Shown here: positions 1 to 64,000 of the stretch, piece by piece | Layout of the letters: the number at the start of each line of letters is the position of its first letter | Numbering within the stretch: the first letter of the stretch is position 1 | Assembly (NCBI RefSeq): GCF_012844225.1 | Contig: NZ_JABAGQ010000003.1 | Location: 186,001-250,000 of the forward strand | Source of the DNA: Rhodococcus sp. 105337 | GTDB lineage: Bacteria; Actinomycetota; Actinomycetes; Mycobacteriales; Mycobacteriaceae | Length of the DNA stretch: 64,000 nt | Direction: 5' to 3' | Notes under the pieces: model-generated | What the model was told of the DNA's origin: nothing | Database searches by the model: none | The model's input: only the letters and a program-made list of their open reading frames with translations | Made by a program: the position numbers and the translations under genes

Positions 1-591
1 GAAGACCTCTGCTGCGGCGAGCTCACCGTCCTCCTGCGTGCTCCCGTATTCGGGGTCGTCCCAGCCGATCATCCGGTTCGACCACTCGTAGAGTTTGCCG
101 ACATCCTCGGTGGGTGCCCCGAGCAACTCGGCGATCACCTCGAGCGGCAGCGGCGCCGCCACCGTCGGCACGAAGTCGACGACGGCACCGTCCCGTCCGG
201 CTTCGACGACCTCGTCGACGATCCGGTCGCACACCTCTCGGATGTGCGCCTCGAGCGTCTTGACCATCCGCGGCGTGAAGCCACGACTGACCAGTTGCCG
301 CAGGCGGGTGTGGTCCGGGGGATCGAGATTGAGGAGCATCGCGGCCTGCTTGAGGCGCGTTTCCTCGTCGAAGTCGTCGACCTGGGTGGTTCCCAATGCC
401 GACGAGAACGTGCTGCTGTCGCGGGAGACAGCGACGACGTCGGCGTGCCGGGTGACGGCCCAGAAACCGGCACCCCCCTCTTCCGGCTGCCGCGGCACCG
501 GGCAGACGCGGCGGAGTTCGGAGAAGTACGCGTGGGGAATCCCCTCGAGGTAGAGATCGGGGTTCTTGAGATCGATGCGGGAGGTGGTCAT
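1..591 (-). CDS. Cytochrome P450, N-terminal 197 residues (runs off the window start)
   Basis: The first 197 residues of a cytochrome P450 are visible; the heme-binding C-terminal half lies outside the window. The ATG at 589-591 follows an AGGG-type ribosome site. Residues 43-60 (start FWAVTRHADVVAVSRD) and residues 90-98 (DPPDHTRLR, start of the C-helix region with its heme-propionate-contacting His and Arg) are typical of soluble actinobacterial P450s. The wording resembles the CYP124/125/142/126 group, which oxidise steroid or branched lipid chains. That family placement is an impression from the N-terminus only. The gene diverges from the TetR gene at 679, which makes that TetR a candidate regulator. 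It needs separate ferredoxin and reductase partners, none of which is visible here. Confidence 0.85.
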   Translation of the reverse strand, partial: MTTSRIDLKNPDLYLEGIPHAYFSELRRVCPVPRQPEEGGAGFWAVTRHADVVAVSRDSSTFSSALGTTQVDDFDEETRLKQAAMLLNLDPPDHTRLRQLVSRGFTPRMVKTLEAHIREVCDRIVDEVVEAGRDGAVVDFVPTVAAPLPLEVIAELLGAPTEDVGKLYEWSNRMIGWDDPEYGSTQEDGELAAAEVF

Positions 592-664
592 GCCCTTACC
601 CTCGTCCGGATATACGAATGTGTGTCGCACTTAAACTACAGATCTTCGTTTGATGCGGAAGACC

Positions 665-675
665 CTTAGACTAAG
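665..675 (+). promoter_or_regulatory. Leaderless -10 element inside an 11-bp palindrome before the TetR gene
   Basis: CTTAG-A-CTAAG is a perfect inverted repeat with a 1-base centre. It contains a -10 hexamer TAGACT at 667-672, exactly 6 bases before the ATG at 679. This spacing fits a leaderless mRNA beginning at the start codon. An operator over the -10 box suggests autorepression. The -10 reading is sequence based; the operator role is inference. Confidence 0.45.
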
Positions 676-678
676 TTC

Positions 679-1275
679 ATGGCACGCGACAATTCCCGGC
701 CCGTCCGGCGGCGCACCCTCACGCGCGAGAAAGTTGTCGCCACAGCGCTCGACATCGTCGAGGAACTGGGCTGGGAGCAACTCACGATGAGCACCCTGTC
801 GGCTCGCCTGGGCATCGTCGCGGCCTCGCTGTACAACCACGTGCGCAATCTCGACGACGTGCGGTCCGCCGTCCAGGTCCGCGCCATGACCGATCTGGGC
901 CTCCACCTGCGTGAGGTGGCGATGGGCCGGAGCGGACTCGCCGGCCTGCGTGCCTTGATCGATGCCCACCGGGCATGGGCCGTCGAGCATGCCCGACTGT
1001 ACGGCGCCCTGACCGCCGCACCGGTCGACCGCGACGCGCTCGTCGGCGCCGCACTCGACGCGAATGTCGCGCTGCGGACCATGCTGTCCTCGTGCGGAGT
1101 CCCGGCCACCGAATCGCTCGAGGTCGCCATCAGCATGTTCGCAGCGCTGCACGGCTTCGCCACGCTCGAGGGGAGCGGATTCCTCGGTGACGAACTGGAC
1201 CTCGACCAGATCTACGACACCGTGGTGCGGGGCGTTCTGGCAGGAGTTCCCGCCACGGGCACGCACACGGGCTGA
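679..1275 (+). CDS. TetR/AcrR family transcriptional regulator
   Basis: 198 residues. The N-terminal helix-turn-helix domain (about residues 14-60) contains ATALDIVEELGW, then LTMSTLSARLGIVAASLYNHV, the usual TetR recognition-helix pattern ending in LYNHV. The C-terminal ligand/dimer domain (about 75-190) is of the type common in regulators ending with a FAALHGFATLE helix. The ligand is unknown. The gene diverges from the P450 at 1-591 and lies 44 bases upstream of the MpaB-like gene, so either could be its target. The start is the ATG 6 bases after a TAGACT -10 box, with no Shine-Dalgarno sequence, as expected for leaderless translation. Confidence 0.85.
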   Translation: MARDNSRPVRRRTLTREKVVATALDIVEELGWEQLTMSTLSARLGIVAASLYNHVRNLDDVRSAVQVRAMTDLGLHLREVAMGRSGLAGLRALIDAHRAWAVEHARLYGALTAAPVDRDALVGAALDANVALRTMLSSCGVPATESLEVAISMFAALHGFATLEGSGFLGDELDLDQIYDTVVRGVLAGVPATGTHTG

Positions 1276-1319
1276 GCGAACCGTAGGCTGAATACGGCCG
1301 TTGTCGGAGGGAGGGTCCC

Positions 1320-2150
1320 ATGGCAACCATCCGCTCCCTCGGAGATCTGGTGTCACCGCTCGGCGGCACGATCAACGTGGCGAACGTGATCATGCAGTTG
1401 GCTCTGCCGGGGGTTGGTCAGGGTGTCGTCGACAGCGCGGTGGACTCCGGTCGAGCCGACCTGCATCCGGTGAAACGCGCCCGGACCACCGGCGCATATC
1501 TGGCGGTCGCGGTCTTCGGCAACGACGACGATCGTGCGTATGTCCGGGAAGCCGTGCGCCGCATCCACTCCCAGGTCACGTCCGCTCCGGGAGCCCCCGT
1601 TGCGTACAGCGCCAACTCTCCCGTGCTGCAGTTGTGGGTCGCGGTGTGCCTGCTCACGTACTTCGTGGACCAATACGAATTGCTGCACGGGCCGCTGAGC
1701 GAGGACGAATTCCGGCGCGTACTGCGCGACGGCGCGAGTCTCGGCACCACCCTCAACGTTCGCCCGGAGTCCTGGCCCACCACGCGGGAGGAGTACGACG
1801 AACTCTGGCGCGCAGGCGTGGACAGCATCTCGATGAACGACGACGTCCGCACCTATCTCACCCACCTGGCGGAACTCAGTTTCCTCGAAGTACGGCTGGG
1901 ACGCCTCGGCCGGGTCATCCACCGCGTGTTCGGTCGTTCCTTCGAGTTCGTCACCCGTGGAGCACTCCCACCGGAGTTCCGGGACGTCATGCACTACGAG
2001 TGGACCCTTGCGGACCAGCGCAGATTCGATCGCTATCTGGCGAACCTCCGCACGATGCATCGGTGGACACCGTGGGTGTGGCGACTGCCGTGGCAGGCCT
2101 ACCTGCTCGACATGCGACTGCGGCGCCGCCTCGGCCTGCCCGTGTTCTGA
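1320..2150 (+). CDS. DUF2236 / MpaB-family oxygenase
   Basis: 276 residues matching the DUF2236 (MpaB-catalysed) family. These are helical heme proteins that include the latex-clearing protein Lcp and uncharacterised actinobacterial oxygenases. Features seen are an HPVKRARTTGAYLAVAVFG segment near residues 50-68, a SPVLQLWVAVCL helix that matches the family's LLLWV region (about 101-112), and the late TPWVWRLPWQAYLLDMRLRR segment. There is no signal peptide or membrane anchor, so it is probably cytoplasmic. A GGAGGGAGGG run provides the ribosome site. M. tuberculosis has a DUF2236 gene (Rv0826) at the same end of the conserved block. The substrate is unknown. It converges on the SDR at 2191. 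Confidence 0.8.
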   Translation: MATIRSLGDLVSPLGGTINVANVIMQLALPGVGQGVVDSAVDSGRADLHPVKRARTTGAYLAVAVFGNDDDRAYVREAVRRIHSQVTSAPGAPVAYSANSPVLQLWVAVCLLTYFVDQYELLHGPLSEDEFRRVLRDGASLGTTLNVRPESWPTTREEYDELWRAGVDSISMNDDVRTYLTHLAELSFLEVRLGRLGRVIHRVFGRSFEFVTRGALPPEFRDVMHYEWTLADQRRFDRYLANLRTMHRWTPWVWRLPWQAYLLDMRLRRRLGLPVF

Positions 2151-2190
2151 TCCGCGCGCCGCGGCGCCGGCAGTACGGACGAACCCCGGA

Positions 2191-3063
2191 TCAGACGAAC
2201 CCGGCGATCTCCTCCGGCGTCCACGGCGGAGACGTCTCGTGGTCGCGCCAGGCGAGCAGGTCCGGCGCCTGCTTGCCGAACCGCCCGACGAAACACCCGG
2301 ACCCGGCGAAGATCCCGCCCGTCGACGAGGACAGCGCACTCGCGAGAAACACGTAGAGGGGTGCCACGTACTCGGGCGGAGCCGGATTGCGGGACGCCTC
2401 GTACGCCACGTCGTCGAGCAGGCCCCGCTCGTGCAGCCGCGTGAGGTGCCGCGCGTAGTCGTCTCCCGTGGACAACCGTGTGCGTGCTCCCGGGCACACG
2501 ACGTTGGCGCGCACGCCGTACTCGCGCAGTTCGGCCGCGATCGCCAGGGTCAAGCTGTTCACCGCGCCTTTTCCCGCGGGGTATCCCGTTCCGCCGTAGT
2601 CGCCCAGAAATGCGAACGACCCCGTGTTGACGATCGCACCGCCGCCTTGTTCGACGAAGTACGGAGCGAGGACCCGGCACGTCCGGAAGGTGCCCGTGAG
2701 ATGTGCGTCGATCAAGTCGTGCCACTGACGGTCGTCGATGCCGAGGATGGACGAGCCGGCCGGTTCCGCGGTACCGGCGCAGTTGACGAGCGCGGCCACC
2801 GACCCGAATTCGGCCAGTGCGGTGTCGAGCAGTCGTTCCGCGACCCCCGGTTCGGCGGCAGATCCCGCCACGCCGACCGCCCGCGCCCCGGCTGCCACCA
2901 TCTCGTCCACGGTCGTCTCCACCGCACCGGGGTCCCGGCCGTTGACCACGACCCCGGCCCCTTCCGTCGCGAACCGCTGGGCGACGGCACGGCCGATCCC
3001 CCGGCTCGACCCGGTCACGATCACAGCCTTGCCGGCCAGGCCGGTCGAATTCGGCTCTCCCAT
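2191..3063 (-). CDS. SDR family NAD(P)-dependent oxidoreductase
   Basis: 290 residues from the ATG at 3061-3063, chosen because GGGAGAACTT sits just before it. Longer in-frame starts (ATG at 3084, TTG at 3096) have no ribosome site. This is a classical short-chain dehydrogenase: TGSSRGIG cofactor motif at 17-24, NCAG at 94-97, a serine near 149 and catalytic Y161-x3-K165 (YPAGK). It oxidises a hydroxyl group or reduces a carbonyl; the substrate cannot be read. It diverges from the aldehyde dehydrogenase operon across a short shared promoter region, so it may belong to the same pathway. It converges on the MpaB-like gene with a 40-base gap. Confidence 0.88.
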   Translation of the reverse strand: MGEPNSTGLAGKAVIVTGSSRGIGRAVAQRFATEGAGVVVNGRDPGAVETTVDEMVAAGARAVGVAGSAAEPGVAERLLDTALAEFGSVAALVNCAGTAEPAGSSILGIDDRQWHDLIDAHLTGTFRTCRVLAPYFVEQGGGAIVNTGSFAFLGDYGGTGYPAGKGAVNSLTLAIAAELREYGVRANVVCPGARTRLSTGDDYARHLTRLHERGLLDDVAYEASRNPAPPEYVAPLYVFLASALSSSTGGIFAGSGCFVGRFGKQAPDLLAWRDHETSPPWTPEEIAGFV

Positions 3064-3083
3064 AAGTTCTCCCGTTTCGGCCA

Positions 3084-3129
3084 TTGCGTCGTACAACTGC
3101 CCGAACTATAGTCCAGACACCTGTCCAGA
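3084..3129. promoter_or_regulatory. Shared divergent promoter with direct repeats
   Basis: On the + strand TTGCGT (3084-3089), 17 bases, then TATAGT (3107-3112) forms a plausible -35/-10 pair for the aldehyde dehydrogenase operon. The -10 lies in the self-complementary octamer ACTATAGT (3105-3112), so it can also serve the divergent SDR. Two copies of GTCCAGA (3111-3117 and 3123-3129), 12 bases apart, follow immediately and could bind a regulator. Promoter and operator roles are inferred. Confidence 0.4.
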
Positions 3130-3145
3130 ACCGAGGGAACGTCTG

Positions 3146-4615
3146 ATGACACTTCGCCCCACCGACAGCTCCACACTCCTGATCGACGGAAAGCTCGTAC
3201 CCGGCAGCGGCGGCACCTTCGAGGTGTTCGACCCGAGCACCGAAGAACTGCTCGGAAAGGCCGCCGACGCCACCGCCGCCGACATGGATGCCGCGATCGA
3301 GGCCGCACGACGCGCGTTCGACGACACCGACTGGTCGCGCGACCACGCGTTCCGTGCCCGGTGCCTCCGGCAGTTGCGCGACGCGCTGCGCGGACACATC
3401 GAGGAACTGCGCGAGATCACCATCGCCGAGGTCGGGGCTCCCCGCTTCCTCACCTCGGCCGCCCATCTCGAAGGTCCCGTCGACGACCTGCTCTTTTTCG
3501 CGGATCTCGCCGAGAACTATTCCTGGAAACAGGATCTCGGCAACGCCGCGCCCATGGGCATCCCCACGCATCGCTACCTGCTCAAAGAAGCCACCGGCGT
3601 GGTCGGTGCGATCACACCGTGGAACTTCCCGCACCAGATCAACTTCGCCAAGATCGGGCCCGCGCTAGCCGCGGGAAACACCGTCGTTCTCAAACCCGCC
3701 CCCGACACCCCATGGTGCGCAGCCCTGGTCGGAAAGATCCTCGCCGAGGAAACCGATTTTCCGCCCGGGACGCTCAACATCGTGACCTCGAGCGATCATC
3801 TCCTGGGCGCACAACTGACCGAGGACCCGCGCGTCGACCTGATCTCGTTCACAGGTTCCACCGCGACCGGCCGATCCGTGATGCGGTCCGCCGCCGACAC
3901 CCTCAAAAAGGTGTTCCTCGAACTCGGCGGCAAATCGGCGTTCCTCGTGCTCGACGACGCAGACCTGCGCAGCGCCTGCTCGATGGCCGCATTCACCGTG
4001 TCCACGCACGCGGGTCAGGGGTGCGCCATCACCACCCGGCTCGTCGTCCCCCGCGACAAGTACGACGAGGCCGTGGCCGCCACGGCGAAAACGATGCGTA
4101 CCCTGCGTCCGGGCGACCCTCGCGACCCCGGCACCGTCTGCGGACCGTTGATCTCCGAGCGCCAGCGTGCCCGCGTCGAAAGCTACCTGCGGCTCGCTGT
4201 CGAAGAAGGCGGCACGATCGTGGTCGGAGGCGGCCGGCCGGCCGAACACGCACGCGGGTTCTTCGTCGAACCCACTCTGATCTCCGGTCTCGACAACCGA
4301 TCCCGGACGGCGCAGGAAGAGATCTTCGGTCCCGTGCTCGTCGTGATTCCCCACGACGGGGACGACGACGCGGTGCGCATCGCCAACGACTCCCCCTACG
4401 GCCTGTCGGGCGCGGTATACGGCACGGATCCCGCGCGCATCGCCCGTGTCGTCGCCGGGGTGCGCACCGGAACCCTCGGCGTCAACGGCGGCATCTGGTA
4501 CGCGGCCGATGCCCCGTTCGGCGGCTACAAACAGTCCGGAATCGGCCGGGAGATGGGCGTCGCCGGCTTCGAGGAATACCTGGAAACCAAGCTGGTCGCG
4601 GAGCCCGCGAGCTGA
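3146..4615 (+). CDS. Aldehyde dehydrogenase (NAD(P)+-dependent)
   Basis: 489 residues, normal for the ALDH superfamily, oxidising an aldehyde to a carboxylic acid. Seen: TPWNFP substrate/cofactor loop, FTGSTATGR cofactor motif, catalytic base E259 in LELGGKSAF, and nucleophile C293 in GQGCAITTR. The C-terminal half has EEIFGPVLVV. ATG 3146 follows GAGGGA. It is first gene of a six-gene operon (ALDH, SDR, HIBADH-like, CMD, LLM oxidoreductase, APH-like kinase). This set looks like a pathway for an alcohol/aldehyde-type organic compound, but the substrate is not identifiable. The gap to the next gene is 36 bases; all later junctions in the operon overlap by 4 bases. Confidence 0.93.
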   Translation: MTLRPTDSSTLLIDGKLVPGSGGTFEVFDPSTEELLGKAADATAADMDAAIEAARRAFDDTDWSRDHAFRARCLRQLRDALRGHIEELREITIAEVGAPRFLTSAAHLEGPVDDLLFFADLAENYSWKQDLGNAAPMGIPTHRYLLKEATGVVGAITPWNFPHQINFAKIGPALAAGNTVVLKPAPDTPWCAALVGKILAEETDFPPGTLNIVTSSDHLLGAQLTEDPRVDLISFTGSTATGRSVMRSAADTLKKVFLELGGKSAFLVLDDADLRSACSMAAFTVSTHAGQGCAITTRLVVPRDKYDEAVAATAKTMRTLRPGDPRDPGTVCGPLISERQRARVESYLRLAVEEGGTIVVGGGRPAEHARGFFVEPTLISGLDNRSRTAQEEIFGPVLVVIPHDGDDDAVRIANDSPYGLSGAVYGTDPARIARVVAGVRTGTLGVNGGIWYAADAPFGGYKQSGIGREMGVAGFEEYLETKLVAEPAS

Positions 4616-4651
4616 TCGCCGCACCCTCACAGAATCGAAAGGACCGACAGC

Positions 4652-5401
4652 ATGGGCAGATTCACGGACCGCACGGCGATCGTCACCGGTGCAGCACAGG
4701 GCATCGGCGAGGCATACGCCCGCGCGCTCGCGGCCGAAGGCGCGAACGTCGTGGTTGCCGATCTCGAAGCCGAACTCGGTGAGCAAGTCGCCAAACAGAT
4801 CATCACCGACGGCGGCAACGCGACGTTCGTGCCGGTCGACGTATCCGACCCGGTATCCACCGAGGCACTCGCGGCCTCGACCGTCGAGAAGTACGGCCGC
4901 ATCGACCATGTGGTCAACAACGCCGCCATCTACGGCGGCATGAAACTCGACCTACTGCTCACCGTGCCCTGGGACTACTACAAGAAGTTCATGAGCGTGA
5001 ACCTCGACGGTGCCCTCAACGTCACCCGCGCTGTATGGCCGCACATGTCGGCCCACGGCGGGTCGATCGTCAACCAATCGTCCACCGCCGCATGGTTGTA
5101 CTCCGGCTTCTACGGACTCGCCAAAGTCGGAATCAACGGACTGACCCAGCAACTCGCGGTGGAACTGGGCGGGTCGAACATCCGTATCAACGCGATCGCA
5201 CCGGGCCCCATCGACACCGAGGCGACCCGCAGCACCACACCCGCGAAGATGGTCGCGGACATGATCAAGCATCTGCCGCTCAAGCGAATGGGCACCCCCG
5301 ACGACCTCGTCGGCATGTGCCTGTTCCTGCTCTCCGACGAGGCGAGCTGGGTGACCGGCCAGATCTTCAACGTGGACGGCGGACAGGTGATCCGCTCGTG
5401 A
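4652..5401 (+). CDS. SDR family oxidoreductase
   Basis: 249 residues, classical SDR with TGAAQGIG at 12-19, NNAA at 89-92, S143/S144 and Y154-x3-K158 (YGLAK), and a C-terminal VDGGQ. Acidic residue D37 after the second strand (VVVADLE) points to NAD(H) preference. The likely reaction is oxidation of a secondary or primary alcohol feeding the aldehyde dehydrogenase, inferred from context only. The stop codon overlaps the GTG of the next gene (GTGA), so translation is coupled. A GAAAGGA ribosome site precedes the ATG. Confidence 0.9.
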   Translation: MGRFTDRTAIVTGAAQGIGEAYARALAAEGANVVVADLEAELGEQVAKQIITDGGNATFVPVDVSDPVSTEALAASTVEKYGRIDHVVNNAAIYGGMKLDLLLTVPWDYYKKFMSVNLDGALNVTRAVWPHMSAHGGSIVNQSSTAAWLYSGFYGLAKVGINGLTQQLAVELGGSNIRINAIAPGPIDTEATRSTTPAKMVADMIKHLPLKRMGTPDDLVGMCLFLLSDEASWVTGQIFNVDGGQVIRS

Positions 5402-6297
5402 ACACTCCCGAGAACATCAGGATCGGGTACGTCGGGCTCGGCAACATGGGCGCACCGATGGCTCGACGTCTCGTCGGCCGTCCCGGCGGGCTCACCGTCC
5501 TCGACACCCGCGCCGAGGCCGTCGCACCGTTCGTCGACGCGGGGGCCACCGCCGCGGCGGACCCGGCAGAACTCGGTGCGTCGTGCGATCTGATCTCGGT
5601 GACCGTGCTCGACGACGCGCAGGTACGCGAGGTCGTCGCGGGCGGGAACGGGCTCCTGTCTACCGCGCGACCGGGAACCGTGATCGCGGTGCACTCGACG
5701 ATCTCCGACACCACCGCCACCGAACTCGCCGCCGAGTGCGCCGAGCACGGGGTGGATCTCGTCGACGCGCCGGTCAGCGGTGGCGCACCCGGGGCCCGCA
5801 ACGGCACGCTCGCCGTGATGGTCGGCGCGACGGACGAGGCGTTCGCCACGGTTGCCGAACCGTTCGGGCACTTCGCCGAGGTCGTGATCCACGCCGGTCC
5901 GGTCGGAGCGGGCACCCGCATGAAATTGGCGCGCAATCTCCTGCACTTCATCTCCTTCACCGCCGCGACCGAGGCTGCTCGGCTCGCGGAGGCAGCTGGG
6001 ATCGATATCGCGGAACTCGGCAAGGTCGTCCGCCACACCGATGCCATCACCGGCGGCGCCGGAGCCATCATGTGGCGTGACAGCACGTCCCGTCTCGACA
6101 CGGATGATTCGTGGTACCCGATCTTCTCGCACGTCCGCGACCTCGGCGAAAAAGACCTGTCGCTCGCTCTCGAGCTCGGCGAGCGCCTCGGGGTCGAATT
6201 GCCGCTCGCAACAAGGGCATTGGCCGGACTCGGGCCCGGACTCGGTGTCGGTACCGGCAGCGCCGCCCATTCCTACGCCAGCGAGGAGCACGCATGA
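5398..6297 (+). CDS. NAD(P)-dependent 3-hydroxyisobutyrate dehydrogenase-family oxidoreductase
   Basis: 299 residues from the GTG at 5398. Beta-hydroxyacid dehydrogenase family: dinucleotide motif GLGNMG at 13-18, substrate-binding DAPVSGGAPGARNGTL near 123-138, and probable catalytic lysine K176 in TRMKLARN. The C-terminal all-helical domain is complete. Family members oxidise 3-hydroxyacids such as 3-hydroxyisobutyrate or reduce short semialdehydes. Without a valine-catabolic neighbourhood the specific name mmsB is not justified. It overlaps the SDR before it (GTGA) and the CMD gene after it (ATGA), so all three should be made together. Confidence 0.87.
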   Translation: MNTPENIRIGYVGLGNMGAPMARRLVGRPGGLTVLDTRAEAVAPFVDAGATAAADPAELGASCDLISVTVLDDAQVREVVAGGNGLLSTARPGTVIAVHSTISDTTATELAAECAEHGVDLVDAPVSGGAPGARNGTLAVMVGATDEAFATVAEPFGHFAEVVIHAGPVGAGTRMKLARNLLHFISFTAATEAARLAEAAGIDIAELGKVVRHTDAITGGAGAIMWRDSTSRLDTDDSWYPIFSHVRDLGEKDLSLALELGERLGVELPLATRALAGLGPGLGVGTGSAAHSYASEEHA

Positions 6298-6662
6298 CCG
6301 ACGACACCCGCCGCCGCGGACTCGAGATGATGACCAAGGTCTACGGCTGGGAGATGCAGGACGGTCCGGGAGACCACTTCGCGGTGACAGCAGACCACCT
6401 CTTCGCCGACATCTGGTCCCGGCCCGGACTGAGCATCCGGGATCGCAGACTGCTGCTCCTGGGCGCCCTCACCGCGCAAGGACTCACCGATGTCGCCGAG
6501 ATCCAGATCGGTGCGGCTCTGCACAACGAAGAACTGGACGAGGAGCAACTCAAGGAAATCGCGCTGTTCCTCTGCCATTACGTGGGGTGGCCGCTGGGCA
6601 CCAAACTGGATTCGACGATCGGGAGCGTGCTGCACAAGCGGCGCGCATCGAACCGGTCGTGA
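6294..6662 (+). CDS. Carboxymuconolactone decarboxylase (CMD) family protein
   Basis: 122 residues with one CMD domain: LSIRDRRLLLLGALTAQGLTD, a HNEELDEEQLKEIALFLCHYVGWP helix pair, and a short C-terminus. The CxxC of AhpD-type peroxidases is absent; only a single Cys-His pair (FLCHY) is present, so a thiol peroxidase role is unlikely. CMD proteins of this type occur often in aromatic and alicyclic degradation operons, where their exact reaction is usually unknown. The start is the ATG overlapping the upstream stop by 4 bases; the stop overlaps the next GTG in the same way. Confidence 0.85.
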   Translation: MTDDTRRRGLEMMTKVYGWEMQDGPGDHFAVTADHLFADIWSRPGLSIRDRRLLLLGALTAQGLTDVAEIQIGAALHNEELDEEQLKEIALFLCHYVGWPLGTKLDSTIGSVLHKRRASNRS

Positions 6663-7771
6663 GCGCCACCGGCCGGGCCGCTGCGACCCCCGAGTTCCCG
6701 GAACTCGGGTTCTACGGCCTCGCCGGGCACTCCCCCGAACCTCGCGACCTGCTCGACGAGGTTCGTCACGGTGAACAACTCGGCCTCGGGTCGGTGTTCC
6801 TGTCCGAGCGATTCGACACCAAGGACGCCGCGGCGCTCGCCGGTGCGGCCGCGGCGGTGAGCGAGACGATCGGAATCGGCACCGCCGCAACGAATCCTCA
6901 CACCCGGCATCCCCTCGTCACGGCGACGATGGCGACGACCCTGCACCGATTGAGCGGGGGCCGGTACGCCTTCGGCCTGGGACGCGGATTCGATGCACTC
7001 TTCGACCTCATGGGCCTGCCGCGCGTCACGTCCGCCGGGCTGGAAGATGCAACCGAAATCCTGCGCGCGCTCTGGAACGGCGAGGCGGTCGCGGGGCACG
7101 ACGGACCCGCCGGAGCGTTTCCGTATCTACGCCGGATCTCCGAAGGGTCCGACCGTATTCCGATCCTCATGGTCGCGCTCGGCGACAGGACCCTCGACCT
7201 CGCCGGACGAATCGCCGACGGCGTCGTCCTGCACACCTTCTTCACCGACGCCGCCGTCGCCCGTGCCGTGAAGATCATCCGCGACGCGGCTGCGGCGGCC
7301 GGGCGAGACCCCGCCGCAGTGCGGGTCTGGTCGGTTCTCGCAACGGTCGAGGACTCGATCTCCGGAGACCGGCAACAGCGGATGCTGGTCGGCCGTCTCG
7401 CCACCTACCTGCAGGGATACGGCGACGTCCTGGTGCGAGCCAACGGATGGGATCCCGGCGTGCTCGGGCGGTTCCGCGACGATCCCGTCGTGCGCGATCA
7501 CCGTGGACCGTTCGATGCGGCCGGCAGCCCCGCGGTTCTGCGGCACGTCCGCGCCCTCCTGCCGGAGGAGTGGATCGCTGCCTCCGCCACCGGAACCGCC
7601 GGACACTGCGCCGCGCGCATCGCGGACCAGTTCGATGCGGGCGCCGACAGCGTGATCCTGCACGGCGCAACCCCGGCGGAACTCGCACCCGTGGTGGCAG
7701 CATGGAGCACAGTACGCACGCCGGAGAACCACTCGCGGCTGCCCGCCAATCCCGGATGGAACGCCCGATGA
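6659..7771 (+). CDS. LLM-class flavin-dependent oxidoreductase (probably F420-dependent)
   Basis: 370 residues from GTG 6659, which overlaps the preceding stop (GTGA). This is a luciferase-like monooxygenase TIM barrel: LGSVFLSERF near residue 40, TNPHTRHPLVTATMATTLHRLSGGR, then GLGRGFDALFDLMGLPR and a GADSVILHGATPAEL C-terminus. The phrasing closely resembles the actinobacterial F420-dependent subgroup typified by MSMEG_2249 (TIGR03857). That assignment is from memory of the family; FMN use cannot be excluded. It likely catalyses a hydride transfer or oxygenation step in the operon's pathway. Its stop overlaps the start of the kinase-like gene. Confidence 0.85.
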   Translation: MSATGRAAATPEFPELGFYGLAGHSPEPRDLLDEVRHGEQLGLGSVFLSERFDTKDAAALAGAAAAVSETIGIGTAATNPHTRHPLVTATMATTLHRLSGGRYAFGLGRGFDALFDLMGLPRVTSAGLEDATEILRALWNGEAVAGHDGPAGAFPYLRRISEGSDRIPILMVALGDRTLDLAGRIADGVVLHTFFTDAAVARAVKIIRDAAAAAGRDPAAVRVWSVLATVEDSISGDRQQRMLVGRLATYLQGYGDVLVRANGWDPGVLGRFRDDPVVRDHRGPFDAAGSPAVLRHVRALLPEEWIAASATGTAGHCAARIADQFDAGADSVILHGATPAELAPVVAAWSTVRTPENHSRLPANPGWNAR

Positions 7772-8832
7772 TCTCGCCTCCGCCCGACCCGGCCCTGATG
7801 CTCGACGTCGACGAGCTGACCCCGGAGCGATTGGGGGCTGCCCTCGGAAGCGCGGTGCGCTCGGTACGGTCCGAGCCGATCGGGACCGGCCAGATCGGCC
7901 GGTGCCTGCGGCTCACGCTCACCGGCGACGAGATACCGGCCTCGATCGTGGCAAAACTTCCCGCGGCCGATCCGGGAACACGAGCGATGCTGGCCGGCGC
8001 CTACCGTGGCGAAGTCCGGTTCTACACCGACATCGCAGACTCGGTGTCGGTCTGCGTGCCGGTCTGCTATTACGCCGCACTCGGCGACGGCGGCGATTTC
8101 ACGCTGCTGCTCGAAGATCTCGCGCCCGCACAGCAGGGCGACCAGGTCGCCGGCTGCACCCCGGCGCAGGCGCACGACGCGGTGCGCAACCTCGCAGGTC
8201 TGCACGGGCCCCGCTGGTGCGACCCGACCCTCCTGGAACTGTCGTGGGTCGGCCGGACCGGCCAGGACGAAGCGCAGGTGCTCGCCGAACTCTACGGCCC
8301 GGCGCTGGAGACGTTCGCGCACGATCTGGGTGAACACGTCTCGAGTCGAGATCGCGCCACACTGCGCGACTGCGTCGAGGTCACGGAGCGGTGGATCTGC
8401 GCACGACCGGAACGGTTCGCACTCGTGCACGGCGATTACAGGCTCGACAACCTCCTGTTCCCCCCGGTCCCGGACACGGGCGTGACCGCAGTGGATTGGC
8501 AGACACTCACAATCGGGCTTCCCGCCCGCGACCTCGCCTATTTCGTGAGCACCTCCCTGACCCCCGAATTGCGACGGGAGCACGAGTGCGACCTCGTGGC
8601 GACCTACCACCGGGCACTGCTCGGTCACGGAGTCGAGAAATACAGCCTGACGGACTGCTGGGACGACTACCGTTTCGCGATGCTCCAAGGCCCTCTGGTT
8701 GCTGTCTTCGGCTGCGCGTACGGCACTCGCACCGACCGTGGTGATCGGATGTTCGCAACGATGGTCGCCCGGGCGTGCACCGCGATCCGCGACCTCGACA
8801 GTCTCACCCTGGCGGCCCACACCTCCGGCTGA
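7768..8832 (+). CDS. APH/choline-kinase-like phosphotransferase
   Basis: 354 residues, aminoglycoside-phosphotransferase/ecdysteroid-kinase fold. Catalytic loop LVHGDYRLDN gives H221, D223 and N228; the metal-binding VDWQ gives D243. The N-lobe has the nucleotide-binding IVAKLP strand with K near residue 60. The ATG at 7768 overlaps the previous stop (ATGA); an in-frame ATG at 7756 is less likely. It probably phosphorylates a small hydroxylated compound. Relatives are frequent beside acyl-CoA dehydrogenase and catabolic genes, so antibiotic resistance is not implied. It is the last gene of the operon that starts at 3146. Confidence 0.85.
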   Translation: MISPPPDPALMLDVDELTPERLGAALGSAVRSVRSEPIGTGQIGRCLRLTLTGDEIPASIVAKLPAADPGTRAMLAGAYRGEVRFYTDIADSVSVCVPVCYYAALGDGGDFTLLLEDLAPAQQGDQVAGCTPAQAHDAVRNLAGLHGPRWCDPTLLELSWVGRTGQDEAQVLAELYGPALETFAHDLGEHVSSRDRATLRDCVEVTERWICARPERFALVHGDYRLDNLLFPPVPDTGVTAVDWQTLTIGLPARDLAYFVSTSLTPELRREHECDLVATYHRALLGHGVEKYSLTDCWDDYRFAMLQGPLVAVFGCAYGTRTDRGDRMFATMVARACTAIRDLDSLTLAAHTSG

Positions 8833-8848
8833 GGCAGCGTCTCGGTAA

Positions 8849-9556
<708 letters not shown>

Positions 9557-9572
9557 AGCAGCGGGGCGGCCG

Positions 9573-10670
9573 TCAGACCAGGACCGGGCAGTTCTCCGTG
9601 CAGCGGTCGGCACCCGCGACGTGCGTGGGTGCCGCCGCGTCCCGGAAGACCCCGTTTCCCCGTGTCGTCCGCGACAGTGCGTCGGCAGCCAGGATCACCG
9701 CCGCACTGGTCCACGAACTGACCTCGACCGGCCAGCGTTTACCGTCGCTGTAGACGAGGCCGGTCCAGTACGAGCCGTCGGGGTCACGGAGATGCTGCAT
9801 GGCAGCGAACAATTCGTGCGCACGCGCGCTGTCGCCCAGGCAGTCCAGCGCGAGGACCAGTTCGCAGGTCTCGGCGCCTGTCACCCACGGACGGTGGTCG
9901 ACGCAGCGAATTCCCAGGCGGTCGACGACGAAGTCCGACCAGCGTTCCCGGATCCGTTCGTGTGCGTCGGGTCCGCGGACGGCACCGCCGAGGATCGGGT
10001 AGTACCAATCCATCGAGAACTCCGGCTTGGGAGTGAACACCTCGGGGTGCCGTCGCACGGTGTGTCCCAGCCGGAACGACGCCACTTCCCATTCCGGCTG
10101 CGGGTCGCCGACGAACTCGGCGAGACGCATTCCGCACTGCAGGCTCTGGTGGATACTCGAACACCCGGTCAGCAGTGCTTCGTCGAACATGCCGCCCGCC
10201 CCGCGGGCCCAGGAGATCGAACCGTCCGGACGTTGCATGTCGACGACGAGATCGAGTGCTCGCCGGACGGTCGGCCACATGTGTTCGACGAAGTTGCGGT
10301 CGCCGGTGACCAGATGGTGGTGCCACACTCCCACCGCGATGTAGGCGGTGAAGTTGCTGTCGACGTCCTCGCCGTCGGCCACTCCCCGATCGAACCGGAC
10401 AGGCAACGACCCGTCGGGCCGCTGCGTGTCCCGGAGCCAGTGGAAAGCGGCATCCGCTTCGTCGCGCAAGCCCGTCACGGTCAGCGCCATCGCCGACTCG
10501 ACGTGATCCCACGGATCGGTGTGGCCGCCCGGAAACCACGGAATCGCGCCGGAAGACTCCTGCATCCGGGCGATGGCCCGCCCGGTCGCGAGGCACTGTT
10601 CCTGGGACAGCACCCCCGGCACGGAGGGAATCATCGGCAGGCTGGTATCACTGGGCGGCACCGGAAGCAC
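9573..10670 (-). CDS. Alpha/alpha-toroid protein (often labelled prenyltransferase-like)
   Basis: 365 residues from GTG 10670 (an ATG at 10634 is an alternative; neither has a good ribosome site). The protein is a series of helical hairpins with repeated RPDGSLP/RPDGSIS/DPDGSYW turns and Trp-rich helices (WDHVESAMAL, WTSAAVILAADAL). This is the alpha/alpha barrel seen in terpene cyclases, protein prenyltransferases and glycoside hydrolases of GH15/GH88 type. Databases often call relatives prenyltransferase, but no prenyl-binding or QW/DxDD signature is visible, so the function is open. It overlaps the upstream methyltransferase by 23 bases and is co-transcribed with it and the GT4 gene. Confidence 0.75.
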   Translation of the reverse strand: MLPVPPSDTSLPMIPSVPGVLSQEQCLATGRAIARMQESSGAIPWFPGGHTDPWDHVESAMALTVTGLRDEADAAFHWLRDTQRPDGSLPVRFDRGVADGEDVDSNFTAYIAVGVWHHHLVTGDRNFVEHMWPTVRRALDLVVDMQRPDGSISWARGAGGMFDEALLTGCSSIHQSLQCGMRLAEFVGDPQPEWEVASFRLGHTVRRHPEVFTPKPEFSMDWYYPILGGAVRGPDAHERIRERWSDFVVDRLGIRCVDHRPWVTGAETCELVLALDCLGDSARAHELFAAMQHLRDPDGSYWTGLVYSDGKRWPVEVSSWTSAAVILAADALSRTTRGNGVFRDAAAPTHVAGADRCTENCPVLV

Positions 10671-11379
10671 CCGGTTTGCGGAGGTAGAACACCACGCTCT
10701 TGCCGATGACCGGATCGAGCAACTTCTCGGCGGTCCTCGTGATCCACGGACCTTTCATCAGGTCCCACACCAGCATCCGGTGGTACGCCTTCGTCAGCGG
10801 GTTGTCGTTGTTGTCGACGCCCACAGCGCATTTGAGCCACCAGTACGGAGCGTGCAGGGCATGAGCGTGCCCGGTTCCCGACACCTTCAGACCGGCGGCA
10901 GTGAGCTTCGCCGCGAGTTCGTCTGCCTTGTAGATGCGCACGTGTCCGCCCTCGACTTCGTGGTACGCGTCGGACAGCGCCCAGCACACCTTCTCGGGGA
11001 ACCAGCGCGGCACCGTCACCGCGGCGACGCCGCCCGGCTTGAGCACCCGCACGAGCTCGGCGATGGCGCGTTCGTCCTCGGGCACGTGCTCGAGGACCTC
11101 CGAGATCAGAACGATGTCGAACGACGCGTCCTCGTACGGCAGTGCGAGCGCGTCACCGACCTCGGCGCGGGCGAGAGTTCCCTCGGGGACCTGGCCCTCG
11201 AGTTCCATGGCAACGAACATGTCGGCAACCGCCTTCATGTCGTCGGCACTGCGATCGAACGCCACCACATCCACGCCGCGTCGATACAACTCGAAGGAGT
11301 GCCGGCCGGCGCCTGCTCCGATATCGATGGCGCGTTGCCCGGGCTCGATCCCCAGCCGGTCGAAGTCGACGGTCAACAT
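10648..11379 (-). CDS. Class I SAM-dependent methyltransferase
   Basis: 243 residues, Methyltransf_11 type. Motif I DIGAGAG at 19-25, the acidic end of strand 2 in VVAFDRSADD, IVLISEVLEHVPED as motif II, and VLKPGGVAAVTVPRW as motif III. The C-terminal WWLKCAVGVDNNDNPLTKAYHRML cap is not found in ubiquinone-type enzymes and probably recognises the acceptor. The ATG at 11379 overlaps the glycosyltransferase stop (ATGA), and its 3' end overlaps the toroid-protein gene. The likely role is methylation of the glycan or lipid made by the adjacent GT4 enzyme; this is inference. Confidence 0.87.
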   Translation of the reverse strand: MLTVDFDRLGIEPGQRAIDIGAGAGRHSFELYRRGVDVVAFDRSADDMKAVADMFVAMELEGQVPEGTLARAEVGDALALPYEDASFDIVLISEVLEHVPEDERAIAELVRVLKPGGVAAVTVPRWFPEKVCWALSDAYHEVEGGHVRIYKADELAAKLTAAGLKVSGTGHAHALHAPYWWLKCAVGVDNNDNPLTKAYHRMLVWDLMKGPWITRTAEKLLDPVIGKSVVFYLRKPGASGAAQ

Positions 11380-12611
11380 CAGTTGGTCCTTCCTTCACGT
11401 GCGGCGATCGCCTGCTCGTACACGCTCGCGGTCTGTGCAGCCACCGCGGCCCAGCTGTACCGGTCGAGCACTCTCGCGCGGGCCTTCGCTCCGAGCTGCT
11501 CCCGTGCGCCGGGATCGTCGAACAGTCCGGCCAGCGCTCCCGCCAGTTGTGCTGCGTCTCCGGGCTCCACGAGGACGCCCGCGTCACCCACCACCTCGGG
11601 GATCGCTCCGGCGCGACTCGCCACCAGCGGTGTGCCACACGACATCGCTTCCACTGCCGGCAGCGAAAAGCCCTCGTAGAGTGAGGGAACCGCCGCGACT
11701 TCCGCAGATGCAAGCAGTGCCGCCAGCTCGGCGTCCTCGATTCCCGAGACCGTGCGCACCACGTCACCGATGGCAAGGGCGTCGATGAGCCGCTCGGTGG
11801 CCCCTCCCGGGGCCAGTTTCGAGACGAGGACGAGTTCGACCTCGCGCTCGGTTCGCAGTTTCGCGACGGCCTCGAGCAGCGTCGGCACTCCCTTGAGCGG
11901 AGCGTCGGCGCTCGCGACACACACGATCCTGCCCGCGACCCGGGGCGTCGACGGCGGTGCGAACAGTTCCGTGTTCACGCCGAGCGGGATCGTGTGGATC
12001 CGATCCGCCTCGATCCCGAACGCCGCACGGATGTCGTCGGCCGAGTTCGCCGACACCGTCAGCAGGGAGCCGATCTTCCGGGCCACCCGCTCCTGCATGC
12101 GGAGAAAGCCGTACCAGCGGCGCAAGGTGAGCTTCCGGCGCCAACTGCTCGCCGACGCAAGATCGAGTTCGCGATCGCGGGTGATCGGATGGTGGATCGT
12201 CGCGACGAGCGGGAAGTGCTCGGCGATCTTCAACAGCCCCGATCCGAGCGACTGGTTGTCGTGTACGACGTCGAAGTCGCCGAGCCGGGTGCGCAGAAGC
12301 CGGGCAGCACGCAGGCCGAACGTCCGGGGTTCCGGGAAGCCCGCCGTCCACATCGTCGCGACCTCGAGGACATCGATGAGATCGCGGTACTCACCGGGAC
12401 GGGGCGTACGGAACGGATCGTCGTCGCGATAGAGGTCGAGACTGGGGACCTTGGTGAGAGTCACCCACGGATCGAGTTCCGGATAGGGCTGACCGGAAAA
12501 CACCTCCACCGTGTGACCCTGCGCGACGAGTTCGCGGCTGAGATGCCGCACGTAGACCCCTTGGCCCCCACAGTGCGGCTTGCTCCGGTACGACAACAGA
12601 GCTATGCGCAC
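11379..12611 (-). CDS. GT4-family glycosyltransferase
   Basis: 410 residues from GTG 12611, chosen because GAGGTGG lies just before it and the protein then begins MRIALLSYRSKP. GT-B fold: N-terminal GGQGVYVRHLSREL acceptor/donor loop, central VSANSADDIRAAFG, and the GT4 signature E313-x7-E321 (EGFSLPAVE) followed by GTPLVASRAGAIPEVVGDAGVLV, which binds the nucleotide-sugar. It is cytosolic or membrane-peripheral. First gene of a three-gene operon with the methyltransferase and toroid protein, suggesting synthesis of a methylated glycoconjugate. The sugar donor and acceptor are unknown. Confidence 0.88.
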   Translation of the reverse strand: MRIALLSYRSKPHCGGQGVYVRHLSRELVAQGHTVEVFSGQPYPELDPWVTLTKVPSLDLYRDDDPFRTPRPGEYRDLIDVLEVATMWTAGFPEPRTFGLRAARLLRTRLGDFDVVHDNQSLGSGLLKIAEHFPLVATIHHPITRDRELDLASASSWRRKLTLRRWYGFLRMQERVARKIGSLLTVSANSADDIRAAFGIEADRIHTIPLGVNTELFAPPSTPRVAGRIVCVASADAPLKGVPTLLEAVAKLRTEREVELVLVSKLAPGGATERLIDALAIGDVVRTVSGIEDAELAALLASAEVAAVPSLYEGFSLPAVEAMSCGTPLVASRAGAIPEVVGDAGVLVEPGDAAQLAGALAGLFDDPGAREQLGAKARARVLDRYSWAAVAAQTASVYEQAIAAREGRTN

Positions 12612-12766
12612 ATTCCACCTCGGGTTGGTTCGAACGGACGTGGACCGGACGGACACCTGGCCGTCGGGCCGCGTAGAGCACCCTAGAACAAGTTCCGTCG
12701 TGTCACGATAGCGGCACGAACCGGATCGGACCGTCCGGCGGTATGCGAGTGGGACGGACGACGACA

Positions 12767-12806
12767 AGGCGAAGGCCCGGTATCCGTAGATACCGGGCCT
12801 TCGCCT
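12767..12806 (-). terminator. Strong hairpin terminator of the tRNA array
   Basis: An uninterrupted 18-bp stem (12767-12784 with 12789-12806) and a 4-base loop lie 4 bases past the 3' end of the last tRNA-Asp. There is no long T run, as is common in actinobacteria. It probably ends the tRNA transcript and may also insulate the glycosyltransferase promoter. Confidence 0.75.
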
Positions 12807-12810
12807 GATG

Positions 12811-12884
12811 CGACCCTGACGGGACTCGAACCCGCGACCTCCGCCGTGACAGGGCGGCGCGCTAACCAACTGCGCTACAGGGCC
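12811..12884 (-). tRNA. tRNA-Asp (GTC), copy 2
   Basis: 74-nt cloverleaf: acceptor GGCCCTG pairs with CAGGGTC, D-arm GCGC-AGTTGGTTA-GCGC, anticodon loop CTGTCAC with GTC, T-arm GGTTCGAGTC. CCA is not encoded. It differs from copy 1 (13093-13166) at one base, position 9 (A here, G there). Confidence 0.95.
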
Positions 12885-12890
12885 ATGAAA

Positions 12891-12940
12891 GAACCCCAAC
12901 GGGGTTCCCATAGCAGGACCCACCGCACGCGGTGGGTCCT
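12891..12940. other. Two inter-tRNA hairpins
   Basis: Between tRNA-Asp and tRNA-Phe lie a 7-bp stem (GAACCCC/GGGGTTC, 12891-12907) and a perfect 12-bp stem with a 2-base loop (12915-12926 with 12929-12940). They may be processing signals or an attenuating terminator within the tRNA operon. Function is not determined. Confidence 0.4.
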
Positions 12941-12979
12941 CGATATGTAATTGAGCGGTTGTCTGCCGGACAACCTCTG

Positions 12980-13053
12980 TGGCCAGGGCCGGGATCGAAC
13001 CGGCGACCTTCCGCTTTTCAGGCGGACGCTCGTACCAACTGAGCTACCTGGCC
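12980..13053 (-). tRNA. tRNA-Phe (GAA)
   Basis: 74-nt cloverleaf: acceptor GGCCAGG/CCTGGCC with A73, D-arm AGCTC-AGTTGGTAC-GAGC, anticodon loop CTGAAAA giving GAA, T-arm GGTTCGATCC. It lies between the two tRNA-Asp copies in one array. Confidence 0.95.
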
Positions 13054-13092
13054 GGACGGCACCCGAACCGAATGCCAATCGCTTGCGTTGAG

Positions 13093-13166
13093 CGACCCTG
13101 ACGGGACTCGAACCCGCGACCTCCGCCGTGACAGGGCGGCGCGCTAACCAACTGCGCCACAGGGCC
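13093..13166 (-). tRNA. tRNA-Asp (GTC), copy 1
   Basis: 74-nt cloverleaf identical to the copy at 12811-12884 except for G at position 9. Anticodon GTC in loop CTGTCAC. It is transcribed after tRNA-Glu and before tRNA-Phe. Confidence 0.95.
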
Positions 13167-13220
13167 ATACATATTCAGTTCTTTCACCAAAGTACTGCAC
13201 ACTTCGACATAATCGAAGCG

Positions 13221-13293
13221 TACCCCCTACGGGATTCGAACCCGCGCTACCGCCTTGAAAGGGCGGCGTCCTAGGCCGCTAGACGAAGGGGGC
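13221..13293 (-). tRNA. tRNA-Glu (TTC)
   Basis: 73-nt cloverleaf: acceptor GCCCCCT/AGGGGGT with A73, anticodon loop CTTTCAA giving TTC, T-arm GGTTCGAATCC. It is first in the Glu-Asp-Phe-Asp array, so the promoter should lie just above 13293 on the minus strand. Confidence 0.95.
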
Positions 13294-13402
13294 CCGATCG
13301 GATCTCTCCGAACCGCACCCTCAACGGGTTTGGCGTTTCCGTTGGGAGCTTGGACAGCTTATGCCACGGCATTCGAGAATCACAAATCGCCAGGTCACGC
13401 CA

Positions 13403-14052
13403 CTATTCGGTGTTCGGACGGGCACTCGGCCAGCCACGCTCGCGCCACCGCGCGAGCCAGTCCTCGGACGCTGTCGCTTCCAGGGGAATCTCGAGGCAGC
13501 TCTCGAACCGTGAGCGCACATCCACACCCGGCGCGGTGAGGTCGGCGAGATAGCGCTGGCCGGCGAGCGACGAACCGACGGCGCCGACGAACCGCCGCAG
13601 ATCCACGCCCGGCCGGAACAGCCCGAGTTTCTCGGCCTCCTCCGCCAGCCGGTAGCCGGCATGCCCCCACACGGAGGTTCCGCGCAACTCCGCCTCGTCG
13701 GCGAACTCCGGGTCGATGACGAGACGGAACTCAGCCGCGATGATGACATCGTTGTGGAGCGCCTCTCCCAAATCGCAGATCATCCCGTGGAGCCGCTCGA
13801 AGGGATCGAGCTCGGAAAAGCCGACCCACCTGTCGACGATGGCGCGGTAATGGTCGAGCCCCTCCTCGAGTACCGCGCGCGCAAGGTCTTCCTTCGACTT
13901 GAAGTGGAAGTACATCGCGCCCTTGGTGGCGCCCGAGTGCTCGAGGATCAGATTGATCGACGCCGCGGCAAATCCCCTCTTGGCGAATTCGGCGGCCGCC
14001 GATTCGACGATCGCGGCCCGAGTACGCCGGGCACGCTCCTGCTGTAGTGGCA
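13403..14052 (-). CDS. TetR-family regulator resembling gamma-butyrolactone receptors (ScbR/ArpA type)
   Basis: 216 residues from ATG 14052 (MPLQQERARR). A TTG start at 14083 with a G-rich upstream stretch is possible. The DNA-binding half reads QQERARRTRAAIVESA, then GFAAASINLILEHSGATKGAMYFHFKSKEDLARAV. The ERARRTR start and ATKGAMYFHFKSKE recognition region resemble autoregulator receptors of the ScbR/ArpA group. The ligand domain is more variable and does not prove butyrolactone binding. No AfsA-type synthase is visible nearby. Upstream there is an inverted repeat CAGTC/GACTG (about 14093-14110) that could be its own operator. It sits alone between tRNA genes. Confidence 0.8.
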
Positions 14053-14363
14053 TGGGGAATACAGCCTTCCGAGTACCGGTCAATTCCCCCCTTCAGTCAA
14101 CTTTAGACTGCTCCGGCACGTCAGGGGGCAGGTAGCCGGAGCGGGAGCACCCGTTCTCGCGGGACGGCCCGGGACGGCTTTCCGGCACTGCGCCCGAGAA
14201 CACACCGGGTGGTATTCTTTTTCCGGCTCGGGTGCGAAGCAGGGGGTGAGCACCCGAGCCGTTCTGCTTTCACCGGGTCCCGCGCACCACGGGAGGGTGT
14301 CGAAACCGGAGCCGAGCGTCCGATACCATCGAGACGCTCGATGTGGTTACATTGTGCGCCCAC
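14053..14363. other. Intergenic region between the TetR gene and tRNA-Lys
   Basis: No convincing gene. It holds the TetR promoter side with the CAGTC/GACTG dyad (about 14093-14110), and a perfect 11-bp inverted repeat GGCTCGGGTGC/GCACCCGAGCC (14225-14235 with 14250-14260) followed by a T-containing stretch. The latter may be a terminator or a structured leader. Near the tRNA-Lys end, TACATT (about 14348-14353) could be its -10 box. Confidence 0.4.
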
Positions 14364-14439
14364 GCCCCTATAGCTCAGTTGGTAGAGCTACGGACTTTTA
14401 ATCCGCAGGTCGTAGGTTCGAGCCCTACTGGGGGCACCA
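14364..14439 (+). tRNA. tRNA-Lys (TTT), CCA encoded
   Basis: Acceptor GCCCCTA/TGGGGGC, D-arm AGCTC-AGTTGGTA-GAGC, anticodon loop CTTTTAA giving TTT, T-arm GGTTCGAGCC, A73 and an encoded CCA at 14437-14439. The other tRNAs in this window lack encoded CCA. Confidence 0.95.
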
Positions 14440-14444
14440 CGCGC

Positions 14445-14485
14445 GACCCGGCGTTCGTTTCCGAACGCCGGGTCGTTTCGTTTTT
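14445..14485 (+). terminator. Rho-independent terminator of tRNA-Lys
   Basis: A 13-bp perfect stem (14445-14457 with 14462-14474), loop TTTC, then GTTTCGTTTTT. This is the most textbook-like terminator in the window. Confidence 0.88.
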
Positions 14486-14550
14486 CGTGGCGCCCGGAGC
14501 CGGAACAGCGTGCCCGTAACAAAAATCACGACGAAACGGATCAACGAGAC

Positions 14551-14991
14551 ATGAGAATTCGCGCTCTCGCGCTCGCACCTGCTCTGGTACTCCTTGCCGC
14601 ATGCGGAGGAGGGGGCAACACAGCAGAGTCCGGGTCCCCCGCCGGTGCCGGGTCCGAGGTCGACTGGAACTACATCCGCGCACAGCACAGCGACACGCTG
14701 GCGAACATCTCGTGCCTCAGCGATGCGACGTCGTCCGCTGTGGACTGCAACCGGGAGCGCTCCGAGAGCCTCGCCTCGCTACGCGCGGACGTCGAACGAC
14801 TCCCCGACGGTGCGTCGAAGAACGACATGCTCGGCAGCATCGACCACTGGGACGAGAAGTACGGCGAGTACACCGCCAAGGAATGCGTCGGCACCGTCGA
14901 CACGACCCTGCTCCCGTGTGCGCTCGACGAGAGCCTTCTCAACGTGAACATGCTGAGCATCGCGTCCGCCGCGAAGAACTCGGCAGGCTGA
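14551..14991 (+). CDS. Small secreted lipoprotein of unknown function
   Basis: 146 residues. Signal peptide 1-17 and lipobox LLAAC with lipidated C18, followed by a Gly-rich linker (GGGG). The mature part has four further cysteines (NISCLSD, AVDCNRE, AKECVGT, LLPCALD), enough for two disulfides. It has a helical middle (RSESLASLRADVERLPDGASKNDM) and no recognisable enzyme motif. It should be anchored to the outer face of the cytoplasmic membrane. Only a weak ribosome site (ACGAGA) is seen. It is a single gene after the tRNA-Lys terminator, facing the membrane protein at 15007. No family recognised. Confidence 0.75.
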   Translation: MRIRALALAPALVLLAACGGGGNTAESGSPAGAGSEVDWNYIRAQHSDTLANISCLSDATSSAVDCNRERSESLASLRADVERLPDGASKNDMLGSIDHWDEKYGEYTAKECVGTVDTTLLPCALDESLLNVNMLSIASAAKNSAG

Positions 14992-15006
14992 TCGGATACG
15001 GGGCGA

Positions 15007-15651
15007 TCAACTCCCGGATCGGTGAGCGCCCGGGGGTACGTCGTCCGGGCCGGTCCCCAGTTCCTGGGCAGCCCGGCGCCGCTCTTCTTCACGCTTTTCC
15101 TCGAGCCGCTGCCGCTCGAGATTCTCGCGCACGCGGTTGAGGTCGCGCCCCCGCTTGCGGTAGCGGTTGACGGCGACGAAAAAGATCACGCACGCCAGGG
15201 CCCCGACGATCGCGCCCACCAGTGACGCGCCCCGGAACCCCGGCGCGTCGACGTCGAGGATGCGCTCACCGGCGTGTGCGGCGTTGCTACCACCGAGCAC
15301 GATGCTCAGGGTCATGAGGTTGGGGAGCGCGATGACCAGCGCCGCCACGGCGAGCAGGATCTGGAGAACCCGGTGATGCTTCCATCGCCGGACCTGCCAG
15401 ATACAGGCGAACAGGACGAGCGGGATCGCGGTACAGAGAAGACCGAAAGACAGCCCCCACAGAATGCCGCGGGCGAATCCACCCTCCGCGAGGCCGGCGA
15501 TCCGTTGCGCCCACCATCTCGGGACGAATGCGGCGAGCACGAAATACGCAATGACGAGCACGGCCAGCGTGACGACGACGACGAGCGTCTTCTTCGCCCA
15601 CGGAGGCAAACCCTGCCGTGTCTCCTCCGACCGAATACTTGCGTCCGACAT
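15007..15651 (-). CDS. Four-TM membrane protein with a charged C-terminal tail
   Basis: 214 residues from ATG 15651, preceded by GGGAGGG. A short N-terminal cytoplasmic part with WAKK, then hydrophobic segments at about 22-43, 60-82, 92-115 and 140-160. The tail (RENLERQRLEEKREEERRRAAQEL) is a probable coiled coil, ending in a Pro/Gly-rich stretch. Relatives in Nocardiaceae are sometimes labelled permease, but no transporter motif can be pointed to. It is transcribed away from the membrane protein gene at 15823 and converges on the lipoprotein gene with a 15-base gap. Confidence 0.7.
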   Translation of the reverse strand: MSDASIRSEETRQGLPPWAKKTLVVVVTLAVLVIAYFVLAAFVPRWWAQRIAGLAEGGFARGILWGLSFGLLCTAIPLVLFACIWQVRRWKHHRVLQILLAVAALVIALPNLMTLSIVLGGSNAAHAGERILDVDAPGFRGASLVGAIVGALACVIFFVAVNRYRKRGRDLNRVRENLERQRLEEKREEERRRAAQELGTGPDDVPPGAHRSGS

Positions 15652-15822
15652 CGTGCGGCCCTCCCTGGGTCCTCGGTAGACGCGCCTCAGCCTACGGACC
15701 GGTCCGAGTCGTCGAACGTGAATCGGTCCGCCTGCGTTTCTATCCGGTGACCGAACGCTTCTTTGGATACGGTGAGTCCGCAAAACGAATTGTCTCGGTT
15801 CGTTTTCGTTTCAGGGGGGAAC

Positions 15823-16284
15823 ATGCGCAGTTTCGTGGACCTGGGCCTGTTTCTGGCCGCAGTCGCACTGGGTATCGGGGCGGTGCTGCCCGTCGTCGGA
15901 GGTGTACGCCCCACCCAGATCCCGTTGTCGGGATTGCGTGACGGGTTCGCGAGCGCGGATCTCGCCGGCATCGCTTCGCCCGGCTTGCCCCTCCACGAAT
16001 CTCTCGCGGTGCCACTGGCTGTCGCGGCCGTCCTGCTCCTCCTCGCGGCCTTGTTCGACTCCGTGATCACCGGATGGGTCGGAACGCTTCTGGGGATCGT
16101 CACGGCAGTCGCGTTCTGGGCGCAGATCTTCTCCGCGCACGGTGACTACGTGCAGGAGAACCGCCGGACCGCGCTCACCAACCAGAACGGCACGGTGTTG
16201 TTGCTGAGCGGCATCCTCGTGGCGTTGCTGTGCTGCCTGGTCGCGCTTCGTCGACCCCCCGGTGGCGCCGACTCGTTCGATTGA
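15823..16284 (+). CDS. Small four-TM membrane protein, unknown function
   Basis: 153 residues from ATG 15823, with an AGGGGGGA ribosome site. Predicted membrane segments: about 5-28 (VDLGLFLAAVALGIGAVLPVVGG), 60-80, 85-105 and 124-143, with a polar loop HGDYVQENRRTALTNQNG. No domain recognised. It may be co-transcribed with the DUF937 gene 130 bases downstream. Confidence 0.65.
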   Translation: MRSFVDLGLFLAAVALGIGAVLPVVGGVRPTQIPLSGLRDGFASADLAGIASPGLPLHESLAVPLAVAAVLLLLAALFDSVITGWVGTLLGIVTAVAFWAQIFSAHGDYVQENRRTALTNQNGTVLLLSGILVALLCCLVALRRPPGGADSFD

Positions 16285-16414
16285 CAGGTTGCCTGCCGGA
16301 TCGGCACCACCCGGCGGCCGGGCTCTCCCTGCGGTGCGGTTCGTAACGGCGGCAGTCGCTAATCTCGGCCGCACGGGCGGCCGCGACGGGACGCCCATGA
16401 CCAGGCAGGTGCTC

Positions 16415-17014
16415 ATGGCAAGTCTCGACGAACTCCTCTCCCAGATCCCCCTCGACCGTGTGGCCGAGCGCCTCGGCGTCGACCGGCAGACCGCGGAGAC
16501 CGCGGTGCGTGCGGCGCTGCCCACGCTCGTCGGTGGACTCGGTGCCAATGCACGCGATCCGGAGGGAGCGGCCTCGCTGATGTCGGCACTCGACGAACAC
16601 TCCGGTTCGGGTGTTCTCGACGGCGGGGTGAACGTGGACGAGGTCGACGCCGCAGACGGCAGCAAGATCGTCTCCAACGTGTTCGGGGAGAAGAAGGAAC
16701 AGGTGATCAGCACCCTGGGTGCGGTCAACGGATCCGGCGGGAACGACCTGATTGCCAAGCTTCTCCCGATCCTCGCGCCCATCGTGCTCTCCTACCTCGC
16801 AAAGCAGATCACCGGCAACGGCGCCACCACGGCCGGCGACGCTCGGCCGAGCGGTGGGATCGGCGACATCCTCGGAGGTCTGCTCGAAGGCGCGGCCGGT
16901 CGTTCCGGTGCGGGTGGCGGCGGCATCGGGGACGTTCTCGGCAGCGTGCTCGGGGGCAACTCCGGCGGCGGTCTCGGCGGGATTCTCGGTGGTCTTCTCG
17001 GCGGCAAGCGCTGA
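16415..17014 (+). CDS. DUF937 domain protein
   Basis: 199 residues from ATG 16415 (ATG 16397 is an in-frame alternative). The N-terminal DUF937 region (about 1-130) has SLDELLSQIPLDRVAERLGVDRQTAETAVRAALPTLVGGLGANA. It is followed by a low-complexity Gly-rich C-terminus made of GGIGDILGGLLEG and GGLGGILGGLLGG repeats (about 145-199). There is no signal peptide. DUF937 proteins are small, helical and uncharacterised, related to YidB. The Gly/Leu/Ile repeats suggest self-association, which is inference. Confidence 0.78.
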   Translation: MASLDELLSQIPLDRVAERLGVDRQTAETAVRAALPTLVGGLGANARDPEGAASLMSALDEHSGSGVLDGGVNVDEVDAADGSKIVSNVFGEKKEQVISTLGAVNGSGGNDLIAKLLPILAPIVLSYLAKQITGNGATTAGDARPSGGIGDILGGLLEGAAGRSGAGGGGIGDVLGSVLGGNSGGGLGGILGGLLGGKR

Positions 17015-17027
17015 GCCGGGACACCGA

Positions 17028-17058
17028 CGACGACGCCGGCGCCCTGTCGGCGTCGTCG
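17028..17058 (+). terminator. Hairpin terminator after the DUF937 gene
   Basis: An 11-bp perfect stem, CGACGACGCCG (17028-17038) with CGGCGTCGTCG (17048-17058), 9-base loop, followed by CCCGTTTCG. Located 14 bases after the stop. Confidence 0.6.
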
Positions 17059-17215
17059 CCCGTTTCGACCGCTCCCCCGCCGTGTCGGGGGCGGCCTCCG
17101 GCCGTAGACCGGATCCGGCCTGTACGGTGACCGGCGAACGATTGTGATCGGGGACACGGATAAGACCTGATCACGGCAGCATGTTGTACCGCGTGACAGC
17201 GCAGTACGACATTTA

Positions 17216-17231
17216 CCTACGGTTCCGTAGG
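17216..17231 (+). promoter_or_regulatory. 16-bp palindromic operator upstream of desA1
   Basis: CCTACGGTTCCGTAGG is a perfect inverted repeat (7-bp arms, TT centre) 41 bases upstream of the desA1 ATG. Its right arm contains TAGG, close to a plausible -10 (TAGGCT, 17228-17233). Mycobacterial desA1/desA2 are controlled by the TetR-type, acyl-CoA-responsive repressor MadR through a palindromic site. This dyad is a good candidate for the rhodococcal counterpart, but the repressor gene is not in the window. Confidence 0.6.
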
Positions 17232-17272
17232 CTGACAGAGTTCATGCGACACCACACGGAGGGTACGAAGGT

Positions 17273-18226
17273 ATGACGCGAGTCCTGACACAGTTGGAGT
17301 TGCTACGCGAGCTGGAGCCCGTTGCCGAAGCGAACGTCGACCGTCACCTGTCGATGGCGAAGGACTGGCATCCTCACGACTACGTCCCGTGGGACGAAGG
17401 ACGCAACTTCGCTGCGATGGGCGGAGTCGACTGGGAGCCCGAGCAGTCACAGCTCGGCGAGGTCGCCAAGGCTGCGATGATCACCAATCTCCTCACCGAG
17501 GACAACCTGCCCTCGTACCACCGCGAGATCGCGGAGGCGTTCTCCCGGGACGGCGCGTGGGGTACCTGGGTGGGCCGCTGGACCGCCGAGGAGAACCGCC
17601 ACGGCATCGTGATGCGCGACTACCTCGTCGTCACCCGCGGTGTCGACCCGGTGGCACTCGAGAATGCGCGCATGGAGCACATGACCAACGGCTTCGGTTC
17701 CCCGAACGAGACGGGAATGCTCCATTCGGTCGCGTACGTGACGTTCCAGGAACTCGCGACGCGCGTGTCGCACCGCAACACAGGTCTGGCCTGCAACGAC
17801 TCCGTGGCCGACAAGATGCTGCAGCGGATCGCCGCCGACGAGAACCTGCACATGATCTTCTACCGCAACATCTGCGACGCCGCGCTCGACGTCGCGCCCG
17901 TGCAGGCACTGGAGGCGATCGTTCACGTTCTCCGCACCTTCGAGATGCCCGGAGCGGGGATGCCCAATTTCCGCCGCAACGGAGTGCTCATGGCGAAGCA
18001 CGGCATCTACGACCTGCGTCAGCACCTCGACGACGTGGTGATGCCGGTGCTGCGCAAGTGGCGGATCTTCGAACGCGATTTCGGAGCCGGTGGCGCCCAG
18101 CTCATCGACGAACTGGGGACCTACCTCGAAGAACTCGAGCGCCAGGCCGTGAAGTTCGAGGACATGCGCGACCGGTCGCTCGCACGCGAAGCAGCCAAAC
18201 TGGAACGCGCGGGCGCCCTGTCCTGA
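17273..18226 (+). CDS. desA1: Acyl-ACP desaturase (DesA1 type)
   Basis: 317 residues. Soluble diiron ferritin-like desaturase that introduces a double bond into an ACP-bound acyl chain. Ligands seen in the four-helix bundle: E76 (LTEDNLPSYH), E107 and H110 (EENRH), E160 (FQELATRVSHRN), E190 and H193 (DENLH). In mycobacteria DesA1 is essential and acts in mycolic acid synthesis. The gene order desA1-dus-LCP-phoU is the same as Rv0824c-Rv0821c in M. tuberculosis, supporting orthology. The GAGGGTACGAAGGT region before ATG 17273 provides the ribosome site. The upstream palindrome suggests lipid-responsive repression. Confidence 0.92.
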   Translation: MTRVLTQLELLRELEPVAEANVDRHLSMAKDWHPHDYVPWDEGRNFAAMGGVDWEPEQSQLGEVAKAAMITNLLTEDNLPSYHREIAEAFSRDGAWGTWVGRWTAEENRHGIVMRDYLVVTRGVDPVALENARMEHMTNGFGSPNETGMLHSVAYVTFQELATRVSHRNTGLACNDSVADKMLQRIAADENLHMIFYRNICDAALDVAPVQALEAIVHVLRTFEMPGAGMPNFRRNGVLMAKHGIYDLRQHLDDVVMPVLRKWRIFERDFGAGGAQLIDELGTYLEELERQAVKFEDMRDRSLAREAAKLERAGALS

Positions 18227-18282
18227 CCCCGGACCGAGGTTCGTCCCGGCAGATTCGGGGCCTACGTCGGTAAACGGTTATC

Positions 18283-18316
18283 CTGTGCCCGGTACCGCTC
18301 TCGGTACCGGGCACAG
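18283..18316 (+). terminator. Hairpin terminator after desA1
   Basis: A perfect 14-bp stem (18283-18296 with 18303-18316) and a 6-base loop between desA1 and dus. No T run follows. Confidence 0.65.
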
Positions 18317-18385
18317 TCGTATCCCCGGCGAGGTACCGCGGGAGTTCGCAGTCTTGTTGAAACACAACGCTTTCAGAGGTTCTTT

Positions 18386-19528
18386 ATGTCACCCCTTCGC
18401 ATCGGCTCGCTCGAACTGAACAGCCCGGTCGTGCTGGCGCCGATGGCGGGAGTGACGAACGTCGCATTTCGCACTCTGTGCCGCGAACTCGAACTCGAAC
18501 GAGCCGGAAGCACCTCCGGGCTCTACGTGTGCGAGATGGTCACCGCCCGCGCTCTGGTCGAGCGACATCCCGTCACCATGCACATGACGACGTTCGGCCC
18601 CACCGAAACCCCGCGTTCACTCCAGCTGTACACCGTCGATCCCGACACCACGTACGCGGCGGCGAAGATGATCGTCGACGAGAACATGGCCGATCACATC
18701 GACATGAACTTCGGCTGCCCGGTGCCCAAGGTCACCCGGAAGGGCGGCGGGTCCGCCCTTCCGTACAAGCGCCGACTGTTCGGGCAGATCGTGGCCGCTG
18801 CGGTGCGGGCCACCGAGGGCACCGATATCCCGGTGACGGTGAAGTTCCGGGTCGGCATCGACGACGAGCACCACACCCACCTCGACGCCGGGCGCATCGC
18901 CGCCGACGAGGGCGCGGCCGCTGTGGCACTTCACGCCCGGACCGCCGCGCAGCGGTACTCGGGCGCTGCGGACTGGAACGAGATCGCCCGGCTCAAAGAG
19001 CACGTCACCACCGTCCCGGTTCTCGGCAACGGCGACATCTTCGACGCGGGGGATGCGGAGAAGATGATGACCCAGACCGGGTGCGACGGCGTGGTCGTCG
19101 GTCGCGGCTGCCTGGGCCGCCCGTGGCTCTTCGCAGAACTCAGCGCCGCGCTCAACGGCCAGGAGATCCCCACTCCTCCGTCCCTGGGAGAAGTGACGCA
19201 GATCATGCGGCGCCACGCCGAGCTGCTCGCCGACCATCACGGCGAAGACCGCGGCACTCGCGAACTCCGCAAGCACATCGCGTGGTACCTGCGCGGCTTC
19301 CCCGCCGGGTCCGAAGTCCGCAGCGGTCTCGCGCGGGTGTCTTCGCTCGCCGAACTCGATGATCTGCTCGGAAAACTCGACGCCGACGTGCCGTTTCCCG
19401 CGGATGCGGAGGGCCCCCGTGGGCGTCAGGGTTCACCGAGCAGCGTCGCACTGCCCGAGGGCTGGCTCGACGATCCGGAGGACACCTGCGTCCCGGTAGG
19501 TGCCGACATCATGCACTCGGGCGGGTAG
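18386..19528 (+). CDS. dusB: tRNA-dihydrouridine synthase (DusB type)
   Basis: 380 residues. FMN-dependent TIM barrel reducing uridine in tRNA D-loops with NADPH. Opens with LNSPVVLAPMAGVTNVAFRTL (FMN-binding strand 1). The active-site cysteine is C111 in NFGCPVPKVTRKGGGSALPY. GNGDIFDAGDAEKMM, then GVVVGRGCLGRPWLF carry the phosphate-binding end of the barrel. The C-terminal helical tRNA-binding domain (about 260-340) includes HIAWYLRGFPAG. It is equivalent in position to Rv0823c. It has its own upstream region and is followed by a hairpin before the LCP gene. Confidence 0.92.
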   Translation: MSPLRIGSLELNSPVVLAPMAGVTNVAFRTLCRELELERAGSTSGLYVCEMVTARALVERHPVTMHMTTFGPTETPRSLQLYTVDPDTTYAAAKMIVDENMADHIDMNFGCPVPKVTRKGGGSALPYKRRLFGQIVAAAVRATEGTDIPVTVKFRVGIDDEHHTHLDAGRIAADEGAAAVALHARTAAQRYSGAADWNEIARLKEHVTTVPVLGNGDIFDAGDAEKMMTQTGCDGVVVGRGCLGRPWLFAELSAALNGQEIPTPPSLGEVTQIMRRHAELLADHHGEDRGTRELRKHIAWYLRGFPAGSEVRSGLARVSSLAELDDLLGKLDADVPFPADAEGPRGRQGSPSSVALPEGWLDDPEDTCVPVGADIMHSGG

Positions 19529-19631
19529 GAGTCCTTACCCTTCCCGTCGTGTGCGCGTCCACATGAGGGGTCCGTCACCGGCCGCGTGTACCGCTTCGGT
19601 AACAGACGGTCAGTATCATGACGGGATCATT

Positions 19632-19660
19632 GCGCACCGCCCCCTATGCGGGCGGTGCGC
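19632..19660 (+). other. 11-bp hairpin upstream of the LCP gene
   Basis: GCGCACCGCCC (19632-19642) and GGGCGGTGCGC (19650-19660) form a perfect stem with a 7-base loop, midway between the dusB stop and the LCP start. It could terminate dusB or structure the LCP leader. Confidence 0.45.
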
Positions 19661-19696
19661 GCGAATGCGGTCGACCCGCGGAGAGGCAAGGCACCG

Positions 19697-22096
19697 GTGG
19701 ACGAAGGGCACGACTCGGGCCTGCCCGACAATCGCGCTCCTTGGGAACGTCCGATAGCCGACCCCACCTTCCGTGAGGCTCCGTCCGGGCATCGCCGCCG
19801 CAGTCGTGCCCGCCGCGCCGACATCCCGGCCGACGGTGCGCGTGCCGGTGGCGCTCATTCGGAGGATGCCCGTTCCAGAGGTGCGCATTCCGCGGAGGCG
19901 CAGTCCGAGGGTGACCACGCGGCAAGCCGCCGTGATTCCGGCCGGAACCGCCGCGCCGCGGACGCCGGCGACGGGGAGCGGCTCACCGTCGCGGACCTCG
20001 TCGACAAGGTGTCGCGCCGAGACGGGTCATCTCCCTCGACGCCGACGCCGCCTGTCACACCCCCGGTCACGCCGCCGGTCACGGCGTCGTCCTCACTGCC
20101 TCCCGCACATCCGCGCAACGGTCTTCCCGCGAGTCCGCCCGACCGGCCGGTTCCTCCGCCGCCCGCGGGCCGGCCCCTTCCCGCATCGCCTCCCCCCGTA
20201 CCACCCACCGCAGCACCTCCTGCCGCACCACCGCCTCCACCGGTGCGAACACCGCAGCCCGGCCCCCCGCGGCCACCTGTCGCCTCGCCACCGCCCGTCG
20301 CCCCGCCACCGCCCGCCGCCCCGCCGCGGCAGCCCGTGGTGCCGCCGCCCCGTGCGGCCGTTCCCCCGCCCGGCCCCCCTCCGCCCCGGCGCGCACCCCG
20401 GCCTCCCGTCGAGGACAGTCCGACCGAGTTGATCGCGCCGGTCGACGACGACTTCGAGGCCGAGCCCCCTGTCGACGACGACCTGCACGACGAGCCCGTC
20501 CACACCCGGACGGTCCGGGCGCACGCGGCACCGAAAGAGGTCGGAACAGACGGACTGACCCGCCTCGAGTCGAGCAAGCGACGGAAGGATCGCAGGCTGC
20601 GCGTCGCGGCCCGGTCCGCGGTCGCGTTCTTCTCGGTCCTCGCACTCCTCGGCACCGGATCGGTGTGGGCATACGTGAAGTCGACGGAAGCGGGTTTCTC
20701 GCAGATCGCGGCGCTCGACACGGAGTCCGCCGACATCGTCGACGCGGCCGGGCAGACCGGCGACGAGACCTATCTCATCGTCGGCACCGACACCCGTGCC
20801 GGAGCCAGCGGCGCGGTCGGAGCCGGCACCACCGAGGACGCGGAGGGAGCCCGCGCCGACACCGTGATCCTCGTCAACATCCCGGCGGACCGCAGCCGTG
20901 TCGTCGCGGTGTCGTTCCCCCGCGATCTCGATGTGGAACGCCCGGTGTGCCGGGGCTGGGACAGCTCGACCGGCGACTACAGCTCGGATACCTTCCCCGC
21001 GGCGGACGGCGACAAGCTCAACGCCACGTATGCCCTCGGTGGGCCGAAATGCCTGGTCAAGGTCATCCAGAAGATGTCCGGGTTGAAGATCGGCCACTTC
21101 GTCGGCATCGACTTCGCCGGGTTCGAAGCCATGGTCGACAAGGTCGGCGGGGTGGAGGTGTGTACCACCACACCACTCGAGGACGGGGAACTCGGCACCA
21201 TTCTGGACTCGCCCGGCACGCACACGCTGAGCGGCCACAAGGCACTCGATTATGTCCGGGCGCGCTACGTCTTCACCGAAGGCAACGGCGACTACGGCCG
21301 GATCACCCGGCAGCAGAAATTCCTGTCGTCGCTGCTGCGCTCGGCGCTGTCGAACAAGGTCCTCCTCGATCCGGGCAAACTCAACGGGTTCATCAGCGCG
21401 TTCACCAGCGCGACGTTCGTCGAGAACGTCAACACCGAATCGTTGGTCAAGCTGGGCCGCTCACTGCAGAACGTCGACGCCGGAGCCGTCACCTTCCTGA
21501 CCGTGCCCACCGCGGGAACGAACGACTGGGGGAACGAAATCCCCCGGCTCGACGACATCGAGTCGATCTTCACCGCGATCATCGACGATCTCCCCCTCCC
21601 CGGTGAACGGCGCGAGGAACCTCAGGACGACGCCGGTGCCCCACCACCGGAGCCGGCTCCGACTGCTCCCGCTCAGATCGCGGTCGACCCGGGCACGGTG
21701 AGCGTGCAGGTCTCCAACGCGTCCGGTGAGTCCGGTCTGGCAGCCCGGATCGCCGAAACCGTCGGGGCGTACGGCTTCCCCGTCTACGAGGTCGGCAACT
21801 ACTCGGGCACGAGCGCCAAGACGGTGATCCGCTTCGCGGCGGGCCAGGAGGCCGAGGCGATGACCGTCGCCACGGCGTTCCCGGGCGCTGTGCTGCAGGA
21901 GGCTCCCGCATCCGCCCAGCTCGGTTCGATCGTCGAGATCGTGCTCGGGACCGGGTTCGACGGCACGGTCGTCGCCCCCACTCCTGCGGGAAGCCGGCTC
22001 GAGCCGGTGAAGATCGAAGCGCCCTCCAGCAAGGATTCGATCGAACTCCCGCCCGATCTGTCGATCACCAACGCAGGGGACGATCTCTGCGGGTGA
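19697..22096 (+). CDS. LytR-CpsA-Psr (LCP) family protein with LytR_C domain
   Basis: 799 residues from GTG 19697, chosen for the AGGCAAGG site 5-12 bases before it. LCP enzymes transfer lipid-linked glycans (arabinogalactan in mycolate-containing bacteria) to peptidoglycan. The order is a long cytoplasmic N-terminus (1 to about 300) that is extremely Pro-rich at about 115-235, a single membrane helix (about 303-326, SAVAFFSVLALLGTGSVWAYV), the extracytoplasmic LCP domain (about 345-570) with TYLIVGTDTRAG, VVAVSFPRDLDVERPVC, ALDYVRARYVFTEGNGDYGRITRQQ, then a LytR_C domain (about 668-757). It matches Rv0822c by position. The Pro-rich tail is unusually long for the family. Confidence 0.9.
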   Translation: MDEGHDSGLPDNRAPWERPIADPTFREAPSGHRRRSRARRADIPADGARAGGAHSEDARSRGAHSAEAQSEGDHAASRRDSGRNRRAADAGDGERLTVADLVDKVSRRDGSSPSTPTPPVTPPVTPPVTASSSLPPAHPRNGLPASPPDRPVPPPPAGRPLPASPPPVPPTAAPPAAPPPPPVRTPQPGPPRPPVASPPPVAPPPPAAPPRQPVVPPPRAAVPPPGPPPPRRAPRPPVEDSPTELIAPVDDDFEAEPPVDDDLHDEPVHTRTVRAHAAPKEVGTDGLTRLESSKRRKDRRLRVAARSAVAFFSVLALLGTGSVWAYVKSTEAGFSQIAALDTESADIVDAAGQTGDETYLIVGTDTRAGASGAVGAGTTEDAEGARADTVILVNIPADRSRVVAVSFPRDLDVERPVCRGWDSSTGDYSSDTFPAADGDKLNATYALGGPKCLVKVIQKMSGLKIGHFVGIDFAGFEAMVDKVGGVEVCTTTPLEDGELGTILDSPGTHTLSGHKALDYVRARYVFTEGNGDYGRITRQQKFLSSLLRSALSNKVLLDPGKLNGFISAFTSATFVENVNTESLVKLGRSLQNVDAGAVTFLTVPTAGTNDWGNEIPRLDDIESIFTAIIDDLPLPGERREEPQDDAGAPPPEPAPTAPAQIAVDPGTVSVQVSNASGESGLAARIAETVGAYGFPVYEVGNYSGTSAKTVIRFAAGQEAEAMTVATAFPGAVLQEAPASAQLGSIVEIVLGTGFDGTVVAPTPAGSRLEPVKIEAPSSKDSIELPPDLSITNAGDDLCG

Positions 22097-22114
22097 CGCC
22101 ACTCCGGCCCACTC

Positions 22115-22136
22115 GTTCACCCGGGGTTCACCCGAT
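22115..22136 (+). promoter_or_regulatory. PHO box upstream of phoU
   Basis: Two direct repeats, GTTCACCCGGG (22115-22125) and GTTCACCCGAT (22126-22136), with an 11-base period. This is the arrangement bound by Streptomyces PhoP and similar to mycobacterial RegX3 sites. It lies about 42 bases before the phoU ATG, just above a TAGGGT -10 at 22164-22169. Confidence 0.75.
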
Positions 22137-22177
22137 GCTCGTGACCTGTACTTTTCCGCACCGTAGGGTGTGCCATT

Positions 22178-22885
22178 ATGCGCGTCGTCTACAACGTACA
22201 AATGAGCGAACTCGGTGACCTCCTCGGAGAGATGGCCGGACTCGCCGGACTTGCAATGGAGCGGTCCACCGAAGCCCTACTCACCGCCGATCTCGGCCTC
22301 GCCGAGCAGGTGATCGAGGAGCACGACAAGATCACCGACCTCGCCGTGGTGTGTGAGGAGAAGGCGTTCCAGCTCCTCGCCCTCCAGGGGCCGGTCGCGG
22401 GCGATCTCCGAGCGGTGGTCAGCGGTATCCAGATCGTCGCCGACATCGATCGCATGGGCGCACTCGCCCTGCACATCGCGAAGGCGACCCGCCGGCGTCA
22501 TCCGAACCACGTGCTTCCCGACGAGGTCAAGGGATACTTCGCCGAGATGGGCCGCATCGCGGTAGCCCTCGGCGGGGCCACCCGCGAAATCCTCGAAACC
22601 CGCGACCCGGAGCGCGCGTTGCGTCTCCATCACGAAGACGAAGCGATGGACGATCTGCACCGCCATCTCTTCAAGGTCCTCATGGACCCGGAGTGGAAGC
22701 ACGGCGTCGCCGCGGCCGTCGACGTCACCCTGCTCGGTCGCTTCTACGAGCGCTTCGCGGACCACGCGGTGGAGGTCGGCCGGCGCGTGATCTTCCTGGT
22801 CACGGGCAAGCTCCCCACGGAAGAAGACATCCGCGAACTGGGTAACAAAGTCGACAAACTGACGGTGTACCCCACCGAATCCTGA
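22178..22885 (+). CDS. phoU: Phosphate signalling regulator PhoU
   Basis: 235 residues, two PhoU helical repeats. Seen: [20 protein letters not shown] (first metal-binding repeat) and [26 protein letters not shown] (second repeat). PhoU connects the PstSCAB transporter to the SenX3/PhoR-type sensor kinase and holds it inactive when phosphate is plentiful. The very close agreement with mycobacterial PhoY1/PhoY2 over these repeats is strong evidence. The ATG sits 8 bases after a TAGGGT -10 without a ribosome site, so the mRNA is probably leaderless. The gene converges on pstB and has its own PHO box. Confidence 0.95.
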
Positions 22886-22901
22886 TTCGTCCGAGACACG
22901 T

Positions 22902-22936
22902 GAAGGCCCCGGCGGGATGTTCCCGCCGGGGCCTTC
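22902..22936. terminator. Bidirectional terminator between phoU and pstB
   Basis: A perfect 16-bp stem (22902-22917 with 22921-22936), 3-base loop, placed between two convergent stops. It can serve both strands. Confidence 0.8.
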
Positions 22937-22960
22937 GCGTGTGACGCACCAGGTGCCGGG

Positions 22961-23737
22961 TCAGCCGAAACGACCCGAGATGTAGTCCTCGGTGGCCTTC
23001 TGGGTCGGGTTGGAGAAGATCTTCTCGGTGTCGTCGATCTCGACGAGCCGACCCGGACGGCCGGTCGCCTCCAGGTTGAAGAATGCGGTCTGATCGCTCA
23101 CGCGCGCAGCCTGCTGCATGTTGTGGGTGACGATGACGATCGTGAAGTCCTGCTTGAGTTCGGCGATCAGATCCTCGATGGCGAGGGTCGAGATCGGGTC
23201 GAGCGCGGAGCAGGGCTCGTCCATGAGCAGCACGTCGGGCTGGACCGCGATCGCGCGCGCGATGCACAGTCGCTGCTGCTGGCCACCGGAGAGACCGCCG
23301 CCGGGCTTGTCGAGGCGGTCCTTGACCTCGTTCCACAGGTTCGCGCCGCGCAGCGACTTCTCGGCAACCTCGTCGAGCGTCTTCTTGTCGCGTGCGCCCT
23401 GCAACTTCAGGCCGGCGACCACGTTGTCCCGGATGGACATGGTGGGAAACGGGTTCGGGCGCTGGAACACCATGCCGATGGTCTTACGCACGCCCACCGG
23501 ATCTACGTCGGCGCCGTAGATGTCTTCACCGTCGAGCAGCACGGATCCCTCGACGCGGGCGCCGGGGGTGACCTCGTGCATCCGGTTGAGCGAGCGCAGA
23601 ACGGTGGACTTGCCACAGCCCGACGGCCCGATGAACGCGGTGACGCTCCGGGGCGGCACGGAAAGGGTCACGTCGGCAACGGCGTGGAACTTTCCGTAGA
23701 AGATGTTGACGTCCTTGAGATCCAGACGCTTGGCCAT
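22961..23737 (-). CDS. pstB: Phosphate ABC transporter ATP-binding protein PstB
   Basis: 258 residues. Walker [10 protein letters not shown] at 37-45, Q-loop [12 protein letters not shown] near 91-102, ABC signature LSGGQQQR at 149-156 and Walker [13 protein letters not shown] at 169-180, followed by the PstB-typical [12 protein letters not shown]. It energises PstA/PstC-mediated phosphate import. It is last gene of pstSCAB, 51 bases after pstA. At this position M. tuberculosis has phoT alone (Rv0820), so this is its positional equivalent. Confidence 0.96.
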
Positions 23738-23788
23738 TACAGGCTCCCTACTGGTGTATCGATGTCGTGAGAGAAGGTCATGCGGCGG

Positions 23789-24700
23789 CTACTTCCTCGA
23801 GCCGACCTGCGAGTAATGGCTGATCACCTTGGCCGCGACGTTCAGCACCGCGATCACAAGAATCAGTGTGAGGGCGGCGCCCCAGATGCGCTGCGAACCG
23901 GCGGCAGTCGGGTTGTTCATTTCGGCGACCATGACACCGGGGAGCGAACCCTGCTCACCGCCGAACAGGTCGAAATTGATGAACGGCGCGTACCCGACCA
24001 GGATCAGCAGCGGCGCGGTTTCGCCCATGACCCGGGCGAGGGCGAGCATGATGCCCGTGATGATTCCGGCCATCGACGTGGGAAGGACGATCCTGACGAT
24101 GGTCTTCCACTTGGGCACACCCAGCGCGTAGGAGGCTTCGCGGAGGTCCTGCGGCACGATCCGCAGCATCTCCTCGGTGCTGCGCACCACCACCGGCACC
24201 ATCAGCAGCACGAGCGCGAGGGATACCGCGAAGCCCGACTTGGGCATTCCGAACGTGGACACCCACAGGGCGTAGATGAACAGCGCCGCGACGATCGACG
24301 GCACACCGCTGAGGATGTCGACCATGAAGGTCGTGATCTTCCCGAGCTTGGACCGGCCTGCGTACTCCACGAGGTAGATCGCGACGAACACGCCGAGCGG
24401 TATCGAGATGATCGCGCAGACGAGTCCCTGCAGCAGGGTGCCCACCAGTGCGTGATAGATGCCGCCGCCTGTCGAAGAGGCGGTCAGGCCGCTCAACGAG
24501 TGGGTGAACCACGTGGCCGACATCAGGGCCGGAAGGCCCTTGGCGACGACCGTGGCCAGCACCCAGACGAGCGGCACCAGCGCGACGAGTACCGACAGGG
24601 TCACCAGCACGGTGGCGCCGACGTCGGTGATGCGCCGGCGGGTGCTCACCTTCTGGAAGGTGGGTGCCTTGACGGGCGAGTCGAGGGTTGTCGTCGACAT
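23789..24700 (-). CDS. pstA: Phosphate ABC transporter permease PstA
   Basis: 303 residues, about six membrane helices (first at about 30-55), with the inner-membrane permease EAA-type loop EEMLRIVPQDLREASYALGVPKWKTIVRIVLPTS that contacts PstB. It starts with ATG 24700, 3 bases past the pstC stop, and is therefore translated together with it. It forms the PstAC channel for phosphate. The N-terminal STTTLDSPVKAPTFQKVSTRRR segment is cytoplasmic. Confidence 0.94.
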   Translation of the reverse strand: MSTTTLDSPVKAPTFQKVSTRRRITDVGATVLVTLSVLVALVPLVWVLATVVAKGLPALMSATWFTHSLSGLTASSTGGGIYHALVGTLLQGLVCAIISIPLGVFVAIYLVEYAGRSKLGKITTFMVDILSGVPSIVAALFIYALWVSTFGMPKSGFAVSLALVLLMVPVVVRSTEEMLRIVPQDLREASYALGVPKWKTIVRIVLPTSMAGIITGIMLALARVMGETAPLLILVGYAPFINFDLFGGEQGSLPGVMVAEMNNPTAAGSQRIWGAALTLILVIAVLNVAAKVISHYSQVGSRK

Positions 24701-24703
24701 CGG

Positions 24704-25756
24704 TCAGTCCCTCTTTCCTGCGACCACCATGCGGGCCGCGGCGTTGACCAGGAAGGTCAGCACGAAGAGCACCAGGCCGGCAGCGATGTAGGCACCTGCC
24801 TGGATGTCGTTGTTGAACTCGGCGTAGCCGAGAGCGATCTTCGACGCGATCGTGGCGCCACCGTCGAACAGGGACCACGAGAACCCGGCGGACGTCGTGC
24901 GCAGGATCAGGTAGAGCGCCATCGTCTCACCGAGTGCGCGGCCGAGACCGAGCATCGATCCGCTGACGTAGCCGGACTTGCCGAACGGGATGATGGTCGT
25001 CCGGACGACCTCCCAGCGGGTGGCTCCGAGCGCGAGCGCGGCCTCGATGTGCGCGACCGGCGTCTGGACGAACACCTCGCGGCTCACCGCCGCGATCGTC
25101 GGCAGGATCATCACTGCCAGGACGATCCCCGCGGTGAAGATCGTGCCACCGCCCGCGATCGAACCGCTGCCCGTGGCGAACAACGGGAACCAGCCGAACG
25201 TGGTGTTGAGCCACGAGGCGATCGGGCGCAGGAAGGGCGCGAGCACGAGCACCCCCCACAAGCCGTAGACGATCGACGGGACCGCGGCGAGCAGATCGAT
25301 CACGTAGGCGAGCGGCTTCTTGAGGCGGCCCGGGCAGTAGGTGGTCAGGAAGATCGCGATACCGAGCGCGACAGGCATCGCGAGGGCGAGCGCGAAGAGC
25401 GAGACCAGCACCGTGACCTGGAACAGGTCGAGGACGCCGAAGGCCATGTCCTCGATGTCCTGCGTGATCCACTGGTCGCTCGTGAGGAAGTTGACGGTGT
25501 TGCGCTGCAGAGCGGGCACGGCACGCCACACCAGGAACACCGCGATCGCGCCGATGATCACCGAGATCAGGATCGCGGAGCCGGTGGCCAGCGAGCCGAA
25601 GATGCGGTCGCCCGGTCGCACGACAGTCTTGTGCGTGCGCTCCGAGGGTGGTGTGGTGCTGATCGTTGCCTCCGTAGTACCAGGGTGACCGCCCGTTCCT
25701 GACCGGGCCGGGTCGTCCGACTCCGTACGAGCCGTTTTCGTGGGCGCGTCAGTCAT
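24704..25756 (-). CDS. pstC: Phosphate ABC transporter permease PstC
   Basis: 350 residues with a polar N-terminal extension of about 55 residues, then about six membrane helices beginning at about 57. The coupling loop [39 protein letters not shown] is clear. [15 protein letters not shown]-like segments (here [19 protein letters not shown]) are diagnostic for PstC. It starts at ATG 25756, 53 bases after pstS. Confidence 0.94.
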
Positions 25757-25809
25757 GTGCGCTCATATTCTCTCTGGGCGTGTTCGTCAGGAACGGGCGG
25801 TCCACCGAT

Positions 25810-26934
25810 CTATTCGGACGCGATGGCGTCGATCGACTGGGTCAGACGCTCCTGGAAGGAGCTCGGCAGCGGCACGTAACCCTGTTCCCCGAGGCCGTCC
25901 TGACCCTCGTTGGCCGCCGAGAGAAGGAACGACTTCACAGCGGAAGCGGTGTCGGCGTCGTATCCGGCGGAGCAGACGATCTCGTACGTGGCGAGAACGA
26001 GCGGGTAGGTGCCCGGCTCGGTGCTCCCGAAGATCGAGGACAGGTCCAGCGTGAGATCACCTTCGACCGCGGGCGCGAACTCGGCGCCCTCGATTGCCTT
26101 GGCGGCGGACTCCTCGGTGAGTTCGACCGGGCCCGAGCCGTTGTCGATCCGCGCCATGCTCAGCCCGTTCTGATCCGCGAACGACTTCTCCACGTAGGTG
26201 ATCGAGCCGGGGGAGCCGCTCACTGCCTGCGCGACGCCCGCTGAGCCCTTCGCGCCTTCACCGGTGCCACCGGTGAAGTCGGATCCCGCGCCGGTGGTCC
26301 ATGCACCGTCGGACGCGACCTCGAGGTACTGCTGGAAGTTGTCCGTGGTGCCCGACGAGTCGGAGCGCACGATCGGCGTGATCGCGCTGTCGGGCAGGTC
26401 CACACCCTCGTTGAGTGCGGCGATGGCCGGATCGTTCCACGTGGTGATCGAGCCGTTGAAGATCTTGGCGGTGGTCGCGGCGTCGAGCACGAGGCCGTCG
26501 ACTCCGTCGAGGTTGTATGCCAGCGCGACCGGGCCGAACACCAGCGGAAGGTTCCAGGCGGGGTTGCCGGCGCAGCGCTCGAGAGCCTGCTCGGCCTGCT
26601 CACCCTTGATCGCGGAATCGGACCCGGCGAAGTCGATCTGCCTGGCGGTGAACTGTGTGCGACCGTCACCCGAGCCCGTCGGGTTGTATGCGACGTTGAC
26701 CGTTGTGCCCTTCTGCGAGCACACGGCGATGTAGGTGGCCACGAACTGGTCCATCGCATTCTTCTGTGCGGATGAGCCGGCAGCGGACAGGTTGGGTTTT
26801 CCCTCACAGGTGGCACTGGACGCGGACGCATCCACATCTATCGAACCCGAGTTGTCGTCGGTACCGCACGCGGTGAGCGTGAGAGCACCGACCGCCAATG
26901 CGCCCAGCAGGGCACCATTGCGCTTGAGGTTCAC
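25810..26934 (-). CDS. pstS: Phosphate-binding lipoprotein PstS
   Basis: 374 residues from GTG 26934, chosen because GGAGGAG lies 5 bases upstream; a GTG at 26955 precedes that ribosome site and is unlikely. Signal peptide 1-22 with lipobox LTAC and lipidated C23. Phosphate-binding segments seen: AAGSSAQ, NPTGSGDGRTQF, FAGSDSAI and RSDSSGTTDNFQQYL. It captures phosphate outside the membrane for PstCAB. First gene of the operon; the PHO box at 27069 lies about 135 bases upstream. Confidence 0.95.
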   Translation of the reverse strand: MNLKRNGALLGALAVGALTLTACGTDDNSGSIDVDASASSATCEGKPNLSAAGSSAQKNAMDQFVATYIAVCSQKGTTVNVAYNPTGSGDGRTQFTARQIDFAGSDSAIKGEQAEQALERCAGNPAWNLPLVFGPVALAYNLDGVDGLVLDAATTAKIFNGSITTWNDPAIAALNEGVDLPDSAITPIVRSDSSGTTDNFQQYLEVASDGAWTTGAGSDFTGGTGEGAKGSAGVAQAVSGSPGSITYVEKSFADQNGLSMARIDNGSGPVELTEESAAKAIEGAEFAPAVEGDLTLDLSSIFGSTEPGTYPLVLATYEIVCSAGYDADTASAVKSFLLSAANEGQDGLGEQGYVPLPSSFQERLTQSIDAIASE

Positions 26935-27068
26935 CTGTACTCCTCCGGAGTTCACGACCGCTGACCGAAGGCAGCGGAATCGAGGCGCGGGTGATCCCTG
27001 CGCCGGGCCGCCACAACGGACCCGTATGAAAAAACTAGGTGCTCACGGTTGACTGACGGACGACCCCG

Positions 27069-27086
27069 GGTGAACGGGGGATGAAC
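27069..27086 (-). promoter_or_regulatory. PHO box upstream of pstS
   Basis: Read on the minus strand, GTTCATC and GTTCACC repeats begin 11 bases apart (core 27069-27075 and 27080-27086), matching the direct-repeat arrangement found before phoU. It lies between the mshD stop and pstS, so low phosphate should induce pstSCAB through the RegX3/PhoP-type response regulator. Confidence 0.72.
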
Positions 27087-27120
27087 AGACCGGATACACC
27101 TGGCAGCACTGTTGCCGCGG

Positions 27121-28029
27121 TCACGATCGGGCGTAGGCGACGTCCACGTGGAAACGCTCGAATCCCAGCTTGCCGTAGGTGTTGAGCGCCGCGGTGTTGT
27201 CACCTTCGACGTAGAGCAACACGGTGTGGAGCCCACGGTCGCGGAGGTGATGCAACCCCGCGAGTGTGAGCAGCCGTCCCAGGCCGCGACCCTGCGCGGA
27301 CGGGTCGATGCCGACGACGTACACCTCTCCGAGGGCTTCCTCCCCGTCCGTGGCCGGATGCACCTTCGTCCAATGGAACCCCAGCAGGACATCGGGATCG
27401 GCGGCGTCGAACGCGAGGAACAACCCTTCGGGGTCGAACCACGACTCCGCGCGGCGCTCCGCGACGTCGACGTCCGTCCAGCGTCCTTGCTCGGGATGCC
27501 ACTCGAAAGCCGCCGCGTTGACCCGGAGCAGTTCGGAGTCGTCGTTCGGCCCCTGGTAGGTGCGCAGCACGATCGAGTCCGGTACCGCGACGGCGGGTAG
27601 TTCGGGGACGTCGAGGGGGCGGCGGAGCTGGAGCAGTTCACGAACGCCGGTCAATCCCAGCCGGTGTGCCACAGCGCGCGCTGCCGGAAGGTCACCGTGT
27701 GCCCAGACCCGGGCGCCGTCGCCGCCGGCCGTCAGCGCGGCGTCGACCAGTTCACCGCCGAGTCCCTGCCCCCGATGGGCGGGGTCGACGACCACTTCGG
27801 CCATGGCGGGATGGTTCTCGTGCGCGGGTACGAGGTTCGCGTAGCCGACGACGGTGTCGTCGACCGTCCTGATCAGGTGTCTGGCGTCGCTGTCGCGGGT
27901 GAGGGAGTGGATCACCTGCTCCGAGACCGGCGCGGTGCCGTCGGCAGCGCCCGCTCGGGCGATGACGTCGCGCACCCCCTGCGCCTGTTCGGACGACGGA
28001 AGACCGGTGAACTCGGACGCAATGCTCAT
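27121..28029 (-). CDS. mshD: Mycothiol synthase MshD
   Basis: 302 residues. It acetylates cysteinyl-glucosamine-inositol with acetyl-CoA, the last step of mycothiol synthesis. Two GNAT domains in tandem: N-terminal with [21 protein letters not shown] and C-terminal with [22 protein letters not shown], both carrying the acetyl-CoA pyrophosphate loop (RGQGLG, QGRGLG). The end ([32 protein letters not shown]) is typical. ATG 28029 overlaps the glnR stop (ATGA), so it is translationally coupled. The glnR-mshD pair is also seen as Rv0818-Rv0819. Confidence 0.95.
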
Positions 28030-28757
28030 TCGGCGAATTCTGCCTCGGACTCCTCGAGTTCCGGGGCGATACCCCCTGCTTTGTTCCGGGAGGACGGCCG
28101 GACAGCCTTGTAGCCGACGTTGCGGACGGTCCCGATCAGGGATTCGTATTCGGGGCCGAGCTTCGCTCGCAGGCGCCGGACGTGCACGTCGACCGTGCGG
28201 GTGCCACCGAAGAAGTCGTAACCCCACACCTCCTGCAGAAGCTGTGCACGGGTGAACACCCGGCCGGCGTGCTGGGCGAGGTACTTGAGGAGTTCGAACT
28301 CCTTGTACGTCAGGTCGAGGGGACGACCACGCAACCGGGCGGTGTAGGTGCCTTCGTCGATCGACAGTTCACCGAGGGTGATCTTGCCCGAACTCTCCGC
28401 GCTGACGAGGCCGCCTGCACGTCCGACGAGAAGGCGCAACCGCGCATCCAGTTCGGCCGGGCCGGTGGTCGTGAGCAGGATGTCGTCGAGGCCCCACTCG
28501 GGATTCACGGCAACCAGGCCGCCTTCGGTGAGCACCGCGATAACCGGGATAGCCGACCCTGTACTGCCGAGCAGACGACACAGTCCTCGTGCTGCCGCGA
28601 GATCGCTGCGCGCATCGACGATCGCTATGTCGGCAGAACTGGCCTCGAGCAGCGACGATACTTCCGTCGGAGCCGGTCGAACCGAGTGCGCCAGCAGCGC
28701 CAGCGACGGCAGGACCGCGTCCGGGTTCGGGTCGGAGGTCAGAAGGAGAAGCTCCAC
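28026..28757 (-). CDS. glnR: Nitrogen-response regulator GlnR (atypical OmpR type)
   Basis: 243 residues. Receiver-like N-domain (about 1-115) with D48 in IVDAR but without the usual acidic cluster and conserved Lys/Thr. C-terminal OmpR/PhoB winged helix (about 128-225): [64 protein letters not shown]. Actinobacterial GlnR lacks a partner kinase and controls amt, glnA and nir genes. The adjacency to mshD matches the mycobacterial Rv0818-Rv0819 arrangement, which supports GlnR over another OmpR protein. It diverges from lmeA. Confidence 0.9.
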
Positions 28758-28831
28758 TGGGCCTCCAGTTCCTCGCGCTACCAGCGCGGATCGGGTGCGT
28801 AAACGACGTGCTACAGATTAGCGCTCTGTTT

Positions 28832-28847
28832 GTTACCGGCATGTAAG
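28832..28847. promoter_or_regulatory. Possible GlnR-like half-site pair in the glnR-lmeA intergenic region
   Basis: GTTAC-N6-GTAAG resembles the GTTAC/GTAAC spaced elements of actinobacterial GlnR boxes, with one mismatch. It lies 75 bases upstream of the glnR start and would allow autoregulation. A single degenerate match, so weak. Confidence 0.3.
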
Positions 28848-28931
28848 CACGACGTCGCAGAAGATCGATTCCCACATTTCGGACACGCTGCTCGCATCCG
28901 CGGCACGGTGCCCGCGGCCGCGTCGGCCACA

Positions 28932-29723
28932 ATGGGAGGCGTGCGCAAACTGATCTTCGGTCTCGTGGTCCTGCTCGGAGTCGCCGTTCTCACCGACTTC
29001 GGCGCGGCGGCGTGGTCCGAGTACCGCGTGTCTCGTGCACTGCGCGAGGGTGGCGTACTCCAGGCCGATCCCGCCGTCACCATTCACGGCTTCCCGTTCC
29101 TTCTCCAGGCCCGCAACGGGCATTACGAGAACGTGGAAATCGTGGCCGACGGAGTGCACACCGAGATGCTCGGGGACATCACCGTCGAAGCGAACCTCAT
29201 CGGCGCCCATGCCGCCGCGGGCGAACTGCTCGACGGGTCGATCCGTACCGTGCCGGTGGACCTCCTGTTCGGCCGCGTCATGATCGACGCCACCGAACTC
29301 GGGCAGCTCTACAACATCCCTGACCTGCAGATTTCCGCCCCTCCGGAGAGCAAGTCCGACGGGACCGGCGGGTCGGGAGGATCCGGTCCGACCACTGCCG
29401 GCGGCGTCGTGCTCACCGGTACCGTGCCGGTCGGGCCGGAGCCCGCGACGGTGAGCGTGCAGGCCGACCTCGTGCTCGACGGGGACCGCGTGCACATCGT
29501 GGCGTCCGACCTGTACTTCGGCCGGGAGGGGCGCGCGGACTTCGCGGTGCCCGACGCGCTGAAGCCGGTCGTGCTCGGGTTGTTCACCACGACGATCGAG
29601 CCTCAGGATCTGCCCTTCGGCGTGAAGCCGACGTTCGTGGAGGCACGAGGATCGCGCATCGTCATCGAGGGCGAGGCGCACAACACCACGATCGATCTCA
29701 CCGAGGTGCAGGCAGCCCCGTGA
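28932..29723 (+). CDS. lmeA: DUF2993 protein, LmeA-like (lipomannan/mannan maturation)
   Basis: 263 residues from ATG 28932 (GTG 28941 is an alternative, but GGGAGG would be too close to it). N-terminal membrane helix or uncleaved signal (VRKLIFGLVVLLGVAVLTDFGAAAW), then a DUF2993 lipid-binding fold: VTIHGFPFLLQARNGHYENVEI, a Gly/Ser-rich insertion (SDGTGGSGGSG, about 140-150) and the ending RIVIEGEAHNTTIDLTEV. In mycobacteria Rv0817c/LmeA is a phospholipid-binding protein needed for mannan elongation of lipomannan. The same place between glnR and thiX supports the name. It should act outside the membrane. Confidence 0.85.
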   Translation: MGGVRKLIFGLVVLLGVAVLTDFGAAAWSEYRVSRALREGGVLQADPAVTIHGFPFLLQARNGHYENVEIVADGVHTEMLGDITVEANLIGAHAAAGELLDGSIRTVPVDLLFGRVMIDATELGQLYNIPDLQISAPPESKSDGTGGSGGSGPTTAGGVVLTGTVPVGPEPATVSVQADLVLDGDRVHIVASDLYFGREGRADFAVPDALKPVVLGLFTTTIEPQDLPFGVKPTFVEARGSRIVIEGEAHNTTIDLTEVQAAP

Positions 29724-30142
29724 TCGCACTCGTTGTTCTCGCGATCGTGATCGTCGCCACGCTCGGCGTCGGAGTGATGTTGCGCACACGCGAAGGCAAG
29801 ATCCGCGCGAGCAGCCCGGAAGGCGCCGGATCTGACTACGTCGACCCTGCGCTCGCGGCGGTGGGGGTGGGCGGCGGCGTGCCCGTGATCCTGCACTTCT
29901 CCGCGCCGTGGTGCGGACCGTGCGCATCCGTCCGGCGCGTGATCGCCCGTGTCCTCGGCGACACGTCCGGAGAAGCACTCGACGTGGAACTCGACCTCGA
30001 CGAAAACCCGCTTCCCGCCAGGCAGCTCGGGGTGATGTCGCTACCGACGACCTTCGTGTTCGACGCCGCCGGACGCGAGCGCTACCGGGTGTCCGGTGTA
30101 CCGGAGGCCGCCGACCTCCGCGCGGCCCTCGCATCTCTGTAA
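29720..30142 (+). CDS. thiX: Membrane-anchored thioredoxin-like protein (ThiX)
   Basis: 140 residues from GTG 29720, overlapping the lmeA stop (GTGA). One N-terminal membrane helix (about 2-22), then a thioredoxin fold with W64-C65-GP-C68 and the cis-proline loop SLPTTFVF. VFDAAGRERYRVSGVPEAADL is the usual thioredoxin end. The helix places the redox site next to or outside the membrane; orientation is inferred. It matches Rv0816c by position. The following sulfurtransferase genes suggest a role in sulfur or thiol metabolism. It probably shares a transcript with lmeA. Confidence 0.87.
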   Translation: MIALVVLAIVIVATLGVGVMLRTREGKIRASSPEGAGSDYVDPALAAVGVGGGVPVILHFSAPWCGPCASVRRVIARVLGDTSGEALDVELDLDENPLPARQLGVMSLPTTFVFDAAGRERYRVSGVPEAADLRAALASL

Positions 30143-30175
30143 TACGCAGTGGTCCTATTTCCCCCGATCTTCGGT

Positions 30176-30187
30176 TAAACTCCTCGC
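30176..30187 (+). promoter_or_regulatory. Promoter of the polycysteine leader (leaderless -10)
   Basis: TAAACT at 30176-30181 is a good actinobacterial -10 hexamer, with exactly 6 bases (CCTCGC) before the GTG at 30188. The transcript should start at or beside the GTG, making the leader ORF leaderless. Confidence 0.6.
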
Positions 30188-30274
30188 GTGCACACACGCC
30201 AGGAGCTGATGCTCACCCGACGCCGCGCAGTCGACCTGTGCCGCCTCGGCGCGTGTTGTTGTACCTGCTCCTGA
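30188..30274 (+). CDS. Leaderless polycysteine leader peptide (attenuator uORF)
   Basis: 28 codons from GTG to TGA. The peptide is Arg-rich in the middle (LTRRRAV) and ends with cysteines at C18, C23, C24, C25 and C27 (CCCTC near the end). Three consecutive TGT codons within five cysteine codons near the stop are what a cysteine-sensing attenuator needs. Leaderless polycysteine short ORFs acting as cysteine-responsive attenuators are known upstream of sulfur operons in mycobacteria. ATG at codon 8 (30209), preceded by AGGAG, could be an internal start. It lies 145 bases upstream of the DUF4395-sseA-sseC cluster. It is too short for standard gene finding. Confidence 0.78.
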   Translation: MHTRQELMLTRRRAVDLCRLGACCCTCS

Positions 30275-30297
30275 CGCACGGCTGCTGAGTAGTCACC

Positions 30298-30378
30298 GCG
30301 GGCTCCTGTCCCCGCTCCGCAGTTGCTGACGTCTCCCCCGATGCGTTTCCCCGCGGTCGGTCGCCGTTCGGCGACCGA
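30298..30378 (+). promoter_or_regulatory. Structured attenuator region after the polycysteine leader
   Basis: Between the leader stop and the DUF4395 start there is a 5-bp hairpin GCGGG/CCCGC (30298-30315) and a perfect 10-bp hairpin (30357-30366 with 30369-30378, bases TCGGTCGCCG and CGGCGACCGA). The second is not followed by a T run, so termination would be Rho-dependent or the structure would mask translation. The function is inferred from the leader. Confidence 0.45.
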
Positions 30379-30418
30379 ATCCCGCTCAGCTATCCCGGAT
30401 CCCAGCAGGAGCACTCTC

Positions 30419-30883
30419 ATGTCCGTTCCCGGTCCCACCCGTACCGGTTCGCAGGTCGACGTCCGCGGACCGCGTTTCGCAGCGTGGATCACCACCGCCG
30501 TCTTGGTCGTCGTACTGCTCGTCTCGACGGTCTCGAACACCGTTGCGGGCGTTGTGCTCGGGGTGCAGGCCCTCGTCTTCGCGATCGGCGCAGCGTTCGG
30601 TCCGCGGCGCAGCCCGTACGGCGCGCTGTTCGCAGGCCTGGTCGCACCACGATTGGGCGCACCTTCCGAGACCGAACCTGTTGCGCCACTGCGCTTTGCA
30701 CAGTTCGTCGGCTTCGCATTCGCGGCTGTCGGCACCGTCGCGTTCGCGCTCGGCGCCGGAACCGTCGGAATCGTGGCCACCGGCTTCGCGCTGTTCGCCG
30801 CTCTCCTGAATGCCGCCTTCGGCTTCTGCCTCGGCTGCCAGATCTACCCACTGATCGCTCGGTTGCGTTCCGTCGCGGCCTGA
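30419..30883 (+). CDS. DUF4395 integral membrane protein of the sulfurtransferase cluster
   Basis: 154 residues from ATG 30419 with AGGAG upstream. After a polar start (SVPGPTRTGSQVDVRGPRF), there are four membrane segments: about 22-60 as a hairpin (ITTAVLVVVLLVSTVSNTVAGVVLGVQALVFAIGAAFG) and about 95-135 as a second hairpin. A conserved CLGCQIYPLI motif (two cysteines spaced CxxC) lies just before the C-terminus. DUF4395 genes often sit beside rhodanese/thioredoxin genes in actinobacteria, so a role in moving or relaying sulfur or thiols across the membrane is likely but unproven. Confidence 0.82.
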   Translation: MSVPGPTRTGSQVDVRGPRFAAWITTAVLVVVLLVSTVSNTVAGVVLGVQALVFAIGAAFGPRRSPYGALFAGLVAPRLGAPSETEPVAPLRFAQFVGFAFAAVGTVAFALGAGTVGIVATGFALFAALLNAAFGFCLGCQIYPLIARLRSVAA

Positions 30884-30933
30884 TCACCACCCGGCTTCAA
30901 CAACCACACGCACCATCACCGAAAGGAATATCC

Positions 30934-31767
30934 ATGGCTCGCTCCGACGTCCTGGTCTCCGCCGATTGGGCAGAGCAGAATCTCGATGCACCCAAGACCG
31001 TGTTCATCGAGGTCGACGAGGACACCAGCGCCTACGACGGCGGCCATATCGAAGGCGCCATCCGGCTGGACTGGCGCAAGGACCTGCAGGACGGCGTCCG
31101 CCGCGACTTCCTGAATCAGGAACAGTTCTCGGCGTTGCTGTCCGCCAAGGGCGTCGCCAACGACGACACCGTCGTGCTGTACGGCGGCAACAACAACTGG
31201 TTCGCCGCGTATGCCTACTGGTACTTCAAGCTGTACGGCCACCAGGACATCAAGCTCATCGACGGCGGTCGCAAGAAGTGGGAACTCGACGGCCGTCCGC
31301 TGTCGAAGGACGAAGTCACCCGGCCCGCAACCGAATACAAGGCACAGGCACCGGACACGTCGATCCGTGCCTTCCGCGACGAGGTGATCGACGCGATCGG
31401 TTCCAAGAATCTCGTCGACGTGCGTTCCCCCGACGAGTTCGCCGGCAAGATTCTCGCCCCGGCCCACCTGCCGCAGGAACAGGCACAGCAGCGTGGCCAC
31501 GTCCCCGGCGCCGTCAACATCCCCTGGAGCACCACCGCCAACGAGGACGGCACCTTCAAGTCCGACGACGAACTCACCGCGCTGTACGCGGCGAAGGGCT
31601 TCGACGACAGCAAGGAAACCATCGCCTACTGCCGTATCGGCGAGCGCTCGAGCCACACCTGGTTCGTGTTGCAGGAGATCCTCGGCAAGAAGAACGTCAA
31701 GAACTACGACGGCAGCTGGGTCGAGTACGGCTCGCTCGTCGGCGCACCGATCGAGTTGGGAGCATAA
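30934..31767 (+). CDS. cysA2: Thiosulfate sulfurtransferase (two-domain rhodanese, CysA2/SseA type)
   Basis: 277 residues, two rhodanese domains. The N-terminal domain (about 1-120, VLYGGNNNWFAAYAYWYFKLYGH) lacks the active cysteine. The C-terminal domain has the nucleophile C233 in the CRIGERS loop (233-239), typical of actinobacterial thiosulfate sulfurtransferases. It moves sulfane sulfur from thiosulfate to a thiol or cyanide. A GAAAGGA ribosome site precedes ATG 30934. Followed directly by sseC, as in M. tuberculosis Rv0815c-Rv0814c. Confidence 0.93.
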   Translation: MARSDVLVSADWAEQNLDAPKTVFIEVDEDTSAYDGGHIEGAIRLDWRKDLQDGVRRDFLNQEQFSALLSAKGVANDDTVVLYGGNNNWFAAYAYWYFKLYGHQDIKLIDGGRKKWELDGRPLSKDEVTRPATEYKAQAPDTSIRAFRDEVIDAIGSKNLVDVRSPDEFAGKILAPAHLPQEQAQQRGHVPGAVNIPWSTTANEDGTFKSDDELTALYAAKGFDDSKETIAYCRIGERSSHTWFVLQEILGKKNVKNYDGSWVEYGSLVGAPIELGA

Positions 31768-31769
31768 AT

Positions 31770-32075
31770 ATGTGCGGAGCACCTGTTCAGAGCCAGAACC
31801 TGCCCGCGGGCGTGGACGTCGAGAAGGAAACGGTCATCACCGGCCGCGTCCTCAACGCCTCCGGTGAACCGGTCGGTGGCGCATTCGTGCGTCTGCTCGA
31901 CGGCACCGGCGAGTTCACCGCCGAGGTCGTCGCCTCCGCCACCGGCGACTTCCGGTTCTTCGCCGCGCCCGGCGAGTGGACGGTGCGCGCACTGTCGAGT
32001 GCCGGAAACGGCACCTCGACGGTGAGCCCCAGCGCTCCGGGCGTCCACAACGTCGACGTCACGGTCGCGAAGTAG
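31770..32075 (+). CDS. sseC2: DUF1416 protein SseC
   Basis: 101 residues. Starts MCGAP, then a single beta-sandwich-like domain (VITGRVLNASGEPVGGAFVRLLDGTGEFTAEVVASATGDFRFF) characteristic of DUF1416. Its cysteine at position 2 is the only one. It is always found with the CysA-type sulfurtransferase and is assumed to help in sulfur transfer; the exact reaction is not known. It starts 3 bases after the cysA2 stop (TAA followed by ATATG), with GGGAGCA as probable ribosome site. Confidence 0.9.
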   Translation: MCGAPVQSQNLPAGVDVEKETVITGRVLNASGEPVGGAFVRLLDGTGEFTAEVVASATGDFRFFAAPGEWTVRALSSAGNGTSTVSPSAPGVHNVDVTVAK

Positions 32076-32111
32076 CACGCGGCAAAGACTGGAGCCACGG
32101 CTCCGGAACAC

Positions 32112-32150
32112 AGGGCCTCGCCCCCGATCACCGGGAGCGAGGCCCTTTGT
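32112..32150 (+). terminator. Terminator after sseC2
   Basis: A 10-bp perfect stem AGGGCCTCGC (32112-32121) with GCGAGGCCCT (32137-32146), extended by partial C/G pairing inside, followed by TTGT. Confidence 0.75.
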
Positions 32151-32173
32151 CGTGAAGCGAAGCCGGTGCAGTC

Positions 32174-32185
32174 TAGAATGACCCC
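32174..32185 (+). promoter_or_regulatory. Leaderless promoter of the membrane microprotein gene
   Basis: TAGAAT (32174-32179) is followed by 6 bases and then the GTG at 32186, so the mRNA is expected to start at the GTG. No Shine-Dalgarno is present. Confidence 0.6.
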
Positions 32186-32284
32186 GTGGTCATCTTCTTC
32201 GAACTCTTGCTGGTCCTTGCAGCGGTGCTCATCACCTGGTTCGCGCTGTACACCATCTACCGTCTGGTCTCCGACGGGTCATGA
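32186..32284 (+). CDS. 32-residue single-helix membrane microprotein
   Basis: 33 codons from GTG to TGA encode an N-terminal hydrophobic helix of about 26 residues ([16 protein letters not shown], then [11 protein letters not shown]) with a short polar end SDGS. The stop overlaps the ATG of the nitrobindin-like gene by 4 bases (ATGA), so translation of the downstream gene is probably coupled to it. A leaderless -10 sits in front. The reading frame has no alternative explanation, and the base order (hydrophobic codons throughout) is coherent. Function unknown; it may bring a heme protein or another partner to the membrane. It is too short for standard gene finding. Confidence 0.65.
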
Positions 32285-32946
32285 CGGACCAGTCGGACGG
32301 CGGTACTCGGCGTAGCGGCGACGAGGCCATAGCGCAGGCCGCAGAGCGTGCGCGGGTCACCGCCGAGCTGAATATCCCCGTCCTGTCCGGTCTGCCCGGC
32401 GTCGACGACACCGCGAACCTGCGGCGCGGCGCCGATCTGAACCCTGCCCTGCTCGCGCTCCTTCCGCTGGTGGGCGTGTGGCGCGGCGAGGGTGAGGCAC
32501 ACGACCCCGAAACCGCCACCGACTACCCGTTCGGTCAGCAGATCGTCGTCGCGCACAACGGCGGTGACTATCTCGTATGGGAAGCCCGCTCGTGGCGCCT
32601 CGACGAGAACGGCGACTACGTCGCCGAGGACCGTCGCGAAAGCGGATTTTGGCGCGTCTCCGGTACCGGCGGCCCCGACAGCGACGACCCCGAAACCCTC
32701 GAACTGCTGCTCACCCACAGTTCCGGTGTCGTCGAGTTGTACTACGGCACCGCCCTGACCCAGTCGTCGTGGGAACTCGCCACCGACGTGGTGATCCGGA
32801 CCAGGTCCGGCGAAGTCGTGGGCGGCGCCAAGCGCCTGTACGGCATCGTCGAGGGCGGCGACCTCGCCTACGTCGAGGAACGTGTCACCCCCGACGGCGA
32901 CATGCGGCCGCGCATGTCTGCGCGGCTCGCACGCCACGTCGGCTAA
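32281..32946 (+). CDS. FABP/nitrobindin-like heme-binding beta-barrel protein
   Basis: 221 residues. The family hallmark GxWxGxG is present as [14 protein letters not shown] (about residues 60-73), followed by a 10-strand barrel with [16 protein letters not shown] and WRVSGTGGP. Nitrobindins bind heme and can scavenge or isomerise peroxynitrite; the M. tuberculosis homologue by position is Rv0813c. The distal N-terminal extension (about 1-55) is helical. ATG 32281 overlaps the microprotein stop. The last codons overlap the BCCT transporter stop on the opposite strand (32943-32946). Confidence 0.85.
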
Positions 32947-34739
32947 CGAGCCCACTCCGCTTCCGCGCCCGCGTGGCTTTCCGCCCCGGGCGCCGATCCG
33001 TTGCCCGCGTGGGCCGAGGAGCCTTCCCGCTCGTCTCGTCCGCCGTCGTCTCCGTCGATCTCGTCCGGGATGGCGCGGGTCACGACCACGACCTCCGGCG
33101 CCGGACGGCTTGCCGCAGCCTCGAGGTCCTCGGCGGTCTTGACTTCGGTCCACTGCCGGGTGACCGGTTCGGGGAGTTCACCGAGATCCTCACGGATTCC
33201 GCGCACCAGGCTGTACATCATGACGAAGCCCATCACGAAGAAGGGCAGACCGACCACGGTGATCACCTGCTGTAGCGCGTCCAGACCGTCCTTACCGGTC
33301 GCGACGAGCATGGTGGCAGCGACCAGGCCCATGATCACGGCCCAGAACAGCCGCTGATGCATGGGTGCCTTCCCTTCGGTGCCGCCGGACATCATGTCCA
33401 GGACCATGGCAGTCGAGTCCACCGAAGTGACGAAGAAGATCACCACCAGCAGGATCGCAATGCCCGACACCAGCCCTGTAAGCGGGAAGTTGCCGAGGAA
33501 TTCGAACAGCGCACCGGGGATGTCGCCCGCATCGACGACACGTTCGACAAGACCCCCGTCACCCTCGAGCTCGATGTGGAAGGAACCCATCCCGAAGATG
33601 CTGAACCAGATGACCGAGAAGAGCACCGGCAGAGCCAGCACCCCGGCGACGAATTCGCGGATTGTCCGGCCGCGCGAAATGCGCGCGATGAAGATGCCGA
33701 CGAACGGCGACCAGGTGATGGTCCAGGCCCAGTAGAACACCGTCCAGGTGTTCTGCCAGCCGGAGTCGGCGAACGTGTCGTTCCAGAACGCGAGGTTCGG
33801 CAGGGTGTCGGCGTAGATGCCGACGGACTCGATCATCCCCTTGAGCAGGAACAGGCTGGGGCCGGTGACCAGGACGAAGATCAGAAGCATCACCGCGAGG
33901 CCGATGTTGAAGTTCGACAACCGCTTGATGCCCTTGTCGAGACCGAGAGCCACCGAGATGCCCGCCATGACAGTGACGAGGGCGATGAGCGCAATCTGGA
34001 TGATGCCGGACTCCTCGAGTCCGAAGAGCTGGGCGAGGCCGGCGTTGATCTGGAGCGTACCGAGGCCGACGGACGTCGCGACCCCGAAGATCGTGCCGAT
34101 GATCGCAACCACGTCGATCGTCTTGCCGATCGGACCGTAGATCCGCCCGCCGAGCAGGGGCGCGAAGATCGAGCTGACACGGGGCGGGAGCTTGCGCTTG
34201 TAGATGAAGTAACCGAAGCACAGACCCGGCAGTGCGAAGATCGCCCACGTGTGGAATCCGAAGTGGTAGAGCGTGAAGCCCATTGCTTCACGCGCGGCCG
34301 CCTCGGATTCCGGCGCCACGTCCTGCTGTGGAGGATTCGCGAAATGGGAGATCGGTTCCGCAACGCTCCAGAACATCAGGATCGTGCCGATTCCCGCCGC
34401 GAAGAGCATCGAGAACCACGCGAGGGTGGAGTGCTCGGGACGCTCGTCGTCGCCGCCGAGCCGGACGCGTCCGTAGTGCGTCAGCGCAATGATCACCAGG
34501 AAGATCAGGAACGTCGTGACGCCCAGGATGTAGAACCATCCGAGGTTGGTCATGATCCAGCCCGACGCCGTGCTGAACACGTTGTCGACCGTGGTCGTGA
34601 AGGCAACCGTGAGGACGACGAACACCAGCGATATCAGCGCGGAGGTGAAGAAGACGCCTGGTGACGTGCGTAAACGGAGGGCGTCGTGGGCTTTTGTCAG
34701 GATCGGCACGTCACGGTCTACCCCGTTCGTAGCTCTCAC
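32943..34739 (-). CDS. BCCT-family betaine/choline/carnitine transporter
   Basis: 598 residues, 12 membrane helices. The family signature is [31 protein letters not shown] (Trp-rich substrate box). Glycine stretch [11 protein letters not shown] and the N-terminal [25 protein letters not shown] are also diagnostic. It imports quaternary ammonium osmolytes, driven by Na+ or H+. A long polar C-terminus (about 515-598) with acidic clusters ([13 protein letters not shown]) may sense osmotic strength as in BetP. Start GTG 34739 is the upper limit; GTG 34709 is also possible. Not part of the conserved block in mycobacteria, so probably inserted here. Confidence 0.9.
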
Positions 34740-35062
34740 TACACATGGGTCTCGTCACATACGGGATCTCGTTACCCGCGGGGTCGTGTCCACGGGGATC
34801 TCGTGCCTTCCCACCCAGCGGCCCCGAGACACGAACGACCCCCGAGTCGTCTCGGCGAGCCGGAGGAGATCCGGGACTCGACGAGCCCGGTGGGACGATC
34901 CGGGGACTCGGGGGTCGGGTGACTACCTGGTATTCGCCGGCCGCTCGCGGTCGGAGAACGCTGTCGTCGACGAGCGGCTAGCGGGCAGCCACCTCACATG
35001 TCCGAAGAAAACTCACTTTCAGACCACCTCCTTCCTCGTGTACCAGCGAAGGTACGCCCGGC
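34740..35062. other. Intergenic region between BCCT start and cydC stop
   Basis: No convincing gene on either strand. It carries a perfect 13-bp inverted repeat with a 56-base spacer: CGACCCCCGAGTC (34836-34848) and GACTCGGGGGTCG (34905-34917). Inside the spacer are further C/G-rich complementary pieces, so the RNA could fold into a long stem. It may terminate the cyd operon at a distance or be a BCCT regulatory element. Confidence 0.35.
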
Positions 35063-36739
35063 TCACGCAGTCGGCAACGTATTTTTCTCGACGTGCATCA
35101 CGACGTCGGCGGCGGTATCGGACGGCAGCTGGTGTGTCACCACCACCACGGTGCGTTCGGGGTCGACGAGACCCGCGTCCCGGTCGAGCAGGCGGCGTTG
35201 CAGACGTGCCGCATCGTCGGCGTCGAGGTGTTCCCCCGGTTCGTCGAGCAGCAGGATCCGCGCGGGCGACAGCAGTGCCCTGGCCAGCAGCAGTCGCCTT
35301 CGCTGGCCGCCGGAGAGCGCCCTCGCGCCGGATTCGAGCACGGTGTGCACGCCCTCCGGTAGCCCTGCCACCCACGGTCCGAGCCCCACCGCTTCGAGCA
35401 CGGAGTACGCCTCGGTCTCGTCGACGTCACCGCGCGCGACGCGCAGATTTTCGAGGACCGACGTGCCGAAGACGTGCGCGTCCTCGGCGAAGAATCCGAC
35501 ACGGTGGCGCAGCGCCGCGGGCTCGAGTTCCTCCAGTGGCACACCGTCGAGCGTCACGCTGCCCGAGACCGGGCTCAGCAACCCGGCCAGGGTCATCAAC
35601 GTCGTGGTCTTGCCGCTGCCGCTCGTTCCCACCAGCGCGACGCGGGCACCGGGAGCCAGGTCGAGGGTCACAGGGTTCGTCGCGGAACCGCCGGGCCACC
35701 CGCTCCGCAGGTTGTCGGCGCGAAGCCGTCCCGGTCCGTCGACAGGGCGGTCGCCGTGCGGGACCGACCGGTCGGCGCGATCGAGCAGGTCGTTGATCCG
35801 CCGGGACGCGATCCGCGCCCGGACGAGGGTCTGCGCCGCCGCGGGCAGCACCGAGGTCGATTCGAACGCGGCGAGGGGCAGCAGGACGAGGACGCCCAGC
35901 GTCGTGGGGCTCATCGCGGCGGGACCGGACCCGAACACCGTGATACCGATCAGCAAGGCTCCGAGGACGCTCGCTCCCACCGCGAGGGGTGCGGCCGCGT
36001 CGGCGAACGCGGACGGGACGGCGGACCTGTCGGTGGCACGCACGGCCTCGACGCCCGACGCCCGAGCGCGCCGGGACGCGCGGTCGAGTTGGCCCGAGAC
36101 CCGCAGTTCCGCCGCGTGATCGAGCACGGTCACGGCGTCGTGGGCGAACCGGTTACGAGCGTCGTCGCCGTCGGTCTCCGCTTGCGTTGCGGCCCGTGCC
36201 GACAGCCACGGCGCCAGCACGCCCGCGACGAGCAGCGCGACGGCGAGCACGGCTCCGGCGGCCGGAGAGATCACCGCGAGAACGATGACGGCGGCGGACG
36301 AGAGCACGGCGGAGACGGCGATGGGGACGAGTGCCCGGACGACGACGTCTCCGAGCGCATCGACGTCGGCGCCGGTGCGTGCGAGAAGATCACCGCGCCG
36401 CAGGCCCGCCGACGCCGCGGGGTCACCGTCGGCGAGCCGCTGATAGAGACGGGACCGGGCCGACGTCATGCCGCGCAACGCGGTCTCGTGCGTGGCGAGT
36501 CGTTCGAGATAGCGGAACAGGCCGCGCGCGACGCCCAGTGCGCGCACCGCGACGACGGCGACCGTGAGGTCGAGTACCGGCGGCATCTCCCAGGCTCTGA
36601 TGATCAGCCAGGCCGACAGCCCCGACAACATGAGCGCACTACCCAGGGTCGCCACGCCCGCAAGAATCGCGAGCGCGACCCGCCGTGGTTCGAGTTCGAG
36701 CAGCGCCATCGCACGGCGCAGATCCGACGATGCGGTCAC
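35063..36739 (-). CDS. cydC: Thiol reductant ABC exporter subunit CydC
   Basis: 558 residues from GTG 36739, with GGAGGTG upstream; it overlaps the cydD stop (GTGA). Six membrane helices (about 1-310), then an ATPase: Walker A GTSGSGKTT, signature LSGGQRRRLLLARALL and Walker B ILLLDEPGEHLDADD. CydDC exports glutathione or cysteine in E. coli and is needed for cytochrome bd assembly; in mycothiol bacteria the exported thiol is uncertain. Last gene of cydABDC. Confidence 0.92.
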   Translation of the reverse strand: MTASSDLRRAMALLELEPRRVALAILAGVATLGSALMLSGLSAWLIIRAWEMPPVLDLTVAVVAVRALGVARGLFRYLERLATHETALRGMTSARSRLYQRLADGDPAASAGLRRGDLLARTGADVDALGDVVVRALVPIAVSAVLSSAAVIVLAVISPAAGAVLAVALLVAGVLAPWLSARAATQAETDGDDARNRFAHDAVTVLDHAAELRVSGQLDRASRRARASGVEAVRATDRSAVPSAFADAAAPLAVGASVLGALLIGITVFGSGPAAMSPTTLGVLVLLPLAAFESTSVLPAAAQTLVRARIASRRINDLLDRADRSVPHGDRPVDGPGRLRADNLRSGWPGGSATNPVTLDLAPGARVALVGTSGSGKTTTLMTLAGLLSPVSGSVTLDGVPLEELEPAALRHRVGFFAEDAHVFGTSVLENLRVARGDVDETEAYSVLEAVGLGPWVAGLPEGVHTVLESGARALSGGQRRRLLLARALLSPARILLLDEPGEHLDADDAARLQRRLLDRDAGLVDPERTVVVVTHQLPSDTAADVVMHVEKNTLPTA

Positions 36740-38481
36740 GACGCACCTCCCGGACGGACCTCGACGATGCGGTCGGCGATGGCCAGCAGACTCGGGCGGT
36801 GCGCCACGATCACGACGGTGCGGCCGTCGCGGGCGAGTGCGGTCAGGGCGTCGAGCACGGTTGTCTCGGTGTCGGGGTCGAGGTGCGCGGTGGGTTCGTC
36901 GAGCAACAACACGGGCCGCGACGACGCGAGCGTGCGCGTGAGAGCGAGCCGCTGTCGCTGTCCCAGGGACAGTCCGCTGCCTCCGGCGCCGACGACCGTC
37001 TCCCATCCCTGGGGAAGCTCCGCGAGTACCGAGTCGAAACCTGTTGTGGCGCAGACTGTACCGAGGTTCGGATCGGCAGGGTCGACGCCGGTGAGCCGGA
37101 GGTTGTCGGCGAGCGTTCCGGGCAGCAGCACGGGGTGCTGCGGGAGCCATGCCACCTCGTTCCACCATGCCTCGTCGCCGGCTACGGGCCGCCCGTCGAC
37201 GGTGATGTCTCCCTCCGCCACCTCGGTGAGTCCGAGGAGGGCGAGCAGCGCGGTCGACTTCCCGGAGCCGTTCTCTCCGGTCAGTACGGTGACCTCACCG
37301 GGCCGGCACTCCGCATCGAGCCGGTAGGGAGCGAACCCGTCCCGGCTCGCAACGCTGACGTTCCGGAAGACGATCTCGCGCCCAGCGGCGGAGACAGGTT
37401 CACCCGCCACCGTGGCGCGGTGCTCCGTGCCCGCCGGCGCCGGTTCGTGCGCGGTGTGTTCGGGGGCGGTCCGTTCGGGAGCGACAGCCAGAATCGCAAA
37501 TGCTCGATCCGCCGCGGCCGTGCCGTTCTCCGCGGCGTGGAACTTCGCTCCGACGGTGCGGAGCGGGAAGTACGCCTCCGGCGCGAGGATCAACGCGATG
37601 ATGCCGGCTTCGAGCGGCATCCCGCCGTAGACCAATCTCATGCCGATGGTCACGGCGACGAGCGCAACCGAGAGTGTGGCGAGGAATTCCAGGACGGTGC
37701 CGGACAGGAACGCCACGCGCAGCGCCGACATCGTGGTGCGCCGGTGGTCCTCGCCGAGTTCGCGCACCCGCGCGGCAGGGCCCTGCTCGCGGCCGAGCGC
37801 GCGGAGGGTGGGCAGACCTGCGAGCAAGTCGAGCAACTGGGACGAGAGGGTGGTCATCGCGTCGAGCGTGCGGTCCGCTTTGCCCTTGGTGAGCAGTCCG
37901 ATGAGGATCATGAAGATCGGGATCAGCGGCAGCGTGACGATGATGATGATCGCCGACGTGAGGTCGTGCAGGGCGATGACGACGATCGTGACAGGCGTCA
38001 GCGTGACCGCCAGGATCAGAGCCGGCAGGTAGCCGGTGAGGTAGTCGCGCAGGCCGTCGAGCCCTCGGGTCAGCACGGTGGCGATCTCGTCGCGACGCGG
38101 ATCCAGTTCTCGGGGCGGCAGGGTCGCGGCCGCGTCGAGGACCTCGCTCTCGAGTTCGGCGATGACGCGGCTCGCCGAACGATGCGCGTATCGGGAGTGC
38201 AGCCAGGTGGCGACCACACGCACGGCGACTGCCCCCGCGAGGACGAGCAATTCGGTGCGCCAGTCACCGAGGGTGCGGGCATCGGTGGTGATGACCCCCG
38301 CCAGCACCGTGCCGATCATCAGGGCGCTCACCACCACCATCACGACATCGACCAGCGACGTCAGAACGGTGAGGGCGAGGTACCCCCGTGCCGATGCCGA
38401 GTATCGCCACAGCCGTGGGTCGATCGGTCCCCGCCGGCGCTTCTCGGCGCCGGCGGGAACGGTGGCAGCGGCAACCGTCAT
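36736..38481 (-). CDS. cydD: Thiol reductant ABC exporter subunit CydD
   Basis: 581 residues from ATG 38481, overlapping the cydB stop (ATGA). Exporter-type transmembrane domain (about 25-320) with DLTSAIIIIVTLPLIPIFMILIG, then an ATPase with Walker A GENGSGKST, Walker B VLLLDEPTAHLD and a modified signature LSLGQRQRL instead of LSGGQ. It forms a heterodimer with CydC. A Pro/Ala/Glu-rich linker (APERTAPEHTAHEPAPAG) joins the two halves. Confidence 0.92.
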   Translation of the reverse strand: MTVAAATVPAGAEKRRRGPIDPRLWRYSASARGYLALTVLTSLVDVVMVVVSALMIGTVLAGVITTDARTLGDWRTELLVLAGAVAVRVVATWLHSRYAHRSASRVIAELESEVLDAAATLPPRELDPRRDEIATVLTRGLDGLRDYLTGYLPALILAVTLTPVTIVVIALHDLTSAIIIIVTLPLIPIFMILIGLLTKGKADRTLDAMTTLSSQLLDLLAGLPTLRALGREQGPAARVRELGEDHRRTTMSALRVAFLSGTVLEFLATLSVALVAVTIGMRLVYGGMPLEAGIIALILAPEAYFPLRTVGAKFHAAENGTAAADRAFAILAVAPERTAPEHTAHEPAPAGTEHRATVAGEPVSAAGREIVFRNVSVASRDGFAPYRLDAECRPGEVTVLTGENGSGKSTALLALLGLTEVAEGDITVDGRPVAGDEAWWNEVAWLPQHPVLLPGTLADNLRLTGVDPADPNLGTVCATTGFDSVLAELPQGWETVVGAGGSGLSLGQRQRLALTRTLASSRPVLLLDEPTAHLDPDTETTVLDALTALARDGRTVVIVAHRPSLLAIADRIVEVRPGGAS

Positions 38482-39515
38482 TTGGTGCCGATCTTCAGAC
38501 CGATGGACGGCGGGATGTGCGAGGTCGAGATCCGCTGGCGGAACACCCAATAGGTCCACCCCTGGTAGAGCAGGACCACGGGCGTGACGGCGACGGCGGC
38601 CCACGTCATGATCTTCAGTGTGTAGGCGCTCGACGACGCGTTCTCGATGGTCAGCGACCACGCCGGATCGAGGGTGGACGGCATGACGTTCGGGAACAGT
38701 GCCGCGAACAGCAGCACGATCGTCGCCGCGATGGCCACGGTGGTGAACACGAAAGCCCAGCCCTCGCGCTCGGCGGCGACCAGCGCGACAACGGCGAGCA
38801 GTGCGGCCGCAGCGACGGCGACGAGGATCAGCGTCCAGGTCTTGCCGTAGGCGAGCTGGGTCCAGACCACGAAGGACCCCGCGACCAGAACGGTCGGGAT
38901 GGACAGCCGGCGCGACAGCCTCACCGCGTCGGTGCGGATGTCACCCGAGGTCTTCAGCGCGATGAACACCGCGCCGTGCAAGGCGAAGACCAGAGCTGTG
39001 GTGACGCCGCCCAGCAGTGCGTACGGGTTGAGCAGGGCGAAGAATCCACCCACGTACTGCTTGTCTGCATCGATCGCCACGCCGCGCACGATGTTCGCGA
39101 ACGCGACGCCCCACAACACGGCCGGAACCCAGGAGCCGAAGATGATGCCCCAGTCGCAGCGTCGCCGCCACACCGGATCGTCGATCTTGCCGCGCCACTC
39201 GATCGCGCACACCCGGACGATCAGGGCCAGGAGGATCAGCAGCAACGGAAGGTAGAACCCGGAGAACAGGGTTGCGTACCACTCCGGGAACGCGGCGAAC
39301 AATGCGCCGCCAGCGGTGATCAGCCACACTTCGTTGCCGTCCCACACCGGGCCGATGGTGTTGAGCAGGACCCGGCGACGGGTGTCGGCACTCTCGGTCT
39401 TACCGCGGCCGAGCACGGGGAAATGCATACCGACACCGAAGTCGAAGCCTTCGAGGATGAAGTATCCCGTGAACAGAACCGCGATCAGGATGAACCAGAC
39501 TTCTTGGAGTCCCAT
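38478..39515 (-). CDS. cydB: Cytochrome bd oxidase subunit II CydB
   Basis: 345 residues, nine membrane helices. Diagnostic N-terminus LQEVWFILIAVLFTGYFILEGFDFGVG and GPVWDGNEVWLITAGGALFAAFPEWYA. It stabilises the CydA hemes and completes the quinol oxidase, which works under low oxygen or when the bcc-aa3 branch is inhibited. It starts 12 bases after cydA. Confidence 0.95.
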   Translation of the reverse strand: MGLQEVWFILIAVLFTGYFILEGFDFGVGMHFPVLGRGKTESADTRRRVLLNTIGPVWDGNEVWLITAGGALFAAFPEWYATLFSGFYLPLLLILLALIVRVCAIEWRGKIDDPVWRRRCDWGIIFGSWVPAVLWGVAFANIVRGVAIDADKQYVGGFFALLNPYALLGGVTTALVFALHGAVFIALKTSGDIRTDAVRLSRRLSIPTVLVAGSFVVWTQLAYGKTWTLILVAVAAAALLAVVALVAAEREGWAFVFTTVAIAATIVLLFAALFPNVMPSTLDPAWSLTIENASSSAYTLKIMTWAAVAVTPVVLLYQGWTYWVFRQRISTSHIPPSIGLKIGTK

Positions 39516-39527
39516 CAGAGATCTCTC

Positions 39528-41030
39528 CTAGTACGCGAAGGACAACTGCTTCGGCTGTGTGTCGTCGTCGGAACCGTCGTCGGAACCGGGTGGCTGCGCG
39601 TCGTGCGGCTGCGGGCCTTCCTTCGCGTACTTGCGGATCAGCCAGAACCAGACCACACCGAGTGCCGCATAGACGACGGTGAATGCGATCAGCGACGCCA
39701 GGACGGTCGCGGGGGCATGGTCGGAGACACCCTGTTCGACGGTGAGCCGGATCATGTCCACTCCCGTGGGGTTCGGGTGCACGACCCAGGGCTGACGCCC
39801 CATCTCGGTGAAGATCCAGCCCGCGCTGTTCGCCAGGAACGGTGTGGGAATCGCGATGAGCGAGAGTTTCGCGAACCACTTCTGGTCGGGTACGCGTCCA
39901 CGCCGCGTGACCCACAATCCCGCGAGTGCGAGTGCTGCGGAGCCGGCGGCGAGGCCGATCATCGCGCGGAAGGACCAGTAGGTGACGAACAGGTTGGGGG
40001 TGTAGTTGCCCGGGCCGAACTGCTCCTCGTACTGCGCCTGGAGGTCTTCGACACCTTGCAGCGTCACGCCCGAGAATTCGCCCTGGGCGAGGTACGGCAG
40101 CACGTAGGGCATCTCGAGCACGTGGACGACGCCGTCACAGTTGTTGTGGGTGCCGAGCGTGAGAATCGAGAAGTTCGGGTCCGTTTCGGTGTTGCACAAC
40201 GACTCTGCCGAGGCCATCTTCATCGGCTGCTGCTCGAACATCAGCTTCGCCTGGACGTCGCCGGTGACGAACAGGGCGACACCCGCGATGAGCATCACCA
40301 CCAGGCCGAGACGCGTCACCGGGCGGAACAGTCCCCGGGCGTCGTTCTCGAGCTGCTGGGCTTCCTCCGGCTCGGACGCACGGATCTCCTTGGCACGTCG
40401 CATGTTCCGTACCATCCACCAACCGCCGATGCCGGCGATGAACGTGGCGGCAGTGAGGAACCCACCGGCCACGGCGTGCGGATATGCCGCCAGCGCGGTG
40501 TTGTTGGTGAGCAGTTCCCAGATACTCGTCAGTTCGGCGCGACCGGTCTCGGGGTTGTAGGTGGCACCGACCGGATGCTGCATGAACGAGTTGGCCACGA
40601 TGATGAAGTACGCGGACGCGTTGACGCCGATGGCGACGAGCCAGATGGTCGCCAGGTGGACGAGTTTGGGCAGGCGCGACCAGCCGAAGATCCACAATCC
40701 GAGGAAGGTGGATTCGAGGAAGAAGGCGACCAGCCCTTCGAGGGCGAGTGGCGCTCCGAAGACGTCACCGACGAAGCGGGAGTATTCGCTCCAGTTCATG
40801 CCGAACTGGAACTCCTGCACGATGCCGGTGGCGACGCCGAGCGCGAAGTTGATCAGGAACATCTTCCCGAAGAACTTCGTCAGCCGATACCAGTGATCCT
40901 TCTTGGTGACCACCCACATCGTCTGCATGATCGCGACCAGCGGCGCGAGACCGATGGTGAGCGGGACGAGGATGAAGTGATACACCGTCGTGATCCCGAA
41001 CTGCCACCGGGACAGATCCAAGACGTCCAT
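39528..41030 (-). CDS. cydA: Cytochrome bd oxidase subunit I CydA
   Basis: 500 residues from ATG 41030 (GGAGTGG upstream; longer in-frame starts have no ribosome site). Heme b595 ligand H18 in TTVYHFILVPLTIGLAP. NWSEYSRFVGDVFGAPLALEGLVAFFLEST carries the conserved acidic proton-channel region. The second heme region MQHPVG, the short Q-loop form and GWIFTEMGRQPWVVH are also seen. Oxidises quinol and reduces O2 to water with charge separation. First gene of the operon; the TACTAC/GTAGTA dyad lies about 110 bases upstream. Confidence 0.95.
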   Translation of the reverse strand: MDVLDLSRWQFGITTVYHFILVPLTIGLAPLVAIMQTMWVVTKKDHWYRLTKFFGKMFLINFALGVATGIVQEFQFGMNWSEYSRFVGDVFGAPLALEGLVAFFLESTFLGLWIFGWSRLPKLVHLATIWLVAIGVNASAYFIIVANSFMQHPVGATYNPETGRAELTSIWELLTNNTALAAYPHAVAGGFLTAATFIAGIGGWWMVRNMRRAKEIRASEPEEAQQLENDARGLFRPVTRLGLVVMLIAGVALFVTGDVQAKLMFEQQPMKMASAESLCNTETDPNFSILTLGTHNNCDGVVHVLEMPYVLPYLAQGEFSGVTLQGVEDLQAQYEEQFGPGNYTPNLFVTYWSFRAMIGLAAGSAALALAGLWVTRRGRVPDQKWFAKLSLIAIPTPFLANSAGWIFTEMGRQPWVVHPNPTGVDMIRLTVEQGVSDHAPATVLASLIAFTVVYAALGVVWFWLIRKYAKEGPQPHDAQPPGSDDGSDDDTQPKQLSFAY

Positions 41031-41136
41031 TGCCACTCCGAGGTGAGGCCCGAATACGAGGAAGTCCGAATCCAGGGCGCGGGCCGACGCTCCGATTTCG
41101 GACACTTGGCCGCGCGAAAGCACAATTCGGCCTTGT

Positions 41137-41153
41137 TACTACAAAATGTAGTA
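41137..41153 (-). promoter_or_regulatory. TACTAC-N5-GTAGTA dyad upstream of cydA (BlaI-like operator)
   Basis: TACTACAAAATGTAGTA is a perfect inverted repeat with 6-bp arms and a 5-base centre, in an otherwise AT-poor genome. It sits about 107 bases before the cydA ATG. TACTACA/TGTAGTA dyads are bound by BlaI/MecI/CopY-type winged-helix repressors, including M. tuberculosis BlaI, whose regulon is linked to respiration and ATP synthase. That link is by motif similarity only. Confidence 0.55.
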
Positions 41154-41275
41154 GAAGTTTCGGGCCCTCGGTACCAGCCGTGTCGTTGACCACACGGGAT
41201 ACACCTCACACCTCGCGCAGAAGGTGGTTTTCTCCACCGAAAACCCGCACAAATGGGTCTTTCGTCGCTGGTGGA

Positions 41276-41291
41276 AGGGCCTTTCGGCCCT
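41276..41291 (-). terminator. Short hairpin after the pabC-like gene
   Basis: AGGGCC/GGCCCT with tetraloop (41276-41281 and 41286-41291), beginning 3 bases past the stop. A possible terminator, without a T run. Confidence 0.4.
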
Positions 41292-41294
41292 CAC

Positions 41295-42149
41295 TCAGGA
41301 TGCAGCGTCCACGGCCTTGTCGACCAGTTCCTCGACCGTGCCGGCGAGTGACCTCACCGACAGCGGGTGCCCGTCGAGCATGTGCACCCGGGCGGCGCGC
41401 GACACACTCGACACGAGCCACACTCCGTCCGCCACGATCAGGTCGGCGGGACGCAACGGCTCGTAGCGCACGGCGAAGTCGTGGTCTCCCGCAACGTCGA
41501 ACAGCGCCTGCTGCGTGGTGCCCGGCAGGATGCCCAGCTCGGGGGGCGGCGTGAGCAGGGTGTGCCCCCGTGCGATCACGACCGTGGACCGCGGGCCTTC
41601 GAGCACGTACCCCTCGCTGCTCGTGTAGATCACGTCGTCGACGCCCAGCGACTCCGCGTGACGCAAAGCCGCCATGTTCGTCGCATACGACAAGGTCTTG
41701 GCCCCGATGAGCTGCCACGGAGCGGTCCGCGCGACGTCGACGGAGTACCCGCGCTCGAGAGTCACCACCGACACACCCTCGCGCCGCGTCCGCAGCACCC
41801 GTTCCGGAACGGGAGTCACCAGCAGGAAAGCCGTCGGAGAGCCGGCATCTTCGCGACCGCGGGTGTAGACGAGCCGGAGGACCCCCTCCCGGTCCCCGCC
41901 CCACTCCTCCACCGCGAGGTCGATGGCTGCACGCCACTCGGCCCGATCCGGTTCGGGGAGAGCGAGTGCCTCCGCGGACGACGCGAGCCGGGCAAGGTGC
42001 AGTTCCACCGCGCAGGCCCGCCCACCACGGACGAGCAGCGTCTCGAACACCCCGTCGCCGCGCAGCACTCCGATGTCATCGGCGTGCACCAGAGGAGCGT
42101 CGAGGTCCCGCACCTCGCCGTCCAGCGTCATCAGCACCCGATCAGCCAT
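41295..42149 (-). CDS. Class IV aminotransferase (aminodeoxychorismate lyase-like)
   Basis: 284 residues, PLP-dependent fold type IV. Seen: GVFETLLVRGGRACAVELHLARLASSAEAL at the N-terminus, the PLP lysine in IGAKTLSYATNMAALRHAESLGVDDVIY, and GILPGTTQQALFDVAG that binds the PLP phosphate. Family members make p-aminobenzoate (PabC) or transaminate branched or D-amino acids; it matches Rv0812 by position, which has been assigned PabC-like function. Substrate not proven here. ATG 42149 stands 6 bases after a TAGGCT -10 box, so the transcript is probably leaderless. It diverges from ygfZ. Confidence 0.86.
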   Translation of the reverse strand: MADRVLMTLDGEVRDLDAPLVHADDIGVLRGDGVFETLLVRGGRACAVELHLARLASSAEALALPEPDRAEWRAAIDLAVEEWGGDREGVLRLVYTRGREDAGSPTAFLLVTPVPERVLRTRREGVSVVTLERGYSVDVARTAPWQLIGAKTLSYATNMAALRHAESLGVDDVIYTSSEGYVLEGPRSTVVIARGHTLLTPPPELGILPGTTQQALFDVAGDHDFAVRYEPLRPADLIVADGVWLVSSVSRAARVHMLDGHPLSVRSLAGTVEELVDKAVDAAS

Positions 42150-42203
42150 GCTTCCAGCCTAGCGAGTGGCGAACACGCGGCCACTTCCCCATAGACTGTT
42201 GTC
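42150..42203. promoter_or_regulatory. Divergent leaderless promoters of pabC-like and ygfZ genes
   Basis: Minus strand: TAGGCT (42161-42156) then 6 bases then ATG 42149. Plus strand: TAGACT (42192-42197) then 6 bases then GTG 42204. Both gaps have exactly the length expected for leaderless starts, and no Shine-Dalgarno is present on the plus side. Confidence 0.55.
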
Positions 42204-43334
42204 GTGACCGAGATTCCGATCGTGTCCGAGAGCCGTCTCCTCACCGTTCCCGACGCAGTCGCGTCACCCCCTGGCACCCCCGACGAGGGCTTGGCCTGGC
42301 ATTACGGTGACCCCCTCGGCGAACAACGCGCCGCGACCACCGGCGCGGCGATCGTCGACCGCTCCACGCGGTACGTCATCGCCATCTCCGGCGACGAACG
42401 CCTGTCGTGGTTGCACACCATCACGAGCCAGCACGTCGCCGCGCTGCCCCCGGGTACGTCCGCCGAGAACCTCAGCCTCGACGTGAACGGCCGGGTCGAA
42501 CACCACTTCGTGCAGACCGACCTCGACGGTGTCACCTGGATCGACACCGAACCGAGCCGCGGACCGGACCTTCTCGGATTCCTGACCAAGATGGTGTTCT
42601 GGTCGAAGGCCGAACCGCGGGACGGCAACGACATGGCCGTCCTGTCCCTCCTGGGGCCCGACGCGGGCAGCCCGGGCATCCTCGGCGTCCTCGGTCTCGA
42701 GGCCCTGCCGGCGGAGCCCTACGCGGCGGTCGCACTCCCGGGCGGCGGGTTCGTCAGACGGATGCCCTGGCCCACCGACGATTCCTACGACCTGTTGATT
42801 CCCCGTGACCGGCTCGTCGAGACGTTCACCGCCCTCGTGTCCGCCGGCGCACGCCCGGCAGGTACGTGGGCTTACGACGCGCTGCGGGTGGTCGCCCTGC
42901 GGCCCCGCATCGGCATCGACACCGACGACCGCACCATCCCGCACGAGGTGCGGTGGATCGGTGGGCCCGGGGAGCACGGAGCCGTGCACCTCGACAAGGG
43001 TTGTTATCGGGGTCAAGAGACCGTGGCGCGGGTCCACAACCTCGGCAAGCCGCCACGGCACCTGGTCCTCCTGCACCTCGACGGCTCGGCGGACGGACGG
43101 CCCGAGACCGGCGACGCCGTCACGGCCGGCGGCAGGACGGTCGGGCGGATCGGCACCATCGTGGACCATTTCGAACTCGGTCCCGTCGCGCTGGCGCTCG
43201 TCAAACGCACCATCACCCCGGACACGCCGCTCGTCGCCGGTCCGTGTGCCGCGTCGATCGACCCGGACTCGATACCGCAGGACGACGCCGTGCAGGCCGG
43301 AAGGCAGGCCGTCGAGCGGTTGCGCGGCCGGTGA
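42204..43334 (+). CDS. ygfZ: Folate-binding YgfZ/GcvT-like protein
   Basis: 376 residues from GTG 42204. Tetrahydrofolate-binding GcvT fold with the YgfZ signature around C267: DKGCYRGQETVARVHNLGKPPRHL. Such proteins help repair or mature Fe-S clusters; Rv0811c is the positional equivalent. The C-terminal beta domain (about 295-350, AVTAGGRTVGRIGTIV) is complete. Its stop overlaps the MOSC gene (GTGA), so they are co-translated. Confidence 0.92.
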   Translation: MTEIPIVSESRLLTVPDAVASPPGTPDEGLAWHYGDPLGEQRAATTGAAIVDRSTRYVIAISGDERLSWLHTITSQHVAALPPGTSAENLSLDVNGRVEHHFVQTDLDGVTWIDTEPSRGPDLLGFLTKMVFWSKAEPRDGNDMAVLSLLGPDAGSPGILGVLGLEALPAEPYAAVALPGGGFVRRMPWPTDDSYDLLIPRDRLVETFTALVSAGARPAGTWAYDALRVVALRPRIGIDTDDRTIPHEVRWIGGPGEHGAVHLDKGCYRGQETVARVHNLGKPPRHLVLLHLDGSADGRPETGDAVTAGGRTVGRIGTIVDHFELGPVALALVKRTITPDTPLVAGPCAASIDPDSIPQDDAVQAGRQAVERLRGR

Positions 43335-43987
43335 CCGCCGGCCGGGTCGAGGCGGTGTGCGTCGTGCACGCGCTCCGCGACACCGGACTGCGGCGCGTCC
43401 CGGTGACCGCCATCGACAAACGACCCGTCGACGGTGAGGTCCACGTCGGCGAGTCCGGTCTCGCCGGCGATCGCCAGTGCGACACCGCCAACCACGGCGG
43501 CCTGTACAAAGCGGTCTACGCGTACGGGGACGACGAGGCTCGCCGCTGGGCGACCGAACTCGGCCGCGACCTTCCCGTCGGGTGGTTCGGCGAAAATCTC
43601 CGGGTGAGCGGCATGTCGCCGACCGACGCCGTCATCGGGGAACGCTGGCGGGTCGGAGACGGCGGCCTGCTGCTCGAGATCACCGGACCGCGCACGCCGT
43701 GCCGAACGTTCGGGAACTGGTCGGAGGAACCGCGCTGGGGCGCGCGCTTCACCGCGCGTGCGGACACCGGTGCGTACCTGAAGGTGGTCACGGAAGGATC
43801 CGTCCGGGCGGGCGACACGATCACCGTCGAGGACGTCCCCGGTCACGGCGTCACCGTGCGGGACCTGTTCACCGGCCGTGACCCGGAACGGCTCGCCGTG
43901 ATGCTCGACCAGCAAGACGATCTCGCGCCGACAGTGGCGGAGAAGGCACGCCGGCGGATCGCCGGCCGGAAGGCGGAACAGCAGTGA
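43331..43987 (+). CDS. MOSC domain protein
   Basis: 218 residues from GTG 43331. MOSC beta-barrel (YiiM type): GLAGDRQCDTANHGGLYKAVYAY (start of the domain), WFGENLRVSGMSPTDAVIGERW, and the conserved cysteine C124 in GPRTPCRTFG. MOSC proteins bind molybdenum cofactor sulfur through this cysteine; YiiM-like members reduce N-hydroxylated substrates. The C-terminus adds a helical part (RDPERLAVMLDQQDDLAPTVAEKARRR). It lies between ygfZ and the asparaginase, with 4-base overlaps on both sides. Confidence 0.88.
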   Translation: MTAGRVEAVCVVHALRDTGLRRVPVTAIDKRPVDGEVHVGESGLAGDRQCDTANHGGLYKAVYAYGDDEARRWATELGRDLPVGWFGENLRVSGMSPTDAVIGERWRVGDGGLLLEITGPRTPCRTFGNWSEEPRWGARFTARADTGAYLKVVTEGSVRAGDTITVEDVPGHGVTVRDLFTGRDPERLAVMLDQQDDLAPTVAEKARRRIAGRKAEQQ

Positions 43988-44940
43988 GCGTCGAACTGGT
44001 CGAGGTGGTGCGGTCGGGCTTCCGCGAGTGCGTCCACCGCGGATCGCTGATCGTGCTCGACCCGCAGGGTGAGGTGGTGGTCTCCCTCGGCGAGGTGCAC
44101 ACCCCGATCTACCCCCGCTCGTCGAACAAGCCCCTCCAGGCCGTCGCGATGCTGCGGTCGGGTTTCGTGCCGCGCAGTTCTGCCGAACTCGCGATCGCCA
44201 CAGCGTCACACGAGGGCGAAACCGAGCATGTCGAGCTGGTCGAGAAACTTCTCACCGCCCACGGCTTCGGCGAGCAGGATCTGCAGTGCCCGGAGGATCT
44301 GCCGGGCAACGAGCTGGCCCGGGCCGAGGTGCTCGCGTCGGGTCGGGCACCCCGCGCCGCGTACATGAACTGCTCCGGCAAGCACGCCGCGATGCTGGCC
44401 GTGTGCGCTGCCCGGGGCTGGGACACCGGTACCTATCTCGACCCGCACCACCCGCTGCAGGAGAGCGTCGTCGCGACCATCGCGGATCTCACCGGAGACA
44501 TCGAGGACGCGGATCTCGGCATCGACGGTTGCGGCCTGCCGATCGTGCCGGTACCGCTGATCAATCTGGCGCGTGCGTACGCGCGTCTTGCCACCGCCGG
44601 GTCCGGCACACCCGAACGCGCGGTGGCCGACGCGATCCGGGAACATCCCTTCCTCATCTCGGGCACCGGCAAGGACGATCTGAGTCTGATGCGTGCTGTC
44701 CCGGGTCTGCTGTGCAAAGCCGGCGCGGACGGGGTCCACGCCGGGGCGCTCCCGGACGGAACCTCCTTCGCCTTCAAGATCGACGACGGCCACGAACGCG
44801 CCCGGCTACCGCTTTCCTCGGCCCTGCTCCACCGGCTCGGTGTCGGTGACGCGGAGGTCCTCGCGACGCTCGCCTCCCAGCCGGTTTCGGGCGGCGGGGT
44901 ACGCGTCGGCACCGTTCGGGCCGTCCCGGGGGTGTTCTGA
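43984..44940 (+). CDS. Asparaginase family protein (L-asparaginase II, PF06089 type)
   Basis: 318 residues from GTG 43984. The family (PF06089, unlike the type I/II bacterial asparaginases of E. coli) shows SNKPLQAVAML, ASHEGETEHVELVEKLL, MNCSGKHAAMLAVC with the proposed catalytic Ser-Lys pair, and DGCGLPIVPVPLINLARAYARLA. It hydrolyses asparagine or a related amide; specificity is not shown. It ends the ygfZ-MOSC operon and its start overlaps the preceding stop. Confidence 0.87.
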   Translation: MSVELVEVVRSGFRECVHRGSLIVLDPQGEVVVSLGEVHTPIYPRSSNKPLQAVAMLRSGFVPRSSAELAIATASHEGETEHVELVEKLLTAHGFGEQDLQCPEDLPGNELARAEVLASGRAPRAAYMNCSGKHAAMLAVCAARGWDTGTYLDPHHPLQESVVATIADLTGDIEDADLGIDGCGLPIVPVPLINLARAYARLATAGSGTPERAVADAIREHPFLISGTGKDDLSLMRAVPGLLCKAGADGVHAGALPDGTSFAFKIDDGHERARLPLSSALLHRLGVGDAEVLATLASQPVSGGGVRVGTVRAVPGVF

Positions 44941-45135
44941 AGGGCACATTCCACGACGCGAGATCTTCATTGCCGCTGGTCGGGTCCGTTTGAGACGTAA
45001 AGGACACCGGCCCGGACAGGTGCGTGGGAGCGGAACCGACTTTTCCACGCTAAAGTGGGCCACAGGAAAATACTCAACTCACCGGGGCCGCCAAATTTCC
45101 CCAGGCCGCCCCGTCAAAGCGCGAGGGGGTTAGTC

Positions 45136-45327
45136 ATGGGCCGCGGCCGGGCTAAGGCAAAGCAGACCAAGGTTGCACGGCAACTCAAGTACAGCTCGCC
45201 GTCCACCGACTTCGAGAACCTCCAACGAGAGTTGTCTGGCGGTGTAACCAACTCGCAGCGTGACGAGGTCTTCGCAGACCAGCGTTCCGGTTGGGACGAC
45301 GATTACGACGACGATTTTCGTCGTTGA
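45136..45327 (+). CDS. DUF3073 small basic/acidic protein
   Basis: 63 residues. Basic N-terminus GRGRAKAKQTKVARQLKYSSPSTDFENLQREL and an acidic tail (DDDYDDDFRR). Short, conserved in actinobacteria (equivalent of Rv0810c), function unknown; the charge split suggests nucleic-acid or ribosome binding, which is inference. GCGAGGGGG serves as the ribosome site. A TAAAGT -10 candidate lies at 45051-45056. Confidence 0.9.
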   Translation: MGRGRAKAKQTKVARQLKYSSPSTDFENLQRELSGGVTNSQRDEVFADQRSGWDDDYDDDFRR

Positions 45328-45340
45328 CTCACCTTTCTCT

Positions 45341-45383
45341 CTGACGGAGGGGGCAGCCGAGAATTCGGCACCCCCTCCGTCAG
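45341..45383 (+). terminator. Terminator after the DUF3073 gene
   Basis: 13-bp perfect outer stem CTGACGGAGGGGG (45341-45353) with CCCCCTCCGTCAG (45371-45383), and an inner stem GCCGA/TCGGC. Placed 14 bases past the stop. Confidence 0.8.
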
Positions 45384-45514
45384 TGGTGTAGTCGGCTTTT
45401 TACCGAGTGGGCCCAGCGGTGGTAACGCCGCGACGGTCCACCTTTCGGCGTAGCTACCCTCCCGCGCCGCTGTTCGTTCGGCAGGCGGGAGACACAGTCG
45501 GCCACAAGCTTTCA

Positions 45515-45569
45515 CACGACACAGGTCCGGTCCCCCACCCATCGGGTGAGGGACCGGACCTGTGTCGTG
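45515..45569 (-). terminator. Strong terminator after purM
   Basis: A 20-bp perfect stem (45515-45534 with 45550-45569) continued by a 5-bp inner stem CACCC/GGGTG. It begins 6 bases past the purM stop and is one of the strongest hairpins in the window. Confidence 0.85.
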
Positions 45570-45574
45570 AAGGC

Positions 45575-46648
45575 TCAGAAGCGCGGGTGGTCGCCCGCCA
45601 GGATCGCCCGATCGTCGGAACCGTCCTGCGCCCGGCGGACCGTACCGAGGGTCCAGCAATCGATGTGGCGGGCGGTGAGCACCGCGAGGGCGCGATCGAC
45701 GTCCTCCGGAGCCACGATCGCCACCATGCCGACGCCCATGTTGAACGTCTTCTCCATCTCGGAGCGCTCGACACGGCCGCGCTGGGCGATGAGACCGAAC
45801 ACCGGCGCCGGGCTCCACGTGGTGCGATCGAGTTCTGCGACAAGACCCTTCGGCATCACGCGCGCGAGGTTCGCGGCGAGACCGCCACCGGTGACGTGGC
45901 AGAAGGTACGCACCTCGGTCTCGGCAGCGAGCGCGAGGCAGTCCTTGGCGTAGATGCGGGTCGGCTCGAGCAGTTCCTCACCGAGGGTGCGCCCGAACTC
46001 GTCGACGTGCGCGGTCAGGCTCATCTTGCCGATCTCGAGCAGCACCTTGCGAGCGAGCGAGTATCCGTTCGAGTGCAGGCCCGACGCGCCCATGGCGATC
46101 ACGACGTCGCCGGGACGGACCCGCTCGGGACCGAGAAGTTTGTCGGCCTCCACGACACCCACGCCGGTCGCGGAGATGTCGTAGTCGCCGTCGGCCATCA
46201 CGCCGGGGTGTTCCGCCGTCTCGCCACCGAGCAGTGCGCAACCCGCCTGGACGCAACCCTCGGCGATGCCGGCGACGATCTCGGCGACCCGCTCGGGAAC
46301 GACCCGGCCCACGGCGATGTAGTCCTGCAGGAACAACGGTTCGGCGCCGCACACCACGAGGTCGTCGACGACCATCGCGACGAGGTCGAGGCCGACGGTG
46401 TCGTGCTTGTCCATCGCCTGCGCGACCGCGAGCTTGGTCCCCACGCCGTCGGTGGACGCCGCGAGCAGCGGTTCCTTGTAGTCGCGCTTGAGCGCGAAGA
46501 GGCCCGCGAACCCACCCAGACCGCCGAGCACCTCCGGGCGGGTGGCCTTCTTCGCGTGCGGCGCGAACAGTTCGATGGCACGGTCACCGGCCTCGATGTC
46601 CACGCCCGCTGCGGCGTAGGAAGCTCCGGGGGTTGTCTCCTCGGTCAT
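45575..46648 (-). CDS. purM: Phosphoribosylformylglycinamidine cyclo-ligase PurM (AIR synthetase)
   Basis: 357 residues from ATG 46648 (MTEETTPGASYAAAGVDIEAGD). Fifth step of purine synthesis, FGAM to AIR with ATP. Motifs: TDGVGTKLAVAQAMDKHDTVGLDLVAM, VVCGAEPLFLQDYIAVGR, LGGETAEHPGVM, GLHSNGYSLARK and the C-terminal HVTGGGLAANLARVMP. It lies 127 bases after purF on the same strand and ends in a strong hairpin. Confidence 0.97.
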   Translation of the reverse strand: MTEETTPGASYAAAGVDIEAGDRAIELFAPHAKKATRPEVLGGLGGFAGLFALKRDYKEPLLAASTDGVGTKLAVAQAMDKHDTVGLDLVAMVVDDLVVCGAEPLFLQDYIAVGRVVPERVAEIVAGIAEGCVQAGCALLGGETAEHPGVMADGDYDISATGVGVVEADKLLGPERVRPGDVVIAMGASGLHSNGYSLARKVLLEIGKMSLTAHVDEFGRTLGEELLEPTRIYAKDCLALAAETEVRTFCHVTGGGLAANLARVMPKGLVAELDRTTWSPAPVFGLIAQRGRVERSEMEKTFNMGVGMVAIVAPEDVDRALAVLTARHIDCWTLGTVRRAQDGSDDRAILAGDHPRF

Positions 46649-46775
46649 GAGTTGTCGGCTCCAGCCTCGAGTTGTGTTCGATCTACTGATAAAGGGTGGC
46701 CGGTATCCGTCACGGGGCATGCAGAACGCACGCCGAACAGTGCCGACCGCGGGACTTACGGTACCCGACCAGGTT

Positions 46776-48362
46776 CTACGGCCGACTCAGAACGTCTGCG
46801 TTGGCGTTCTCGAGGACCGTCGGGGTCGGGGAATCCGTGTCGACGACGCCGTCGAGCGAGTCCTTGACGACCGCATGCCCGTTGGGAAGCGGGATGGGGT
46901 AATGGCCGTCGAAACACGCAGCGCACAACCGGGTTGCGGGCTGCTCGGTAGCGCCGATCATTCCGTCGATCGAGATGTAGCCGAGCGAGTCGGCTCCGAT
47001 CGAGCGTCGCACCATCTCGACCATCAGGTCGTAATCGTGCTCGTCGTCGTTGTCGCGATCGCGGGTACCGGCACCGTTCGCGATGAGTTCGGCCGGCGAC
47101 GCGAAGTCGATCCCGTAGAAGCACGGCCACTTCACCGGCGGCGACGCGATCCGGACGTGAATCTCGAGGGCTCCCGCCTCGCGAAGCATGCGGATGAGGG
47201 CGCGCTGGGTGTTGCCCCGCACGATCGAATCGTCGACGACGACGAGCCGCTTGCCACGGATGACCTCACGCAGCGGGTTGAGCTTGAGCCGGATCCCGAG
47301 CTGGCGGATCGTCTGGCTCGGCTGGATGAAGGTGCGGCCCACGTAGGCGTTCTTCATCAGGCCCTGGCCGTACGGCAGGCCCGATCCCTGCGCGTACCCG
47401 ACTGCGGCGGGCGTACCCGACTCGGGAACCGGGATGACGAGGTCACCGTCGACCGGGTGCTCCTTGGCCAGCCGGCGACCGATCTCGACGCGCGTCGCGT
47501 GGACGGACCGGCCGGCGATGGTGGAGTCCGGGCGGGCGAGATACACGTATTCGAACACGCAGCCCTTGGGCTCGGGAGCGGCGAACCGCGACGAGCGCAC
47601 GCCGTTCGCATCGATCGCGAGAAGCTCACCGGGCTCGATGTCGCGGACGAACGATGCGCCCACGATGTCGAGGGCCGCTGTCTCGCTCGCGACCACCCAG
47701 CCACGATCGAGGCGACCCAGGCACAGCGGCCGGATGCCCCACGGATCGCGCGCCGCGTAAAGGGTGTGTTCATCCATGAAGGTCAGGCAGAAGGCGCCCT
47801 GGAGGGTCGGCAGCAGCTGCATGGCCGCTTCTTCGATGGTGCTGTCCCGTGCACCGTGCGCCAGCAGTGCCCCGACGGTGTCGGAGTCCGAGTTCGCTGC
47901 GCCGGGACGCTTCGGGTCGAGCACGCCGAGCCGGCGGCCGCGTTCGGCCAGAGCCGCGGTGTTCACGAGGTTGCCGTTGTGACCCAGGGCGACCCCGGAA
48001 CCGGACGCGGTGGTCCGGAAAATGGGCTGCGCGTTCTCCCACGTCGTCGAACCCGTGGTCGAGTAGCGGCAGTGGCCGATCGCGATGTGGCCGGGCATCG
48101 CGGCGAGCGTCTGCTCGTCGAAGACCTGGCTGACAAGACCGAGGTCCTTGAACACGAGGACCTGCGAGCCGTCGGCGACGGCGATGCCCGCTGCCTCCTG
48201 GCCACGGTGTTGTAGAGCATAGAGGCCGTAATAAGTGAGCTTGGCCACGTCTTCGCCAGGAGCCCACACTCCGAAGACGCCGCACTCCTCGCGCGGTTCG
48301 TTCTCGGGTTCGTCGGAGGCGAGAAGATTACGTGTGTGAACCGACAGATCGGCACTGGTCAC
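46776..48362 (-). CDS. purF: Amidophosphoribosyltransferase PurF
   Basis: 528 residues from GTG 48362 (GGGAG upstream). First committed step of purine synthesis, PRPP + glutamine to phosphoribosylamine. An N-terminal propeptide ends at REE just before nucleophile Cys (ECGVFGVW, about residue 27), then Ntn glutaminase domain with GHCRYSTTGSTTWENAQP, and PRTase domain with the PRPP loop RLVVVDDSIVRGNT. YGIDFASPAELIANG and GATEQPATRLCAACFDGHYPIP are typical of the Fe-S-containing actinobacterial type with cysteines near the end. Confidence 0.97.
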   Translation of the reverse strand: MTSADLSVHTRNLLASDEPENEPREECGVFGVWAPGEDVAKLTYYGLYALQHRGQEAAGIAVADGSQVLVFKDLGLVSQVFDEQTLAAMPGHIAIGHCRYSTTGSTTWENAQPIFRTTASGSGVALGHNGNLVNTAALAERGRRLGVLDPKRPGAANSDSDTVGALLAHGARDSTIEEAAMQLLPTLQGAFCLTFMDEHTLYAARDPWGIRPLCLGRLDRGWVVASETAALDIVGASFVRDIEPGELLAIDANGVRSSRFAAPEPKGCVFEYVYLARPDSTIAGRSVHATRVEIGRRLAKEHPVDGDLVIPVPESGTPAAVGYAQGSGLPYGQGLMKNAYVGRTFIQPSQTIRQLGIRLKLNPLREVIRGKRLVVVDDSIVRGNTQRALIRMLREAGALEIHVRIASPPVKWPCFYGIDFASPAELIANGAGTRDRDNDDEHDYDLMVEMVRRSIGADSLGYISIDGMIGATEQPATRLCAACFDGHYPIPLPNGHAVVKDSLDGVVDTDSPTPTVLENANADVLSRP

Positions 48363-48474
48363 GGAGGTGCTCCCTGAGGCTGGACAAGGGCGGGGCGGTT
48401 TCATTCTACGGGCCACGGGCCGGGACTCCGACCGTCGTCCCCGCTCGGGCGGTGCGGACCGCGCAATTCGGGCA

Positions 48475-48861
48475 TCACAAGCGGAGCAGCGGAAGCCAGT
48501 GCGCGATCTCGCCGGCCCGGCTTCCCGAGGCGTCGATCGACCCTACGGCGACCGCCTCGTCGAACGTGAGCCGGCCCACCGCCAGACGTAACCAGGTGAG
48601 TGCGTCGGTCTCGACGACGTTGGGAGGCGTCCCTCGCGTGTGCCGGGGGCCTTCGACGCATTGCACCGCGACGAACGGCGGCACCCGCACCTCGACGCTG
48701 GAGCCGGGTGCGATCTGTTCGAGGGTTCGTGCGCTGAGCCGCACCGCGGCCGCCAGGTCGGCGCGGGCCGGCCTGTCGTCGCTGCGTCCCGAGACCCACG
48801 GCTCGACGCGGCCGAGTGCGGCTCTCAGCTCGGCGGGATCGACAGTTCTACGTGGTGCCAT
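48475..48861 (-). CDS. Sterol-carrier-family-like protein (Rv0807 type)
   Basis: 128 residues from ATG 48861. An alpha/beta fold in the SCP-2-like superfamily as annotated in actinobacteria: LAAAVRLSARTLEQIAPGSSVEVRVPPFVAVQCVEGPRHTRGTPPNVVETDALTWLRLAVGRLTFDEAV. The conserved DALTWL/GRLTFDEAV ending matches the nucleotide- or lipid-binding half of the family. It sits upstream of purF as Rv0807 does; a regulatory link with purine synthesis is suggested only by this constant location. Substrate unknown. Confidence 0.82.
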   Translation of the reverse strand: MAPRRTVDPAELRAALGRVEPWVSGRSDDRPARADLAAAVRLSARTLEQIAPGSSVEVRVPPFVAVQCVEGPRHTRGTPPNVVETDALTWLRLAVGRLTFDEAVAVGSIDASGSRAGEIAHWLPLLRL

Positions 48862-48872
48862 GTTTCCGGAGC

Positions 48873-49523
48873 CTAATCCCGGCGCACGTGTGTGCCTTTC
48901 GCTGCCCGGCCCGTCGCCACCCGGACTGCGACGGCCCCACCCACATTGACGGCCAGATGCGCGAGCGCAGGAGCCAGGATGCTGCCGCTGCGTACACGCA
49001 ACCACGCGAACACCAGACCCGACAGCCCGGTGACGAGCACCGTGCCGGCAACGCTGTCGCCCTCGATCCTGGCCGGGCGGATGTGCCAGAGGCCGAAGAC
49101 GAGTGCCTGTGGGACAGGACCGACCAGGGCCGTCAAGGCGCTGCGGAACAGCAACTCCTCCGCGACCACCGTGCCGACCGGAATGTGCAGCCCGATCCAC
49201 TCGTAGAAGTCCGGACGGTATGCGCGACCCTCGTCGACGAAGTGCGCGCGCAGTCCGGGCACCGTTACCGCGACGACGTACCCCGCCGCGACCGCCGTCG
49301 CCGCGCCACCACCCCACCGCACACCGTCCCGGGTGCGGGCGGGATCGAATCCGAGCGCGGATACAGACACTCCGGACGCACGAGTCGCCAGGACCGCGCT
49401 CACTCCCGCCGCGGCGGCGAGCAACCCTCGACCCCGAGGGCCCGACCGGACTGCGGGCAGGGCCGCACCGAGCGCGAGCGTCGCGGCGGACGCGACCACC
49501 CCTCGCCATGACCCCGGCGTCAT
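48873..49523 (-). CDS. CPBP-family intramembrane metalloprotease
   Basis: 216 residues from ATG 49523, overlapping the upstream stop (ATGA). About seven membrane segments and the Abi/CPBP motifs: EELLFRSALTALVG (EExxxR), GLWHIRPA (His) and LAPALAHLAVNVGG (His/Asn). It cleaves or processes membrane substrates such as prenylated or signal peptides, unknown here. It is co-translated with the membrane alpha/beta hydrolase that precedes it and lies 11 bases before the Rv0807-like gene. Confidence 0.85.
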   Translation of the reverse strand: MTPGSWRGVVASAATLALGAALPAVRSGPRGRGLLAAAAGVSAVLATRASGVSVSALGFDPARTRDGVRWGGGAATAVAAGYVVAVTVPGLRAHFVDEGRAYRPDFYEWIGLHIPVGTVVAEELLFRSALTALVGPVPQALVFGLWHIRPARIEGDSVAGTVLVTGLSGLVFAWLRVRSGSILAPALAHLAVNVGGAVAVRVATGRAAKGTHVRRD

Positions 49524-51295
49524 TTCTCCGGCCCCTGCACGCCCCGCAACTGCTCGAGTGCGGTGCGGGCTCGTTCGGTGTCGTCGGCGGTCCATCCGTC
49601 GGGTCGCGCAATCGCCAGCCAGCCGTCGAGCACCGCAGTGCCGTAGTTGTGGCCGTGCCCGTCCGGCACCCCGGCCGCGTTCGTCAGGTCGGCGGACACC
49701 TGCCAGAACGTCACGAACGGGAACCACCGCATCTGCGGCAGCCGGTCGTGTCCCGGTGGTTCCGCGAGCCAGTCGGGTCGGCTGAATATCAGGTCGGGAG
49801 ACCACCACACCACCGGATCGGAGGTGTGCTGGATGTAGAGCACGCGCGGCGCCAGCCACGCCGCGTCGGGTTCGGGAACGGAGTCGCTTCCGCCGGCGAA
49901 TCGCACGACGAGTCCGTCCGCGTACACCGGCAACACCTCGGGTGTGCCGGGATCTCGCCGCTCGACGATCTGCCGCCACAATCGGTTCGAGTTCGGCGGA
50001 CCGACCCACAGGACCCCGTCGACACTCGAGCGGATCTCGCCGATGCTGTCGAACGCTCCCTCCCCGGACTGGGTGCCGAGGCTCTCGCCGTAGATGTACA
50101 GCTTCGGGCGGGTGTCCTCCGGCAGCTGCGTCCAGCGCTCTCGTACTCGGTCGATGAGCATCTCCCCTGCCGCGGCGGCCTTCTCGCGGTCGGCGAGGAA
50201 CGAGATCCAGCTCGGTAGGTACGAGTATTGCCATGCCACCATCGCGAGGTCGCCGTTGTGGACGAGTTCCATCGCCTGCGCAGCTGTCGGATTGACCCAC
50301 CCGGTGCCGGTGGTCGGGATCAACGCGAGCACCGACCGGTCGAACGCGCCGGTTCGTTCGAGTTCGGCGACAACGAGATCCGCACGCTCTTCGGGGGTGT
50401 CGGCGGAGTCGAGCCCGACGTACACCCGGATCGGGTCCTGCGCGGGGACGCCGCTGATGGCGCTCAGCTCGCCGGCGTCGAGGCCGCGCGAGACGAAATC
50501 TCTGCCCTGGAACCCGAGCGATTCCCAGGGTGCATGCGAATCGGGGCTGCCCGACTTCGTGGGCTCGGCCGGCTGGAGAGTTCCCTCACGGGTCGTATCG
50601 TCGTGCAGACTGAACGCTTGATTGGTGAAAAAGTATGCGCCGCGCAGCAATACTCCGTCGATGAGCATGAACGTGGCGAGCACGACGACGAGCACACCGA
50701 GAGTCCGGGCCAGCCCGAGCGGTACGCGGGCACGGCGGATCAGTTGCCCGGCTACCCAGCGGCCGATGTCGTGCAGGGCGCGCCAGAGCCCGATCAGACC
50801 GGCGGAGACTCCGAGGCTGAGCAGGATGGTGCGCAGATATCCGCTGGTGGTGGTCCGTTCCGACCCCATGAGCGCGGCGAGCTGACGCTGGTCGTCGGCG
50901 GCGAGAACGAGTGCGACGAGAGCCGCGACGACTCCCGCGACCGGTATCGCGACCTTGAACGCCCGGACCACGGGCAGCGGCGGCGGCCACCACCGCCTGC
51001 CGGACAGCAGGAAGCGGTGGACGGCCCACCCGACCGCGCACCCGACGCCGTAGCCGATGGCGGCGTTGATGCCGCCGACGATGCCCTGGAACAACCAGTC
51101 CCGGGGCAGCAGCGACGGCGTCAACGACCAGCAGAAGAACAGTGAAGCGAAGGCGATGCCGGTGAAGTCCAGGCTCAACCGTCCCCACACCCGCGCGGGC
51201 AGAGGATAGCGGTCACCGAAGTCGCTGACCGCCGCGACGATTCGGCCCCGTCGGGCCGCGATCGCCGCCAGGCGATCGACCTGGCTCGCCGGCAC
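49520..51295 (-). CDS. Membrane alpha/beta-hydrolase family protein (Abhydrolase_9)
   Basis: 591 residues from GTG 51295, 2 bases past the purL stop. N-terminal half with about 5-6 membrane helices (about 40-230, WSLTPSLLPRDWLFQGIVGGINAAIGYGVGCAVGW as the family opening), then an extracytoplasmic alpha/beta hydrolase domain (about 290-591) with nucleophile elbow YGESLGTQSGEG (GxSxG) and VLYIQHTSDPVVWWSPDLI bearing the Asp/His region. The substrate is unknown. Such proteins are common in mycolate-containing actinobacteria. It is directly coupled to purL and to the CPBP protease. Confidence 0.85.
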   Translation of the reverse strand: MPASQVDRLAAIAARRGRIVAAVSDFGDRYPLPARVWGRLSLDFTGIAFASLFFCWSLTPSLLPRDWLFQGIVGGINAAIGYGVGCAVGWAVHRFLLSGRRWWPPPLPVVRAFKVAIPVAGVVAALVALVLAADDQRQLAALMGSERTTTSGYLRTILLSLGVSAGLIGLWRALHDIGRWVAGQLIRRARVPLGLARTLGVLVVVLATFMLIDGVLLRGAYFFTNQAFSLHDDTTREGTLQPAEPTKSGSPDSHAPWESLGFQGRDFVSRGLDAGELSAISGVPAQDPIRVYVGLDSADTPEERADLVVAELERTGAFDRSVLALIPTTGTGWVNPTAAQAMELVHNGDLAMVAWQYSYLPSWISFLADREKAAAAGEMLIDRVRERWTQLPEDTRPKLYIYGESLGTQSGEGAFDSIGEIRSSVDGVLWVGPPNSNRLWRQIVERRDPGTPEVLPVYADGLVVRFAGGSDSVPEPDAAWLAPRVLYIQHTSDPVVWWSPDLIFSRPDWLAEPPGHDRLPQMRWFPFVTFWQVSADLTNAAGVPDGHGHNYGTAVLDGWLAIARPDGWTADDTERARTALEQLRGVQGPEK

Positions 51296-51297
51296 GG

Positions 51298-53577
51298 CTA
51301 CCCGAACAGAGCCGGGAGGGTGCCTTCCCACACCTCGCGAAGTTCGTCCATCGGAATCGAGAACTGATCTTGGACCTCGATGGAGTCGGAGCCCTCGTCG
51401 ACGACACCGATACGCACCCACGGCATGTTGCGCGCGGTGCACATCCCGGTGAACCGGGATTCCTCCGTGCGAGGCACTGCGACGAGCACCCGTCCGGCGG
51501 ATTCGGAGAACAGCGTGACGAACGGGTCTGCGCCCTCGGGCAGCAGGATCCGGCAACCGGTCTCGCCTGCGAGCGCCGCCTCGACGACGGCCTGCGCGAG
51601 ACCGCCCTCGGACAGGTCGTGGGCAGCCGAGATCAGTCCGTCACGCGAACCGGCGAGCAGGATCTCCGACAGCAACCGCTCCCGTTCGAGATCGACCTTC
51701 GGGGGCACGCCGCCGAGATGGTCGTGCTCGACCTGCGCCCAGATGGACCCGTCGAACTCGTCGCGGGTCTCCCCCAGCAGGATCAGCGTCTCCCCGGGTT
51801 CGAGACCGAGCCCGGTGGGAATGCGGCGATGCACGTCGTCGATCACGCCGAGCACAGCCACGACCGGCGTGGGCAGGATGGGCGTCGAGCCCGTCTGGTT
51901 GTAGAAGCTGACGTTGCCGCCGGTGACGGGGATTCCGAGTTGCGCGCAGCCGTCGGCGAGACCGCGCACGGCCTGCTGGAACTGCCACATCACGGCGGGG
52001 TCCTCCGGCGAACCGAAGTTGAGGCAGTTCGACACGGCCTTCGGGGTCGCACCGGTGGTGGCGACGTTGCGGTATGCCTCGGCGAGTGCGAGTTGCGCGC
52101 CCGTGTACGGATCGAGCTGGGTGTAGCGGCCCGACGCGTCGGTGGCCAGCGCGATGCCGCGGCCGGTCTCCTCGTCGATCCGGATGACACCGGCGTCGGC
52201 GTTCTCGGCGAGCACGGTGTTGCCACGCACGTAGCGGTCGTACTGCTCGGTGATCCACTTGCGGCTGCACAGCGCGGGTGATGCGAGCATCTTGCGCAGC
52301 GTGGCCTCGAGTTCGGCGGCCGTCTCCGGACGCTTCAGCCCGGCGGTGGTGTTCGCCACCAGCTCGTCCTGGCCTTCGGGGCGCTGCACGGGACGCTCGT
52401 AGACCGGGCCCTCGTGGGCGACGGTGCGCGGGGGCACGTCGACCACGGTTTCACCGTGCCAGTCGATGACGAGGCGATCTCCGTCGGTGACCTCGCCGAT
52501 CACGGTCGCGAGCACGTCCCACTTCTTGCAGACCGCCATGAAGGCGTCGACGTTCTCGGGAGCGACCACCGCACACATGCGTTCCTGCGACTCGGACGAG
52601 AGCACCTCGGCCGGGGTCATGCCGGTCGCGCGCATCGGGACGCGCTCGAGGGAGATGTGCATTCCCCCGTCACCGGCCGCGGCGAGTTCGGATGTCGCGC
52701 AGGACAGTCCGGCACCGCCGAGATCCTGGATGCCGACGACGAGCTTCTCCCGGTACAGGTCGAGGCAGCACTCGATGAGCACCTTCTCGGTGAACGGGTC
52801 GCCGACCTGCACGCTCGGCAGCTTCTTGGGCCGGCCGCCCGCGCTGTCGTCGAAGGTCTCGGACGCGAGAACCGAGACGCCGCCGATGCCGTCGAGGCCG
52901 GTGCGGGCTCCGAACAGAATGATCTTGTTGCCGGTTCCGGACGCGAACGCCAGGTGGAGGTCTTCGACGCGCATCGCGCCCGCGCACAGCGCGTTGACGA
53001 GCGGGTTGCCCTGGTACGAGGCGTCGAACACGGTCTCGCCGCCGACATTGGGCAGACCCAGCGAATTGCCGTATCCGCCGACACCGCGCACGACACCGTC
53101 GACGACGCGCCGGGTGTCGGGGTGGCTGGGATCGCCGAAGCGGAGCTGGTCCATGACCGCGATCGGCCGGGCTCCCATCGCCATGATGTCGCGGACGATG
53201 CCGCCGACACCGGTCGCGGCGCCCTGATAGGGCTCGACGTAGGACGGGTGGTTGTGGGATTCGACCTTGAAGGTGACGGCCCAGCCGTCGCCGATGTCGA
53301 CGACGCCGGCGTTCTCGCCGATGCCCGCGAGCATCGAGGCACGCATCTCGTCGGTGGTGGTCTCGCCGAAGTACTTCAGGTGCACCTTGGACGATTTGTA
53401 CGAGCAGTGCTCGGACCACATGATCGAGTACATGGCGAGTTCGGCGTCCGTGGGGCGGCGCCCCAGGATTTCCTTGATGCGCGCGTACTCGTCGTCCTTG
53501 AGTCCCAGCTCCCGGAAGGGCTGAGCGACATCAGGAGATTCGGCGGCGTGGGTGACGGTATCCACGTGCGGTGACAC
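51298..53577 (-). CDS. purL: Phosphoribosylformylglycinamidine synthase, large subunit PurL
   Basis: 759 residues from GTG 53577 (a second in-frame GTG at codon 5 has no better site). Fourth step of purine synthesis; small-form PurL needing PurQ and PurS. Motifs: [63 protein letters not shown] and the C-terminal [11 protein letters not shown], then [12 protein letters not shown]. PurQ and PurS are encoded at 61.1-62.0 kb on the same strand, with other genes inserted between. Confidence 0.96.
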
Positions 53578-53644
53578 TGGGCGTCGGGTCCCTTCACTCT
53601 GGGATCGAAAACAGCAGGCCGGGCGGGCACTGCCGGGAGCCAGT

Positions 53645-54235
53645 CTATCGGGGCGAGGGCTCGGCAGGCGTCACCGGTGCGGGGGCAAGGCCGGGAAGCT
53701 CGAGGGTGACGTCATGACCCACCGCTTTCAGGACGGTCGTGCCGGTGTGCTCGCCGTCGTAGCGGTACCAGCCGTCCTCGAGGGTGAACACCGCGACCAC
53801 CGGCGGTCCGTCGAGATCGATGATCCAGTACTGCGGCACGCCTGCCTCGGCGTATTCGGAGAACTTGGTGACCCGGTCGGTGCGGGCGGTGCCCGGCACG
53901 GTGATCTCCGCCACGAGCCGCACCTCGGTGATCGGAGCGCGATCGGGGTCGGCGTCGACGAGCGTCCGGTCCACGACGATCACATCGGGCACCCGCACCG
54001 TCAGCGGGTTCTCCGACACCAGCACCTCGACGCCGCCGAGCACGCACAGGTCGTCGGGCAACTGGCGGTCCAGTTGCATCGCAAGGACCATCTCGGCGTG
54101 ATCGTGTGCGGCGCCCGGTGCCGGTGCGACGACGAGAACGCCCTCGCACACCTCGACGTGATGGTTCTCGTGGTCCGGGAGCGCAACCCACTCGTCGAGG
54201 GTCAGCAGGTGATCGGGATAGGACGGGCTGCTCAC
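53645..54235 (-). CDS. Uma2/DUF820-family protein (PD-(D/E)XK nuclease fold)
   Basis: 196 residues from GTG 54235, preferred because GGGAG lies 8 bases before; ATG 54253 is possible (202 residues). The Uma2 fold is seen in [45 protein letters not shown] and [40 protein letters not shown]. The sequence holds the PD-(D/E)XK residues D (VPDV), E (VAEI) and a downstream K. Uma2 proteins are abundant in actinobacteria and cyanobacteria and usually have no known target. It is single, without a partner toxin or methylase gene. Confidence 0.8.
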
Positions 54236-54332
54236 GCCAACACTCCCGTTCATTGCGGGCCGGACAGGACCACCTCAGTCTGTCACCGGAGTGCGCAGCG
54301 GTCTCGGGAACCGCCGGTCTCGGAGATCCGGC

Positions 54333-55631
54333 TCAGATCGCGGGCGTCAGGAACGCAGCGAGAGCATCGGCGTAGCTCGCGACGTCGGCGGCTCCCATGA
54401 GTTCGCGGGCCGAGTGCATCGCGAGCTGGGGCGCCCCCACATCGACGGTGGTCAGTCCCGTGCGCGATGCCGTGATCGGACCGATCGTCGAGCCACACGG
54501 CAGATCGGCCCGGTGCACGTATCGCTGCAACGGCACGCCGGCCTGCTCACAGGCGAGCGCGAACGCTGCCGCCCCGGCGGCGTCGGTCGCGTAGCGGAGG
54601 TTCTGGTTGACCTTGAGCACCGGGCCGCCGCCGACCAGGATCCGGTGGGCGGGTTCATGACGCTCCGCGTAGTTGGGATGGGTCGCGTGGGCCATGTCCC
54701 CCGACGCGACGACCGACCCCGCCAGGGCCCGGAGGTAATCCTCGCGGCCGCCGCCGCGCACCAGCGCGATGCGTTCGAGGACCGTGGTGAGCAGATCGGA
54801 GAACGCACCCCGGTCGGACATACTGCCGACCTCTTCGTGGTCGAACAGGGCGAGCAGCGGCACCGGGCCGGCGTGCGCCGCCACGTGATCGGCGGCGTGC
54901 AGCATTGCCTGCAGCCCGGTGTAGCAGGTGACCTGGTTGTCCAGGCGCGGTGCGCTGACCAGTTCGCCGTCGGCGCCGACCAGGGAACTCGGCGCCAAGT
55001 CGTGGGTCATCAGTTCCCATCCGAGCACGTCCCGGGCGTCGACCCCGGCCTGCCCGGCGACGTACGCCAGGAACGAGCGGGGTTCGCTGCCGATGCCCCA
55101 CACACCGTTGAGATGCCGCTGCGGGTCCAGTTGCACGCCTTTGCGGTCTTCGGACAGATGGATCGCCAGCTGCGGAACGCGCAGTACGGGAAGGTCGACG
55201 CGCACGAGCACGTCGGTGGAACCGGATCCCGAGCGCACCGTCAGCCGCCCGGACACACCGAGGTCGCGGTCGAGCCAGGAATTGAGCCAGGCTCCGCCGT
55301 ACGGTTCGAGTCCGACGAGCCGCCATCCGGCGGACGCGAGGTCGGGATGCTGTTTCACCCGCAGGTTGGGGCTGTCGGTATGTCCACCGACGATGCGGAA
55401 GGGCCGCGCCGGATCGGTGTCGTCGCCTTCGGTGCTCCACGCGACGAGCGATCCGCCGCGGACCAGGAAGTACCGTCCCGGCTCACTCGGCCAACGCTGC
55501 GACTCGTCGAGTTCGGTGAAGCCCGCGTCGTTCAGCGCGGCCGCGACGGTCGCGCACACGTGGAACGGCGACGGCGACATGTCGACGAAGTTGCACAGTC
55601 CCGGGGCATCCGCTTGCGTCATCGAAGGCAT
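54333..55631 (-). CDS. pepC: M18-family aminopeptidase (PepC/aspartyl aminopeptidase-like)
   Basis: 432 residues from ATG 55631 (GAGGA upstream; ATG 55622 is less favoured). Zinc-dependent dodecameric M18 peptidase that removes N-terminal residues. Zinc-binding [13 protein letters not shown] (first His/Asp), [16 protein letters not shown] (Glu pair) and the C-terminal [30 protein letters not shown] with the last His. Positionally equivalent to Rv0800. Confidence 0.93.
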
Positions 55632-55856
55632 GTCTGCATCCTCGCACTTCCGGATCCTCCGACCGGATACCCCTGACGCGAGAGACCCCGCCGGGAGCTC
55701 GGATGACGGCGTCGAAGCCGCTTTGGGGAAAATCGGCGACGAGTTGTCAGGACAAACCGGGGCGAGCCGGGCACACTGGTGGTCGGTGCCTCCATCGAAC
55801 GAAACGGGGGCGCCGGCCCGGGACCCGATCGGGGGGTTGAGCTCCGGGTTTCACGG

Positions 55857-55902
55857 ACGAGGGATCTCGCAGCCGATCGGGACGGCGCGCGAGATCCCTC
55901 GT
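55857..55902 (-). terminator. Terminator of the P450/TetR operon
   Basis: A 14-bp perfect stem, ACGAGGGATCTCGC (55857-55870) with GCGAGATCCCTCGT (55889-55902), 18-base loop, just past the TetR stop at 55914. The rest of the 55632-55913 gap shows no gene. Confidence 0.7.
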
Positions 55903-55913
55903 TCCGTATGTCG

Positions 55914-56528
55914 TCAGCCTGTGCGGTGCAGGCAGAACAACCACTGCTCCGCGAGCACGGAGACAAGCCGTTCGAAATTCTCGTCGTGCCCCTGCACCAG
56001 CGCGAAGTGGAAGTTGCGGTCGGTCGACATCAGCATGGACGTCACGTGGAGGCGTGCCCGCAACCGGGCGTCGTCGTCCGACTGCCGCCCCAGCAGGTTG
56101 TCCATACCCGACGCGACACGGCGCAACATGGCGAACCACTCGTCGGACACGAGAGGCTCGTGCGAGAGCGCCTGCTCCATGCTCGCGAACTCGGCCCGGT
56201 GCGCCCGCCAGAACAGCGCGTGCTCGTTCAGCCAGTCCGTGACGTCGCCGAGCGACGGGTCCTCGAACGCGTCGAGGCGCCGGTAGTCGTCCCGGATCGG
56301 CTGTTCGAGCGCCGACATGTGCCACTGCACGATCTCCGCCTTGGACCGGAAGTGCAGGTAGAACGTCGCGCGGGACACCCCCGCGGCCTTGGCGATCGCC
56401 TCGGCCGTGGTGGAGGTGTATCCCGATTCGACGAACAGTGCCCGCGCCGATTCGATGAGTGCTTCACGCGTCGCGCGTTTCTGCTCGACCCGCGTCATCT
56501 TCGGCACGACCGCCGTTCTCGGTGCCAC
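55914..56528 (-). CDS. TetR/AcrR family regulator of the P450 operon
   Basis: 204 residues from GTG 56528, strongly indicated by GGGAGGG just before it. HTH domain: RATREALIESARALFVESGYTSTTAEAIAKAAGVSRATFYLHFRSKAEIV (about 18-67). C-domain starts near 75 (QPIRDDYRRLDAFEDP) and contains a helical ligand pocket of unknown specificity. It is the last gene of the SDR-hydrolase-P450 set on the same strand, 72 bases after the P450. The dyad at 60961-60974, upstream of the first gene of this set, is a likely operator. Confidence 0.87.
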   Translation of the reverse strand: MAPRTAVVPKMTRVEQKRATREALIESARALFVESGYTSTTAEAIAKAAGVSRATFYLHFRSKAEIVQWHMSALEQPIRDDYRRLDAFEDPSLGDVTDWLNEHALFWRAHRAEFASMEQALSHEPLVSDEWFAMLRRVASGMDNLLGRQSDDDARLRARLHVTSMLMSTDRNFHFALVQGHDENFERLVSVLAEQWLFCLHRTG

Positions 56529-56600
56529 TCGCCCTCCCGCCTCTCGTCGCACGAAACCCTACCGGTCCCGCCGCCGGAATCCGATCGAGTTTTCGCACGG

Positions 56601-58850
56601 TCAGGCGTCGAGCACCAGCCTCGAGCACCCCTTCTCCGCGCGCGAGACACACATCATCATCGTCTCGTTCCGCTCCTGCTCACCGGGGGTGAGGATCGAA
56701 TCCCGATGGTCGGCGCGTCCCGCGAGAATCCGGACCTCGCAGGTGCCACACGTCCCTTCCTTGCACGACGACAACGCCTCGATACCGTTCTCCTCCGCCA
56801 CGTCCAGCACCGTTTTCCCGGCGGGCACCGTGGCGGTGATCCCGGATCGGGCGAAGTCGACGTCGAACGCCACGTCCGGTTCGGTGCGCACGATCTTCTT
56901 CGCGGCGAAGCGTTCCGTCACCAGCGACCCGACCGGCCAGTGCGCGCTCGCGGCTTCGATCGCCTGCAGGAGCGGTTCGGGACCGCAGCAGTAGATCAGC
57001 GTGTCCTCGGTGGGCTCGGCGAGCAACGTACGCAGATCCAGCAGACCGGTCTCGTCCTGCGGGCACACGGTGATCTTGTCGCCGAACCGCTCGAGTTCGG
57101 AGAGGAAGGCCATCGACGCGCGAGTGCGGCCGCCGTAGAGCAGTTCCCAGCGGGCACCGTCGGCCTCGGCCTGCGCGATCATCGGCAGGATCGGGGTGAT
57201 GCCGATCCCCCCGGCCACGAAGACGTACCGCGCAGCCGGGCGGAGACGGAAGTTGTTGCGGGGGAAGCCGACCGTGACGGTCGCGCCGTCCCGCAACCGG
57301 TCGTGTACGTACTGCGATCCACCGCGCGAATCCGGTTCGCGGAGCACACCGATCCGCCAGCGTGTGCTGTCCTGCGGAGACGACGACAGCGAATACTGCC
57401 GCAGCAGGGCGTCGTCGCCGTCGCCGAGCCGAACTTCGATGTGCGCGCCCGGCTTCCACGTGGGCAGCGCGCCGCCGTCGGGGTGGCCGAGGGTCAGCGA
57501 CACCACCCCGTCGGATTCGTCGCGGCGCTCGAGCACCGTGAGTTCCATGTGCCGGGCGGTCTTGGTTTTCGCTCGCTCGATGTCGGCGACATCCCAGGTC
57601 ACCGGCAGGGTCCGGCGCACCGGAAGCAGCGCGATCGGCAGGAAGTCGAGGGGAACCTCCGCCGCGGGACGCAACGACGGGAGCCGTTCGAAGAGCACCT
57701 GCAGTGCCGTCGCGCCCTGAACCCGGGCGAGTGCCTGGCCGAGGCAGGTGTGCCGGCCCTGGGTGAACGCGAGGTGGTTCTCGGGTTCGGGGCGGTGGAT
57801 GTCGAACTCGAACGGGTGCGGGCACCGCGCCGGGTCGGTGTTGGCGCTGGCCAGCGCCAGCCACACCATGTCGCCCTTCCGGATGTGCGCGCCGCCCAGT
57901 TCGATGTCCTGCTGCGCCTGGCGCGCAGCGAACGGTGACGACGGCCTGCGTCGCACGGTCTCCTCGAACACTCGCTGCCAGAGTGCGGGATCCTCGATCG
58001 CCTCGGCGAGGGTTTCCGGGTTCCGCGCGAGGAACAGCACCGCGTTCGAGACCGCCTGGGTGGTCGAATCGACGCCGGCCATCGCGAATTCGGTGAGATG
58101 CACAGCGATCTGGGCCGCCGACAGCATCCGGTTGCCGTCTTTGTCGTTCACGATCGCCATATCGGAGATCAGATCGGTGCCGGGGTTCTCACGACGCTCG
58201 TCGATGATGCGGCGCAGCACGAGGGTGGCATCGATGTAGCGCTGCCACACCTGCGTCCGCATCGGCTCGGCCATCGGTTCGGCAGCCGACGCGAGGATCA
58301 TCGCGAAGTCGTCCCGAAGCTGGCGCATCATCGCGTCGTGCTCGTACCCGAGACCCATGTGCGCCATGATCGTCTGCGTGGTGAGTTCGAGCGCGTAGTC
58401 CGTCACGAGGTTGCCGGAGCCGCGTGCCTCGAAGCCGTCGACGACGCGGTGCGCGCGTGCCTCGATCTCGGGCTGCAGCGCCTCCATACGTTCTTTGGTG
58501 AACCCGCGCTGCGCGACGAACCGGTGGTCGGTGTGGCTCGGCGGATCGGAGCCCACCAGCATCTGCGTGATGAGGTCCGGCGGCACGATCGCCCGGAACT
58601 GTTCGGGGACGTCGATGGTGCCGCTGTTGCCGCCGGAGGTGAACCGCTGCCAGTCGGCGAGCACGGTCTCGACGTCTTCGCGGCGGTTGACGATCCACGC
58701 GTTGAGGTACGGGTAGAAGAACACGGGCGTCTCGTCCCGGAACTTCGCGAAATGTGCTGCGGGGTCGGTGAAGTAGTCGTCGCTCAGTGCGTCGAAACCG
58801 TGCGCGACAGGGCACCGGGAAGCGGAGGGAGCTTCAGGCGTGAGGGTCAT
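56601..58850 (-). CDS. Self-sufficient cytochrome P450 fused to a phthalate-dioxygenase-type reductase (P450RhF/CYP116B class)
   Basis: 749 residues from ATG 58850. The P450 part (1 to about 420) has DPPSHTDHR, I-helix AGVDSTT at 258-264 (here A-G-V-D-S-T-T), E297-x2-R300, and heme ligand C369 in FTQGRHTCLG. After a short linker, the reductase has the FMN segment RQYSLSSSP (about 484-492), NAD(P)H-binding GGIGITPILPM (547-557) and a C-terminal [2Fe-2S] ferredoxin with C696, C701, C704 and C734 (C-x4-C-x2-C-x29-C). It delivers electrons to its own heme for hydroxylation or dealkylation without partner proteins. The founding enzyme, CYP116B2, comes from a Rhodococcus strain and is about 770 residues. 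Native substrate unknown. Confidence 0.95.
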   Translation of the reverse strand: MTLTPEAPSASRCPVAHGFDALSDDYFTDPAAHFAKFRDETPVFFYPYLNAWIVNRREDVETVLADWQRFTSGGNSGTIDVPEQFRAIVPPDLITQMLVGSDPPSHTDHRFVAQRGFTKERMEALQPEIEARAHRVVDGFEARGSGNLVTDYALELTTQTIMAHMGLGYEHDAMMRQLRDDFAMILASAAEPMAEPMRTQVWQRYIDATLVLRRIIDERRENPGTDLISDMAIVNDKDGNRMLSAAQIAVHLTEFAMAGVDSTTQAVSNAVLFLARNPETLAEAIEDPALWQRVFEETVRRRPSSPFAARQAQQDIELGGAHIRKGDMVWLALASANTDPARCPHPFEFDIHRPEPENHLAFTQGRHTCLGQALARVQGATALQVLFERLPSLRPAAEVPLDFLPIALLPVRRTLPVTWDVADIERAKTKTARHMELTVLERRDESDGVVSLTLGHPDGGALPTWKPGAHIEVRLGDGDDALLRQYSLSSSPQDSTRWRIGVLREPDSRGGSQYVHDRLRDGATVTVGFPRNNFRLRPAARYVFVAGGIGITPILPMIAQAEADGARWELLYGGRTRASMAFLSELERFGDKITVCPQDETGLLDLRTLLAEPTEDTLIYCCGPEPLLQAIEAASAHWPVGSLVTERFAAKKIVRTEPDVAFDVDFARSGITATVPAGKTVLDVAEENGIEALSSCKEGTCGTCEVRILAGRADHRDSILTPGEQERNETMMMCVSRAEKGCSRLVLDA

Positions 58851-58870
58851 GTCAGGTCTTCCCGGAGGAG

Positions 58871-60028
58871 TCAGAGGGCGGCCGCGGCGGCCATGGTGGA
58901 GAGCTTCTGGAATCGGGCGACGTTGTCGCCTTCGTCCATGCAGCCGGCCGACAGGAATACGAACGTCATGTCGAGTTCGGGGTCGACCCAGAACAGGGAC
59001 GACCCGGCACCGTAGTTGCCGAAGGTGCGGGGGGAGGTGAAGGGTCCGAAGAACGATGCGTGGGGTCCCGTGCCGGACAAGGAGAATCCGAGCCCGAAGT
59101 TGCCGGGCGGGGTTTCCCATCCGCGACTCGCGGCGATGCCCGCATACAGGTCGTTGGGCATGTCGCCGGTCTGCAGGGTCGTGGCCTGGTCGACGACCAC
59201 GGGAGCGACGAGGTGCTGTCCGTTCACTTCGCCCTTGCGGCGGAACATCTCGGCGAAGGCGAAGATGTCCTCCGCGGTACTGACGGCACCGACCCACGGG
59301 ATCTCCGCGGCCTCGGTGATGGTGTCGTTGAGGTTTTCGATGTCGGCCGGCGACAGCCAGCCGTTGTCGGGTACGTATGCCTTGAGCGGCACCGCGTCCG
59401 CGCGCCAGGCTGCGGGCATGCCGAACGCCGTCCGCGTCATCCCGAGCGGCTCGAAGACGAGATCGCGCGCGAGGTCCCGGAAGTGGTCGTAACCGTATGC
59501 GCGACGGACCATTTCACCCATGAGGGCGTGGTTGATCGACGGCGCGTAGTTGAGGGTGGTCCCGGGTTCGTTGACGACGTCCACGGAGCACAGCGCGTCG
59601 ATCACGTCGGCGAGTACCCCGAAGCGGTCCGGTCCGAGGCCGGGGTTCGGGGTGGCGGGCATTCCCGAGCGGTGTGTGAGGAGGTGGTGGAGGTTGATGC
59701 GGTCCTTGCGCACCGAGCGGAAGACGTCGGTGCCGAAGAACTCGGGGATGATGTCGACGACGCGCGTCGACAGCGCGAGCTTGCCTTCGCCGAGTGCGCG
59801 GTACGCGAGCGTGTTGGTGAACGCCTTCGACATCGAGAGGATGCGGAAGACGCTGTCCGGGCGCAGGGCTGCGTTCGTGGCGCGTTCCGCGTAACCGAGG
59901 GTCTCGTGCACAGCGATGTCGCCGTGACGCGCGACGATGATGTTGACGCCGTCGTAGTCGCCGTGGTCGATGTCACGGCGGATCTCGTCGGTGAGCCGGG
60001 TGAGTGCGGTGGGGTCCAGAGCGGGCAT
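58871..60028 (-). CDS. Serine hydrolase, class C beta-lactamase/esterase fold (EstB-like)
   Basis: 385 residues. Penicillin-binding fold: nucleophile S65 and K68 in FRILSMSKAF (SxxK), Y161 in LNYAPSINH (YxN-like, with P replacing N at +2), and a C-terminal beta strand near HASFFGPFTSPRTFGNYGAGSS. Family VIII carboxylesterases share this set and act on short esters; real beta-lactamases have YxN plus KTG, which is not clear here. It is cytoplasmic, without a signal peptide. It lies between the SDR and the P450, so an ester linked to their substrate is likely. Confidence 0.84.
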   Translation of the reverse strand: MPALDPTALTRLTDEIRRDIDHGDYDGVNIIVARHGDIAVHETLGYAERATNAALRPDSVFRILSMSKAFTNTLAYRALGEGKLALSTRVVDIIPEFFGTDVFRSVRKDRINLHHLLTHRSGMPATPNPGLGPDRFGVLADVIDALCSVDVVNEPGTTLNYAPSINHALMGEMVRRAYGYDHFRDLARDLVFEPLGMTRTAFGMPAAWRADAVPLKAYVPDNGWLSPADIENLNDTITEAAEIPWVGAVSTAEDIFAFAEMFRRKGEVNGQHLVAPVVVDQATTLQTGDMPNDLYAGIAASRGWETPPGNFGLGFSLSGTGPHASFFGPFTSPRTFGNYGAGSSLFWVDPELDMTFVFLSAGCMDEGDNVARFQKLSTMAAAAAL

Positions 60029-60073
60029 GGTGTCGGTCCTGTTTCTCTCGGTGCGGCGGGGATCAGCGGTGGG

Positions 60074-60883
60074 TCACATGACCAATCCGCCGGACGGCGA
60101 GAACGTCTGCCCGGTGTAGTAGGAGCCCTCGGCACCCGCCAGGAACAGCACGGTCTTGGCGATCTCCTCGGGGGTGGCGGGCCGCTTGATGGGCTGCATC
60201 GAGATGAGGAAGTCGGAGAACTCCTCGTCGCTCTGGCGGAACAGCGGCGTGTCGACGGCCCCGGGCGCAAGGGAGTTGACGCGGATGTTGAAGGGAGCCA
60301 GTTCGGTGGCAGCCTCCCGGGTCAGGCCGAGCACACCGGCTTTGGACGCCGGGTAGTACGCGGGCATCGCCACCGACATCAGCGCGGCGGCCGAGGAGAA
60401 GTTGATGATCGCGCCGCCGCCTGCCTTCTTGAGCAGCGGAACAGCGGAACGCATCGTGTAGAAGGGGCCGTACAGGTTGATCTTCAGGACGCGGTCGAAG
60501 TCCTCGTCGGTGATGGTTTCGTAGAACTCCGGGTTGTGCTGCCGGCCTTCCTTCATCGCCTCGAAGCCCTTGTAGTTCTCGGCGTTGAGGGCGTCGAGCG
60601 CAGCCTTGTTGGGCGCGTTGACGCCAGCCGCGTTGACGAGCACGTCGAGTCGGCCGTGCTCACGCTCGACGGTGGCGAAGGCTTCGCGCACGGCGGCACT
60701 GTCGGCGATGTCGAGGGGAACGGCGTGGGCTCCCGGGAGCGCCGCGAAGTCGCGAGCGAGGTTGTCGGCGGAGATGTCCGCGCCGTAGACGACGGCGCCC
60801 TGGTCGGCGAATGCCTGCGCGGTGGCAAGACCCATGCCTGACGCGGCACCGGTGATGAAAACGACCTTGTCCTGGAACTGCAT
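60074..60883 (-). CDS. SDR family oxidoreductase (first gene of the P450 operon)
   Basis: 269 residues from ATG 60883 (GAGGAG, 7 bases upstream). Classical SDR: TGAASGMG at 11-18, NAAG at 84-87, S163/S164 and Y177-x3-K181 (YYPASK), C-terminal FSPSGGLVM. An inserted segment of about 30 residues between strands 4 and 5 (about 91-125) is rich in charged and aromatic residues and not usual for the family. It probably oxidises a hydroxyl made by the P450, or makes its substrate. The dyad TAGAC-GTAT-GTCTA lies 78 bases upstream. Confidence 0.88.
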   Translation of the reverse strand: MQFQDKVVFITGAASGMGLATAQAFADQGAVVYGADISADNLARDFAALPGAHAVPLDIADSAAVREAFATVEREHGRLDVLVNAAGVNAPNKAALDALNAENYKGFEAMKEGRQHNPEFYETITDEDFDRVLKINLYGPFYTMRSAVPLLKKAGGGAIINFSSAAALMSVAMPAYYPASKAGVLGLTREAATELAPFNIRVNSLAPGAVDTPLFRQSDEEFSDFLISMQPIKRPATPEEIAKTVLFLAGAEGSYYTGQTFSPSGGLVM

Positions 60884-60960
60884 ACGAATCTCCTCGGGAA
60901 TGTGCGGTAGCTGGCTCACTCGGCCTCCGCCACCGGTGATGCAGAGCATGACATTTTGGG

Positions 60961-60974
60961 TAGACGTATGTCTA
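60961..60974 (-). promoter_or_regulatory. TAGAC-N4-GTCTA dyad before the SDR-hydrolase-P450-TetR operon
   Basis: TAGACGTATGTCTA is an inverted repeat with 5-bp arms and a 4-base centre in an AT-rich stretch upstream of the operon's first gene. This size and symmetry fit a TetR operator, and the operon encodes a TetR as its last gene. Link is inferred. Confidence 0.5.
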
Positions 60975-61050
60975 GTGAAACTTTTCCACCGCAGGTGAGG
61001 ATGGGTATTTCGGCGTTAAAACGACCGCAAAGAATGGACGGACCAACGAA

Positions 61051-61083
61051 AAACCCCCGCCGTCCATCGGACGGCGGGGGTTT
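61051..61083 (-). terminator. Terminator after purQ
   Basis: A 15-bp perfect stem (61051-61065 with 61069-61083), 3-base loop, followed on the minus strand by two further T residues (TTTTT in total). It lies 15 bases past the purQ stop. Confidence 0.88.
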
Positions 61084-61098
61084 CGGTGCGTCAGGAGA

Positions 61099-61772
<674 letters not shown>

Positions 61773-61776
<4 letters not shown>

Positions 61777-62018
61777 GCGTCACCGTCGATCCGGCGAACC
61801 GCCCAGTCCTCGATCACGGTGTTGGCGAGGAGCGCTTCGGCGATCTTCTCCACCTGGGCGTCGTCGACGCTGCCGTCGACCTCGAGTTCGAATCGCTTTC
61901 CCTGGCGGACGTCGGTCACGCCCGCGAAGCCCAGCCGCGACAACGCCCCGGCAATGGCCTGACCCTGAGGGTCGAGAATCTCGGCCTTGGGCATGACTTC
62001 GACGACGACACGCGCCAC
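61773..62018 (-). CDS. purS: Phosphoribosylformylglycinamidine synthase subunit PurS
   Basis: 81 residues with the whole PurS fold: [46 protein letters not shown]. It links PurQ to PurL in the three-part FGAM synthase. It is first gene of purSQ; its promoter lies in the 180-base region shared with copA. Confidence 0.96.
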
Positions 62019-62150
62019 GTGCTGCTCCTCGGTAGTAGTGCTGGCGCCCGGGAACGGACACCGGACCCATCGAAGTTTACCGGCTCAGGCCGCTCGAGCC
62101 GGAACCGGCCGCTGCCCCGCCGGCCACCGCCCCCAGGGAGTAGCGGACAC

Positions 62151-62167
62151 ATACCCCCTAGGGGTAT
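62151..62167 (+). promoter_or_regulatory. CsoR-type copper operator before copA
   Basis: ATACCCCCTAGGGGTAT is a perfect inverted repeat (ATACCCC/GGGGTAT, 3-base centre), the pattern known for the Cu(I)-sensing repressor CsoR in actinobacteria. It lies 31 bases before the copA ATG. The csoR gene itself is not in the window. Confidence 0.82.
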
Positions 62168-62198
62168 AAAGGAGGAACGACATCGAAGGAGTATCCAC

Positions 62199-64000
62199 AT
62201 GACGACCGCCGACACGACGCGTGACGTCGAACTCACCATCGGTGGGATGACCTGCGCCTCCTGCGCCGCGCGCGTCGAGAAGAAGCTCAACCGGATGGAC
62301 GGCGTCACCGCGTCGGTCAACTATGCGACCGAGAAGGCGAAGGTCAGCTACAGCGGCGACATCACGCCCGAAGACCTCGTCGCGACCGTCGAAGCCACCG
62401 GTTACACCGCAGCACTGCCCGCACCCCCGCAGACGCAGCACGCTGCCGGCGAGGACAGCGGACCCGACGAAGCCGCGCCATGGAAACAGCGCCTGACGGT
62501 GTCGGCCCTGCTCACCGTCCCCGTGGTCGCGCTGTCGATGATCCCGGCCCTGCAGTTCGACAACTGGCAGTGGCTGTGCCTGACCCTCGCGTCACCGGTC
62601 GTCGTGTGGGGCGCCCTGCCCTTCCACCGCGCGGCCTGGACCAACCTGCGGCACGGTGCCGCGACGATGGACACCCTCATCTCCGTCGGTGTCACCGCTG
62701 CATACCTGTGGTCGCTGTGGGCGCTGTTCTTCACCCACGCCGGTATGCCCGGCATGAAGATGACCTTCGAGTTGTTCGCCTCGGGCGGCGGCGAGGAGCA
62801 CATCTACCTGGAGGTCGCCGCGGCCGTCACCACCTTCATCACCGCGGGTCGCTGGTTCGAGGCCCGGGCGAAGCGCCGCTCCGGCGCCGCCCTGCGGGCG
62901 CTGCTCGACATGGGAGCCAAAGACGTCGCGGTGCTGCGTGGCGGCACCGAAACCCGCATCCCGGTCGACCAGCTCGCCGTCGGCGATGTGTTCGTGGTGC
63001 GTCCCGGCGAGAAGATCGCGACGGACGGCGTCGTCGAATCGGGTTCGTCGGCCGTCGACGAGTCGATGCTGACCGGTGAGTCGATGCCCGTGGAGGTCGC
63101 GCCCGGCGACGCCGTGGTCGGTGCGACCGTCAACGCCGGCGGTCGCCTCACCGTCCGGGCGACCCGCGTCGGCTCCGACACCCAACTCGCCCAGATGGCG
63201 CGCCTCGTCGAGGACGCACAGAACGGGAAGGCGGAGGTCCAGCGCCTCGCCGACCGGATTTCCGCGGTGTTCGTCCCGATCGTGATCGGGCTGTCGCTGC
63301 TCACCCTCGCCGCGTGGCTGTTGTTCACCGACGATCCCGTCTCGGCTGCCTTCACGTCGGCGGTCGCGGTGCTGATCATCGCGTGCCCGTGCGCGCTGGG
63401 TCTCGCGACTCCCACAGCGCTGCTCGTCGGCACAGGCCGCGGAGCGCAACTCGGCATCCTCATCAAGGGCCCGCAGATCCTCGAATCCACGCGCCGCGTC
63501 GACACCGTCGTACTCGACAAGACCGGAACCGTCACCACGGGCGAGATGACCGTCGCCTCCGTTCATGTGGCGCCGGACGAATCCGCCGACGAAGTACTGC
63601 ATCTCGCGGGGTCGCTCGAACACGCATCCGAGCATCCGATCGCGCGGGCGATCGCCGACCACGCCGCACAGACGCGCCCGCTGTCCGGTGTGGAGAGTTT
63701 CGAAAACCACGGCGGACGCGGGGTTTCCGGTGTGGTCGACGGACGTGCCGTGCTCGCCGGGCGGCTGTCCTGGCTGCGCGACGAATGGTCGCTCACACCG
63801 GCACCCAGCCTCCGGCGAGAAGCCGAGGCGGCCGAATCCGAAGGCCGGACGCCGATCTGGGTGGCCTGGGACGGTGCGGTCCGTGCGGTCGTCGTGGTGT
63901 CCGACACGGTCAAGGACGGTTCCCGTGCCGCCGTGTCCGAACTCCGTGACCTGGGTCTTCGCCCCGTGCTGCTCACGGGTGACAACCGCGGCGCGGCCGA
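62199..64000 (+). CDS. copA: Copper-translocating P-type ATPase CopA (first 600 residues, runs off the window)
   Basis: From ATG 62199 (AAGGAG, 8 bases upstream) to the window end. N-terminal heavy-metal domain with GMTCASC (C19, C22), then membrane helices, actuator domain with [13 protein letters not shown], ion-binding C396-P-C398 (ACPCALG) and phosphorylation site D440 in [19 protein letters not shown] marks the nucleotide-binding HP motif. The final residues seen (LTGDNRGAA) are the start of the hinge region. It pumps Cu(I) out of the cytoplasm. The linker [10 protein letters not shown] in a loop near helix 3 has methionines that may help collect copper. Confidence 0.94.

Follow-up and report, generated by a model that had tools for sequence, protein, structure and literature searches.

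A conserved polycysteine leader ORF upstream of the DUF4395-cysA2-sseC genes of Rhodococcus, probably the counterpart of a mycobacterial cysteine-responsive leader, with a recurrent RNA fold

The DNA of Rhodococcus sp. 105337 analyzed here (the window, meaning the whole stretch of 64,000 nucleotides) contains a short cysteine-rich ORF followed by genes coding for a DUF4395 protein, a cysA2-like rhodanese, and an sseC-like protein (Table 1). The original prediction had placed DUF4395 and sulfurtransferase genes behind this leader, and the Pfam matches agree. The names cysA2, sseC, and thiX are presumptive, being given by analogy with mycobacteria. The gene just 5′ of the leader (29720-30142) is thioredoxin-like according to Pfam, and its product has a CGPC motif. 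The DUF4395 protein (30419-30883) carries a CLGC (CxxC) motif close to its C-terminus. A second rhodanese is found elsewhere in the genome (L002, C12:164697-165503), with 48% identity to the cysA2-like protein.

Table 1. Features of the leader region and of the genes behind it (positions in the window)
Feature	Position	Strand	Basis or remark
-10 box TAAACT	30176..30181	+	sequence; mRNA 5′ end placed at the GTG by inference
Leader ORF, 28 codons + TGA	30188..30274	+	recognizable in 109/110 cysA2 loci
Helix P0, 5′ strand ACACGC (codons 3-4)	30194..30199	+	pairs with 30251-30256
Helix PA, GAGC-TGAT-GCTC (codons 6-9)	30203..30214	+	MFE
Helix PB, CCGA..GCGCAG-TCGAC-CTGTGC..TCGG (codons 10-21)	30217..30249	+	MFE; synonymous codons
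Helix P0, 3′ strand GCGTGT (codons 22-23), reaching into the first TGT	30251..30256	+	fold
Cys run TGT TGT TGT (codons 23-25), proposed stall site	30254..30262	+	sequence
Anti-SD TGCTCCTG (Cys27, Ser28, first two stop bases)	30266..30273	+	MFE; pairs with 30406-30413
5-bp hairpin; last 5′ stem base and loop form a second anti-SD, GCTCCTG (30302-30308)	30298..30315	+	fold
9-bp hairpin (30357-30365/30370-30378), without T run, no clear role	30357..30378	+	fold
Shine-Dalgarno region CAGGAGCA of DUF4395	30406..30413	+	motif and fold
DUF4395 gene (154 aa)	30419..30883	+	PF14340, 2.8e-43
cysA2-like rhodanese sulfurtransferase gene (277 aa)	30934..31767	+	PF00581, 1.8e-35
sseC-like gene, DUF1416 (101 aa)	31770..32075	+	PF07210, 9.1e-44

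The leader ORF codes for the 28-residue peptide MHTRQELMLTRRRAVDLCRLGACCCTCS and stops at a TGA (30272-30274). As predicted, five cysteines fall within its final 11 residues (CRLGACCCTCS), and codons 23-25 are TGT TGT TGT. No other stop in the six frames of the window has 5 or more Cys among the 11 residues before it, and none of 10 mononucleotide-shuffled windows gave one. The TAAACT box that had been described 6 nt upstream of the GTG at 30188 is indeed there, and its position suggests that the mRNA begins at or beside this GTG and would hence be leaderless. A TANNNT motif lies 6-7 nt upstream of the start in 105 of 108 loci of relatives and the window, and 8 nt upstream in 3, against a background of 238 out of 17023 RTG codons with the motif at 6-7 nt, a recurrence that is partly circular because the choice of start in the relatives favored such a box. 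A sigma-70 scan gave no match at the leader promoter; we do not count this against the promoter because the scan demands both boxes.

Conservation was assessed on the best 80 of at least 582 cysA2 loci confirmed in named genomes, whose cysA2 proteins are 78-92% identical to that of the window and among which the nearest named relatives are Rhodococcus. Adding 29 loci from 265 other genomes of the family with a strong match, and the window itself, gives 110 loci, some of them identical or nearly identical to each other. A leader is recognizable in 109 of these, in Rhodococcus, Nocardia, Gordonia, Tsukamurella, Williamsia, Mycobacterium, Micromonospora, Blastococcus, and others; the exception is a Gordonia MAG (L024), which has a dissimilar ORF only. 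Comparison of the peptide across Rhodococcus, Nocardia, and Gordonia had been proposed as a check on the original prediction, and the Cys-rich leader does recur. Among 108 picked leaders, 104 fit the core pattern, L027 and L073 are near variants, and L082 is degenerate. Two Tsukamurella leaders (L026, L030) are plain, though the picking filter missed them, and are counted among the 109. The 104 pattern leaders comprise 98 distinct sequences (ORF plus 60 nt), of which 96 are of equal length, and these have 82 distinct first 75 nt. TGT accounts for 233 of the 461 Cys codons in the leader tails; it is less common in the DUF4395 genes (8 of 177) and in 41 long window ORFs (51 of 213). The cysA2 genes (TGT in 0 of 98) were replaced as a background for Cys codons, as they contribute one Cys per gene.

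DUF4395 stands between the leader and cysA2 in 94 of 108 loci. It is absent from the six Gordonia loci, the Williamsia locus, and the Micromonospora locus, from 2 of the 22 Mycobacterium loci, and from 4 of the 48 loci of Rhodococcus or without a genus label. The gene had been thought to distinguish this arrangement from the mycobacterial one, which does not hold, since the other 20 Mycobacterium loci have it too. Two of the loci without DUF4395 (L013, L076) keep the leader and show, by eye, a Shine-Dalgarno-like site and a start codon where DUF4395 would be expected to begin, perhaps as remnants of a decayed DUF4395 gene.

Excerpts of Shell et al. (2015; PMC4633059) describe a conserved small ORF with clustered C-terminal Cys codons before mycobacterial cysA2/Msmeg_5788, report ribosome occupancy on it in M. 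smegmatis, and propose cysteine-directed attenuation. Later papers, as excerpted, credit Canestrari et al. (2020) with showing that the genes behind the leader respond to cysteine in M. smegmatis through control of translation, and call the mycobacterial system translation attenuation, in which RNA structure prevents translation. The window leader resembles this one in its putative leaderless start, its C-terminal Cys run, its site before the cysA2 operon, a peptide core also conserved in mycobacterial loci, and an RNA-structure model of control. It differs in having CCCxC where mycobacterial loci have up to six consecutive Cys, in the register of helix P0 (76 here, 73 in mycobacteria), in a second anti-Shine-Dalgarno (anti-SD) sequence in its spacer, and in its score against NF042933 (leader_Ms5788A, an equivalog model). 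This score is 42.3 bits (E 4.1e-11), 2.7 bits short of the cut-off of 45, and for this reason we speak of a corresponding leader of a known kind and not of a formal NF042933 member. Against NF042934 (cis_reg_atten, putative leader peptide) the ORF scores 28.3 bits for a cut-off of 27, and 26.7 bits at the same site in a genome scan, so its membership is borderline; it matches the 19-position core of this model, which is however a broad domain and silent on cysteine. NCBIfam thus offers curated models for leaders as short as this, contrary to the expectation that the ORF would be too short for normal annotation. In sum, two features of leaderless polycysteine attenuators are present, a Cys run near the end of a short ORF and a site upstream of sulfur or cysteine genes at the corresponding locus. 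Conservation and the publications on the mycobacterial counterpart lend good support to the original reading of the ORF as a polycysteine leader, putatively leaderless, ahead of sulfur genes. The leader is well conserved and belongs to an already known kind. Excerpts of papers on Streptomyces lividans and Corynebacterium name leader peptides, none of them a polycysteine one before cysA2, and among the papers listed or excerpted there was no report of such a leader in the genus Rhodococcus.

The leader RNA (30188-30450) has a minimum free energy (MFE) of -106.8 kcal/mol (z -2.37), and 5 of 200 shuffles are equally stable. In the MFE structure the tail of the ORF pairs with the Shine-Dalgarno (SD) region of DUF4395, with probabilities of 0.75-0.99 per base, and in the free leader the tail binds the SD with a probability of 0.99. 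Among 77 distinct loci with DUF4395, tail complementarity peaks at the SD (mean -15.3 kcal/mol, against -6.1 to -11.4 kcal/mol for intervals whose starts lie between -78 and -36 or between -12 and +60). The SD interval ranks first in 23 loci and among the top three in 44, and the tail pairs better with the DUF4395 SD than with the cysA2 SD of its own locus in 76. Relative to shuffled SD intervals, the value for the window is 0.044 and 48% of the 77 loci are at or below 0.05; all these anti-SD matches are favored by the way in which SD sites were chosen, namely through an AGGAG-like motif close to the inferred start (no such site was found for L043 and L068). Matched tail and SD pairs surpass mismatched ones overall (4 of 2000 permutations), and are no better within Mycobacterium, Nocardia, and Rhodococcus (264, 1117, and 1434 of 2000). 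The tail of the window behaves as a general anti-SD, its own SD being third among 11 AGGAG sites before long ORFs (mean -13.5). SD and tail pair with a mean probability of 0.48 across 87 loci, but of only 0.20 across the 16 named Rhodococcus ones. Eight distinct leaders that lack DUF4395 behind them retain the ORF although its tail is unmatched to the cysA2 SD (mean -5.75).

When the RNA is masked as by a ribosome stalled at codon 24, the SD becomes more accessible by over 0.1 in 41 of 87 distinct leaders and less accessible in 5, the mean passing from 0.215 to 0.347. A control mask gives such a rise in 7 of the 84 leaders where it can be placed, and a mask for an early ribosome on the first codons in 15 of 87. 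The stalled-state fold of the window shows no release of the SD: the second anti-SD recaptures it (probability about 0.75-0.83) and it remains 1-4% accessible, against 12% with the early-ribosome mask. L088, whose DUF4395 comes closest to that of the window (84%), lacks this second anti-SD in its spacer, as judged by eye.

Two hairpins had been predicted behind the leader. The 5-bp one is confirmed (30298-30302/30311-30315); the other exists as a 9-bp stem closed by a 4-nt loop, not as the predicted 10 bp, which would require a 2-nt loop. Among 40 loci inspected by eye, only L088 has a hairpin similar to the latter. Neither hairpin is followed by a T run, as had been said of the downstream one. 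A scan for intrinsic terminators has its sole hit inside the ORF (30237-30253), one being found against 0.7 expected by chance, and no stable stem with a T run, as in an attenuator of the intrinsic-terminator type, precedes the first gene. From the missing T run the original prediction concluded that expression may be stopped in a different way. This conclusion is not borne out: the lack implies nothing new because the mycobacterial system is itself called translation attenuation in the excerpts cited above, and the folds, with the reservations given, fit masking of the ribosome-binding site.

We think it likely that the leader corresponds in Rhodococcus to the one before mycobacterial cysA2/Msmeg_5788, and that it gauges cysteine in cis for the DUF4395-cysA2-sseC operon through masking of the SD. 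Control would probably be translational, by occlusion of the ribosome-binding site. Transcription would start at or next to the GTG at 30188, and ribosomes would load on the leaderless 5′ end. With ample Cys-tRNA they would pass the Cys codons and depart, the leader would refold, and the predicted pairing of its last codons with the DUF4395 SD would leave the operon poorly translated. When cysteine is short, a ribosome would stall on the Cys run, cover the anti-SD, and thereby free the SD, a release that the window's own fold nevertheless does not reproduce. No intrinsic terminator would be required. In the work of Canestrari and colleagues in 2020, ribosomes stalled in the polycysteine tract are reported to keep the mRNA from forming structures in which the ribosome-binding site would be hidden. 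In translation attenuators of the erm type, a stalled leader ribosome frees the downstream SD; here, in contrast, the signal would be missing charged tRNA and not a drug, and the start would be leaderless. The use of leader codons for the regulated amino acid to sense charged tRNA is shared with transcription attenuators of the trp/ilvB1 type. An excerpt on ilvB1 (PMC13236596) describes a terminator with a U tract, and none was found at the window leader.

The spacer of the window (30275-30418) has 59 C against 40 G in 144 nt and may contain a Rho site. Control could then be transcriptional, with Rho terminating in the C-rich untranslated spacer unless a ribosome holds the RNA, and with cysteine setting the read-through. 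This is consistent with an excess of C over G in 91 of the 92 spacers of DUF4395 loci, which average 39% C and 26% G, and with the lack of an intrinsic terminator above chance. However, such an excess may be ordinary for 5′ leaders, and a stall upstream of the exposed spacer would be expected to raise the access of Rho, not to lower it. We regard Rho-dependent control as unlikely. It and the alternatives that follow overlap with SD masking and with one another, and their probabilities are not exclusive.

The ORF itself contains a recurrent RNA fold of three helices. With each of the 82 distinct leaders folded singly, P0-like pairing is found in 75, PA in 75, and the top of PB in 77; these tests omit L024, L027, L073, and L082 (pattern), L026 and L030 (unpicked), and L059 and L068 (length). 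Over 65 distinct pairs of P0 strands, matched strands reach -12.40 kcal/mol and permuted ones -10.78 kcal/mol, with 0 of 2000 permutations as good. By genus the permutation test gives 0 of 2000 in Rhodococcus (31 pairs), 10 of 2000 in Mycobacterium (17), and, showing no covariation, 893 of 2000 in Nocardia (12). A P0 helix of 6 bp or more is present in 58 of the 82 leaders, against a mean of 34 and a maximum of 44 in 200 permutations. With P0 in a fixed register, all five measures exceed 500 of 500 shuffles in 20 distinct Mycobacterium leaders (L082 left out), where nt 7:66 is GU, GC, AU, or UA, with 3 unpaired; sliding P0 by +2 gives more doubly changed cells (6 against 3). One fixed register shows no clear excess of covariation (49 to 165 of 500) in a Rhodococcus/Nocardia set of 30, made of the window and 29 distinct named leaders and omitting ten loci that have another PB base (L014-L016, L018-L023, L025). 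RNAalifold on the 82 leaders chose PA and a shifted PB, without P0; P0 was found by pairwise tests instead because its register shifts between clades. Covariation is uninformative on PA and PB, as these hardly vary, and at the PB base it is not significant by permutation (231 of 2000). A tree-based null with the 5′ or the 3′ strand re-evolved gave 1 and 0 of 300 for P0, 1 and 10 of 100 for PA, 211 and 0 of 300 for the PB base, and 2 and 23 of 100 for the PB top, and is rough because changes were applied regardless of the ancestral base. Rfam returned only mir-1247 for 29700-31000 of the window (E 2.1, below gathering, at 29917-29983).

The choice of synonymous codons in the helices is position-specific. 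Codon 9 (Leu) is CTC in 96 of 96 leaders, and codon 17 is CTG in all 92 of the 96 that have Leu there; CTC and CTG make up 42% and 54% of background Leu codons in cysA2, and 45% and 37% in long ORFs of the window. At codon 14, 77 of 98 leaders have GCA or ACA; GCA represents 7.5% of Ala codons and ACA 0.9% of Thr codons in cysA2 (12% and 6% in the long ORFs). Every second leader (41 of the 82) was compared with synonymous recodings. Leaders are more stable than recodings drawn from the codon pool of the leaders (mean z -2.41; 80% of the 41 at 0.05) and than those drawn from cysA2 usage (mean z -1.49; 41% of the 41 at 0.05), and for the window leader alone the values are 0.02 and 0.082. Tentatively, the ORF may be dual-coding, combining cysteine sensing with a conserved three-way-junction RNA (P0, PA, PB) that covers almost all of the ORF and has no Rfam match in the search of the window. 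In this reading, selection on unusual synonymous codons would maintain the fold across Mycobacteriales, and the fold would act as an element of the switch. This recurrent fold within the ORF may be the less familiar feature of the leader and is the part most worth pursuing.

Going beyond dual coding, the RNA fold could be the switch itself: with the 5′ region buried, together with part of the Cys run, it would set how often ribosomes load, and the anti-SD would be secondary. The frequency of the three helices, the stability of leaders relative to their recodings, and the retention of the leader where the SD match is missing are all compatible with such a role. Yet the GTG is fully paired in just 17 of the 82 folds, the register of P0 varies by clade without clear covariation in the fixed-register Rhodococcus/Nocardia set or in the Nocardia permutations, and the stability excess of the window leader is only that given above for the two controls. 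We consider it improbable that the fold replaces SD masking in this way.

A role for the peptide itself, by nascent-chain arrest or as a trans-acting small Cys-rich protein, would explain the conserved VDLCR core. In the PB loop, the 82-leaf tree has 0 changes at position 2 of the Val codon and at positions 1 and 2 of the Asp codon, against 28 and 19 at their third positions, and four other candidate leaders of the genome have a VDL core. Several synonymous sites of the stems have nevertheless hardly changed, so that some of the constraint seems to act on the RNA, and the fold suggests that some of the conserved peptide is the shadow of a conserved RNA; a peptide function seems to us more doubtful still than the two preceding alternatives. 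That the ORF is spurious, as its shortness might suggest, is hardly credible in view of its conservation, the position of the promoter, and the footprints published for the mycobacterial counterpart. SD masking by the leader, our preferred reading, would mean that the cysteine-responsive leader known in mycobacteria also operates in Rhodococcus and its relatives. It comes with a checkable RNA model that states which bases may mask the ribosome-binding site, and that addresses both why half of the leader Cys codons are TGT and why the VDLCR core is retained in a leader whose job would be stalling at Cys.

The genome contains seven further NF042934 matches, one of them at the cut-off. Four (L117, L119, L120, L121) resemble short leaders with a VDL core. 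The genes that follow them code for a protein with a Trans_reg_C domain, a protein that matches no family above its cut-off, a pyridine-nucleotide reductase, and a sulfite/nitrite reductase. The leader before the sulfite/nitrite reductase gene has 7 Cys.
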